DNA of 64,000 nt, from contig NC_092320.1 in assembly GCF_036785885.1 (NCBI RefSeq), positions 18,229,557 through 18,293,556 on the forward strand, read 5' to 3'. How positions within the stretch are numbered: the stretch's first letter is position 1; every line of letters starts with the position of its first letter. This DNA is from Coffea arabica (lineage: Eukaryota; Streptophyta; Magnoliopsida; Gentianales; Rubiaceae). This document shows, piece by piece, positions 1 to 64,000 of this stretch. Made by a program: the position numbers and the translations under genes. Below the pieces are notes generated by a model. It saw only the letters and a program-made list of their open reading frames with translations, was not told where the DNA came from and made no database searches.

Positions 1-1000
1 AAGAGTGGCTTATCTTAAATTCTTGGATTCATATGTATTTGGCAATTAGTGCCCCAAGTGTTAAAAAGGCTTTCATTTCAAAGTGTCCGTCAATATCTGT
101 TTTAAGTGCTCCCCTCCCAGCCGAATATTCGCATCACATTTGTGTTGGTGGAATTATAGCTTGAATTGCGCTTGTCACGGAGTCAATTTTCTTGTGTTAT
201 ACAGCAAATCCTCATCTTGATGAAATTGACAAAACGGCAATTTTCAAGTTGGAAGTTTATGAAATGCACCTAGCTGGTACCGGTCTAGGCGAAATGCTAT
301 GCCGTAAGTTTTGAATTTGATCTTAATCGACCTAATGAATCTCTATATCTCTCTCTCTGAAAAAAGGAAGAGAAGAAGATTTTGGTTGGGAGTGTGTTAA
401 GGATACAGAGGCTCTGCAGTTGAGGTTTTGTCCAGTTGTATAAATCGACATAATTTCGGTGTAAAATTAATTCAATTATAATTCACACGTTTATATTAAA
501 ATTGTACGAGTTTACATCAAAATTTACCGGTTTACACAATTGAACAGAATTGAAACGAGGGAGGGGGAGTGACCTCATTTCTGATATGCTAGAACTTAAT
601 GAGTTAATAAAATTTTTTTTCTTCCATAAAAAAAAAAAACTTCCGTGCCCATTGGGTCAAATTTGGATGTAGTCCACTCATGAGGGTGAAGTTTGCCTAA
701 TTCAGAATTGAAATTGAAATGGACCAAATTTTGGGATTTGACTGATTGTGATCTTGCCTCAAAGCCAAGACATGACTAAACAATTTTTGATAGTCATCCT
801 TGTCCGGTTTAGACTATAGTGGTTTTGTTCAGAACTCATTTTCTGCTTTGATATTGTGCACTCTCGCTACACACATATTTTGACACGTTCCGTAGATGGG
901 ATGACACTAAATATGTACTTGACATCCTGTGCTGTGCCTTGTTCTTTAGGTCATGATGTTAGCCTGACAGGCAAATTACAAGCAGATTGAAAGGCTCTAC

Positions 1001-1238
1001 AACCATTGATCACCACTAAAGTTGGTGGGGTGGGAGGTCAGGAGATCAAACTTTGCCTCTCACCATTGGCCACAATAATATGGCAAGCCACTTTAAGTGG
1101 ATTCCAATCGAGTGCGTAGGGCATTCGTTTGGGTCGATAGGTGGTTCAGTCCTTCTCTCCGATTTTCCTTCGACCTCTTTAGGTCCTTCTCTTCCCGTAG
1201 TATAGAATAATTGTAGGTCTATCATATCGACAAAAAAA
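1001..1238 (+). mobile_element. SINE-like retroposon with target duplication
   Basis: A roughly 240-bp insertion ends in 'atcgac' followed by a poly(A) tract. It is flanked by an exact 11-bp direct repeat, AAAGGCTCTAC, at 990-1000 and 1239-1249. The end structure and long target duplication are typical of LINE-mobilised SINEs. I do not see clear RNA polymerase III boxes, so the family is not assigned. Confidence 0.65.
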
Positions 1239-1937
1239 AAAGGCTCTACTATTCAATTTAATCTTCTTGATGAATAACATTTTCATGTACCATGTTTACG
1301 TGACCATCATATTTTGTCCCAAAAAGAAGTCAGTAATAGCATGTCTTTTTACACTCCAAATTGATATCTTGAATTCTTAGATATTGGCTCCTTGAACATT
1401 CAAATCACTCGGTTCTCTTCATTGTTCCTAGCCAGGCAACGAAGTGTTATTAATCAATAATATTAACTTGGTCTTCACATTCACTTCCAAAATCCAACAT
1501 AAACCTTTATTTTCTTTTGTGAAACCTTTAAAAAAAAAAAAAAGAGTGCCATAGCCACCTCTTTACTGGTGTAGATTTATTATTTTTTTTCAAGAAGTAA
1601 TTAATCCACCTTTTCTCAGGTGCTGCTAGCCCAAAAACCGATGTTTACTCTTTAAATTTATCAATTTTCCTGAAGTTTATGTAGGAATATTCCAGGACTA
1701 GTTGCATGGTAAATAGCGTTTCCCAGCACCAAATTGGATCTAGACGATGCAGACTTTTGCATGAAACTCAGATTTTCATGTATGATAAAAAGTTGTTATT
1801 CAACAACTATTGACATGAAACAATATTCAATGATCAAGCCACCCCATTCTTAACTTCAGCAGTAATTGTTCTAGCTCCTCTTCCCAATCTGGTTTATATG
1901 CCTCCACTAACCATTAATTACAGCAAACAGGATAAAG

Positions 1938-2110
1938 AGTTTTTTTTTTTTTTTTTTTTTTGGATAAAAAGCAAGTTTTATAAACAGATTGCTGGAAATT
2001 ATCCAGCACAAATTTGATTTACATCGCTACCCTAGTGACAGATTAAATATGCACTACAAATAATAGATCTGCAAAATTTTTTAACAAATCTGAAAAATAC
2101 AAGAAATAAA
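1938..2110 (-). mobile_element. Possible retroposon tail (poly-T start)
   Basis: A run of about 22 T at 1941-1962 is followed by sequence absent from the matching place in glucanase unit 3, where alignment resumes at the 'gtcac(a/g)agctatatag' segment near 2118. This suggests a reverse-oriented retroposon, or several overlapping insertions, private to unit 1. The ends are uncertain. Confidence 0.35.
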
Positions 2111-2919
2111 AAAAAAGTCACAAGCTATATAGTTTAATTCCTTTCCACTAAGGGCTCAGGGCCATAGCACCATTAGATGCTCCAAGTCTAAGGCTCTTTT
2201 GACAATTCAATTCAACACTTAAACTTAATGAGTTCATATCTTAATATATTCAAATACATTTGATAATTAAATCTAGAACCTCTGTATTCATTAAGTGGCA
2301 CTGAATTTCATAAGGAAAATTTGCTCCAAAAAAAAATAAACGATAACCTATTCACTTATCATTTAATGTGATACACGCATACATGTACCAAATTTAGTAC
2401 CTGACAATTCACTAATTTAATGAATTCTAACTTTAGATTTCACATTTCAGACTTTAGTTTTATTAAAAGCACCCTTAGTTAGTAGTAATGCATTACGTAT
2501 AACTTGTGCAATTCAGTCCTCAGGAACTCTAAGCAGTTAAAATTAAGGTGGCGACCACATAGCACATGCGTAGAGTTTCATGTAAAACAATAATATTTCT
2601 GCTTTGCATTTAAGACCATATTTCCAGTGAAATAAGCCACTTTTCCAAGTGCATTAACACATTAGGGCGGCTTATATGACCTAATTTTGCCAAGTCATTC
2701 TCATCAAGGACATAGATAATGTTTGAAAATTCAAAATTAAGATATGGACATGGAAGTGACGTGCTCCACAAAGGCACAAACTAGCCATCCAAGAGCAATT
2801 TGTTGTTTTTCCCATATTTCCACAGAGTGAATGAGCTGCAATGCAGTAGACTTGCCAAGCCATCAAGACTTTAGATATCTACTTTTACTTTTCAATGCTT
2901 CTTCCTTCAATTCCCTCTC

Positions 2920-2926
2920 TATAAAA
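2920..2926 (+). promoter_or_regulatory. TATA box of glucanase gene 1
   Basis: TATAAAA lies 69 bp upstream of the ATG at 2995. The same alignment position reads AATAAAA in gene 3 and TGTAAAA in gene 2, so gene 1 has the best core promoter of the three young copies. Confidence 0.6.
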
Positions 2927-2994
2927 TGGGCGTTAACTTTGTAGTTCAGCAACTAACATTAAGTAGTACCTAAATATTGCTCGTTTCATTGTCC

Positions 2995-4286
2995 ATGGCT
3001 GGTGCAGAACCACAATTCAAGGCCACTATGCTTCTCCTCGGCCTGCTTTTAGTTGCAACCCTTGATTTTACAGGTTTTCCTCTTCGGCCTGAAGTGCAAT
3101 GCAATGTAGCCATATTTTGATCAGAGTCAGACAGACATTAAATGACTTTCACTAATCAACAAGTGCTTTTTTTTTTTTTAACTCTTTCAAGCAAAAGTTA
3201 AAATGTGGAAGTTTTCATTACCAGTTTTATATCCTACAGAATGAATGTGAAGCCTTTTTACATTATCTGCCCTGTTTGGAGAAGGAACTTAATAGTTTTA
3301 ATCTAATGGTCATGTATATGAAATTTGATGCAGGGGCTCAAACAGGAGTTTGTTATGGAAGGCTTGGAAGTAATCTTCCATCTCCAGCAGATGTTGTCGC
3401 CCTGTGCAACCAAAGAAACATCAAAAGAATGCGAATCTATGATCCTCATCAACCCACCCTTCAAGCCCTTGGAGGTTCAAACATTGAAGTCATTCTTGGG
3501 GTTCCCAACACCGATCTACAGAATGTTGCTGCAAGCCAAGCTAATGCAAATAATTGGGTTCAAATCAACGTCAGGAAGTATCCCAACGTCAAATTCAGGT
3601 ACATTGCAGTTGGAAATGAAGTCAGCCCACTAACAGGGACGGCTCAGTACACAAACTTTCTTCTCCCTGCCATCAGAAACATCTTCAACGCAGTTTCTGC
3701 AGCGGGGCTCAGAAACCAGATCAAAGTTTCCACTGCTATTGAAACTGGACTAGTTGCAAATGGTTATCCTCCATCAGCTGGCACTTTCCAACCTCAAGCT
3801 CAAAATTTTATCAAGCCCATTGTTCAGTTCTTAGCTGGCAACGGTGCCCCATTACTCGTTAATGTATATCCATACTTTTCCTACACAGGCAATCCCAAGA
3901 GCATAGCTCTTGAATATGCTCTTTTTACATCTTCGGGCATCACCACACCAGATGGTGTGAAGTATCAAAATCTTTTTGATGCTCTCGTGGATGCAACATA
4001 CTCGGCGCTCGAAAAGGCTGGAGGCTCATCAGTCCAAATTGTTGTATCGGAGACTGGTTGGCCATCAGCTGGAGGACAAGCGACATCAATAGACAATGCC
4101 AGGACTTACAACAATAACCTGATCAAGCATGTCAATGGGAATTCTGGAACCCCAAAAAGGCCTGGAAGGGCTATTGAGACTTACATTTTTGATTTGTTTG
4201 ATGAAGATCAAAAGAGTCCAGAATATGAGAAGCATTTTGGGCTCTTTCTTCCAAATAGGCAGCCAAAGTACCCAATCAGTTTCTAA
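2995..4286 (+). CDS. Glucan endo-1,3-beta-glucosidase (GH17, PR-2 type), copy 1
   Basis: Predicted 343-aa secreted enzyme that hydrolyses internal 1,3-beta-glucan bonds, as in callose or fungal walls. Exons are 2995-3073 and 3334-4286; the 260-bp phase-1 intron splits the end of the signal peptide, the standard position in this family. Residues 1-26 (MAGAEPQF..., then a Leu-rich core) form the signal peptide, and the mature part starts near [11 protein letters not shown]17 catalytic residues are present: acid/base E122 in VGNEVSP and nucleophile E266 in VVSETGWPS. The protein ends at KYPISF, with no C-terminal vacuolar extension and no X8 domain, so an apoplastic acidic-type enzyme is likely. 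The start is the ATG in a CCATGG context shared by the paralogs. The gene is intact. Pathogen or stress inducibility is inferred from the family, not seen. Confidence 0.95.
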
Positions 4287-5294
4287 CTAGATTGAGGAAT
4301 CAACTGTATGACAGGAATAAGGACAGATAGACTCCATCTGCTGTCTCTCCTGCTTTTATAAATTGTCATCTCAAATAAGGGTTGCTCTAATAATTTCTAG
4401 CCTTGGCAACGTATGTGTGAACAAACACAAATTTTTTGCTGCTGGAGCAATTAAATGTTGGTAGTTGCTAAAATGTTTTACTACATGTTTAGTTTCTAAA
4501 CATAGGTTAATTACGAAAATTGCTTGGAATGGATTAACCTAGACCATCATATGATCATAACCAAACAAACATCCAGCTACCTAAGTTTTTCTCCTTTTTC
4601 TTTTGTTTCAGGTTAGAGCTATCAAAATTTAGCAAGCAAATGAGAAAAAAAAAAAAAAAAAGGTTTTGGTTCGTAGTATCAGCAGTCATAATCTAGTTCT
4701 GCGTGTTTCAGTCAGCTTAATTAGTCTACCGTATGTTCAACTAATCTTTCCAGTTCATGGTTTCTCATATTTGTATGTGACATGCAGATATAGCAAGTTG
4801 CCAAATTAGAACTTAGGATTGATCCATTATTGACAGTAAAAGTGTCAAATAGCAAGATCATCATAAAAAAAAAAAAGAAAAAGAAACCATCATAAAAATA
4901 ATGTTTAGTTAAATATGAATACTGAAAATTTAAAAATATACAATTAAACTAGTTTTTTTTGTTTGTTTGTTTGGTATCACTTGTAAATATTGAGTAGTTG
5001 TAAATTCTAATTTGTTTATATTTGTTTAAATAGTAAAGGTACTAGATTATATGCGCCTTTTATTGTGACAGCTGACAAGCGCATCATAAAATAAATAGGC
5101 AGTCTAAGTCACGCCGCCGCAAGGATCGAACACTCGCTTCGTGCAGTGTTGAAATTTTTTCAGACGAAATGTTTGCAGCAAGAAAGGGGAGAGGCAAATT
5201 ATTTTTCTATATGTGATAGGTCCATCGCCACCACATGACGACGCTCATAACGTTTTAAAAATAATCTATTTTATCCCCTCTAGTTTCATATAAA

Positions 5295-5434
5295 GTAAAA
5301 ATTTAATAGAATATAACCTTTACGATGTTAATAGTTTTTTTTTTTTTTTTTTGTCAAACTTCAGCTGTATTATATAAATACGATGTAAAAATTTAATAGA
5401 ATATAACCTTTACGATGTTAATAGTTGAAATATC
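5295..5434. repeat. 40-bp direct repeat flanking a poly-T insert
   Basis: An exact 40-bp block at 5295-5334 recurs at 5395-5434. Between them is a run of about 17 T followed by 'gtcaaacttcagctg...'. This is either a target duplication around a reverse-oriented, badly 5'-truncated retroposon or a 100-bp tandem duplication. The repeat is longer than usual for a target duplication. Confidence 0.6.
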
Positions 5435-6475
5435 AATATTGTCCTCGTTTAAACATTGAGTCGGACATTGACCTAACCACTTTGTACAAAACTATTGAAG
5501 GGTTATGGAAATAAATAGAAAAATCACAGAGAGTTTACTGGGTATTATAATTTTGTCTCACGTATTATTTGTTTTACCGTGTTTATTCAATCGCCATAAT
5601 CGTTGATGCTTTTCATCATTTTTTACTTTACATAGAACTACAGAGGGGTTATATCACTATTTTGAAGGTTTAAGAGAATTATCTTACATTATTCAAAACC
5701 ACAGCGAGAGTTATGTGTAAATTTACCCTTGTTCTTGAAAGCCGTAGAGCACTACTAAATAAAAAGTCCAAGCAACAAGACTTAGCTAATCTGATTATGA
5801 TACCGAAACAAACCAAGAACAACTATTGGAACTTGTAAACTTGAGTTTAGTAATCGGACGTGATGTTCCATGCCATCCGAGACCCTCAAAACTGAAGTAG
5901 TCAAAGATGGAGTACCAAAATAGCCAATATAGTGATGTTGACTGCTGAGTTTATTATTTCCTGTACGTAAAATTAGTCTTGTACATTGAACTGACATGAG
6001 AATACTGAATTCAACTTTCACCAAAAAAACTTCTCAAAAAATTTGCCTGCTACAAGCTTTTTTTAACAATTTTAGTTACAATAATTTCTCAAAATTTTTA
6101 AACGATACACTTCAAAATATTCAAAAATTTTCGATTTTTACTCATTAGCGAGTTGCATGGTGAAAATATTTTTGATTAGATTGATAGTCTAACATTGATT
6201 TAGGGGATGATGATTGATGAGGATGACACTACTAAACACAAGCATTTCTTAAATGCACTTTTCTAAGAGGGAAAAATTCTGTAAGTTCTTTTTGGCATTT
6301 TTAGCTTTAGTTCCAAATGTGAACTGAAAGGACAACTTCACGAGGCTTGATGGAGCTGTATTAGATTATACATGGATAACTACTCAGTTCTAGAATATAC
6401 AAGGTGGCATGGTCAAGACTGAGGACGGCATGCATGTTACCTGATCAAATGGCTCGCAAATAGTAATAACAATAA

Positions 6476-7520
<1,045 letters not shown>

Positions 7521-8077
7521 ATGTGAAGAAGAATTAAGGGTTGTTGGAACTTTGTCCTGTGACAATAAAAAAGAATATGCTCAAATATGTCATTGTTCAA
7601 CGTTTTTTTTTTAATATTACTATGCCATTTTGTGTTTGTAATCCGTAATCCCAATTACATTTTTGCGCTTAATTTGATGCATCTATGGAAGAACTAGTAA
7701 ATTCTTTCTGATTTGTCAGCAGCAATTTCTATTATTTTGAAACATTGGCCAAGGACTAATTAGGTGAAAGAATATTTTGAACTACTTTATACATACAACA
7801 AGTAGAGGAATCAGCTATGCAAAACTCGAAAGAGAAAAGAAAAGAGGAAACGAATTCCTTTAATACATGTTTTCACTAATTTCATAGTTGTAAAATTATA
7901 CAATCACACTCCCACAGCAAGATAAATCCCCTACAATTTTCATTCCCAATTGAAACATATACAAATTATTTTTGTTTTGCCAGTAATAAACAGAGCGTTC
8001 ATTCTGGACTTATTTGCAACATAAACTACACAAAGGATTTTTTTAGTCATGAGAAACGAAATTGGTACTTTTGTTTC
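7521..8077. other. Intergenic region between two convergent GST genes
   Basis: This is a 557-bp AT-rich interval holding the 3' ends of the intact GST (+) and the GST pseudogene (-). An AATAAA at 7564-7569 could serve the intact gene. Nothing else is recognised. Confidence 0.55.
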
Positions 8078-8080
8078 TTA

Positions 8081-8443
<363 letters not shown>

Positions 8444-8693
8444 TTAATTTAATAACACCAGCAGTAATAGATGTTAATTGTTTAGAGCATAACATTATCT
8501 ATTTGAAACGAAAGTGACGGATTGCTATCTTTTGCAGTTTTTGTAGAAAAATATATTATAGCGATTTGATATATATATGGTAAAAAGATAATTGAAAAAT
8601 GTAAAAATTTTTTGAAAAAAAATGATAATCCAAACAAGGTTAAGTCAAACAATAAAAACACAGAAACAAATTAAATCTACATTGAAGCTCACA

Positions 8694-9291
8694 AAAAATA
8701 TTGGAAAAATCGTTCAAAACGTCTCTCACATTTTGTAAAATGACTTTTTTCGTCCCTTACTTTTAAAAGTGTATTTTTACGTCTCTTACAAATTCACATT
8801 GGTCAAATTTGGTCCTTATCTAGGTTTTCGACTAGTTTTTGGCCGGAATTCATCACATGCCTTGCATGTGATCATTTTTTAGGGGCAAAATTATCAAATC
8901 AAAATTTACATAATCCATCTATAGTCCCTTACATTTCACAAAATGAATTGTTTCGTCCCTTACATTTTACAGCATGTGATCATTTTTTAGGGGCAAAATT
9001 ATCAAATCAAAATTTACATAATCCATCTATAGTCCCTTACATTTCACAAAATGAATTGTTTCGTCCCTTACATTTTACAAAATAAATTTTTTCATCCCTC
9101 AGATTTCTCAAAATGAATTTTTTTATCTCTCATTGACCACATGTACGAATAATTTTTATTTTTTTAAATTCATGAATATATCTATTTGATTCCATCTAAA
9201 TAGTACAAGTAATATGTAATATATCTCTATTTGATTTCACCTAAACAGATCGATATATACATGGGTTTAAATCTAATAATTTTGTTTTAAA

Positions 9292-9351
<60 letters not shown>

Positions 9352-10244
9352 TTCACCATGTGAATCTATTCAATATTTGTAATCTTTTCTATTTTAGTAA
9401 TAATTCATTTATTGAGTTGTTTAATAAGAGTATCTAATTAATCGGTGTTAATTCGAATTCCATAGTCATGTTATCAAATTGCAGTTTAAATTTGAAATTT
9501 TTATTCGCTACCTTTAAGACCAATAGTTGAATTTCTTACCTTATGATTATTTTAAAATTTGAAAGTGTCAATTACTTACTTCTTTTTGTTATACTTTTCC
9601 TTTGTTTATTTTTTCTGTCTAAATTTAATTCGATATAAACACTTGATAATGTTTAGAATTAAATGTTTTCTTTGTTTTCAATTTCGAGTAAAAGGAATGA
9701 ACATGAGTAAAAAACTAATAATTTTTTTAAACCCCTGTATATATCTATTTTAATTTCACATAAATAGTATGTTTAGGCGAAAATTAAATAGAGATATATT
9801 ACATGCTATTCGTATTGTCCATGTGAGATCAAATAGATATACAAATTAGTTTTAAAAAAAGTTATTCATACACATGAACAATGAAAAATGAAAATTTTTA
9901 TTTTGTAAAATATGGGGGATGAAAAAATTCATTTTGTGAAATGTGAGGGACGAAACAATTCACTTTGTGAAATGTGAGGGATAAAAAAAATTCATTTTAT
10001 AAAATGTGAGAGACTATAAATTAAATTATATAAATTTTGATTTGACAATTTTGCTCTTAAAAATGATCACATGCAAGGCACGTAGTGGATTCCTACAAAA
10101 AACTAGTCGGAAACCTAGATAGGGATTAAATTTAATCAATATGAATTTGTAAGGGACGTAAAAGTACACTTTTAAAAGTAAGGGACGAAAAAAATCATTT
10201 TACAAAATGTGAGGGACGTTTTGAACGATTTTCCCAAAAATATT
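8694..10244. mobile_element. Foldback MULE-like element with 9-bp target duplication
   Basis: The element spans 8703-10235 (1533 bp) and is flanked by AAAAATATT at 8694-8702 and 10236-10244. Its ends are long inverted repeats beginning GGGAAAATCGTTCAAAACG (one mismatch between arms) and extending several hundred bases with internal gaps, through the 'gtgatcattttt' segment on both sides. The left arm contains a roughly 107-bp tandem duplication (8864-8970 and 8971-9078), and the centre holds a TA microsatellite. No transposase is visible. The 9-bp target duplication and long arms fit non-autonomous Mutator-like or foldback elements. It sits in the intron of the GST pseudogene. Confidence 0.8.
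9293..9349. repeat. (TA)n microsatellite
   Basis: About 56 bp of uninterrupted alternating TA inside the foldback element. Confidence 0.95.
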
Positions 10245-10296
10245 TATGAGTGAGCAATAATAAATTGACCTTGGTACCTTTTTATCAACAAAGTCA

Positions 10297-10754
<458 letters not shown>

Positions 10755-11470
10755 TCATAGCACGAATTGCACCTATCATGGATGCAATTTTCTTGTGTTA
10801 TTACATCAAATAGTTCTTCTAGGAAATTCTCATCTTGATTACACGTCTTCTTCTTGATAACTACTGTTTGATGAATCGACAAAATGTCAATTTTCAAGTC
10901 GGAAGTTTATGAAATGCATCTAACTAGTTCCGGTCGAGACGAAATGCTTTCATTTTACATACATCTCTCAGCAACAGATAATATGAAACAAGTTTAGAAT
11001 TTGATCCTAATCGGTCTAATAAATCTCTCTCTCTCTCTCTCTCTCTGTGGAAAAAGGAAGAGACGAAGACTTTGACTTCGAGTCAATGTTATCAAAGGCC
11101 AAAGAAATGAGAATGTGGCATGTTAGAATTTAATGAATTGCGAAAATTTCTTTCTTCCATTAAAACTTCCATGCCCGTTACGTCCAATTTGGATACAGGC
11201 CATACATAATACATGAAAGTGAAGTTTGCCTAGCTAATTCAGAGTTGACCAATTATTTGGTTTGACTGATTCTAGTCTTTCCCTCAAAGCCATGACCAGA
11301 ACTATTTTGAATAATCATCCTTTTTGGTTTTGTTCACAACTCATTTTCTGTTACCGTGTTTTGTTGGTTTAAGCCGTGTTTCCACAGAGTGATTGACCTG
11401 CGGTGCAGAAGACTGATCAAGTCATCAAGTTAGATTCTAACTTTTCTATGCATCTTCCTTCATACCCTTT

Positions 11471-11478
11471 CTGTAAAA
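11471..11478 (+). promoter_or_regulatory. Degenerate TATA position of glucanase gene 2
   Basis: The aligned core promoter reads TGTAAAA, where gene 1 has TATAAAA and gene 3 has AATAAAA. Weakened transcription is an inference. Confidence 0.35.
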
Positions 11479-11576
11479 GGGGTGCTCAATTTGTAGCTCA
11501 TCAAGTAGTACTGGAATATTGCTTGTTTCATTATCCATGGCTGGTGAAAAACAACAATTCTGAATTCACGGCCACT

Positions 11577-12949
11577 ATGTTTGTTATTGGGCTGCTGTTA
11601 CTTGCAACATTTGATTATACAGGTTTTCCTCTCTATCCTGAATTACAATGCAATGTAGCCTCTAAAATCTAAAATCTTGATATGCAGAGTGTTTGCAGAA
11701 TTATAGATCAAAAGTTTTGTAAATGGCATATGAAAAGCCTAAAATCAGACCTGGTGACACTAGCAATTACTAGGGCTGGTAAGCCATACTGTAGTCAGTT
11801 GTCAAATGACTTTCACCAATTAATAAGTAAGTGGTTTCTCTACTTGTTCAGAAAAAGAGGGGAAATGTGGAGGTATTCATTATCAGTTTATCCTACAAAA
11901 TGAATGTAAAGCTTTGTTACATAATCAGCCCTGGTTTGCAGAATGAGCTTAATCAGGTCAATCAAATCATTGTGCATATGAAATTTGATGCAGGGGCTCA
12001 AACAGGAGTTTGTTATGGAAGGCTTGGGAGCGGACTTCCATCTCCCGCAGATGTTGTAGCCCTTTGCAAACAGAACAACATCAAAAGAATGCGAATTTAC
12101 GATCCTGATCAATCCACACTTCAAGCCCTAGCAGGTTCAAATATTGAAGTCATTCTTGGGGTTCCCAACACTGATCTTCAGAATGTTGCTGCAAGCCAAG
12201 ATAATGCAAATAATTGGGTCAAAAACAATGTCATCAATTATCCTAATGTCAAATTCAGGTACATTGCAGTTGGAAATGAAATCAGCCCACTAAAATGCAT
12301 GGCTGGGTGCCCAGACTTTGTTCTCCCTGCCATCCGAAACATCTTCAACGCAATTTCTGCAGCTGGGCTAGGAAACCAGATCAAAGTTTCCACTGCTGTT
12401 GAAACTGGACTAATTGGAATTAGTTTTCCTCCATCAGCTGGCACTTTCCAACCTCAAGTCCAAATGTTTATCAATCCCATAGTTCAGTTCTTAGCTAGCA
12501 AAGGCGCCCCATTACTCGTTAACGTGCATCTGTACTATGTCTACATAAACAATCCCGAGAGCGTAGCTCTTGACTTTGCTCTTTTTACTGCTTCGGGCAT
12601 TACCCTACCAGATGGTGTAAAGTATCAAAATCTTTTTGATGTTATCTTGGATGCAATATACTCGGCCATCGAAGGGGTCGGAGGGTCATCTGTCGAAATT
12701 GTTGTATCAGAGACAGGCTGGCCATCAGATGGAGGAGGACAAGCTACATCAATTCACAATGCCAGGACTTACAACAATAACCTGATTAAGCATGTCAATG
12801 GGAGTTCTGGAACCCCAAGAAGGCCTGGAAAAGCAATTGAAACTTACATTTTTAATTTGTTTGATGAAGATCAAAAGATTCCAGAATATGAGAATCACTT
12901 TGGGATCTTTCTTCCAAATAAGAAGGGAAAGTACCCAATCAGTTTCTAA
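11577..12949 (+). CDS. GH17 beta-1,3-glucanase copy 2, damaged or altered start
   Basis: Exon 2 (11994-12949) is a complete GH17 catalytic region with VGNEISP and VVSETGWPS intact. In exon 1 the ancestral ATG at 11537 is followed after eight codons by an in-frame TGA, created by a 7-bp insertion (TGAATTC) absent from genes 1, 3 and 4. An in-frame ATG at 11577 could restart translation with a shortened signal peptide ([16 protein letters not shown]), giving exon 1 11577-11622, a 371-bp intron and a 333-aa product. The short version loses the polar n-region. The protein is also the most diverged of the young copies: CMAGC replaces the paralogs' TGTAQ segment after the acid/base motif, and NVHLYYVY replaces NVYPYFSY near the cleft. 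It may be relaxing toward a pseudogene or be a modified enzyme. Confidence 0.7.
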
Positions 12950-13510
12950 CTGGATTGAGGATTCAAGTGTATAAAAGGAATAAGGATCGATAGACTTCAT
13001 GTGTTGTCTTAATTTAGCAAGCATAGGTACATTATGTAAATTGCTTGGAATTAGATTAACTTAGACCATCGTAACCAAATAAATACAGCTACCTAAGTTT
13101 CTCTTTTCTTTTTTTTTTTTCCCAGGTTAGAGCTATCTTAATTTAGCAAGCAAATGAGAAAAAATTTGATTTTGGCTCGTAGTATCACCAAGCATATTTT
13201 AGTTCTGCGTGCTCCAATCAGCTTAATTAGTCTACCATATTTTCAACTAATCTTTGCATGTGACCTGCAGATTTAGCAAAACAACAAATTAGAACTTAAT
13301 TAGGATTAATCGATTATCAATAGTAAAAGTAACAAATAGCATGATCATAATCAAATAATGTTTAGTTAAATATGAAGAGTGAAAATTTGAAAATTTACAA
13401 TGATACTGTTGTTTGGTATTGCTTGTAAATACTATTAAGTATTTGTAAGTTCTAGTTTATTTATACTCGTTTAAATAGTAAAAGTACTAGATTATATACG
13501 CCTTTATTTT

Positions 13511-14069
13511 TCATTTTTATTTTCGGATTTTTCTGTATCATGTGGTAATGAGCCGATTTTTTTTTTTTCCTCCTAACGTACTTACTTTGTACCATCAACA
13601 ATGACAATAGCATAATGGTAATTTTCTACGGTACACTTTTATTCTATTTGTTCAAATCCTCATATAAGAAATTATCAAAGTTAATATAATGTTGTCGTTA
13701 AGAGCCAAGAAAAAAACTTAAAAAAAAAATATTGATGGCAGCAAAATTATTAGAAAGAGTTAATCGGGGAAACACACAACATCTTTAGCCAAGTCAGACG
13801 GATAATGGTCACATGAAGTGTTCAACTTCTGGATGGCAATGAGAATGTTATCGTTTTCAACTAAACAAAGTTATCAAAGTCTGCAAAACTGCCATACTCC
13901 ACAACCTTCCTAGACTTGTGTTTTCCACAAAACATAATTCACTAATTCATGAAATAATGAATTAAGTATGACTTTTCACACTATCAAAACTAATTGTTTT
14001 CAATAATAACCCGCACCACTCGTGAGATTTAACTTCAACACGTACATATTCTTACTGCTTAAAGGACTT
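13511..14069. other. Intergenic spacer between units 2 and 3
   Basis: AT-rich, with a poly-T run at about 13558-13568. No gene, RNA or clear repeat is recognised. Confidence 0.5.
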
Positions 14070-14603
14070 TAGGAGTGGCTTAGCCTTAACTTAATTCTTG
14101 GATTCATACATGGATTCATACATGTTTGGCATGTAGTGATAAAGACCTCTGGACTAGGAAATCCTTAAAAGTGTGAAGGCTTCCATAGTTTCTGTCGATA
14201 TCTATGTTTAACTGCTACTTTCGTATAGAATATTCGCATCCCATATTGACATTTCAATTGCCGTAAGCCTGGAATTTATAGAATGAATTGCGCCTGTCAG
14301 GGATGCAATTTTCTTGTGTTATACATCAAATAGTTCTTCTAGGAAAATCTCATCTTGATTACATGTCTTCTTCTTGATAACTACTGTTTGATGAGTCGAC
14401 AAAATGGCAATTTTCAAGTTGGAAGTTTATGAAATGCACCCAACTTGTTCCGGTCTAGATGAAATGCTTTCATTTTACATACGTCTCTCAGCAACAGATA
14501 CTATGAAACAAGTTTAGAATTGGTCCCAATCGATCTAATAAATCTCTCATTTCCTCTCCCTGTGGATAAAGAAGAGACGAAGACTTTGACTAGGAATCAA
14601 CGA

Positions 14604-14763
14604 GTGTGTTTGGATAGAGTATTATTTTAAATAATTCCAGTAGCACTTTTTGTGATGTCACGTATACGAGATAAAAAGGTGATTGAAAAAAAAAAAGTGG
14701 ATTAGAGAATGTGTTTATTATGCAAGTAAAATATTATTTAAAAAAATTTGCTATCCAAAATGT
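14604..14763. mobile_element. MITE, 'GTGTTTGGAT' family, diverged copy
   Basis: It opens with GTGTGTTTGGATAG and closes with CTATCCAAA, with the internal words 'gtagcactttttgtgatgt' and 'gagataaaaaggtgattg' shared with the copy at 39516. Matching sequence is lacking in unit 1, so the insertion is probably younger than the duplication. Confidence 0.6.
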
Positions 14764-15200
14764 TGTCAAAGGCCAAACAAATGAGAATATGGTGTATTAG
14801 AATTTAATGAGAAGAAAATTTCTGTCTTCCATTAAAACTTCCTTGCCAGTTAGGTCCAATGTGGATATGGTCCATACAATGAGAGTGAAGTTTACCTAAC
14901 TAATTTAGAGATAACTAAACCAACTTTTGGGTTTGACTGATTCTAGTCTTTCATCTAAAGCCAAGCCATGACTAGATGGTTTTGTTCACAACTCATTCTC
15001 TGTTTTCATATTCTGTAATGTTACTGCAAACATTCTTCCAGAGATGGCACCTAATTTTGTACTTAGTCAGAAAAAGAGGTTATTCATCTACTATTGACAT
15101 GTAATAATATTTCAATGATCAATCCACCTTATTCTTTACTTGAGCAGTAATTGTTCTAGCTCCTCTTAGCCAATCTGGTTAATATTCCTCCACTAAACAA

Positions 15201-15452
15201 TAATTGCAGAAATAACCATCTATTGAGTTGGTAGCCACCACAAAGGCCTTAAGTGTTTTTGTGGGGTGAGAAGTCAAAAGTTTCGAATCTTGTCTCCTAT
15301 CAAATGATATTTAACATATGACTTCTTCTAAATCTAGCAGGTGCTTAACGCACCCGTCTGATTTGATGGTAATTCAGTTCCAATTGATCCATAGGATCTA
15401 GTTGAACCTGTCTCTCTTCACTCCAAAAAAAAAAACCATTAATTGCAGAAAT
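15201..15452 (+). mobile_element. SINE-like retroposon with target duplication and empty-site evidence
   Basis: The insert 15214-15439 ends in poly(A) and is flanked by TAATTGCAGAAAT at 15201-15213 and 15440-15452. The matching place in unit 1 (about 1905-1928) has the single empty site 'ccattaattacagcaaac'. The insertion therefore happened after units 1 and 3 separated. An internal 'tttcgaatc' resembles a pol III B box. Confidence 0.7.
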
Positions 15453-16045
15453 GAAAAGTAAGAGTTGCACATGAAAAAGTCACGAGCTATATAGTTTAAT
15501 TCCTCTCTAGTAAGGACTCATAGCCATGGCTCCATTAGATGCAATTCAGTCCTCAGGAACTGGAAGTTGTTATACGGTGGCAACCACGTTGCAGGCCCTC
15601 TAACCAAAAGTTCTACCATGTAACAAGTCATACCCTTTGCACACCAAGTCTTGGAAACCAAAATAGGAAGAAACTACATGTAATTGGACGTGCAGAGTTT
15701 CTTGTGAAGGAGTACTTCTGTTTAGCATATGCTGCTGCAATTATGGTCTAAGACCATATTTCCAGTAAAATAAGCTGATTTTCAAAGTGCATTAAAACAT
15801 TAGGGCGGCATATAAGATTATTAGTGATTGATTGAGGAAGTCATTCTCATCAAGGACATAGAAAAATGTTTGAAAATTCAAAATTTAACACCTGGGCAGG
15901 CGAATGACGTGCTCTAGAAATTAGCCACCCTGCAACAGCGATGTTTCCACAGAGTGATTGTCCTGAAGTGCAGTAGACTTGTCAAGTCATCAAGATTTTA
16001 GATCCTGACTTTTACTTTTCTATGCATCTTCCTTCATTTCCTCTC

Positions 16046-16053
16046 AATAAAAG
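16046..16053 (+). promoter_or_regulatory. TATA-like element of glucanase gene 3
   Basis: AATAAAAG lies at the aligned TATA position, 75 bp upstream of the ATG at 16121. It is weaker than the TATAAAA of gene 1. Confidence 0.4.
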
Positions 16054-16120
16054 GGGTGCTTAATTTGCAGTTCATCAAGTAGTATTAAGTAGTACTGGAA
16101 TATTGCTCGTTTCATTATCC

Positions 16121-17517
16121 ATGGCTGGCGCAGAACAACAATTCAAGGCCGCTATGTTTGTTATTGGGCTGCTGCTACTTGCGACACTTGATTATACAGG
16201 TTTTCCTCTCTATCCTGAAGTACAAAGCAATGTAGCGTCTAAAATCTAAAATCTTAATATGCAGAATGTTTGCAGAATTATAGATCAAAAGTTTTGTGAA
16301 TGGCATATGAAAGTCTAAAACCAGACCCGGCAACATTATCGATTACTAGGGCTGCTAAGCCATACTTTAATCAGATATTAAATGACTTTAACTTATTAAT
16401 AAGTGCTTTCTTTGCTTGTTCGAAAAATGGGGAAACTGTGGAACTTTTCATTATCAGTTTATCCTACAAAATGAATGTAAACCTTTCTTACTAAATCAGC
16501 CCTGGTTTGCAGACTGAACTAAATCTGGTCAATCTAATCATTGTGCATATGAAATTTGATGCAGGGGCTCAAACAGGCGTTTGCTATGGAAGGCTTGGGA
16601 GTAATCTTCCATCTCCAGCAGATGTTGTAGCCCTTTGCAACCAGAACAACATCAAAAGAATGCGAATCTACGATCCTGATCAATCCACTCTTCAAGCCCT
16701 AGGAGGTTCAAATATTGAAGTCATTCTTGGGGTTCCCAACACTGATCTTCAGAACGTTGCTGCAAGCCAAGATAATGCAAATACTTGGGTTCAAAACAAT
16801 GTAAGGAATTATCCCAATGTCAAATTCAGGTACATCGCAGTTGGAAATGAAGTCAGCCCAATAAAGGGCGACACAGCTCAATACGCAAACTTTCTTCTCC
16901 CTGCCATCCAAAACATCTTCAACGCAATTTCTGCGGCAGGGCTAGGCATCAAAGTTTCCACTGCTGTTGAAACTGAACTAGTTGGAAATAATTTTCCTCC
17001 ATCAGGTGGCACTTTCAAACCTGAAGTCCAGAATTTTATCAATCCCATTGTTCAGTTCTTAGCTAGCAAGGGCGCCCCATTACTCGTTAACGTGTATCCA
17101 TACTTTGCCTACATATTCAATTCCCAGAGCATAGCTCTTGAATATGCTCTTTTTACATCTTCGGGCATTACCACACCAGATGGTGTGAAGTATCAAAATC
17201 TTCTTGATGCTCTCTTGGATGCAACATACTCAGCGCTCGAAAGGGCCGGAGGCCAATCTGTCGAAATTGTTGTATCAGAAACCGGTTGGCCATCAGATGG
17301 AGGAGGACAAGCGACATCAATAGACAATGCCAGGACTTACAACACTAACCTGATTGGGCATGTCAATGGGAATTCTGGAACCCCAAAAAGGCCTGGAAGA
17401 GCTATTGAGACTTACATTTTTGATTTGTTTGATGAAGATCAAAAGAGTCCAGACTATGAGAAGCATTTTGGGCTCTTTCTTCCAAATAGGCAGCCAAAGT
17501 ACCCAATCAGCTTCTAA
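16121..17517 (+). CDS. Glucan endo-1,3-beta-glucosidase (GH17), copy 3
   Basis: Intact 343-aa gene with exons 16121-16199 and 16565-17517 and a 365-bp phase-1 intron in the family position. The signal peptide is [20 protein letters not shown].... The catalytic motifs VGNEVSP and [13 protein letters not shown] are present and the protein ends KYPISF without a vacuolar extension. Relative to copy 1 it has KGDTAQY after the acid/base motif, GLGIK where copy 1 has GLRNQIK, and AYIFNSQ instead of SYTGNPK at the cleft loop. Exon 2 is very close to copy 1 at both DNA and protein level. The first exon and intron resemble copy 2 more than copy 1 ([15 protein letters not shown]), hinting that copies 2 and 3 share a closer ancestor or have converted each other. 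Confidence 0.95.
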
Positions 17518-18276
17518 CTAGATTGAGAAATTATCTAGTGTATAACAAGAATAAGAATAAGAATCCATAGGCTCCACATGTTATCCCTTGCTTATATAGA
17601 TTGTCATGTCAAGTGGGGATTGCTCTAAAATTCTAGCCTTGGCGACCTATATATTGATAAATAAAAATGTTTTGCTGCTGGAGCAATTTATTCTTAGCAG
17701 TTGCTAAAATATTTTGGTGCATATTTAGTCTTTAAACATAGGTAAATTGTGAAACATGCTGGGAATTGGATTAACATGGACCATCATAACCAAATAAAAA
17801 TAGAGCTATCTAACAAGTTTAGCAAGAAAATAACACAGGGATTGGTTGACTGTGGTTCACAGTACTATGAGAAATTATAACTTAAGTTCTCTGTGTTTCA
17901 ATCAACTTAATGAGTCTACTGTGTTTTAACTTGTATTCCCGGTGTACGGTTTCTCACATTTATGTCTCTGTTGCATATTTAGAAAATCAACCAATCAGAG
18001 AATAGTATTAATCATCTATTAATAGTAAAAGTAACAAATAGCAAGATCATAATAAGAATAATTTTTAGTTAATTATGAATAGTAAAAAAAGGAATAACAC
18101 TTGTTATTTTGTTTATTTGGTATCGCACCATTTTCAGCTATATTGCAAAGCATGGAATACAATTAGAGTGAGCTCTTAATTCTACAAAAATGGTAAATAA
18201 CCAACTAGAACTTGAGACGAATCTTAAGATGCGAGCTAATGCCCATAATTAAACTCGGCAAAGTAAAGATTTGCAA
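17518..18276. other. 3' flank of glucanase 3
   Basis: It carries the rest of duplication unit 3 to about 18125, then AT-rich unique sequence. No gene is seen. Confidence 0.5.
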
Positions 18277-19107
18277 TTGAAACTAGGGATAATTTCAGAT
18301 ACCTCCCTTGAGGTTTCTAACAATTTCATTTAGCTCCCTCAAGGTTTTAAAAATTACACATACCTCCCTTATCATTTAAAGTAATAATACTACCCTTAAT
18401 TAATGAAATTCCCTTATTTGGTATGCTTATACTTAGAATGACTTTTAAAATTATTTTTTCATTCTTTTTTCTTCTTACTCCTTTTTTTTATTTTTTGCCA
18501 ATAAAACTGTATAACTAGCATTATTACCTCTGGTTTCTATTATAACCAAATGTCGAACTAGTGATTTTTTTTTTATGAGTCAACTTATATGTAATCCAAT
18601 GTTTTTGGTGATCTTTGTTTTCTATTTTTTGGTATTAAAGCTAATAGTAAATATAAAAAGAAATGGCCCAAAATCACTGTTAAATTATGATAATCCTACT
18701 ACTTGAAAAATTCATAAACTCTAAATGAATTATTTCGGCATTTTCTTTTTAATCTTATAAATCTAAATCTATAATAAAATACCATCACAAATATCCTATC
18801 ATAGTGATAAAATTATTATTATAATTGTTTATCAAATAGTAGGTATGGACATGAAAATTTTGGTACCTTTTTCTTATAATTATACTAGATAATCTTATAA
18901 TTGTGTAGGTATATAACTTAAAACTCATTACACAAGGGCATTTTTGGGTATTCATTTAAAAATTTGACCAATTCAATATTATTTTAAGATTTAGATACTA
19001 AAACTATCAAATTAAGGGAAGTAGGTGTAATTTTTCAAATTTTAGGGGAGTTCAGTAAAATTGTTAGAAACCTTAAGGGAGGTTTCTGAAATTATCCGTT
19101 AAAACTA
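18277..19107. mobile_element. 813-bp TIR element with 9-bp target duplication
   Basis: The element 18286-19098 has ends GGGATAATTTCAGATACC and a complementary right end (GAAATTATCC), with about 40-bp inverted repeats built around 'cctcccttgaggtttct'. Flanks TTGAAACTA (18277-18285) and TTAAAACTA (19099-19107) are a 9-bp target duplication with one mismatch. The interior is AT-rich and non-coding. It looks like a non-autonomous Mutator-like element. Related pieces occur near 35640-35740 and 49022-50713. Confidence 0.75.
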
Positions 19108-19494
19108 AGCAAACATAACCCCACCTAGTCGACATCTAGCAAAAAAACAAGCTGCTCATGTATATTACAAGACTAGAATAGTTGGGGAAAAATTAGCCAC
19201 TGATTTTGGGTGGCTAGCATATATGTCCCAGCAAAGTGGCATATATATTAACTTCAGGACATATTAATTTGATTCATAATGTCCTTATTTTACATATACA
19301 TAAGAAGCACTTTGTGTTTCTACGGTGCAGCTATTTTCAAGTGCCACTTTGCTTCCATGTGTTGTACTTTTGAGTGCTGAAACCTTTGCTAGAGCTGTTG
19401 TACCTGAGGTGGAGCTTCAAGTGCACTGCATATTTTCTGGATTGTGTTTTGTGCTCCTGCCACTTATGGGCCCCGACTTTTAAGAAATTCAGAG

Positions 19495-19730
19495 AGATAT
19501 ATATATATCCTACGTATAATATTCCTTTATATTATATACATATATATATTTTTTTTCGTTTGTAAAAAAAACCATTGTGTATGCTGAAGGCATTTTGTAT
19601 ATACATATATATATGTATATTTAGAGATATATCTAAGATAAAAAATATATATATATATATATATGTATATTTAGAGATATATAAAATAGAGATATATAAA
19701 ATAGAGATATATCTAAGATAAAAAATTTAA
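19495..19730. repeat. TA-rich repeats, with a duplicated 'gtatatttagagatat' block
   Basis: TA microsatellite tracts alternate with two copies of a 'tatatttagagatatat' block and repeated 'aaaatagagatat' units. This is the likely neighbourhood of the Helitron 5' end but could equally be flank. Confidence 0.6.
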
Positions 19731-20576
19731 TCACATGTTTCTGTAAATCGTTTATTATTGTAATCCTTTATTATTTTTTATATGTAAAGAGATAAAACAA
19801 TCCACTCACTTCAACGAAAATTTAGGTAAGTGCATAGGTTCCTTGTCATCTAAAAACATACGTGTCATTGTTTACAATTTTTTACGTATTATTTAGCTCA
19901 ACTATTGAACGAAAATTTATGTAGACACACAGGTTCCTTATCATTATCATCATTTCAAAAACATACGTGTCATGTATCATTCAGCTCTTGCTTACAATTC
20001 ATGCTTAGCTTTTGTTAATTGTCGGCCATTTACCTTTGCTGTTTACCAAATTCTTCTGGACAGTATCTGTTTTCTGCATCATTGCATGGCACCGCTTGGT
20101 TATATTTGTAATTTCCCATTTCTTTCATTGACTTGTAAGATACAAACAGTCTTCATGCAAAATCGACTGCATACTTCAGCTTTGACTTCCATGTAAACCT
20201 TGTTCTCGGTTCTTTTGAATACAACAATTCCCACGCAAGGTATTCTCTGAACTTCCGTCTCTCTGGTTTCTTTGTTTATCAGAAATTCTACGGTTACTGC
20301 TTTAATATCTTTTATTCAGCTCTCCAACAAATTTGCTGCACTGCTGTCTGCCTTAGCTACCAATGGAGGTATTGTTTTGCTAGATTTATTAACAGGTCTG
20401 TTAGTCCATAGTTTATGTCGGTCGTTTTTGCTGTTGTTGCTATCAGTATTTTCTGCTTATCACGCTTAACAAGCTCCTACTTTATTCACTGTGTAATTAT
20501 ATTATAAAAAATCTCTTCCATTATAATACGGACAACATGAGTTCCTCTAAGTTACATCCACCTAACAATGCTCTGA

Positions 20577-23500
20577 ATGTCCGTGAGAAAAAAATCTGAG
20601 AAGAATAGAAAAAAGAGAGAAAGATTTGCTGCTCTGTCGGTAGAAGAAAAAGAAGCTCATCGAAAGAAAAATAGAGATGCGTATCACAGAAGAAAGTTAA
20701 GCAAACTCTTGTCCAAGCCACTTGCTGAACAATCTCAGCAGATTTCCAGACCATCAGATACTCCAGGCTCTGGTTTACTAGCTATTTCTAACAACTGTGC
20801 TGATGGTAGCTATTTCCACCGATGCAATAACCTGTTGCCACGGACGAAGATATTAATGTCAGAATTAAGTGAACATGGTCGATGTGTCACATGTATGTTT
20901 CGCAAGCTTCGTTCACCCTTTCTTTTTTTTTTGTTGTCTGCATGTTGAGTTTCTGTTTACCCTCTATTGCAGCTCCAAATCTTCATGGAAATGCATCTGC
21001 TCAGAAAATTGATGCGTATGTCACCAAAATTGCCTCTCCTAATCCTCAGCTCTCTGCATGTAACAGTCAATCTGGTGGATCAAAATTAAAGAACAGTGTG
21101 TCTCACTTTTCCACTTATGAACAAGGTCTTCATCCCTGTTACTTTTATAGAAGTATTACTACCATTATCATAACTGTTGCTTCAAAATACCATTGTATTG
21201 TTCTAACATTCTTCAATTGCAGGTAGTTCTTCAGGCACGAACCACAAGCATGTCTGCTCACATCATACTACTCCATACACTTCAGGTGGACCACTACTTT
21301 ACCTAACTTTGTATTAAATATTGCCAGATTTTATTGGCCATAGAAATGTATTTTTGAACATATAACTGGCCACCAGGTTCTTCATACTTATTCATTTATT
21401 CTTTATGTTAAACTTACAGCTAACTCATTTGTCTGTATGAGCTGCTACAACTTCTCTCCAGAGAGTATTGAACAAGTTCCAGGTATTTGATGCTTCAGTA
21501 CCGTCATATATTTTGTTTCTTCTTAAATTACATTCAGTTTGTTTACTGTAAGTGACACGATGGGTTCCTCTTTATAGAACTGTCATCACTTGTTACACGA
21601 TATCAGGCTACTCGACAGTTACTAGGATCTACTGCTAACAAAAATGGAGGTTTAGGTTGTCCTCTGTCACCAAGTTTCATTATTGTAATACTTGCTACAC
21701 CATCAGTCTACTTCTCACCGTTGCCAAAATCTTCTGAATAAATGTACAGCCAACACAAAATCAGTGCTGGAAAAAACTCAGACCGTTAATAAGACAACTA
21801 AGAGACCAAAAGGTATTTTGAATATAGTTTATTGTACATGTAGAGTTCTGTTCCAAACCTCTACTCTTCTGTTCAATAGTTACAATTACATTGAATGTAT
21901 TGTAGGGAGAACAAATCCAGATGGGATTGGAGCATTGAAATTCATTAACGATGAACCAGACATGTTGCCTTCAAAGCCACATTGCAGTTACTGTGAGGCA
22001 AAAAAGTTCCATTCTGAAACACCAAATTTTTGTTGTTCTAATGGTGAAGTGGTTCTCCAGCAAAACAAACTTCCGGATATTTTGATAGAACTATATACTG
22101 GTCGGTCTGATGAAGCCGCTTCTTTTAGAACATATGTCAGGACATACAACAACATGTTTGGCTTCACCTCTTTTGGAGTGCATTATGATAAATCCCTCTG
22201 CAAAAGAACTAATGGCATTTACACATTCAAAGTCCAAGGACAAACTTATCACTTCATCAAAGATCTGATTCCATCTGGAGGTTCTGGCGTCTATCTGCAG
22301 CTATATTTCCATGACACAGACCATGAGTTAGAAAACAGACTAGCTATATCACAGAAGCTGACAGAGAGTATAGTAAAAAAAATTATGCATATGATGGAAT
22401 CCAATCCTTACGCTTCTTTTCTTCGAAGCTTAAAACATGTTCCAGATCTTGACTCATACCAGATAGTACTTAAATCCCATTCAGAAAATGATCAGAGGGT
22501 CTTCAACCAACCAACTGCATCTCAAATTGCAGCTTTATGGGTGGAGGGTCAGGAATTTAAAGAAGGATACACGAGACATATTCAAATCTATACAAAAGAG
22601 GGTAAAGACCACCTGTTACAATACTATTATGGATGCTATGATCCATTGCAGTATCCACTGTTATTCCCGCTTGGAGAAACTGGATGGCATCCTGGTATAA
22701 GAAGGATAACTATGGAAAATCCAAAGAAGAGAAAGAGATGCAACAAAAAAGCTAGCTGCACTACTCCTTTTCCTAATTACAGATCTGCACAAGAGCTACT
22801 AGATGCTGAGGAGCAAGGTATGCATAGAATCATAATCTAGAATTATATTCTCCAGTATGTACTTATAAATATTATGATGCTTACATTGAACAATTGTATT
22901 GCAGGTTGTAACGATCTGGAAAACAATAAGGAGTTTGTATCAATGCGTGAGTATTATTCATATAAATTGCAGATGCGAGAAAAATATACTCCAAGTGTAC
23001 TTAATACTGGCAGACTGCTACAACAATATGTGATTGATATGTATATAAAGATAGAAACCCAGAGACTTGATTACTACAAGAATCGACAAGAATTAATAAG
23101 AAGAGAGCAGCTTCAAGGTATAATGGACAGTGTAGTAGCAGGGCATTGCCAGGGATCAAGGGTAGGGCAGCGAGTAATCCTCCCAGCTTCATTTATAGGT
23201 GGTCCACGTGATATGAGGAGAAGATATGTTGACGCCATGGCTCTTGTACAAAAATTCGGCAAACCAGATCTGTTCATTACAATGACCTGCAACCCTTCAT
23301 GGCCTGAGATCAAACAACATATGCTTCCTACTGATGAGGCTCATAACAGACCAGACTTATTAGCTCGGATTTTTCACGCTAAACTTGATCTTCTCAAAGA
23401 AGAACTCTTCAGAAAAGAAATCTTTGGACCAGTAGCTGCCTATACCTATGTAGTTGAGTTTCAAAAACGTGGTCTGCCCCATGGTCATTTTCTCATAATC

Positions 23501-26263
23501 TTGAAAGCAGGGTCCAAGCTCTACTCCACAGAATCTTATGATAACATTGTGAGTGCAGAAATTCCTGATAAGATGCCCAATCGACATTTATTTAATATGG
23601 TCCGAAAGCATATGATCCATGGTCCTTGCGGAAAACAAAATCCAGATAATGTTTGTATGCAAGGAAGTCAGAAGAAGAAGTGCAAAAATAATTACCCAAA
23701 GCCATTTGCTGATACAACCTTCCATGGAGAGAATACATATCCCACTTATCGCAGAAGGAAAGATGGAAAGAAAATAATAGTTCGCGGACATGAGTTGGAT
23801 AATAGATGGGTAGTTCCATACAATGGATATTTGTTAGCAAAATTTGACTGTCATATAAATGTAGAAATTTGCTCCACAGTGAAAGCCGTGAAGTATATAT
23901 ACAAGTATATATATAAGGGGCATGACAGAATACGTTTTAGAGTAAATTCAGATGCTTCTGATCGACCAGATTCTAACATCCAACCATCTGCAATTGATGA
24001 AATAAGGGAATTCCAGTCGGCTAGATGGGTATGTGCAGTAGAGGCAACTTGGAGAATCTTCAGATTCCAGCTAAGTGAAATCCATCCTTCTGTCATTCAC
24101 CTCCAGCTCCACTTAGAAAATTGCCAAGCAATGAATTTCACACCCGATCAGGACCTTCGAGATGTGGTGAGGAATAGGCATGCAAAAAGAACCATGTTAA
24201 CAGAATTCTTCTATATGAATTCAGTGGACAAACTGGCTCAGCATCTTAAGTGCACGTACAAAGAATTCCCAGAACACTTCGTTTGGTACCCTGGCAAGAA
24301 GAAATGGGAACCCAGAAAACAAAAGCATTCTATTGGTAGAATTGTCGCAGCAAGCATAGGAGAAGGAGAACGTTACTTTCTTAGATTACTCCTAACACAT
24401 GTTAGAGCTCCAACATCATTCGATGACCTCAAGACAATCAATGGAAAATATATCAGTACATTCCGTGATGCAGCTATCCTTAGAGGCTATTTTGAATCAG
24501 ATACGTCGCAGGAGCAATGTCTTGAAGAAGCTAGCTCGTACCAGATGCCATACATACTGAGAAGGCTATTTGCAACTCTCCTGGTACACTTTCCTCCATC
24601 AGATAGTAGATACCTTTGGAAAAAATTTGAATATTCTTTATCAGAAGATTTCATAAGAATGTCAGAATTTACACCTGATCAAATACGATACAAAGTACTT
24701 GAACAGATAAATAATTTTTTGCAATCAATGGGAAAAGACATCAACTCATATGCTCTGGTTCCACATGCTCTAAACTTTAATCATATGAACAAGAACACAA
24801 GAGACACAACAGCAGAAACAACAATCACTGTCCAAGAATCTGATCTCCAAGCAATTTATCAACTAAACTGTGACCAAAAAATTGCTTTTGATATAATTAT
24901 CGATGCAGTGTTCAAAATAAAGAAGGGTTGTTTTTTTATTGATGGCCCAGGCGGAACAGGCAAAACATTTCTCTATCGAGCACTCTTAGCTGAAGTGAGA
25001 TCAAAAGGATTCATAGCACTTGCTACAGCATCATGTGGAGTAGCAGCTTCAATATTACCTGGTGGAAGAACATCTCACTCAAGATTCAACATACCATTAG
25101 ATACAACCAAAAATACCAACTGCAGAATCAGCAAACAAAGTTCATCAGCACAACTTCTAAAATCAGCCAGCCTTATAATTTGGGATGAAGCTCCAATGAT
25201 GAATAAAATCTCAATAGAAGCTGTTGATAGATTACTCCAAGATTTAATGGACTGCAATGACTTATTTGGATCAAAGGTAATTGTCTTTGGAGGAGATTTT
25301 CGTCAGGTATTACCGGTTGTTACTAAAGGCACAAAAGTGGATTTTATTGATGCTTCCATAGTAAATTTATATATATGGCCACAACTTCATAAACTTCACC
25401 TGACAGAGAATATGAGAGCAAGACATGATCCTGAGTTCATTGAATATCTACTCCGTATTGGAAATGGAACAGAGCCTGTTATCAATAACAACTCTATCCA
25501 AATACATACTGCATTGCTGATAAGATACACAAATGACGAAGATTCCATCACAGAGCTCAGTAAGGCTGTATTCCCGGATTTAATGGCATTCTTCCATGAT
25601 GATTTTTCAGCCGTGAACCGTGCTATACTTACAACAAAGAACGAATTTGTTGATGACATCAACCAGAAAATCATACATCAATTACCTGGACAGGTCCAAG
25701 AATACATCAGTAGGGACAAATGCATTGACGATTCTGAACAGACAATCATGGAGGATTTCGTGAATGCCTTAACACCCAATGGATTTCCTCCTCACAGGCT
25801 GCTCCTCAAACCACATTGTCCAATTATGTTGCTCAGAAACATTGATCCCCCCCAAGGATTGTGCAATGGAACAAGGCTCATCTGCAAATCTTTAAACTCT
25901 AACATTATACATGCAGTAATAAGTTGTGGAGAGTTCACTGGGAAAGAGGTCTTTCTCCATCGAATATGCTTCAGAATTGAGACCAATCCAGACTCTCCAG
26001 TATCTTTTGAACGCATCCAGTTTCCTGTTCGACCCTGTTTCGCAATGACTATTAACAAAGCTCAAGGCCAGACGTTGGATTTTGTGGGAATATACTTACG
26101 TGAACCAGTTTTCTCACATGGACAGCTATATGTGGCAATGTCCAGAGCAAAAAATAAAAACTCAATTAAAATGCTCATCAAACCACCTATATTTGATCCT
26201 GAACAAGACTCAATAACAAATAATGTAGTGTATAAAGAGGTCCTCGATTTAGCACATGAATGA
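20577..26263 (+). CDS. Helitron RepHel: HUH nuclease plus PIF1-type helicase
   Basis: Transposase that nicks, transfers and unwinds Helitron DNA in rolling-circle transposition. The ATG at 20577 starts a Lys/Arg-rich region (KKSEKNRKKRERF). Small exons follow, separated by about 90-bp introns: 20577-20892, 20973-21125, 21223 on, and others. One joint near 21650-21710 I could not resolve. The large exons are 21906-22817 and 22905-26263. The first has a zinc-type motif (CSYC...CC) of the Helitron N-terminal domain. In the last, counting from the ATG at 22874: HUH motif PHGH (H203, H205), paired tyrosines Y341/Y345 in KYIYKYIYKG, Walker A GPGGTGKT at 691-698, Walker B WDEAP at 770-774, GGDFRQ at 806-811, and C-terminal QGQTLD and YVAMSRAKN. 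Every expected motif is present and this exon has no internal stop over 1119 codons. Confidence 0.92.
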
Positions 26264-28567
26264 TTTGCTCACTCACACACGTGCCACTCTATTATATTAT
26301 CTGTATTCTGTTTCTATATTTTTTTTCACAAAATCATCCACCAATTATTCTTTCAAGTTACAGGAAGACAGAAAAGTCATAGCATTTGCTGAAATTATTC
26401 CTGGACTTCGAGATTGGACAACAATAGTTCAGGTTCTTGACAAACAGAAGCCGCTCCTATCAAAAGCAGGAAATCGCTATCAGAAGCTTACACTCATTGA
26501 TGGGCAGGTAAATACACTACAAAACTTCCTGAATTCTTACTACACCTCAAAATACATCTCACATGTGAATGGAACCAAACCTTTTGTACAGGGCACCACA
26601 GTGGAGGCTATGATATACAAATCAGACATAGAATTCTTTCGCAACCACTTTCGCCTGTATATGCGTTACATGCTGTCCAATGCAAGAGTTGAATATACTC
26701 CACTGGAATATCGTGTACGTGAAAATCAATGTACTTGGTATATTGACAACTCCACTGTTGTCCAGGCAATGGATGAACCAAATCCCCCAGAAATTCCTCC
26801 TGTTTTCAGATTCACTCCTTTCAGAAGATTCTACCAACACATTGATGATACGTCAGACATAGGTAATATGCAAAACTCAGATATATAACTATCTCATATT
26901 TGAAAAACTGCTAATTAATTTCTCCTTGATGAATGCAAAGAACAGATATACTTGGCATTATCGCAGAGGTCCATCAACGATTTCACAAAGGCACTACCCC
27001 AACTAGAGAGATTGTAATCATAGACAAAAGGTAATCATTATTGTAAAGAGAGTAATCAGTCTATATAGATTGTGCCACCAAATTCAATAGATAGATATAA
27101 AAAAACTAATTTTAGACATCTAATCAAATACATTGCAGCTTCATGCCAGTCATCCTAACTCTCTGGGGTGATCACGAGACAGATGAAGGCCAAGCAATTG
27201 CCAACATGATTCAATCAATGCCACTCATTGTTGGCCTTCGACTGAGAGTTTCATCATACCACAGTAAGTATAGCTCAAAATATCACAAATCCACCATTCA
27301 TATACTTCACCACATCTTAGAATATTAATATCATCTTCAATTACATAAAACTGCAGCTCTAAATCTCTCAACAAAGTTTGGCTCAAGTGTTTTGGTGAAC
27401 CCCCCAATACAACAAGGTTCAATGTTGAGGCAATGGTAGGCGCTTGCTTCAATTAAACTGTCCTCCGATATGTTATAACAGAGTATTTGCAATATTCTTA
27501 TAACTAACAATTGATATCTGCTCACAAGGGCTATGGAAAACAAAACACAGATCAATGACCTCATAACACAAAGAGCATACCTAAACCGAACCAGCCTACT
27601 ACCACAACCTACAGAAGATGAGCTCTGCACTATCAAAGAGTTCCTGAATTTACCAATGGTGAGCTTCTGGAACTTTCAGAAATCTAACTTCTTGGATCAT
27701 TCACTTATCTACCAAATTAGGCAACTTAGAGTCTTATTTCTTCTCAGAAAAAAGCTTATTGGATTCAAGGAAGCCCACGATTCCTTGACAAAAGCCAACG
27801 GCTATGGTATAATGCATGCTCAAACTGTCACAAATCCTTCAGAGCTAAACCTCAATGGAAGATTATTTGCACTTCCTGCAACAAGAATGTTAACATTCTT
27901 CCAAGGTAACCATCACAACAGCAACTTCACAAACTACTTCAATAAACATTGTTTCACTAATTACCAACAACAATTACAGGAGTAGGTTAACCATAGAGCT
28001 GGCTGATTACTCTGGAAACCTCACACTTGATTTGTATGACAATGATGCACAGCAACTACTGCCCTTCACACTGCCACAGATTCAAGAACTCGAAGGCAAG
28101 GTCAGTATACATTCATATGCAAAACTTACCAACCTCCAATTAAACATAAACTCATATACATTGTATAGACTAATACTCAAACACAAATATTGCAGCATCA
28201 GCTTGATTACACAGCTATTGAACAGGCTATTGAGAGTAGTATCCTCACCTGCTTCGTGAAAAAAATGACTAGAAATCGTGGACCTGCCGACACAGAAAAA
28301 TACGCAGCTATCATAGTGCACAAAGCAAATGCTGCAGAACTAATATCAAGCACTTCTAGAAATTCAGCTTCAACTTCCACTCCTTCTACAAATCCACTTA
28401 CAGCTCCAGAATCATCGAACTTGACCACCAATTCAACAATTCTCAATGCAACTGCTCAAAGTTACAGGGGAGCAACAAATTTGGACAGCAATTTGTTCAC
28501 AACACTCAAAATCACAGAAACTCCAACTAAGAAACAACGCACTGACCCGACTGACATGGAGCTGTAG
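26256..28567 (+). CDS. Helitron RPA70-like single-strand DNA-binding protein
   Basis: Single-stranded-DNA binding protein related to RPA large subunit, carried by many plant Helitrons and thought to coat ssDNA during rolling-circle replication. Eight exons join in frame to 558 aa: 26256-26862, 26946-27030, 27139-27263, 27357-27435, 27529-27658, 27748-27905, 27980-28100 and 28196-28567, all with GT..AG introns of 74-108 bp. Landmarks are an OB-fold beginning at VIAFAEIIPGLRDW, a second OB-fold region (ILTLWGDHE, LSTKFGSSVLVNPP), and the RPA C-terminal zinc ribbon with CSNC...CTSC in exon 6, followed by LADYSGNLTLDLYD. The tail is Ser/Thr-rich and ends near KKQRTD. The start is uncertain: the ATG at 26256 overlaps the RepHel stop, and its first 36 codons look intron-like, so the true first exon may begin near 26365 or join from RepHel. 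Confidence 0.85.
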
Positions 28568-28578
28568 ATATAGTATAT

Positions 28579-28837
28579 GCATCTATGCTTTTGACCAACC
28601 TTTTGAACATCTGATGAACTGCCATCTCCATCAGTGTACATAGGCTATCGTTTGTGGGTTGCTAAAAGGTCTACACCAAGGCATTAGTCTACCCTACTCC
28701 AAACTATCTGCATCAAAGCTTTTGACCAACCTTTTGAACATCTGATGAACTGCCATCTCCATCAATGTACATAGGCTATCGTTTGTGCCTTGCTAAAAGG
28801 TCTACGCCAGGGAATTAGTCTACCCTACTCTAAACCA
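28579..28837 (+). repeat. Tandem duplication of about 130 bp downstream of the RPA gene
   Basis: Two adjacent copies (about 28579-28707 and 28708-28837) share 'cttttgaccaaccttttgaa' and 'aggctatcgtttgtg' and end in 'attagtctaccctactc'. They differ at only a few positions. They lie in the presumed 3' UTR. Confidence 0.85.
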
Positions 28838-29272
28838 CAGCTCCAATTATGTTTTTGAACATTTTGTATAGCATCATCAGATATGTAGCTGTGCTTTTGA
28901 AGTGCTGAAAATGAAATCAGATGTCTAACTATGATTTTGAAATACCATGTAATTGATGAATACTATTTCACGTTACTGTTAAAAAATGGTCAGCTCATTT
29001 CTCGAAATAATTAACCTGTGATTATAGACTTATAACCAGTAACTAGATACGAACCTCATATACTTTCATTATATCTAAACTCCAATTCAATAACACAATC
29101 ACAACATCTAATATGGTAAATTTATTACACAAACACTTACATTATATCAAAGTACCAAAACAAAATACACAGATCCAAATCCTTCAACATAGTGCAAGCC
29201 ACAAACTAATGGCCCCAACATCTTCACATAATAATTAGTACATATGAAACACAAAAAAAGCCCAGAAAACCA

Positions 29273-29617
29273 CTAAATCATAGCACTCTCAGCAGCTTTC
29301 TTCTGTTCTTCGACCTCAACTTGCATGCGGTGAGCAATTATCTGAAGAAAAGGAAATTCTCCAATATCTCCCAAAACTTCATCCAACACGGCAATCCTCT
29401 CAGATCTTCGATAAAAACTCTTAAACAAGTCATATATCTCATTCCGCAGCAAAATATTATTTGCCAAGGCCCTGTTAGAACTATTCAAACAGGTGGTATC
29501 TCCATTATGGCCAGGCAAAGACCCCACCACACCAGCTAATGACAATCGATTGAACATGACTTCAACATCAGGATGCAAATCACGTAATACCGCAAAACGA
29601 TTATGAGTATACTCCAT
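29273..29617 (-). CDS. Hypothetical 114-aa protein, antisense within Helitron
   Basis: An ATG-started ORF on the strand opposite RepHel and RPA, placed between the RPA gene and the 3' hairpin. The predicted protein is acidic to neutral with alternating hydrophobic and charged residues, suggesting helices (RNEIYDLFKSFYRR, AVLDEVLGDIGEF), and ends VEEQKKAAESAMI. Composition is protein-like and unlike the AT-rich surroundings, but I recognise no domain. It could be a captured host gene exon, a Helitron accessory gene, or chance. An exon upstream (above 29617) is possible but not evident. Confidence 0.45.
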   Translation of the reverse strand: MEYTHNRFAVLRDLHPDVEVMFNRLSLAGVVGSLPGHNGDTTCLNSSNRALANNILLRNEIYDLFKSFYRRSERIAVLDEVLGDIGEFPFLQIIAHRMQVEVEEQKKAAESAMI

Positions 29618-29929
29618 CTCTAAACCACGAAAAAAAACATCTACATCCTATGCTCATATATATATACACAAAATAGACAGTGAGTTTGCATGCCTGATCC
29701 CAAAGATTCCCAAAGCCAACATTTATGCACCCCTGAAAAAAAATCACATGCATCTGAACTCAATGAGACAAAACCATTTATTACACACTGCTCACGTGAA
29801 CTATCTATAAACTCTATGCATCTGATAAAGAAAACTTCAAAATCTGTACAGCACTACAATCTTGAAGTGTTGAAAATACTTCATCGTTCACCGCCATTAT
29901 TTCACCTGTCACGAAAACAAAATCTCGTA

Positions 29930-30157
29930 AACCAACAACTTAAACTCAGCAAACTAGCTCATACTTATACTCCACGTCTCACTTTCAAACAAATACGAAC
30001 TGTGCGCATGTGAATAGCAGAAAAAATTATTCTGCTGCTAAAGAACCAACAACTTAAACTCAGCAAACCAGCTCATACTTATACTCCACGTCTCACTTTC
30101 AAACAAATACGAACTGTGCGCATGTGAATAGCAGAAAAAATTACTCTGCTGCTAAAG
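29930..30157. repeat. Two 114-bp tandem repeats in the Helitron 3' subterminal region
   Basis: The block starting 'aaccaacaacttaaactcag' at 29930 recurs at 30044 with about two differences, and both end 'tctgctgctaaag'. Such low divergence means a recent duplication. The position, 300-500 bp inside the 3' end, could matter for end recognition. Confidence 0.9.
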
Positions 30158-30422
30158 AATGTGACGTACACTTAAAATAAACAAATGAAAGGATAACAAA
30201 CTCAGACCAAAAAAATTTGGCTAGAAGTATTATTTACCTATTAATGAAAACAATACACTATTAGTTAATAAAGACAATAAAAAATACTAACCAAATCAAA
30301 TTCAACAACTGCAAACATGAAAAAAATACTAAGCATTAAATACAGCCCACTGTACATTTTAAGCATCGACGCAGATTTTAAATACTAAGACTAACCAGTA
30401 CTGAACCACACTAACCTGCCGC

Positions 30423-30451
30423 CCGCGCATTGCGCGGAAAAACGCACCTAG
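30423..30451 (+). terminator. Helitron 3' end: hairpin plus CTAG
   Basis: A 6-bp stem, CCGCGC/GCGCGG, with an ATT loop (30423-30437) is followed by AAAAACGCAC and CTAG, then host T at 30452. This is the standard 3' transposition terminator of plant Helitrons, where the hairpin precedes CTRR by about 10 bases. Confidence 0.9.
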
Positions 30452-30636
30452 TAACCACAGGAAAAGACGCTATCAAAGCACCCTATCAAAAAAAAAAAAA
30501 AAAACTTAAACTAACTAGTAATAGGTCACGTGATTTGCATGTGATTATAATATCATAAAATATAATATTTTATACATTAAAATTTATTTGTGAAAAGTTA
30601 TTTTAACAAATTTAATATTTGCATATTTTCTTTTTT

Positions 30637-30834
30637 ATTAATTTTTTATCTTCTTTAATTAATTTTCTTTAAAACCATTATTTTAAAAGCAAAATAAAAG
30701 TTCACAAAATGTTATATTTACAAATTCATATAAAATCTCCCCAGAATTTTTAACAGATAACGATACATTTGGTCTCTTTCAATTTAAAATAATGGTTTTA
30801 AGGACAATTAATTAAGGAAGATGGAAAATTAAAA
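30637..30834. mobile_element. Small foldback MITE (about 198 bp)
   Basis: The left arm (30637-30688, containing 'ttaattaattttctttaaaa' and 'ccattatttt') is complementary to the right arm (30786-30834, containing 'aaaataatggttttaagg'). Arms are about 48 bp at roughly 85% identity. Target duplication not clear. Confidence 0.6.
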
Positions 30835-31075
30835 ATTTTTTAAAATAAAGATTTAACCAAATACGAAATGATTTGACAAAAGTATCAATATATTCAATAG
30901 TATGTATAATATTGATACTTTTAATTACTTTTTTTCTTTTTCCCATGACAAACAATTATGATAATAGAATTACAATTGTTTGATTTTTAATTAGATAAAC
31001 AAATTTTTATTTTTCTTTTAAAAGTTGGATTACCTAAATTTGCATGCTACGCAAAAGTTAAATGTTTGCTAATTA

Positions 31076-31205
31076 CTGGGTTGGTTCAGTGGCCAAGGTA
31101 GGTCTTTTAGAGTTCTTTTCTATTCAGCATTCGAATCATATACCTGATTGTTGGGATGAAAAAAGAGTATAGAGAAGGGTAAATAAATAAATAAAATAAA
31201 ATAAA
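31076..31205 (+). mobile_element. tRNA-derived SINE fragment
   Basis: 'tggttcagtgg' resembles a pol III A box and 'cattcgaatc' a B box, about 40 bp apart, with an A-rich 'aaataaataaataaaataaa' end. No intact tRNA cloverleaf is present. Family unassigned. Confidence 0.4.
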
Positions 31206-32689
31206 AACTAATTGTTTGCATAAATATCAGTTGCATGCTTTATCATTATTATTTTTCATGTTACGTAAGTTGAATTTGTCCATATCTTGATGAAATTTCT
31301 CAATATGAAGTTATATGCACCATCTTTTGAAAAGTGAAGAGATATATATTCTTTTAATTTGAACACTTTGTAGTATTTTGTGTGTTATTTCTGTTAACAA
31401 TAGAGTATAGATGAGTATCACATATAAATCTTTTTGTTTTTCTAATTGTTCACTTTTTGAGAATAGAAATTTTATTGGTAGAGATATTGAGTTTTTTTCT
31501 TTGCTTTTATTTTCTATTTTTTGGGCAGATCTAACATTAAGTACAAACGACAAAGATTTTATTGTCCTAAGAGCCCTTGTTTTGGTATCAATATTAATAT
31601 TTTTGAAGATTTGAAATTTTAATTAAGTTGTGACTAATAAAATTTTTTTAATGGAAATAAAAAACTAAAAATAGTAAATTTTTCTTAATAAAATATTATG
31701 AATATACATGCAATTTTACTATTAAAATAAAAAATTATATAATATATATATATATATATATATGTAATATCAAGCGGCTGGCGAGTTGACTAATTGAGTT
31801 TTTCTGTACTCAAACTCGACTCGAGTTGAATGTTGACCAACCTTGAGTCGAGTCTTGACGTTGCCGATTCACAACTTGATTCATTTAGTCTAGTGTGCAA
31901 CCAGTCCAGTGTACCTTGCAAGCATTACTTGTGCATTACTTGTGCAATAAAGAGAGCGTGCTTTTGTAATCTGCACACAAAGGATGAGCAAACAAGGGTA
32001 ATTGGCGATAGAATACAACATTTATGCAGGTATTAGTCAAATTGGTAATGCCTAAAATCTACCATTATCATTATAAAATGAGATAGAATAGAATGCTCTG
32101 CTTCTTCTGATCTCCAATTTTCTTTTCTCCATAGCCTTCTTCAAGGTATAAAGGATGATCATATGTATTACTCTTATGTTCTTCGTAGTTTAATCAAACA
32201 CTTTGGGTCATGTATAGCAGAACACTAAACAGCTGAATGGCAGCTTGTGACAGAAGCTGAAATTAGTACTTAATTTCAAGACAATTCTTAGGTTTTTCGC
32301 AGCTTTCAGGAACCTGAGATACACCAAATAACCTTACCTTTTATGCATAGCTCTGCTGAGATGTCAATACCTGGACAATTTTTGGTATTCTACCACTCTT
32401 TCATGAAACAAGAAAATGCCTTCATCTTGAACGGATGACTGTGTTTAAGTGAAGACTGAACTCTCCAAGTACGCATAAACCTCTTCAATTTACTCGTCAG
32501 TGAAAAACTAGCATAAACTCAAGCTCTGAATTCATTAACGTACAAAACAAGAATTCATAAACTCAAGATATGTACAAAACTAAATAGCTATATGAACTCT
32601 CACATTAGTAATACAAAACAAGAAATCAAAGCTGCAACTCAAGGTTGAATTCAATATATCAAGTTATGAACAAAAAGTTAACAATTTGA

Positions 32690-34080
32690 AAAACTCGATG
32701 ATATCTACAACGCAAGTTAACTTGATGTGCAGAATTCTAGTATTTGATGATATCTACAACGCAATTTAACATTATGTGAAAAAATACTAGGATTCGATGA
32801 TCTCTCCTTCTTCTACTTCCCCACGACTCAAATATGCGTCTTCATCATCATCATCCACTGCCCTGAATTCTTCCTTCAAGTGCAAGCCAAGCTGCTCTAA
32901 AGGGTGCAAAACTTTGGCATTCTTTAAACCTCTCAATACCATCACTGCTGGTCCGTTGCATCCATGGATAATGTAAGAGGGAGCACACTGACTTAGTTGC
33001 TCAAGTTCCTTCACAATCATGAGATTGTCTTCCAAATCAACAGTGCTTTCTATCATCTGTAACGCAATGCGGGCAGCTTCTCTTTCCCTCTGCCTCAATT
33101 CAGTTTCTTTCTTCTTCAATTGCTCGGCTGATCTTAGCTCCTCTTCCTCTTTGCCCTGTTTTTTTTACCGTTCTCTCCTATTCTTGATCGACGTTAAATT
33201 TTGCAGCTTTTGCTACGGAAATAATTTCGGCGAAGCGGGGTGTTAACCTTGCAGCACATAACGCCGTCTTCAAAACATATTCGTCGGCAAGATTAGCTTC
33301 ACTCGTACAGCAGCATTGATCACCGGTGGTAATCGTCACAATACCATTTTCCTGCTGCTGCTTAGGCTTAAAAGTACTTGCGCCAACCCTGTTCTTGCTG
33401 CATCGCAGCCTTTTTAATGTATCCATTATTCTCTTCTTTTTCCCATTCCTTTGATTACCATCTAGAACTACTAGGACTTGGGCCGCTCCTTTGTTGTTGC
33501 TCCCATTAATTCGAGAAGTCAATTTTCTGTCTGCTAAATTGTTCTGCTTCCCAACTGCGCCTTTCCCAGGAACAGTCATGTTGGATGGTAATGGAGGAAA
33601 CAAACCCTAGAATGATAGATGTTAAAATCTACAATCTTAACCAAACCCAAGAACCGAAATTGCAAAATCCAAGAGAACCCTATTACTAATTGATCAAAGA
33701 GATATGACTCCTTCTGAGGAAGATGAAGAAAACAAGAAATTCTCGAGGCTATCTACGATAATGTCTGCTTACTCTTCAAGCACCGAGGAATGAAACCTAG
33801 ACGTCGATATGATCACTTGCTTCTTAATTTCTGCTTGTAATTTTTTTGTGAAAAGAACAATGAACAGAGTGGTTGTTAAATATACTTCGGTATTAGGAAA
33901 GTAGTGGTTTCCTTTTCCTATGTTGTTCGGGAGTTCGGGTCTCAGTCTGGCGGCAAATTCAAACGCAGAGTTTACGGGCTTGAGCTTTTTAGCTTCTTTT
34001 ATTTGGGCCTTTCCGGGTTCGGCACATGTACGTTTGGGCTGTGGGAATTGCTTATTGCAGTTCTTTACTTCAATAAACTT
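32690..34080 (-). repeat. Duplicated block A carrying a GTE-like pseudogene
   Basis: This block matches 35745-37090 along its length: the 3' flank ('tctagtatttgatgatatct'), the gene body and the upstream sequence ('tctggcggcaaatt'). The two blocks are about 3 kb apart in direct orientation. Confidence 0.75.
32787..33603 (-). pseudogene. GTE (bromodomain/ET factor) C-terminal-like pseudogene, copy A
   Basis: Read on the minus strand from the ATG at 33579: a basic N-terminal part, then LTPRFAEIIS, a charged helix, then REREAARIALQMIESTVD, LEQLSQC, PLEQLGLHLK and an acidic tail with EEGEI. The last motifs (AAR.AL..ME.TV, NPLEQLGLY.K, EEGEI) occur at the C-terminus of plant GTE proteins. The bromodomain itself is absent. 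The frame is broken once in the charged region (about 33130-33180), with an added stop against copy B, so this is probably a pseudogene; otherwise it is two short ORFs. No introns are seen. Confidence 0.6.
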
Positions 34081-34134
34081 CAATAAACTCCATGCCTCCC
34101 TCAAATCACTTCGTTGTTGGGAGTAGGAATTTGC

Positions 34135-34430
34135 CTATTGTCGGGGCTAATAGAGTGAATATATAATTAGTAAACAGTGTAATTAGTAATTTATTATAAA
34201 TTTATAGGTATAATTAATCAATAATTTGTCTTAGTATAAATGTATAATTATTAGGATAACCAATATTATTAAATATATTTATTTATTTATTTTAGGTTGG
34301 TGACAGGGTGGGAGTATACTCTCCCGTCCCTCACCTTGTTTTTTAACGGGAGGAGAAAATGACCCCTTGCCTGCTTCATCAACCTCCCATGAGCACTCGC
34401 CCCAATTATCATCTCTAGTTGAAAGAGGTT
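34135..34430. mobile_element. Diverged copy of the GC-rich MITE seen at 37096
   Basis: 'gggtgggagtatactctcccgtccctc' and 'cctcccatgagcactcgcccc' match the right end of the 37096-38286 element, and the AT-rich part before it (from about 34150) matches its interior. The copy is older and truncated on its left. Confidence 0.5.
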
Positions 34431-35744
34431 TTTCTGGTACTAAAGTTAGGATAGATTGTGACTTTTGACACATGTAGATCTGATAACCCCACCGCCTAAC
34501 TAATCTTTCTATCCCTCTTTCTCTTCACATGTGATGGATTAAATCAATTTCTATATTGGTCGTGGTTTGGACAATATTATACAAAAACTTGTCTTTCATG
34601 CAAAAGGAGATGTTTAAAAAATCAATTAGATATTTTAATTAATTAAAATTGTTTGATACAATCATCTTAATTGTTAATCCACAAGTGCTTTCTAAAATTA
34701 TATTTCAATCAAATTTGAAGTGTAATTTGCCAAAAAGGAAAAAAATTTCTTAACACAATTAAAAAAAGCTTGAGTTTTTTATGCACTGTCATTGTACAAA
34801 TTTTTATATTAGCAAGTTTAGATCATGACACATAATATGAACTCAAATTTGAAATTCAAATCATACACATGTATAGCTTCTAGTGTAAAAAAATCGCAAA
34901 TACTGTTAGTGCATAAAAAGTTAATTTATGAAAAGAAAAAATTTTCCCATGTCCTCTTATATGATAGAAAGAGACAAAAACATTCTATCCAACCTCTACC
35001 AAATTAGAGGGGAAAAAATGAATGCCATCAAAGTGAATGAAAAAAATAATAAAAAATCTGAAACATCTATTTAAATTTGTATTTACTTTCACATATTTAA
35101 TTTTTGTTAAATACAAACCTACCAGTTTCCCTTTCATAAAAATATTAGTGTAACACTTTTTCAATTTTAGTTGCAAACATTTATGTATTTAATATAAATT
35201 AAATGATTCAGAATAAAATACCCATAAAGAACCAATACTTTGTTCATGTAATGGAGGAAAATCATAAAGAATTAACACTTTATGGGCCATTTCTTTTTTT
35301 AAAACCATTTAATTTATATTAAATATATAACCTATCGGTTTCTTTTTTGTAAGAATATTACTGTAACACTTTTTGAATTTTATTTCCAAACATTGATGTA
35401 TTTATCATATATTAAATGTTTGAAAGTAAAATGCTCATAAAGAACTGGTGCTTTGAATAAGTAATGCATATTTGCCCATAAACTATACCTCTTAAAGTTT
35501 ATTAATTGTTAATTGATTTGTAGTACTTTGTCATTCCTTTGCTAATACTACTTAGCATATAGCACAAAGGGCAAATCTAGCACAAATTTCTCATTTTACT
35601 CCCTAAAATAATATTTTAATGGCCTGGACTAAATATGCAAAGAATCAATAAGTTTGGGAAAGGTGAGTGCAATTTTTTAAACTATAAGGGATGTGAGTGC
35701 AAGTGTCAGAAACCTCAGGGGGGGTTTCTGCAATATTCCCTTCA
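34431..35744. other. AT-rich intergenic region
   Basis: No gene is recognised. Two related segments (35090-35230 and 35320-35460), each with 'taaatac(a/t)..acct..c(a/g)gtttc', 'gtaacactttt' and 'ataaagaac', form a diverged direct repeat. The last 100 bp (35640-35740) match the right end of the TIR family at 18286. Confidence 0.5.
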
Positions 35745-37090
35745 AGTTAACATGATGTGCAGAATTCTAGTATTTGATGATATCTACAACGCAAGTTAAC
35801 ATGATGTGCAAAACTACTAGGAATCGACGATCTCTCCCTCTTCTACTTCCCGAGTCAAATATGTGTCTTCATCATCATCCGCTGCCATGAATTCCTACTT
35901 CAAGTGCAAGCCAAGTTGTCCTAAAGGACGCACAATTTTACCCGTTTTTAAGCCTCTGAATACCAGCACAGCTGGCCCATTGCATCCTCGGACAAAGTAA
36001 GACGGAGAACATTGACTTAGTTGCTCAAGTTCCTTGAGAATCGTGGGATTGTCCTCAAAATCAACTGTGCTTTCCATCTTCTGTAGCGCAAAACGGGCAG
36101 CTACCCTTTCCTTCTGCCTCAATTCATCTTCTTTCTTCTTTAATCGCTCAGCTGCTTCTCTGATTCTTGCTGCTTTATGCACCTCTTCCTCTCTGTCTTG
36201 TTTCCTTTCCGGTCTTTCTTTGCCTTGATGGACATCAGTTTTCTCGGCTTTTGCTGTAGAGATGATTTCTGCAAAGCGGGGCGTTAACCTAACTGCACTC
36301 AGAGCCTTCTTCAAAACGTATTTGTCGTCGACTTTTGCAGCGGGTTTGATCAGCAGAAATCACCAAATTTCCCTCCTGCTGCTTAGTCTTGAAAGTACTA
36401 ATTGCACCAATCTTGTTCTTGCTGCTGCGTTTCCATCTTTTTAGAGTATCCAATATTCTCTTTCTTTTCCCATTCTTTTCACGACCATCAAGAACCGAAA
36501 CTACTCGATCAACTTTTCAATCCTTACTCCCAATAATTCGGGAGGATGATTTTCTTTGTACCGAATTGTTCTTCTTCCCAGCCATTCCATTCGTAGCAAC
36601 TCCCACGTTCGATGGTAACAACAGAAACCAACCAACCAACCAAACCAAGAATGTATTCTTAGAAGCTCAAATCTCCCAAACCCAAGAATCAAATCAGATA
36701 GTTTTCAAAAAAAAAAAAACCAGATACAGGTAGTTTGTTACTAGGGATAAAGAAAGAAGACGAAACTGCAGACGATATGAATAATGATGAAGTATGTCGC
36801 TCTCTTTTGGATACTTTTGCTTACTATTCGAAGATCAAGGAATGAAACCCTCGATGATATGATGAGCAGAGTCCTTAAATACTAAACCAAAGACTGTTGG
36901 ATTTAGGAAAGTTGGAAAAACAGAGCACTGGTAGTGTGTTTGCGTATGTTATAGGCCGTGTCTGGCGGCAAATTTCAAAAATTGCAGTTAGAAAATGGAT
37001 TTGGGCCTTTGAGATTCGACCTTTTCGAGTTTGGGCCCATATACCTTTGGGGGAATTTCAATTCTTTTTCTTCCATGAACTTGCATAGGC
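35745..37090 (-). repeat. Duplicated block B carrying a GTE-like pseudogene
   Basis: This is the partner of block A, with the same order of 3' flank, gene body and upstream region on the minus strand. The 3' flank motif 'ttaacatgatgtgca' is itself repeated at 35746 and 35796. Confidence 0.75.
35820..36590 (-). pseudogene. GTE C-terminal-like pseudogene, copy B
   Basis: Minus-strand relative of copy A. It begins MAGKKNNS near 36584 and includes KRKRILDTLKR, LTPRFAEIIS, a charged coiled-coil-like stretch that is longer than in copy A (about 36110-36230), ARFALQKMESTVD, QLGLHLK and EEGEIVDS. It is broken by an early stop after about 20 codons, a frame change near 36340-36360 and a stop just before the acidic tail (about 35897). 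The two copies carry different lesions, so both decayed after duplication or one may have been functional for a while. Bromodomain absent. Confidence 0.6.
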
Positions 37091-38295
37091 TTGATTAGGG
37101 ATGGCAACATGGCGGGGTTGGGGCGGGCTCCATCCCCCGCCCCGCTGCCTACAAACTAGGGATGTTCACAAATCGCGAACGGTTCGAATACGAATTCGAC
37201 TCGAACTCGTCAATATTAAGCTCGAGCAATTAAGTCGATCTCAAGCTCGAGCTCGAACGAAAAAACATTAAACTCGTTGGCTCGCGAGCTCAATTATATA
37301 TATTTTTTATTTTTTATTTTAATAGTAAAATTACATATATCCCTAATATTTTATTATTTGTTAAAAAATTATTATTTTATTTATTTTTAAAAATAAATAT
37401 TTATTTTTTATTTTTAAAAATAAAATAATAATTATTATTTTTTTATTTTTTAAGCTCGAGCTCAATATTTTGAGTTCGTCGAGCTCGAGCTCGAGTTCGA
37501 GCTTGACAAAATTAACTGAAACTCGGCTCGATTAGACCAAAACTCGGCTCGTTTGCACCCCTACTACAAACTCCCCCCGCCCCCGCCCCATCCCCCGTCC
37601 CCCGCTCCCCCCGCCCCGCCCCGTTTCCCCAACGGGTGCCCCCGCGGGGCTAATAAAAATTTGTTATATAATTTTATTATGGTTAAATTTTAGCAAATAA
37701 TCAAGTACTAAAATATCAACACATCATCAAATTATTATTCATTGTAATTTTACAATTGAAACTTATAAAAATAATCAAACAAAAATTATTTAAATACAAT
37801 CCAACAAGATGAAATAAATATAACTAAAGTAGTCAAGTTTTTACTTTTTGCACAAATACAATCACTAATTCATTCTTGTGCTTGTGCTTTTTTTAAGAAA
37901 AAAATGTTATTGTATTAAGTGTAATTAGGGATTTAGAATAAATGTATTAGTAAATTTAGTATAACCTATTAATAATTTGTATTAGTACACATATATAATT
38001 ATTAGTATAATTAATAATATCAATTATATTATATATACTAATCGACATCATATAATACATATAACTAATAATATCATTATCATAAGTTTGTAACTAATTA
38101 AATTATATATTTTATATATAATTATATACATATATATTTTATATATTTATTTTTTTAAAGTGGGTGGCGGGGTGGGGGTACACTCCCCCGTCTCTCGCCC
38201 CGTTTCTAAGCGCGGGGGGGGGGGGGGGGGAATTCCCCCCGCCCCCTCCCTATTAGCCTCCCGTGGGGCGGGTGACCGCCATCCCTAGGCTTGAT
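37087..38295. mobile_element. GC-rich MITE with exact 9-bp target duplication
   Basis: The element 37096-38286 (1191 bp including a nested insertion) is flanked by AGGCTTGAT at 37087-37095 and 38287-38295. Ends are TAGGGATGGCAAC and the complementary CGCCATCCCT. Subterminal regions are C- or G-rich (CCCCGCCCCG; a long G run at 38215-38230) and the interior is AT-rich. No ORF. Size of the target duplication points to a Mutator-like source. Confidence 0.85.
37149..37572. mobile_element. TCGAG-rich MITE nested in the GC-rich MITE
   Basis: The element 37158-37563 (406 bp) is flanked by CTACAAACT at 37149-37157 and 37564-37572. The ends AGGGATGTTCACAAA and TTTGCACCCCTA are imperfect complements. 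The subterminal arms are repeats of GAGCTCGAGCTCGA-type words in opposite orientations. It is clearly younger than its host element. Fragments of the family occur near 31790 and 38385. Confidence 0.85.
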
Positions 38296-40640
38296 CCAAG
38301 TATACTTCATCCCTGTGTTTGAAATCACTTTGCTAATGGTTGGATTGGTTGTAGTCCTTTTTTTTGGTGGATACAATGTGGTTGCAAACGAGTTGATTTG
38401 AGTCGAGTTTTATTCTAATTGAGTCAAGTCTCGACTAATTTTATCAAATTTGAGTTCGAACAGAGTTGAGTTTGAGTTCGAGCCTACTGGAGTTTAAAAA
38501 GGTAAAAATAATTATTTTATTTTTTTTAAAGACACATTAGTTTGGAGTGTGATATTTTATTTATTGTCTTCATAATTCAAATTTAATTAAGGTTACAATT
38601 TTTTCCCAACTGCTACAATTATTGCTATTATTAAAATGCAATAAATCTAATTATTAGGTAGAATGGTATTTTGGACAAATAGAAAACTAAGAATAGATCC
38701 TACTTGGTGTCTAATACTTAACATTTTGTCTTGTCATCAACTATTACTTTCTTCTAAATCAGTAGATATGATATAATGAATTTTAATCATCAAAATAAAT
38801 TAAAAAGCATAATATAAAATTTCAATCATCAATAAATAAGGATATAATTGAAATAGTGAAAGTCAAGATCACAAGAGTGCTTATATTTACACTCCAAATT
38901 ACCAAAAACTCATAGTACTTTTTTATATAGTAATGATAATGATGCTTCATATGTTTAATAATTAGAATGTGACCCAATTAGATGTTTAGAATTTCTGCAT
39001 CATGGTATGATTGGTTTTAGAACATACATCTATCATTCAAGTTGGATGATTATCACAAGAGATTCCCAACATATCATAAGATTCTTGTTCCTGAAAATCC
39101 ACACTTTTTCATACCCTTTCAGATAGAATTTTAGGATTCCTCTTTTAAATAAATACTTTTACCCATACCACTTTTCATTGATTCATACCATACTCTATTT
39201 TCGTAAGATGATATACACCATCTAACAACCCGCCGGGTACTACATCATATAGGCGCATTGGGAATGTAGATAATTGTAACTATACATATATAAAATAACA
39301 ATAATAGAGTGTCAATTCTCGGACTTTCTTTGTAAAATCTCTATTCCTTGATAATCAAATCCCAAAAATCTATGAGTTAGCTCATGCTTGACTAGCCAAG
39401 CAGACAGACAACCTTGCATCTTTTTTATCTCTCCTATATTTTTATTTGGTTTAACTATCTCACTTTTATGATGAAATTTATGAAGATTAATTTTACTTTA
39501 TATAAAGAAACACTAGTGTGTTTGGATTGTAAGTTATTTGAGATATTTTTACTGTAGCACTTTTTGTGATGTGATGTATGTGAGATAAAAAGGTAATTGG
39601 GAAGATAAAAAGGTGTATTGAAAATTGTAATGGTGATGTAAGCAAATATATTTGGCCAAATAACTCACACTCCAAACACACTCAGTTGTCTAATATAATT
39701 CACCAATTCATGGAAAGAGACTGAACTTTTGTATTTGAAAAATGTATCAATAGGTATTCCCAAGGTAAAAGTAGATGCTGGTAGATAAAGCTGTTGTTGC
39801 TTTTGTCATTGTACTAAAATTCATTTGCGATTACTTTACTTTGTTTGAAGGGCGGGCATTCAATGGAGTTGTACCTTTGACTTTGAGAGTTGAAGAGACA
39901 GAAGCTTGCCTCTGTTAGGTTGGAAACGTCCGATGTTATCCAAGTTTTGACTGTTTCTCTGGTCTGACAACATTCCATATCCAAGTTATGGACTCCTGGA
40001 ATCATTTTAGTCAATTTGTACTGCTTAACGCAGAATTTTTCTCTGGTCTTTTCCCACTTTTTTATACTACAAGCGTCACCATGCAACAACATTTTGACAT
40101 CTATAACAACCTTGACACATTATTCTTCGATGTCATTATGGGAACCAACATTAGAATATTTCTTCTAGTTTTCTTAAATTTAAAGATAATGCCTCTTAGT
40201 CCTTATTGCGTTTCAGATTTTGGGCCAGAAAATTTATTTGTCTAACGATTTTCCACACAAAAACTAGACGTGGCCTTGCAGTTTATGCCATGAAATTTCA
40301 AGTAGGAGCTTATAAGCATCATATGCATGGTGTCATTATCCAACTGAGTTTCTGGAAACTGTTTGAAGTGAACCATACTGTTTTATTGTATCATAGAAAA
40401 GTTTTTCTGCAAACGTAGCACTTTGAAATAAGACACTGTACCCAGTGAAAACATGCTGCTGTCCAAGTTCACGAGCAAATCAAGGTGGCTTATGAGAGAC
40501 TATTATCTTGTCGATTGCGAAAAGCAATCTCATCTAGGACATGGCAAGATTTTCTATTTTTGACTGACTTTTAAAACCTGAGAATGAGTCCAGAAGTTGG
40601 CAAACTTAGGAGAGTTTTTTTGGTATAGATTTATCATTAC
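38296..40640. other. Intergenic region upstream of glucanase 4
   Basis: It holds a TCGAG-rich MITE fragment (about 38385-38490) and the 166-bp MITE at 39516. Otherwise AT-rich unique DNA with no recognised gene. Confidence 0.5.
39516..39681. mobile_element. MITE, 'GTGTTTGGAT' family, well-preserved copy
   Basis: A 166-bp element with ends GTGTGTTTGGA and TCCAAACACAC and the internal 'gtagcactttttgtgatgt' box. The target duplication is short and unclear. Relatives lie at 14604, 48473, 49974 and 51217. Confidence 0.7.
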
Positions 40641-40715
40641 TGATGAATTGACCGGCATTGGAGTTTATTAGATTTAACTATCTTATTTTAATCTTCTTTT
40701 TTATTCCTCCCACAC

Positions 40716-40722
40716 TATAAAT
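40716..40722 (+). promoter_or_regulatory. TATA box of glucanase gene 4
   Basis: TATAAAT lies 83 bp upstream of the ATG at 40799, in a context (cac..TATAAATGGG) like that of gene 1. Confidence 0.6.
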
Positions 40723-40798
40723 GGGAGCTTTTGCAGTGCTGCTATTAAGCATTAAGTAGCACAAGAAAAGTGTTACAGCACCATCTCCTTTTATCTCC

Positions 40799-42290
40799 AT
40801 GGTTAGTGCAAAACCACAATCCAGGGCCATTATGATTTTGCTTGGCCTGCTGATAGTAGCTACCCTTGATTTCACAGGTCTTGCTTTCTCCTCTCCCTCC
40901 CCCTTCTCCCTATCAGTCTTTTTTATTAGATTTTAGGCAGATGTAGCATTGTGGTTTCTTTTTCAAGGCATCATCTAGACTGCTGATCTGATAAATTAGA
41001 ATTTTTGCAAAATAATTGACCTCTAATTTTTCTTTAGTTAAGCATATAAAGTCTGTTTGCATATTAAGCATACTAATCATGTCTACAAGCATAGGCGTAT
41101 TATTCCAAATCTAATTTTTGGTAGCACTTTGAAGGCTTGCTAAGCCATGCTGCACAATCACAAGCAAAATCAGCCAATTTTTAGAACATAATTTCTCAGG
41201 AACTGCCCCTACTAAGTACTAAGATTTAACTTTATTTCATCTACTAGATTAGTAAGGTGCAAAAACTTTTACATGGTTTTTTTTTCCCAGAAGAATGATT
41301 TCACTGATCAGTGAACATCGCATGTAATCTAATGCAGGAGCTCAGACAGGGGTTTGCTATGGAAGGCTGGGTAGCAGATTGCCATCTCCAGCAGATGTTG
41401 TGGCCCTATGCAAACAGAACAACATCAGAAGAATGCGAATCTACGATCCACATCGGCCAACCCTTCAAGCCCTTGGAGGATCAAACATTGAGCTCATACT
41501 GGGGGTCCCTAATATTGATCTTCAGAACATTGCTGCTAGCCAAGCTAGTGCCAATAATTGGGTCCACAACAATGTCAGAAACTATCCTAATGTCAGGTTC
41601 AGGTACATTGCCGTTGGAAATGAAGTCAGTCCTCTGAGAGACACAGCTCAGTACACAAGATTTCTTCTCCCTGCCATGCAAAACATCTATAATGCAATTT
41701 CTGCAGCAGGGCTAGGAAACCAGGTTAAAGTTTCCACTGCTGTTGAAACTGGACTAGTTGGACAGAGCTATCCTCCATCAGCTGGAATATTCAGACAAGA
41801 AGTTCGATCATTTATCAATCCCATCGTTCAGTTCTTAGCAAGAAACCGTGCCCCTTTACTTGTTAACGTGTATCCATTCTTTGCATACACAGGCAATCCC
41901 AGAGACATTAGTCTTCAGTATGCTCTTTTTACATCTTCTGGCATTGTTACACCAGATGGTGTAAGGTACCAAAATCTTTTCGATGCTCTTGTGGATGCTA
42001 CATACTCGGCACTTGAAAAGGCAGGAGGATCATCTATTGAAATTGTTGTATCAGAGAGTGGTTGGCCATCAGCAGGAGGACAAGCAACATCAATAGATAA
42101 TGCCAGAACTTACAACAGTAACTTGATTGGGCATGTGACAGGGGGATCAGGAACTCCAAAAAGGCCCCGAAGAAATATTGAAACATACATTTTTGCTTTG
42201 TTTGATGAAGATCAAAAGAGTCCAGAATATGAGAAGCATTTTGGACTCTTTCTGCCAAATAGGCAACCAAAGTACCAGATCACTTTCTGA
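40799..42290 (+). CDS. Glucan endo-1,3-beta-glucosidase (GH17), diverged copy 4
   Basis: Intact 343-aa gene with exons 40799-40877 and 41338-42290 and a 460-bp phase-1 intron in the same place as its paralogs. The signal peptide is [20 protein letters not shown].... Both catalytic motifs are present, VGNEVSP and VVSESGWPS (Ser in place of Thr after the nucleophile). The C-terminus is KYQITF, with no vacuolar tail. Arg content is higher than in copies 1-3 ([29 protein letters not shown]), which should raise the pI. Flanks show little similarity to units 1-3 beyond the promoter, so this is the oldest branch. It is cut off from the array by the Helitron and MITE cluster. Confidence 0.95.
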
Positions 42291-43124
42291 TAGACTGAGG
42301 AACCAAAGGTCTATAGGAATGGGAGTAGACTCCTTAATCTTATCAATGCATCTTATACCAATTTCTTGTTGAATAAGGGTTGCTCAAATTCCAAGTTCCA
42401 ACCCGTATGTTACTGAAAACCTTTGTTCTAATAAAGAGGTGTCTTACTATTATTGAAATCGGGTAATTGCTATCCTATACCGCTGCTCTGGAAACAACCC
42501 AGATGTTTTTTCTACTTCAAACTATCTTGTACTTTTTGGTGATCTACATTGCTATCCTAGAAAACAGTGCTCAGTTTCTTTTCTTCTTGAAGATGGAGGG
42601 GGGGAAAAAGGCCTGATAACGACTGAAAATTGACAGCATATCACAGCAGAAGCAAATAAAATGAGGGGAAAAAAGGAAAAAGAAAATTAATCCATCAAAA
42701 GCAAAATCTCCATCAAAACTTTTCAATAAAAATGCTCGCGGCACAAATAACAGTCGAGTGTCGATTCTTCAAAATTTGATCAAAACTAAGAAATTATTGA
42801 AAGGAACAATAACACCCTCTTGAGGTCAACCAAAATAAAAAAAAAAAAAAAAAAGAAGACAAAAGCGGGGACTAAGGCTTGTAAATATGTACACATGTAA
42901 ATGTCCTATACATCCAGTTCATGAAGAAAACCATAATGCAGTCGTTCTTGTGGCCATTCAACATTAACTGCTCAAGCTGGGAAACTCAGTTATATCATTT
43001 AGAAAGTGAAGGATTTGACTATAGTCTGTCATAAACTGCTGAGTAACCAGAATAAAGTTGCTTGAAGCTCTTCAGCATTCTCCTGTGCCTTCACCATAAG
43101 ACAAGGGACATAGACCTGGAATTC
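42291..43124. other. Intergenic region between convergent glucanase 4 and the IQD gene
   Basis: Presumed 3' UTRs of both genes, plus an A-rich tract at 42836-42855. No further gene is recognised. Confidence 0.5.
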
Positions 43125-45315
43125 TTAATCCCAACGAAATGCTCTGGAATTTGTTTGCGGTGGTTGAAAAATGCCACTCTTTCTATTACAGTTGTTTATT
43201 TCTCCATTGAGTGAACGCCATGAAGAAAGCCTGACCTTGTATGGAGAATGCTGACCTGAGAATGATTCAGATAACAAAAGCCTTTGTTTTGGTGTGCTCA
43301 CAGATCTGGTCTTTGCTTTTGCAGATTCTGTCGTAGCCATGTAAGTTGGGAACATAGGAGAATTTGGTAAAGAGCTGTCATCTCCAATTGATTTTTGTTT
43401 TACATGACAAAATGACCTCCTTGGTAGTGAAATGGGGGAATTGATAACTGGTTCTGTTGAATCCTGCTTGCTTGCACTACTGTTCAGTTTGAGTTGTCTC
43501 ATTTTATCTGTGTCACCCGCAAAAACATTTGGATGTGCAAATGATCGTGATCTTTCTTTTTCTCCTCTTTCCAAAAGATTGACTTCATTCCATTGATTAA
43601 ATCGGCTGCTATGCCTTCCATTTTCTTTCTTCATTGATTCTTGTAGGATTTGATCATTCCTAATCTCCTGAAACAAACAATAGTTTTTGAAAAGAACTAA
43701 TGTAAAGATTCATTTATTTTTTTGGATAGATGGACAAAGAGCTAATGGCTCTTATAAAAGCCCCAGCAGATTATGAATCGGTAAGTTTCTAAATACGAAT
43801 GAAGTTACCCGATGTGAATATGAGTATTTCTTCATGCGCTCCCTTTTCATAGTAGCTTCTTGCTTCTTGAACCACAAGGCGTCCATTTCTTCCTTTGTTA
43901 CCAAGCTCAAATCCCAGCTCATGTTTCTGTTGCCATGAAGCTGTTGATGATGAAAGTGGAAAGTTATGAAATTTGCTTTGCTTCTAGCTTGTTCAGAAGT
44001 CAGAAATGGTACTTCGTATGAGGTATGAAGGTTAAGATTCACAATTCAATTACATGATCTTCTTAATCACTTCATCTAGTGATGTTTCCAAACTTGTGGA
44101 AAGCTATTCCTGAACTCCAAAATTAACAGTGAAAAACTATGTTACCTACAAAAACGAGCTGCTGCAAGAAAGCACAGAAAACTTTCTTCTGCATTATTAG
44201 TCTATTTATTTAAGATGTCCTTTGATAATAGTTTTGTTCTCTGTGACATAGCCGATTCATCATTTACAAACTGTCATCTCAAACTCCATGAAAATTTGCA
44301 AGCAAATTCATAACTTACTTTCAGTTCTTCAAATTTCACACTTCTTTTGGGGCTAAGAGTTTGCATCCATTCCCCATCAGTAAGATCTTTATCGAAGAGC
44401 GGAACTCGAATTCGACACATTTGTAGCTCTGTCTTTGCAAGTGATGGCAAACATTTCAATCTGGGGACAACTTTTCTTCTCACAATTTCTCCACGTACCA
44501 CTGCTTGAAGCTTCACCAGTCCCTTCATTGCACTTAACGCTTTCCTTGCCTAAACAAAACCACAGTAAGAAAAAGGAAAAAAAAAATCAGTCATTGTAGT
44601 TGTGGCTCCCAATAACTTGAAACTTTTTCTAACTATTTATTGAAAGCACAGTACTTGGATTGAACAGATATCCCATGCTTGTGAGTAAACCAAACTAATT
44701 TGAACTTAACACCTCTCCAATAGCAGCAGAAAATATCATCAACTTCATGAGATGCAGCATCTTAATTTTCATGGAAAAAAACAGCTGTAATATGCCATAT
44801 AATAAGGAAGAAATTACATGAAGATTTTTAAGTAGTTGTATCATCAGCTGCTGCAGAATTAAGTTTAGGAGAGAAAAATTCTTTAAGATGCTCACCAAAT
44901 GTCTACGATATGAACTTTGAATTTTGATGGCAGCCAAGTTTCTTCTCCTCCTTTCAACTTCACGAGGGAGATTCGTGAGCTTGACAACCTCAGCTGCAGC
45001 ATTGGCAGCAGCAACTGCCGCCTCTGCTGCAGCTGCTGTTGCATTAGCAACAGCAAGGACACGCTTTCTCTGTTCTTCTGTTGCCTCACTCAGTGTCTTC
45101 TGGGGTGCTGCAATTTCAGGATACTGTTTGAACTTGAGCCTTCCAAATATCCATCCCAATCTATTTGATTTCTGAAAATTCATTCATACAGACATTAGTT
45201 AAAGCTCAATCACAAAACTCAAAACGAGAATCAAACTAACCTTCTCATTCTTTGGTTTCGTCTCTGGAATAAAAAGTCTTTTCACAAAAGAAAACCAGCC
45301 TCTTTTCTTTGCCAT
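43125..45315 (-). CDS. IQ67-domain (IQD) calmodulin-binding protein
   Basis: Plant-specific calmodulin-binding scaffold protein; family members associate with microtubules, plasma membrane or nucleus. Five exons on the minus strand, all in phase 0: 45315-45241, 45171-44896, 44549-44319, 43940-43809 and 43667-43125, giving 418 aa. The start MAKKRGWFSFVKRLF is a basic amphipathic N-terminus typical of IQDs. An Ala-rich helix (residues about 62-87) precedes the IQ67 region: IKIQSSYRRHLARKAL spans the exon 2/3 junction at the conserved intron position, followed by KGLVKLQAVVRG. The C-terminal DUF4005 is present (PTYMATTESAKAKTRS). The C-terminal exon is Ser-rich and basic. Intact. Subfamily not assigned. 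Confidence 0.92.
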
Positions 45316-45360
45316 CGCTGCTTCCCAAGTCTTCAGCAACCAAATTTAGTGGTCTCGTAC

Positions 45361-45765
45361 TCCTGTATCAACTACTCTGAAGAGATGCCATGATAACAAT
45401 CATAACAAGTTCAAATTCACTGTTCAAACAGATAAAGAAACAAATAAAAATTACACATTTTCTGATTGATACAGGCAGCACGAGATGAGAACACAACACA
45501 AGAAGACTATTTTCAATTGAACCAGTACAGGAGAAAATACTAATATAAAGAAAGGTACGTGTCCTGTATCAACTTATCTGAAGAGATGCCATGATAACAA
45601 TCATAACAAGTTCAAATTCATTGTTCAAACAAATAAAGAAACAAATAAAAATTACCCTTGTTCTGGTTGATACAGGCAGCACGAGATGAGAACACAACAC
45701 AAGAAGACTATTTTCAACAGAACCAGTACAGGAGAAAATACTAATATAAGGTAAGGTATGTATCC
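45361..45765. repeat. 201-bp tandem duplication upstream of the IQD gene
   Basis: The block starting 'tcctgtatcaac' at 45361 recurs at 45562 with only a handful of differences. It lies 46 bp beyond the IQD ATG on the 5' side, so it may fall in the leader, a leader intron or the promoter. Confidence 0.9.
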
Positions 45766-46889
45766 TACTTGCTCTGCCTTCTGTAAGATCTTAGTCATCA
45801 TCAAGATTTGTTGTCTTTCTCTTCAGTTACAGTTTTAGCTATACAATATACATGCAAGAGTTTTCAAAGTAAATCAGACTTAAGGAACTCAACAACTTGA
45901 AAAAATTAACACTTTAATGGACTACTCAAGAACTGCGGAATTTGGAAGGCTGTTTCAGTTATTTTCTCAGATAAAACGAGTAAAAATCTAGAAGCATTGC
46001 AAGACATACCTGGAGAATTTACAGGCGAAAATGAGGGGAGATAGACAGAGATTCTCTGCCATATCAATTCAGAGACAGCATTCATGGTCAAAAAATATCT
46101 GCCATATCTTCTGAAGTCAAGTCACTGTTGTTGGATGATGACGGTCCAAACTATACTTAATTCCTCCTCTTTCTGCTTGCTGAGATGAGTTCTTAAATCA
46201 AAAGGGCTGTCCTTAACTGTGATCCTGAAAGCACATCAGAGAAAACAACTAAGATTACTGAAAGCTACTTTAGACAGAATATAATAGTAAATGAATAAAG
46301 TTTTGAATATTGATCTCTCAATAATGGAAGCCTTTGCAGGTACTTTTGGTAGTGACCTGTGAGGACTGAGGACTGAGGACTGAAGGAAGTGTGTTTCTAA
46401 TAGCAACGGGGGCCTCCCTCTTTCTCTGCCTCTTCCGTCTCCCATCTAACAGTCATTTCCACAACTTCCACTGACCATTTCAAACGTCTATTTCTTCGCA
46501 ATTTACTGGTTTATCCTTTGGGCTTTGCACTTGTTCCCTTCAAAATGTCTGCATGCAAAGCCAACCTAACATAACAGTGTCAAAATGTCAATAGGAGGCA
46601 GTGATGAAGCTGGAGCAACCAGGGCCAAGGGCGTGCTCTTTGTTTTTATTCTTCTGCCATTTTGTTACATTTTGGATAAATCTCAATTGGTTTTAGGATT
46701 TCGTTCTACAATTCTAAATATGTCAAATTTGTTCCTCATGTTTTTCACATCTTATCAACAAGTCTTTTAATGTTTCAATCTCAATTTTTGGCATGTCTAT
46801 GTGCAACTTGCTAGATATTGCATTGTAATTGACCAAATGTGTCCACTAACACAAGTCGGTTCAATTGACAAGAGAACTATTTTCTCACA

Positions 46890-47345
46890 AAAGATCGTAT
46901 TGGTTTAATTGGTAAGATGGGATTATTTTCTCATAAAAGGTTGTATGTTCGAATCTTATTAGTATGCCTTTGACCACCCCCATGGTGGTGATTGGAGCTT
47001 AATTTATTCGAACTTTTATTCAGATTCTGCTAGTATGCCTTAACTCATAGTGCTGATCGAAGTACAATCTGTCCAAACTTTTATTTATTAAAAAAAAATC
47101 AAATTCATTGAACTTTTTGAAATAAAATCAATTTAGGATTTAGAATAATCCTATTGGCATGCCTTTGACCACCATGGGTGGTGGTGATCGGAGTCCAACT
47201 TATCCAAACTTTTATTCATATTCTGCTGGTATGTCTTGACCCATGGTGCTGATCGGAGTCTTACACATCCAAACTTTTATTTATTAGAAAAAGATCAAAT
47301 GCATTGAACTTTTTGAAATACAATTAATTTAGAGTTCAGAAAAAA
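46890..47345 (+). repeat. SINE-like unit with 193-bp tandem duplication
   Basis: 'tggtttaattggtaagat' and 'atgttcgaatc' at 46902-46955 resemble pol III A and B boxes. A body of about 193 bp starting 'atgcctttgaccacc' follows twice (46961-47153 and 47154-47345). Each body repeats 'ctgat.g.ag..caa..t.tcc' internally. Either a dimeric SINE or a tandem duplication of its tail. Confidence 0.5.
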
Positions 47346-47659
47346 TTAACTAACGTAAGAGTGGTCATAATTAGGATATACCACAAAATAGGAACTTTTC
47401 CTATAAAAGGGTTAATCTTTCCTTGGGGAGGAGGTTTGGTGGGGATTTGCTTCCGAGCTTACAGCACATTCGATAGATATTGAGGATTAGTAATAAGTTA
47501 ATGATTTAATGATTACCAAGTTAATTATTAACATTTTCCTTCTTATTGGTACTTGTTACAATTGTGCTGAAGTCATCATTACATTTTTTACATGCCAGTG
47601 TTACTATGCTTTATTAGTACATACTAAGAAATTCCGTAGGCAAAGTCTGTGGAAATTTA

Positions 47660-47674
47660 TAAATAAATAAATAA

Positions 47675-47712
<38 letters not shown>
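47660..47712. repeat. (AAAT)n and (TA)n microsatellite
   Basis: Five AAAT units run directly into a TA tract of about 30 bp. Confidence 0.9.
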
Positions 47713-47714
<2 letters not shown>

Positions 47715-48052
47715 GAAATTGATGCCAAATGATATTGTCACAGTCTACTCTGCAATTATAAGTAGATCTGGAAATAAGGCACATTTTATTTACACTATAA
47801 TTTTTTTTGTTATAATGACAAAATTATCTCTTTTTAGTCTAGATTGCATTTGTTATTTTGGCATTTTGTGTAAAATTTACTGTGACATTAACGGCAACCT
47901 ATATTGAAGCATTGGCAGATTCAAGTTAGTAATACATATACTTAATATAAACATAGCACGGGTTAAATAATTGATCAATTTATACGTGGTGTATATGAAT
48001 AAAACAGTTATAAAGATTGAGAAAAAATATGTTCAAATCTCCTTTCTTTTAG

Positions 48053-48817
48053 GTTAAATTATCTTTTATCCCCATGTAGTTTGATGCTTTATCATATAAT
48101 CTGTCCTATAGTTTAAAAATTTTGTATAACCCCCTTGTAGTTTGGATTAATGTGTCACCGTTAGTTTTTTCATTAAAACTAATGGTCAATAGTAAAAAAA
48201 TCAAAATCAAACTAATAAATTAACAAATTTATCCTTTCATTACTTCTTTTTTTCCCCTCCAAACATAAAAAAGAAGAAATTGAAATAATAAAAAATAGAT
48301 AAATAAGAACTAGAAAATACCATTAAAGATTTGGTTTACAAACCTATAATGATATATGTAGTACAAAAGATTTGGTATTTTTTTGTTTTATATTTCCTTT
48401 CCATCTTTTTTGTTTCCTATTTATTTATTTTATATTTCCCTTCCACCTCTTCTGTATTTGAAGAAAATTAATGCCTTGTTTGGATTGCTGTTTTTCGTTG
48501 AAAAATTACGTCGTTTTCCGAAATCACATTTCCCTATTACCTTTTTCCCTCACATACATCAAATCGTTGCAGTAATTTTTCCATGAAAAATCATGAAAAA
48601 TGCAATCCAAACACAACCTAAGATTTTGCAGGTCAAACTATAGGTTTCCAAAATTATCTCTTCTCTTCAGAGAGAGAGAGAGAGAGGGAAAAAAAGAAAA
48701 AAGAAAAAAATAGTAAAAGGGTGAATTTAAATTATGAGGAGATTATATATCGATTTTAAATCATAAGGGAATTATGTGGTAAGCACCCAATTATAGAGGG
48801 GTAAAAGGTAATTTACT
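48053..48817. mobile_element. TIR element with nested MITE
   Basis: The left end 'gttaaattatcttttatccc' is complementary, imperfectly, to the right end 'gggtaaaaggtaatttac'; subterminal parts also pair ('gcttta..atataat' against 'attatgtggtaagc'). A 'GTTTGGATTG' family MITE (48473-48618) sits inside. Target duplication not clear. No ORF of note. Confidence 0.6.
48473..48618. mobile_element. MITE, 'GTGTTTGGAT' family, nested copy
   Basis: It begins CTTGTTTGGATTGC and ends GCAATCCAAACACAA, with the shared 'ctcacatacatcaaatcg' interior in the reverse sense to the 39516 copy. Confidence 0.65.
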
Positions 48818-48900
48818 GTTTTTTTTTTTTTTTTTTGTAATGAAGAATGTTTCATTAAATAGCCCAAAAACCCGGACTAATTGAGTATGGCTTCCTTGCA
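48818..48900 (-). mobile_element. Retroposon tail (poly-T then conserved segment)
   Basis: Twenty T residues are followed by 'gtaatgaagaatgtttcatt'. Read on the minus strand it ends in poly(A), as SINE or LINE 3' ends do. The inner boundary is not defined. Confidence 0.4.
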
Positions 48901-49605
48901 GAGAATGTGGTAAATGTCTTTGGAAAGTTAATCCATCTAATTCTTGAATGGATTCTTACCATGCAACTGAGCCAAATCTTTTGGGACAATCCGGAAGGAA
49001 TTTTCTGATTTTCAAAAAGAAAAGAGATAATTTCAAAATCCTCCCTTGAGGTTTTTGATAATTTCATTCAGCTTCTTCCACATTTAGAAAATTACACTCA
49101 TTTGATGTAATAAAATCATTATAATGTCCTCTACTTAACCTAAATCCTATGGCAGCGATGTATAAAACTAAAAAAGAAATAAGAACTGCCACCACACCCC
49201 GTCTTCCCCTCCAACCAATGCCACCCTTTTTTTTTTAATCTTTCTATTTCCTTTCCTTGTTTGTTCCTAATAACTTTTTTCTTATACTACCATCAACTAG
49301 ATCACTGCCCAAACTCACCGCCTATCTATTTCCAAAATTTTTCTCCTTTTTTCTTTTCTGATTCTTGCTGTAGTTTGCACATATTGGAGAATCAAAATTG
49401 CCAAAATTACAAGTTGATGGAAAGGATACCAAAGTCAAATTAGATTGACATGAAGGACATGGTAGTGATAGGCGTGAAAAATTTGAAATTGATGGTTGCA
49501 AGAGAATGAAGTAGGGCATGCTATGAATATGCATCAGGATAATAATATCTTCACTTGGGATTTTCTTTTTTCTAATTTGCAGCAGTTGGACGTGTTTTAG
49601 CTTGC

Positions 49606-49680
49606 CTGTAGAGATTAATTTGCTCTCTGCCCCAGGCCCTGATGGAGTTTGGGGTTGTTCTTGGTATTGGTATCAATTAG
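49606..49680 (+). pseudogene. Possible LINE reverse-transcriptase scrap
   Basis: Translation of 49610-49680 gives SAPGPDGVWGCSWYWYQL, whose APGPDG matches the motif before the RT domain of plant LINEs. Only about 25 codons can be followed before unrelated sequence, so this is a fossil scrap at best and may be chance. Confidence 0.3.
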
Positions 49681-49973
49681 GGTGGGCGCGGGTCGGGTAC
49701 CCGTCCCATTCATCATTTGGTTGATCCGACCCGCACCTTATGGGTCAGTCATTTTCTGACCGTTACCCGTCCCGAATATCAGGGTACCTGCTGAGATAGT
49801 GTCTTGTGAAGGTGATAGGCATTGTGCTCAGAGTTTGGGATATAAGACTAGTCGTGTTAAATTTAAAGCTATCAATTGACGCTTTTAGGTTGTACAAAAG
49901 CTCTGGATGGTGTTTTAGGAGGTGGTTATAGTAGATTGGGTGGAAGTATTCGGGCAGAGGCTGCCGTTCAAAT

Positions 49974-50144
49974 GTGTTTGGATTGTTTATTATTTCACTT
50001 TATTTACACCTTATTTGCATTCATTGATTTGCTTGCATCATCAACATATTTTCCAATCACCTTTTTATCTCACATACATCATATCAAAAAAGTGTTACAG
50101 TATTTTTTGAGAAAATTGTCTCAAATAATTTACAATCCAAACAC
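49974..50144. mobile_element. MITE, 'GTGTTTGGAT' family
   Basis: Ends GTGTTTGGATTGT and ACAATCCAAACAC are exact complements over 13 bp. The interior has 'tatctcacatacatcatat' and 'gttacagtattttttgag' as in other copies. It is about 170 bp and inserted inside the larger TIR element. Confidence 0.8.
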
Positions 50145-50713
50145 TAGGGATTAAGTTGAGTGTTTACTTCATTGAATAAGCTTTTGGGATTGCAATCAAA
50201 TATGGCTAAACCATTTTTTCCTTTTTTAGTTAATATATAATTCTAACAAAGGGGTATTTTAGGATATTTTATGATACATCTAGTCTACTGGGTCTATATT
50301 GTTACTTAAAACCTAAAAATAAGGGAGGTTGGTGTAATTTTCAGAAATCTCGAGTTAGGTTTCTGAAATTTGGAATCTGAAATCTGAATCTATTGAATTA
50401 TTAAATATTAAGTATTAAATCTAATACATTTGAATGGATATCACATTCCGTGATAAGTGAATAATTTATTATTTAATTTTGGGAGAAAGTTTTGTCTAAG
50501 AAATTCAGCGCCACTTGATTGATTCAGATATTTAATTTTTAGTTATCAAATGATTTGAATATGTTAAAATCTGAATTCATTCAATTTAAATATTGAATTA
50601 GATTATCAAACAAGGCCTTAAACTCTAAAAATAAGGGAGATCATAATTTTCTAAATCTGAGAAGAGCTGAATGAAATTGTCAGAAACCTCGAGGTAGGTT
50701 TCTGAAATTATCC

Positions 50714-53294
50714 CTCTTCCGAAGAACGCTGAAGTCCAACTGATGTGTCAAAGACCAAACTAACAACATTTATTATTATTCATCGTCATGTGCTATACGA
50801 CTTTGCTGATCTTTTGGGAAACTTTTAATGGATTGGACAGTCCCAAGTCTTTTCTGAAGTGCAACTGTGGAATCTTACTTGATTTAGGTGAAACATATCT
50901 AATCACTCTGGCAAATGCCTTCTGGTGCTCTTACGAGCTACTTTGTGGAAATGACAGTAATGAATATATGGTCAAATAATGATTTACTACTAATATAAAT
51001 AAAGTGAAGAGTGAATCAAGCATTTCTTCATTTTTTTGCTTATGAAAAAAGAGTGTGCTTTCTCTAGGGGGTGCCTGCAGGTGTAACTACAAGAATATCT
51101 AATGATTTTCTTTTCCTACATTTTGCTGCACTCTTTCATTGGGTTCTTGAAATAATACTCTATTCTGCAGAGGGTTTGTTTTTCCCAGACAAACATGCAT
51201 AAGAATCAAGAGTATATGTTTGGATTGCAATTTTTCTTTAGACACATTTTTCAATCATCTTTTTATCTCACATATATTAAATCGCTACAGTAATTGTTCT
51301 ACAAAAGATCCAGAAAAATTCATTTTTCTTGCCTTACATTCTTGTGCCTAAACTTCTGCAGAAGAATCTTTATAGCCATTCGAACAGAGAATTTATGATT
51401 ATCACTGGTAGTTTATTGAAATACTACTGTGGATGATTAACTAGAAACTGTAGAAAATCGCATGAACTTGTTGAAATCCCAAAGCTGATAAAAGATTACT
51501 TAGTTCACTTTTTTCACACTTTTTCCCTGTATTCAACCATGCATCCCTGGTTAAGGAAACAAATAAACATCAAATCGTTTTCTCCAAAGTGGAAGATGAA
51601 AGATACATCATTTTTGGGTGCTGTGGCAATTGGATTGCACAATGTAGGTCCAACTGCCCTTTAATCAAACCATGTGAAAAACCCTTTTGAAAATTGACTT
51701 TGGACTTGTCAAATTTACTCAAAACAACCACCAATTGCTTCCTAAATTAGGTCCCATCAGAAAGAGGCCTTGACCACCAAAGCAATTCATATCATACTTT
51801 TTTTTTTTATGTACATCTTTCCCCTCGTGGATCATGGAACTCCTTTACTCTTTTGAGCTGTTAACTGGCCCCATAGATTTAGAACGATGGAAAACATACT
51901 CTATTGTCTGCTTATCCATTTTTTGACATCAAAATTACTTGCATTTTTTTGGTGCTTGAAAAGCCAATGGTTAACAATTGCTGCCTCCTGTCCTTTCTTT
52001 CCGGCAGTGCATATAAAACTTGTTTGGCCGAAGTCCAAACACTGCTACTTTTAGTTTCTTTTATCTTTGTAGGCAAAGGCAGAACACATAAAACTAGTGA
52101 AATAAACTGAAATTAGCCACTACATGTCATAATTCTCTGCTATCATTGTTGACTAATTTGCTGGGCTCCCTTTTATCTCTTTATTCTTGATGCATGCCCC
52201 CCGAACATAGAGATTAATCATATCAGAAAATGTAGTGTGATGTGATCATATTCTCAGTTCTCAATTTCTGGAACATGCTTCGACCCTATAAAATTGGCAA
52301 CTGCTACAAGCTTTTAAAGCTCAGTTAAAGGAGACCCCAGTAGGACCAAAAATGCCCTGTAAACAAACACACAAAAGTCTCAGCACCATCAAAACATATC
52401 CAAGCATGAGTCTGAAGCGCAGAAAGCATCAAGTCATGATTGCTTACTGGTGTATGCAGTCATCGTATTTGCCGCTCTGTGAGGACCATTTCAATCTTGT
52501 AAGCAACAGGCAATAGTCAGATCTGACAACATTTGAGTCTGATCAAACCCATTCTAGTGAATTTTCTAAAACTGATGAGCCAGGAAATTTGAAGTTTTTA
52601 AGGTCCATTTGAGCTGGATGTGTACTGCTTCTGTCACAACTCACAAGTACACCTGCAGAATGATCCAGTAGTTGTTTCTTGAAATATGCCATAGAATGGC
52701 CTTTAGAAGAAGGATGTGTGTATCTTGAAAGCCACTTGCCATACTCTGGCTCCAGAAGTTAAGGATGCTTGGACAGAAAGACAGCTAAAAATAAAAAATA
52801 TGTTGCCATCTAAATATGTTAACCAAGTAATGAAATCTCCTACTTTCTTTTCGTTAAAAAGAAAAAGAAAAAAAAAACTCAAAGAAAAGAAGGAGTACTC
52901 CTGGAAAATGGCACCTGCAAATTTCAAAAATTTACAGGAGCTGTGCCTTGTTGTGTCTCAGTAGTGAATTATGTCGCAATTTTCCAAGCATTAAACTGAT
53001 TATTCAACTTGTGCCCGTCTCATGGTTATAGCTAGCACGAATTAAACTGGTCCCTGTCTAGAATCAAGCAGTTAAGATAGTCAATAATGTGATTTTTATG
53101 TACAAGGGCTATATATTTACAAAGTTCGTGTTACAGGGCTGTTCCATTTTTTTGTGTGTGTGTTTCTATCCATAGTAAAACAATGAAAGTACCAATAAAT
53201 CATGTAATATTTCAGCTGAAAATATGCAACATGTTCCCCCTAACCCAACCAATACAAACCCCCATGAGAGCCAGAACAGAAAGGAACATGACTA
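50714..53294. other. Intergenic region downstream of the PAP28-like gene
   Basis: No gene is recognised. A partial 'GTTTGGATTG' MITE lies at 51217-51330. The segment nearest 53294 will include the phosphatase 3' UTR. Confidence 0.5.
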
Positions 53295-56200
53295 TCAAGA
53301 ACTCAAGTCCACTGAACTGTGTGAGCTACCATCTTCCATCCGAATCCATGACCTGATAGAGAAAGGCTGTTCAGTTATCTCTAGAATCCTAGACCCCCGA
53401 GGCCAGTTTCCATAGCCACCATAGCCACTGTGCCGAGCGTAGCACAACCACAGCTGCTTGTATGGGCAGCACCAGTCCAATCCATGATTGTGACCTACAA
53501 AAACCGCCTGCAATATGCAGACACACAAAAAAAATGAGGCTGAAGTTCCACAGTCATATCCCACTCAAAAGGCTTCAAGGTTATAACTGGGCAAATTGGA
53601 TGAATGCCAATGCTATCAGGATCAATGAGTTGCTGTGATTAACTATTAAGCTAAAAGGCCAAAAAAAAATGAATTATAGTTCAAGACTAGAGATTTGTGA
53701 TGAATTATACTTCAAAGACTAGAGATTTGTGCTTATAAGTGAATCAGTTTTTAACTCTAGAAAATCGTTGTAAATGCAGTGAGAGAGGGATATCTGCAAG
53801 TGTGCTTAGGACCCACAGACAGACAGAGAGAGAATGAGAACTTGTGCGAACAGGAGAGGGAGGGAAGCAAGCAGGGCAGAGGTAGAGATGCAAATTTTAA
53901 TCAGGCAGAAAAAAGGGCTTGTTTTCAAGAAATCAGCAGTCAAAAAGAGCAAACATATAGACACTGGCCTTGCAGCTTAAATGTTTCCTGAGACTCTGTT
54001 GAAAGGAAAATGTTGTGTGCTTCTGAAGTAGGTTGAATGTAGCCTAAAAAAACCCAAAAAGTCATCTATAAGACGAGGTTCCTGGGACATTCTATTCAAA
54101 TTTCCAACATATGGAGGATAAATACATATTGTCCCATCTTTTCAATCCATTCAAGTCTCGATTCCAATATTTCCAGAAGATATGCTGTGATCTCTTCACT
54201 GGGCTTTTAGGAAGTGTAAGAAGAGCATGAGGGCAACAGACAAAAGTTAGATCCCAAGGGCAGGAAAACATTTCAGGTGTAACTCCATCACATCCTTATG
54301 TGTAAAAGTAGCATTATTTTACCTAGTGTAGAAGTTCAGAAAATTTTATCTTGATTTCATGTCTAGAAAGGTTAGATATTGAGTATTCAAACTCCAAGCG
54401 GATGTTTGTTGGTGTGTGGAAGTGATGTAAACTTTTCTGTTAAGTGTAGAAGTACAAAATATGCAAATAAATACTAAAAAGAGGGTGGAAGTAAAAGAAT
54501 AGAAAATCTGCAATTTTGCTAACCTTAACAGAGGGCCTTGCTTCAAGAAGTTTCATCATGCCCATTTCTGCTTCTTGAGCAGCAACACTCTCGTTAAACA
54601 TTGAACCCACGCACTTGCCTTTGAGAAACCTTGGAGCTGCCCGCTTATAGGCTTGACTTGGTATGTGCCAAAACATTATCTCTGGCACCCTGTTAAATGC
54701 TATCCAGTGTGAAGAAGAATATAGATTACCTAAATTAGCTTTTCTGTTTGCACACCATACACAGCCAAGAGAAAAGAACCAAAAGGTAAAATCAACTAAT
54801 GTGCCTGATGTGTGAATTTAAAAGATTAATATTCTAAAATCCCTTTCCCATCCTTCCACATTAGCAACCAACACCATGATTGCAAATACTATTCAAACTT
54901 ACAAAACCTGTTCTACAAAACCTCTATTGCATCAAGTGACATGCATTTGGTGCATAGTAGTTGTTTAAAACACAGATCAGAGTTTCATCTTTGACAACCT
55001 TGACTCAGGGTTGACCTGCTGAGACGTCTGATTGAACCAATTTGCTTGGGAACTAGATAAAACCTCTGGGTATGATCCACCACCAGAATCCAAGAAGTAC
55101 ATTAAGGCCAATGTGACTTCAGGGTCACTTGATGATGACAGTTTGAGAACATAGTTGGAAACGCTTGGCCATAAATTACTTGGCCCACTCTTGGAGTATG
55201 ATAATGAGTTATGTTGGATCTCATTAGTCATCAGCTCCAAGCGTGGTGTGCCTCTGAAGCTACAATTTTTGCCTCCTGAGACATACCAAAGGACATATCA
55301 TCAAATTTAGTTTCTGCATTTGTAATCAAATCTAATTTGTGCAAACCATTTGATTATTAGTTTTGCAGATTGATCAATTGCCATTTTCCAATTGCATAAG
55401 GGAAATTAAGGGGAAGAGGAAAAACAGATTTAAAGATGTATACTTTTGTGTGTATGCCATAACTGTCCATTTTACTGCAGTTTACCAGATTCTACAGACA
55501 GAATGGATACTCTGGATTTTTACACTTCTCTAAACACACTTAAGCAAGCAGAGTGCCACTTAGCTATACAAGTTCCTTGATAGATTAACGATGCAGTTAC
55601 AGAGATCCTTACATGTAGAAGTAGAACAACTAAGCTAAGGTATCTTAATTGGTAAGGAATCTTCATTATAAGTTTAACTTTTTATCATGCAACAGATAAC
55701 CTAAAAATGAATCTTTGGCAGGAGTCTTCAGGGCAGCCCCATACAATTTAAATTTTAAATCGAGTATAAAATAATAAGTCATTCCACTCCTAGATGAAAC
55801 CACAAAAATTAAAATATCACAGAGGACAAACATAGTATTCAGATATTGATATCAGTTTCCGGACTAATCGGCAGGTTATTTTTCCATTATACTACTAGAA
55901 GTTCTCATGCATTCTCCATTATACCATCATGCTGGAGATATGGTAGAAAGATCAATTTACATTATCATTTAAGTAACAGACCCTATTTTTCCGTCGGAAG
56001 TTGGAATATAAGATCAATGAAACCTGAATATGAAACGTTTGTTGTAGGACATCTAAGCTGAGGAATTCCACTGGACGAAAACCACTCCATTGGCCACTCA
56101 AATGGTGCATCATCATGATTTCCAAAGACAGTGGACCATTGTATTCCTTTCTCTCTTGTTGGAGAAATTGCTTGATCCCAATACAGGCTTGCATTTTCTA

Positions 56201-58474
56201 TTGGTATGTTGTTGGCCGTGATGACATCTCCGAGATAAATCACAAAGTCTGCAATTGTATTTCAACAGGTTATATAAAGGATACAAGTTGTCCTTTCTAT
56301 CTACTATTCAAACTTATTCTTTAGCTTCCGATGCTTGTAGACGCAAGAATTCCACAAAAAAAAAAAAAAGTCAAACTTCAAATGAAGTTAACCATTCTGA
56401 TTCTGCCATGAAAATGCTTAGTAAATTGCATAAAGCCTAAGCAAGAAAGAGTTAAAAGAATTCAAGTCATATTCGTAGTTTCTGAAACATTTCTTAAAAT
56501 AGTCGAAGTAATCATGATACATAAACATGAATGTTCTGCAGACATTTACCTTCAGCTTTAATTAACGTAAGTTGTAAAGCAAAACTTCCTCAAAACATTA
56601 CTCAGAAACATGAAATCGGAGTTTCACTGACTCCAACATCTTTCACAAACAAGTTTGTTAGGGTCTATCGTCATGAAGCTCAGAAATTCATGATAATGCT
56701 AATGATTTTGTCATCAGATAGAGTGTAGAAGGCCTCCAAAAGTTTCAATCCTAAATGCGACATTACACAGAACTATATCCCCTTCCAGCTCACTTTAGAT
56801 GTTTTGAGGAAAGGACTAGCAAATTGCAGACTGATAGAGGAAAATTTCTTTATGCATGAACAAGTATTAATCATGACAGCTGATTATAATAGTCAATCAA
56901 ACCATTGCCGGATATTGGTCAGAGACACGGATTTTAGTCAACTGCACAAAGCTTCGGAGGAAGTGCTTCTAGCACGAATGATCATCTGCATAAGCTTCCT
57001 AAAGACCTCCAACAAAATAAACAGGGGCTAACTAGTCCGAAAAGTGAAGTGAGGACATTTGTCAACTTGCAAGATTTGAAGTGACAAGAAATTGCAAACA
57101 AAAATGTGGTCGTCCTGCTCAAGTGACAAGAAATTGTAAAGTATTATGCTGCTGCAACATTTTACTTAGGCAATTGCCAATCAAGCTTTTATAGTTCCAA
57201 CCATCCTTGAAAAATGAAATTAAGAAATTGTATTTGCACCTTAGAGATTCTAGTGACTTAGATGTTGAATAATTCTCCAAAGTAGACATGAAATAAGCAA
57301 GCAATAAAAAATATACTGATTTGCATCAACTGCAAATATTGCAGTGAAAACCAGAGAACATTACCTTAACAGGTCCAACATACAAGTTTCAACATACTTG
57401 CATGAGAAAAGCTTAAGTTTTTGGCCCACACTGTATAGTGTATAACCTATATACACAAATTATACTAATTGTATACAGAACAAACACAAGCTACAACCCA
57501 CCCGGGTTGGTGCACCATTTGGGAAGCTTTTAGAGTTCAAAGACTTATGTTTACCTGTTTTCCATCCTATTTTAAAATAGCATCATATCCCACATTTAGT
57601 TAAAATCCACTCATCCCTAACTTTTGACTATCAAGAATCAAACTGCTGATATCTAAAAATCTCATTTGACATCTGCTTTGCTGAAATAGCAATAACTACA
57701 GTCAAGAATCTTAAACAGTCTTCCTCATTTTCTTTCCTTCGCTGAAAAAACAGAAAAAGGCAAGAAGGGGAGCGAAGAAATGGAAAGGAGATTGGAACGA
57801 GAATCGAGCCGGAGTAGTACTAAGTAATTATGTTCTGTTACATCTTTGAGCAAAAATCATCAGTGCCTTAGCCTTCCAAAGTTAAAATTGTAATGCTGTA
57901 TTACATCTTGAGCAAAAAATTAAGTCATTACGTAATTCTTAAGGGAAAATTTCATTGTAAAGTCTTACATCAATGCTAATTCAATCACCTTGACCGGCAT
58001 AAAACGCTTAATCCCGATTATCAGTTACTCAGTACCTTACATATCATTAATCAATCAAATCTCCCATATCTAAAGAATAGATGCAAAACGCAAATAAACT
58101 TAGAAATAAACTCATGAATAACTGATGAAATGCAAAACAAGAACAAATAGAAAACCTGAGACAGATGTTTCCTTACCTGGGTGCTCTCGATCAAGGACAT
58201 TGGACATGACTCTGATGGAGTTCACATCTTGTTGCGGGCCCCAATCAGTCCAAGCATCCTCACCAAAATGCAAGTCAGCAAAAATAGCAATCTTAAATGT
58301 TGAACCCCGAGGCATGTGCAGATAATCTCCTGGTTTGGTCCGTAGATTAACTGCTGTCAGCTCAGATGGCCCCGAACTGACGGTCAGGATCATCAGTTGG
58401 ATTACTATTTCCAAAACCCAGTAATAAAATGATAGAATCGATAAAGGGTTTTTCGCAGAATTCTTGTTGGCCAT
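53295..58474 (-). CDS. PAP28: PAP28-like metallophosphatase (purple acid phosphatase family)
   Basis: Resembles Arabidopsis PAP28 through most of its length. Five minus-strand exons: 58474-58177, 56248-56024, 55275-54999, 54689-54524 and 53507-53295, with all joins in frame, giving 392 aa. The N-terminus has a hydrophobic segment (residues about 16-33, [14 protein letters not shown]) that could be a signal anchor, so a secretory-pathway location is inferred. Metallophosphoesterase motifs in order: [29 protein letters not shown] and GHNHGLDW. Compared with classic purple acid phosphatases, D-x-H replaces D-x-G, and the Tyr of GDxxY is missing, as in the PAP28/29 branch often labelled 'probable inactive'. 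A different activity is possible. ATG at 58474 chosen; an earlier in-frame ATG is not seen nearby. Intron 1 is 1.9 kb. Intact. Confidence 0.92.
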
Positions 58475-59249
58475 CACCAAAATGTTTCCTCAGTTTATCA
58501 CACACATGCATACACAGAGACAAGAAGAAGAGCCGTTAGGTGGGAATGGTGCTTAACTAACTTACCAGCTGCTCAATGGTTGATTAAATAGCTTTGATTA
58601 GTGAACTGTTCATTGACTAAACTACCCATCCATCTTTTGGTTGATTATATGTCATTACATTTTGTACTTGTCTTCTCAGTAATAGAGTATTGGAGATTTT
58701 ACTGTTATTTTGTTGTTTTTCAATGGTGCTGTGGGATCAGACATTACAAAAAGACAAAATATTGTTCTCTAAATTATAAGTTCTGAACTTGTAAGAGAAA
58801 ACAAATTTTAATTTGGCCTTTGACTGCTTACTACAACAACTGATTGTATTTGGTAGGATGGTTGTTCTTTGTATTTGGTAGGCTATCTAGTCTAGGGTAA
58901 AAAAAAAAGGTAAATGTGAAAAGCATTTTGTGGTTAGTACACTTTTTCTATCTATCATTTAACACTATTTATTTTCCAAATAATTTTGTTAATTTTATTT
59001 TTCTCGTTTTGATTAAGTTAAATGCACGATCTCAAATTCAGTCCTTCACATGTAAGTAAGGTCAAATTTAATTATTGCATCTCTTATTAGACAGACTCTT
59101 CTATTCTGCTTTTTAAGGCACAAAATAAAGAAGCGAACCTATTAATCCTAAATCATAGCACTAATCTTGGAACGGTAAAACGTCATACATCTTGCCTTGA
59201 ACTAAGAGGTTTTTTTACCTCCTCATTACACCTCCGCATGCTACCAGTT

Positions 59250-59302
59250 GGTAAGTAGGGTATTGATTTTTTTTTTGTCAAAAGGTAAGTAGGGTATTGA
59301 TT
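59250..59302 (-). mobile_element. Minute retroposon footprint with 19-bp direct repeat
   Basis: GGTAAGTAGGGTATTGATT occurs at 59250-59268 and 59284-59302. Between them is only TTTTTTTTGTCAAAA (15 bp), which on the minus strand is a TTTTGAC end followed by a poly(A) tail. It looks like an extreme 5' truncation of a retroposon. Confidence 0.65.
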
Positions 59303-59496
59303 GCTCATGTAAAATCCATAATGGCTATACTTGTCAATTCACCGAATGATGCTTGTCTGTTTGTGCTACCGTCGGGAGGAATATGCAGGGGATCAAGAAT
59401 CAAAAAATCCTTTCTTTGCTTTGAATTTCAGCAGCAAATGCTTAGGCGGGCCTTTTCTTTTCTTTTAGTTTTTAAAAAAAAAATCTTTCAGACATG

Positions 59497-59831
59497 TACT
59501 CCCTCCGTCCCACTCTGATAATCCTGTATTTTTTTTTCATCTGTTCCAAACTGTAGACCACTTTCCAATTGAAGAATGTAGTTGTATTTTAATTTTTCTA
59601 AAATACCCTTATTCAATGTAAGTAGTTCTTACTATAAACCTACCCCATTTAATGAAAGTTGATTCTTTTTTTTACCATCAATTCAAGTTCCCATAAAGTT
59701 GTACCATATTTAATGTGAGGATATTTTAGGAAAATAGCAATCTAAATTTACTTTTCCAACAAAGTTAACTACTTTTTTTTTAAACTGTGTAAAAAAAGAA
59801 ACAGCACTATCAAAGTGGGATGGAGGGAGTA
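59497..59831. mobile_element. Stowaway-like MITE
   Basis: 331-bp element 59499-59829 with ends CTCCCTCCGTCCCACT and complementary GGGATGGAGGGAG, flanked by TA on both sides (59497-59498, 59830-59831). These ends and the TA target are the Tc1/mariner-derived Stowaway signature. Confidence 0.9.
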
Positions 59832-59851
59832 CGATTTTATCCTGTGTCATT

Positions 59852-59899
59852 TTGTCAACTATGGTTCTTTTTTTTTTTTTTCCAGAATTGTCAACTATG
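59852..59899 (-). mobile_element. Minute retroposon footprint with 12-bp direct repeat
   Basis: TTGTCAACTATG occurs at 59852-59863 and 59888-59899, bracketing 24 bp made of a T run with 'gttc' and 'ccagaa' at its ends. The structure parallels the footprint at 59250. Confidence 0.55.
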
Positions 59900-62800
59900 A
59901 CTCGCTTCATCAAAATCATTTTCATAAATAGCACTCGACATTGGCATCACTCGAGTAATCACTCGAGTTATAGCTTTTGAAGCGGAGGAAACCAATGATA
60001 TCACCCAACAAATTTTTTTGTAAGTTGAAATCTACGCTAGCTAGCTAATATGCGGGGCAGGCGGCGGGGAAAGCGCAGAAAGAACTAGTTGGTCACCTGT
60101 TGAATCTAGACTAATATTTATTATCATTAACTTTACTAAAATGAGTGCATAATTTTGAAAATGTATGCAGACTTGGCAGCACAATTTATTTCTCTTATTG
60201 CTTTACCAAGAAAAGAAAATAGAAAATTATCCATGTCTAAAATGACTCTTCGTATCCTCGGCCGCATCATTCCTGCCACACAATAAAATTTATTCTCTTT
60301 AGTTTCCTTTAGTTTCTAGGCTAGCCTAAGGTTTGGTTCTCAGTTTTAGTTTGACAATATGCAAATTGTATAATGCATTTACAGCGCTTGATTTTGCTGT
60401 GATCTTCCCTGCTTGAAGAAGATATAGGATTTGTTTATTACGTACATTCTTTGTTTGATTGCAGTTTTTTTTTTTCTCTTTTGGTGAATGAAAAGTTTAA
60501 ATGGATTCGAATCCTGTCTTCACTATGGGCCAGGACATACTTCTGGAACCATAAATTGCTTATAAAGATTCTTACCAATCGCTCATCGACACAACCTAGG
60601 ACATACCTCTGAAATCATAAATCGCTTACAGAGATTCGCTCATTGACATAACCTTCACATCAGTAATGGATTTTAAACATACAATCTTTTGTGAGAAAGT
60701 GACCCATCCTTGCCAATTGAGCCAACTTGTATTGACAGTTGAGCCAACTTGTTTTGGCTTATTTGATTGCGATGAATAATATATCCAATGAACCCAAAAA
60801 TTTGTTGGGAGAGAAATGGGTTGGATGATACGAAAGGAGAAAGTATGACTGAGAAATCTCGGGAAGATTTGGGTTCCACACCTCCCACTTACACACACTA
60901 AAAAAAAGAAAAGAAAAGGAAAGAACCCAAGAATTTGTTATTTTCGCAAATCATGATTCAAAGTATTATTCGTCTTTGCTTTTCGTTCAATTAAGATCTG
61001 TAACTTCCAGTTCGAAAGGGAACCAATTTTGTCATTGTTAAATTTGCACATTAGCGTCATACAAGTCGAGTTAACCATTAATAGTATTGTTCAATTCTTT
61101 TTTCTTTTTCTTTTTCTTTTTTTTTGGCTGAAATCCAAGAACTTTATTTGTGCCAATTCCCTAAAATGAAGAAATTACTAGTTATACGAGAAAAAGAAAG
61201 CTTAGTGGATTTAATCCTGCTAATATATCAACTGCTGTACAAGTTAATTATAGACCAGTGTAATCTCACCAACAAAAGAGAAGTTTAAGTATTAGGGTTC
61301 TTTCTTTTTGTTAAAAAAAACGATGTGTCTATATATATTTATTTATTTATTTTGTCTGATTTATCCTAATCCCTTGTGTTGTTTATGATCATTCACGTTG
61401 GTTATAGTTGAAAAATAAAACAGTTGAGCTTATCATTACGAATCGATTCCCATATTTAATATGGGACTTAACTTTAGTTATACAAATGAAGGAAAAAAGA
61501 TGGTATAACTCATGAGTATAAATCAATGTCCATCATGGCCTGAATATTCCCAAAAAATAATGGCAAAATAGATTTTTTTTTCCACCATTTAAGCATGAAC
61601 TGAAGTAAATTGCAACTTAAATTTGTTTAGATGTACGAAATAGTGCAAAAAATAACATTATTGTCTTTAATGAATTAGTAAAATCTTTCAAAACGTGCAT
61701 ATCGAAATGATAAACAGATCAATTCATGCTCTCCTCCAATAACATTATGACCATTTTCCATTGATGAGGGGATGGAAAAAATTTCTGGAAAATGATATCC
61801 GTATATTTTTTTTTTTTTTGGATTTTATTGCATTAAGATTTTTCATGCAAAATATTTTGGATTAGTGAAAGTTAGCAAGCGTAAAACATTGGTTCTGTTT
61901 CTCTTTTTCGATAAAGGTAAAGCATGCTTACAGATCAAAGCCACAAACAGCGAAGTCCACTTTTTTTTTTTTTGCCCCTCCTATCCCTTCCCACACTCTC
62001 CTTTCCACCCTCACAGGATTTGAGTCGTAAATCTGAGCACTCTAAAAGCTCTCTCCCTTGGCCACTGGATCAATCGAGTGATCATTGCGATGTCCACATT
62101 GCTCACTTTTTTTTGTTATTTTTTAATAAGGTCTGTCTAGCTAACGAGTGTCCATTGAACACTTGTTAAGACTTAATTCAGGTAATGATAGATTGAGCGG
62201 TGATTAAAGTGTGTTAACTAGTATTCATTGGGCATCCGTTAAAAAAAATCTTTTTTTTTTATAAACGAGAAAATCCATGTTATATTATCAATTTAATAAT
62301 GCATTTTTAATTATTTTATTAAATCCTTTTAATTGAAAAGTGCCAGAATCAAATTTTGCATGTACAAGGTTTAAATCCTCTCTCTTGTTGGCCAACTCAT
62401 TTTGAATCCATTTTGCTCCCACCGAATGAAGATAAATTTGCATTAATCTTTCATCAAGTGATATCCTTGCATTGTACGGATGAAAATGGGGCCATAATTT
62501 ACACTATAATTAAGATTAGAAGACCTCTATATTTAGTCAAATAAAGAATATTATCGTATAATCCTGTAAAGATATCCAACATGGTTCATGATTTGATATG
62601 TCTCACAAACTGCCACGTTGCAGAATATATTATTCACATGTAATTGAAACCCCTCAAAAAATAAATAATAAAAAAAAACCACAAAAGTTAAAATGGACTA
62701 CGAGGAAAGTACTCCTTAAGTTATTATGGAAAATTCCACATAAACATGCGACTTAAATACCTTTCGACCGACCTAAGGTTGTCCCTTAATTATCAAGATT

Positions 62801-63584
62801 AACAACTTGCAAACACGTCTAATGACGTTCGGACTGAACATCACTCGCTGTTGCTTTTAATATGTAGCGCGTGTAGTCATCGTTTTGTAGGAATTTTGTT
62901 GTTCATTTGCAGGTTTTGTCCTCCAACTTTACAACGGGAACCATTTTGACTCTAACATTCCACACAAAGTGGCACCGAAGTGATACGTCTGCCACAAGGC
63001 CTACCAGTTTCATGACATGAGATTTCTACGAGCATCGCTAGGCCATCTTACATACTATATATAAAGCCAGAGGGAGAGGTTCGTAGTTCGTATAGACAAA
63101 ATCTGTCACTTGATGTTTTGTCAAGTATACTCCTATTTCTTAATGCAATGACATCATTTTAATTACTTGTTTCCCTACAATCGCTTCACATCCTTACATT
63201 TGTTGAATTAATTGTCACTTTAAGTAAAGTATTTTAACGTATAAGTTTTTTAGACATTCAAACAAGTTCATCTAAGATGTGGAGTCAAATTTTAACCACT
63301 AACAACACATAACTATTCTTTTTAAAAACTAATGATGAGATCAAGAAGCTTCTCTCTTAACATCATACGTACCTTGATGGCGTCTATATATGCAAAGAAG
63401 CATGAACTCAAACTTAAAACTCATTCTGTATGTAATTGTTACAATTACATTTTTATTGAATATGTACTCTCTTTTCCTTTTTTTTCCTTTCATAAATATG
63501 TACCTTCGTATCACGTGTTTCAATCTCTGAAACATACATCAGCAATATTGTAACGTATAGTTTCTTATTGAATATTGAAGAGGT

Positions 63585-64000
63585 GATTTTCGTCCCGCTG
63601 GAGTGAGTCACCCGAACTGGAGAAGTATTTTTATCTTGGGCAGCTCTCTTGGACGAGGTCACCTGCTTAGGTTAGACGAGGGGCTGGGTCCCCCGGTATA
63701 ACTCCGAAACTCAAGTTAGTTCGGTTATGAAGAGGTAGTGTAATAGAAGGGAGTAGTGTGTGTTACCAGAAAATTGGTCATCTCCTTTCTCAGTAGAAAT
63801 ATTGAGAATTTATAGGGGAAGAATAGGAGAGAGGGACTGCCTGCACGGGTCCCTAAAGATCTGAGATGGTCAGTGCATCCAGTGGACTTGACCGATCTCT
63901 ATGAAGAGACGTGATGGGACATCCGTCAGGTTCAGGCGGTGTATCAGAGCAGCTTTCTTTCAGGTGTCAGATGTGTCAGGGGTCACATCGAACTTTTCCA
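63585..64000. repeat. Unassigned GC-richer repeat cut by the window end
   Basis: Composition shifts sharply from AT-rich to balanced, with repeated words such as 'gacgagg' and 'ggtgtcag'. There is no ORF. It could be the edge of an LTR or of another transposon; only one end is in the window, so no family is claimed. Confidence 0.35.

Follow-up and report, generated by a model that had tools for sequence, protein, structure and literature searches.

A recently transposed RepHel- and RPA-encoding Helitron of Coffea arabica with an antisense gene that appears to be kept by selection

The window analyzed here is a stretch of 64,000 nucleotides (C11:18229557-18293556), and the genome searched for its relatives comprised 1,197,963,845 bases in 131 contigs. 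A near-complete Helitron of the plant type, carrying RepHel and RPA genes, occupies positions 19282-30451. Its extent, ends and internal repeats are as follows.

19282-30451, plus strand: whole Helitron of 11,170 bp, from TCCTTATT to CACCTAG; common to copies on C1 (99.5%) and C10, with an empty site on C12
19282-19313, plus strand: 5′ terminus, five bases longer than the family tip TCCTTACATATACATAAG
28574-28835, plus strand: tandem repeat, two units of 131 bp
29930-30159, plus strand: tandem repeat, two units of 114 bp
30423-30437, plus strand: 3′ hairpin with a 6-bp stem and a 3-nt loop
30448-30451, plus strand: 3′ terminal CTAG

Both ends are those of a Helitron, namely a 5′ TCC... and a 3′ CTAG with an upstream hairpin. 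The preliminary description had placed the element at 19500-30451; the element is real and its 3′ end at 30451 was retained, but the 5′ end was moved about 220 bp further out, to 19282. In the genome search, homology to both sister copies, on C1 and C10, began at 19290, and the homeologous empty site on C12 read AATG|TAACC, with the join falling before TCCTTATT. These two observations together define the element as 19282-30451 and its target as G|T. A 5′ end at 19500 or 19508 was ruled out, because both sister copies align on to 19290. At the other end, all three copies part ways right after CTAG|T (window position 30451). The hairpin and the CTAG described earlier were both present, although 16 of 200 shuffles of the hairpin region matched or bettered its folding, indicating that the hairpin by itself proves little. 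We also observed that the 5′ tip differs among copies, with five additional bases in the window and an additional TC in the C10 copy (C10:43542247 region) relative to its empty site. TCTCC also precedes the 5′ tip in the C21:42737170 region. Such variation may reflect imprecise processing of the 5′ end.

Four mutually similar open frames flank the Helitron (window positions 3156-4286, 11831-12949, 16495-17517 and 41328-42290). Three of them were scanned and belong to glycosyl hydrolase family 17, and the fourth (at 11831) is alike by eye. Of the adjoining defence gene cluster proposed earlier, the nearby glucanase genes stood, but nothing was seen that ties them to the Helitron.

The RepHel gene was modelled with eight exons, of which the small 5′ ones were predicted from splice consensus and alignment.

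20537-20599, plus strand: family-conserved RepHel start ATG, whose frame is shifted here by the additional A at 20588, with a stop after 20 codons
20577-20892, plus strand: RepHel exon 1 from an alternative ATG; border not fully kept in relatives
20973-21125, plus strand: RepHel exon 2; borders weakly supported, relatives differing in length
21223-21285, plus strand: RepHel exon 3; C1 and seven relatives agree in length and AG/GT
21420-21482, plus strand: RepHel exon 4; C1 and seven relatives agree in length and AG/GT
21578-21649, plus strand: RepHel exon 5; C1 and seven relatives agree in length and AG/GT
21750-21812, plus strand: RepHel exon 6; donor GT not conserved in five of seven relatives
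21906-22817, plus strand: RepHel exon 7; Ka/Ks 0.12-0.13 jointly with exon 8
22905-26263, plus strand: RepHel exon 8, coding for Rep (HUH, two Tyr) and a PIF1-type helicase; 3,359 nt, no internal stop

Exon 8 matched the Pfam families Helitron_like_N (1.3e-57), PIF1 (PF05970, 1.5e-68) and Pif1_2B (3.4e-15). Its product aligned with the bat Helitron Helraiser (PDB 7lcc) over residues 4-1114 of 1,118 amino acids (E 1.5e-239), which brought the two tyrosines and the HUH stretch into register and placed the Walker lysine on the mutated position (K1068Q) of the 7lcc chain. The Rep and PIF1-helicase motifs and the stop-free last exon of the preliminary description were thus borne out. Exons 7 and 8 together gave Ka/Ks values of 0.12-0.13 against seven relatives. 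The HUH stretch, the tyrosines and the Walker lysine are presumed to have their usual roles in such proteins.

The RPA gene follows on the same strand.

26256-26507, plus strand: RPA exon 1; start uncertain, ATG overlapping the RepHel stop, frame not conserved in five of seven relatives
26592-26862, plus strand: RPA exon 2
26946-27030, plus strand: RPA exon 3
27139-27263, plus strand: RPA exon 4
27357-27435, plus strand: RPA exon 5
27529-27658, plus strand: RPA exon 6
27748-27905, plus strand: RPA exon 7, with the cysteine pairs of the C domain
27980-28100, plus strand: RPA exon 8
28196-28567, plus strand: RPA exon 9

Eight RPA exons had been proposed to join in frame; the in-frame splicing held, but nine exons were needed and the first is uncertain. 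The spliced model scored above the Pfam cut-offs for Rep_fac-A_C (PF08646) and REPA_OB_2 (PF16900), with DUF223 just at its own, and gave Ka/Ks values of 0.18-0.20 against seven relatives.

The sister copy on C1 was 99.5% identical to the window element over 11,165 columns, and that on C10 aligned in three pieces at 99.2-99.7%. Mismatches numbered 39 of 11,163 between the window and C1, 31 of 11,041 between the window and C10, and 30 of 11,041 between C1 and C10 (0.27-0.35%), and the three copies sit in unrelated flanks. Empty sites were sought by searching the genome with the joined flanks of each copy. An uninterrupted homeologous site was found for the window copy at C12:17156302-17156793 (94%), for the C1 copy at C2:51425069-51425559 (96%; a further similar place lies on C1, 93%), and for the C10 copy at C9:48467357-48467738, where the alignment falls into two pieces (78% over the join itself and 89% past it). 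The different flanks and the uninterrupted homeologous sites indicate that all three copies were inserted after the homeologs had diverged. Furthermore, homeologous flanks aligned at two of the sites showed 8 of 500 and 5 of 503 mismatches, approximately 1.0-1.6% over few sites; the copies therefore differ less from one another than the homeologous flanks do, indicating that the insertions are younger than the homeolog split.

The empty-site alignments showed no target-site duplication at any of the three copies, with a 2-bp (TC) ambiguity at the 5′ end of the C10 copy. The targets were G|T for the window copy, A|T for the C1 copy, and A|T in the own flank of the C10 copy but G|T in its homeolog. 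Helitrons prefer A|T targets, a preference that is not absolute; the base before 11 distinct TCC tips was A in eight, C in two and G in the window copy. The C10 copy is itself broken by a 7,769-bp insertion (C10:43546170-43553938) that ends in inverted repeats of 174 bp and is flanked on either side by a repeat of 9 bp of its target (window positions 23349-23357). We take this insertion to be Mutator-like, judging by the length of its repeats. Recent transposition of the three-copy family is well supported: the proposal of recent activity gained support from the near-identical copies on C1 and C10 and from three unrelated places that each have an uninterrupted homeologous counterpart.

The window copy itself is of recent origin and has changed slightly. 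At 20588 it has an extra A that is missing from all nine other copies compared (C1, C10, C9a, C9b, C9c, C2, C18, C20 and C3). Because this base shifts the frame, the conserved ATG at 20537 runs into a stop after 20 codons; the same RepHel model in the C1 copy is open for 1,679 codons. An alternative ATG at 20577, 40 bp past the conserved one, opens a frame that continues through all eight modelled exons. The genome contains 21 exact matches to the 24-base family 5′ tip, none of them in the window copy, and a reversed control gave none. The genes had been described as apparently undamaged, which did not hold, since the extra A displaces the conserved start and the 5′ tip is altered too. Nor is a stop-free RepHel exon rare. 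Among 41 exons scored from 1,853 initial candidates, the C10 one being covered in part, 32 were free of stops; stop-free RepHel is therefore common among the best-scoring copies, and the window copy is not special in this respect.

It is doubtful that the window copy is, as had been suggested, an intact autonomous source in which the shifted start and the changed tip are harmless or are errors of assembly. That the ATG at 20577 keeps the remaining RepHel frame open would fit such a source, as would the position of the extra base in an A run, since A runs are a common place of assembly errors. Against this, the extra base is absent from all nine other copies, and the tip that is exact at 21 places is missing here. 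The start-frame shift, which neither C1 nor C10 has, and the altered tip thus speak against the window copy as the source. The last 100 bases of the element matched nine places in the genome, three at 98-100% and six at 85-86%. By coordinates, each of these six has a 5′-end match in the same orientation 2.7-5.2 kb away. Such lengths are too short for RepHel and RPA, so these six elements look like non-autonomous relatives.

Downstream of RPA, the opposite strand of the element carries a further frame.

29273-29617, minus strand: ORF3a, antisense gene of 114 codons and a stop codon, apparently under purifying selection

When the window copy was compared with C9a, C2 and C3, ORF3a was the sole frame of six free of internal stops; each of the five other frames was interrupted by 4-20 stops in the window copy, C9a, C2 or C3. 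The 124-codon stop-to-stop frame gave Ka/Ks values of 0.316, 0.321 and 0.387 against C9a, C2 and C3. Counted from the ATG, the values against C9a, C9b, C3 and C4 were 0.285, 0.285, 0.337 and 0.215, with Fisher p values of 1e-5, 1e-5, 1.7e-4 and 7.5e-10, which are approximate as the pairs are not independent. Among all ten pairs, nine fell at 0.20-0.34 and the near-identical pair C9a-C9b, with four changes, at 0.86. ORF3a appears, from this pattern of substitution, to be kept by natural selection. It is highly improbable that the conserved stretch is instead a DNA or RNA element and no protein gene; its location close to the 3′ terminus would suit such an element, but the changes fit minus frame 0 and the stops in the other five frames argue for coding.

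The distribution of ORF3a follows that of one RepHel clade. By coordinates, all 25 copies whose RepHel identity is at least 77% have it at most 5 kb downstream of RepHel and on the other strand, and none of the 16 copies at 71% or less has it there. It was stop-free in 23 of the 25; the stops were in C20:1613173 and in a partial match, C9:54696545. A second paralogue, ORF3b, comes after it in 22 of the 25 copies and is absent only from the window's own three-copy family. All fifteen ORF3b pairs gave Ka/Ks values of 0.085-0.478, many with Ks above 1. No ORF3b match was seen in the coordinates inspected near the 16 distant RepHel copies, and in the distant copy C8, where RPA is clear, ORF3 was unmatched at E 1e-3 within 5.2 kb. 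A search of the genome for ORF3 gave 106 matches; the count was confined to 38 places with an identity of at least 63%, matches at 29-54% being left out, and 31 of these 38 were stop-free. ORF3a fell in no Pfam family, none of seven ORF3 proteins scanned against Pfam gave a match, and an ORF3 profile matched no solved structure in the PDB. A structure predicted for ORF3a without an alignment was all-helical and poor (mean pLDDT 53).

Stop-free ORF3b-like frames also occur away from RepHel, at C10:1153310-1153672, C9:1708334-1708684, C18:38432526-38432873 and C17:41448184-41448531, perhaps as two homeologous pairs, judging by contig number alone. Around C10:1153310, RepHel and RPA were unmatched in 5.6 kb (0.4 kb below and 4.8 kb above). 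Each of these stray frames may belong to a host gene or an old non-autonomous copy, or may be an adopted gene. In addition, C9:10737500-10764500 holds two related Helitrons head to tail, 12.2 kb apart, with a single exact 5′ tip and a single 3′ end identified for the pair; the junction between them consists of a cut ORF3b and a cut 5′ end.

Helitrons often pick up pieces of genes, and ORF3a and ORF3b might accordingly be captured fragments of host genes, carried as passive cargo with no function for the element. The ORF3-like frames away from RepHel, such as that in the 5.6 kb around C10:1153310, and the broken ORF3a in two of 25 copies are in line with this idea. The authors who described rice Mothra so interpreted its reverse 96-amino-acid ORF, which is twice partly repeated; they call it a captured fragment that is probably functionless (PMC4683698). 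We nevertheless consider capture unlikely for ORF3, because Ka/Ks stayed under 0.5 in nine of ten ORF3a and fifteen of fifteen ORF3b pairs, which are not independent and in several of which Ks is near saturation, and because the frame co-occurs with RepHel, at constant position and strand in 25 of 25 copies. Retention of ORF3a and ORF3b by selection suggests that they probably contribute to the mobility or persistence of the element.

Compared with known systems, the window element is an ordinary kind of Helitron with good evidence of recent movement and an unnamed antisense gene. It shares a Rep/PIF1 helicase gene, an RPA-like gene, a 3′ hairpin with CTAG and the lack of target duplication with the RepHel- and RPA-bearing Helitrons of plants such as maize (ZmhelB), Arabidopsis and rice. 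To our knowledge, animal Helitrons lack RPA. The comparison with Helraiser concerns RepHel only: the last exon is alignable over almost its full length, and the HUH stretch and the tyrosine pair occupy corresponding positions. The window clade differs from the plant elements in its conserved antisense ORF3a (and ORF3b in relatives); a conserved antisense gene of plant Helitrons was found in none of the titles and abstract openings of the literature searched, which in part covered the top 10-15 of 508, 156 and 37 papers. The maize paper covers RepHel, RPA and captured gene fragments, and neither "antisense" nor "opposite" occurs in its main text (PMC3288121). Rice Mothra resembles the window element in having a reverse-oriented ORF and, in its putative mother element, RPA, but its ORF is 96 amino acids long, weakly APG6-like and located in a non-autonomous element (PMC4683698). 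The Mothra ORF may be a cognate of ORF3. Wheat Xuan-Feng is described as an active family in which the non-autonomous members have the same termini as a small number of putatively autonomous elements; like the window element it has a hairpin with CTAG. It shows an AT preference, and its mobility was shown by experiment, whereas that of the window family is inferred (PMC13286980).

Taken together, we regard the following account as highly probable. A plant RepHel- and RPA-encoding Helitron arrived at this site by rolling-circle transposition after the homeolog split; it belongs to a young three-copy family, the window copy being a slightly damaged product of the burst; the ORF3a and ORF3b genes of its clade were kept by selection and probably aid movement or persistence. 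By analogy with Helraiser and from knowledge of the family, RepHel would nick the ends with its two tyrosines, the PIF1-type helicase would peel off one strand, the 3′ hairpin would mark the end, and the strand would be joined into its target with no target-site duplication. RPA, as in the family at large, would coat the freed strand. ORF3a and ORF3b, as small opposite-strand genes of the clade, would presumably help the element to move or persist.

We further propose, tentatively, that the ORF3 pair could encode, from the opposite strand close to the 3′ end, dedicated, small, helix-rich accessory proteins of one plant Helitron clade, acting in end recognition, in counter-silencing or in regulation through convergent transcription. 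If so, autonomous plant Helitrons would include a gene set beyond RepHel and RPA, and if the reverse ORF of Mothra is homologous, this set possibly predates the split of monocots and dicots. Active autonomous plant Helitrons are few, and for this reason a young family whose differences can be counted and whose empty sites are exact makes useful material. If ORF3 is functional, the autonomous Helitrons of this clade would have a gene that is overlooked when RepHel and RPA are the search targets, and what such Helitrons require for movement would become testable.
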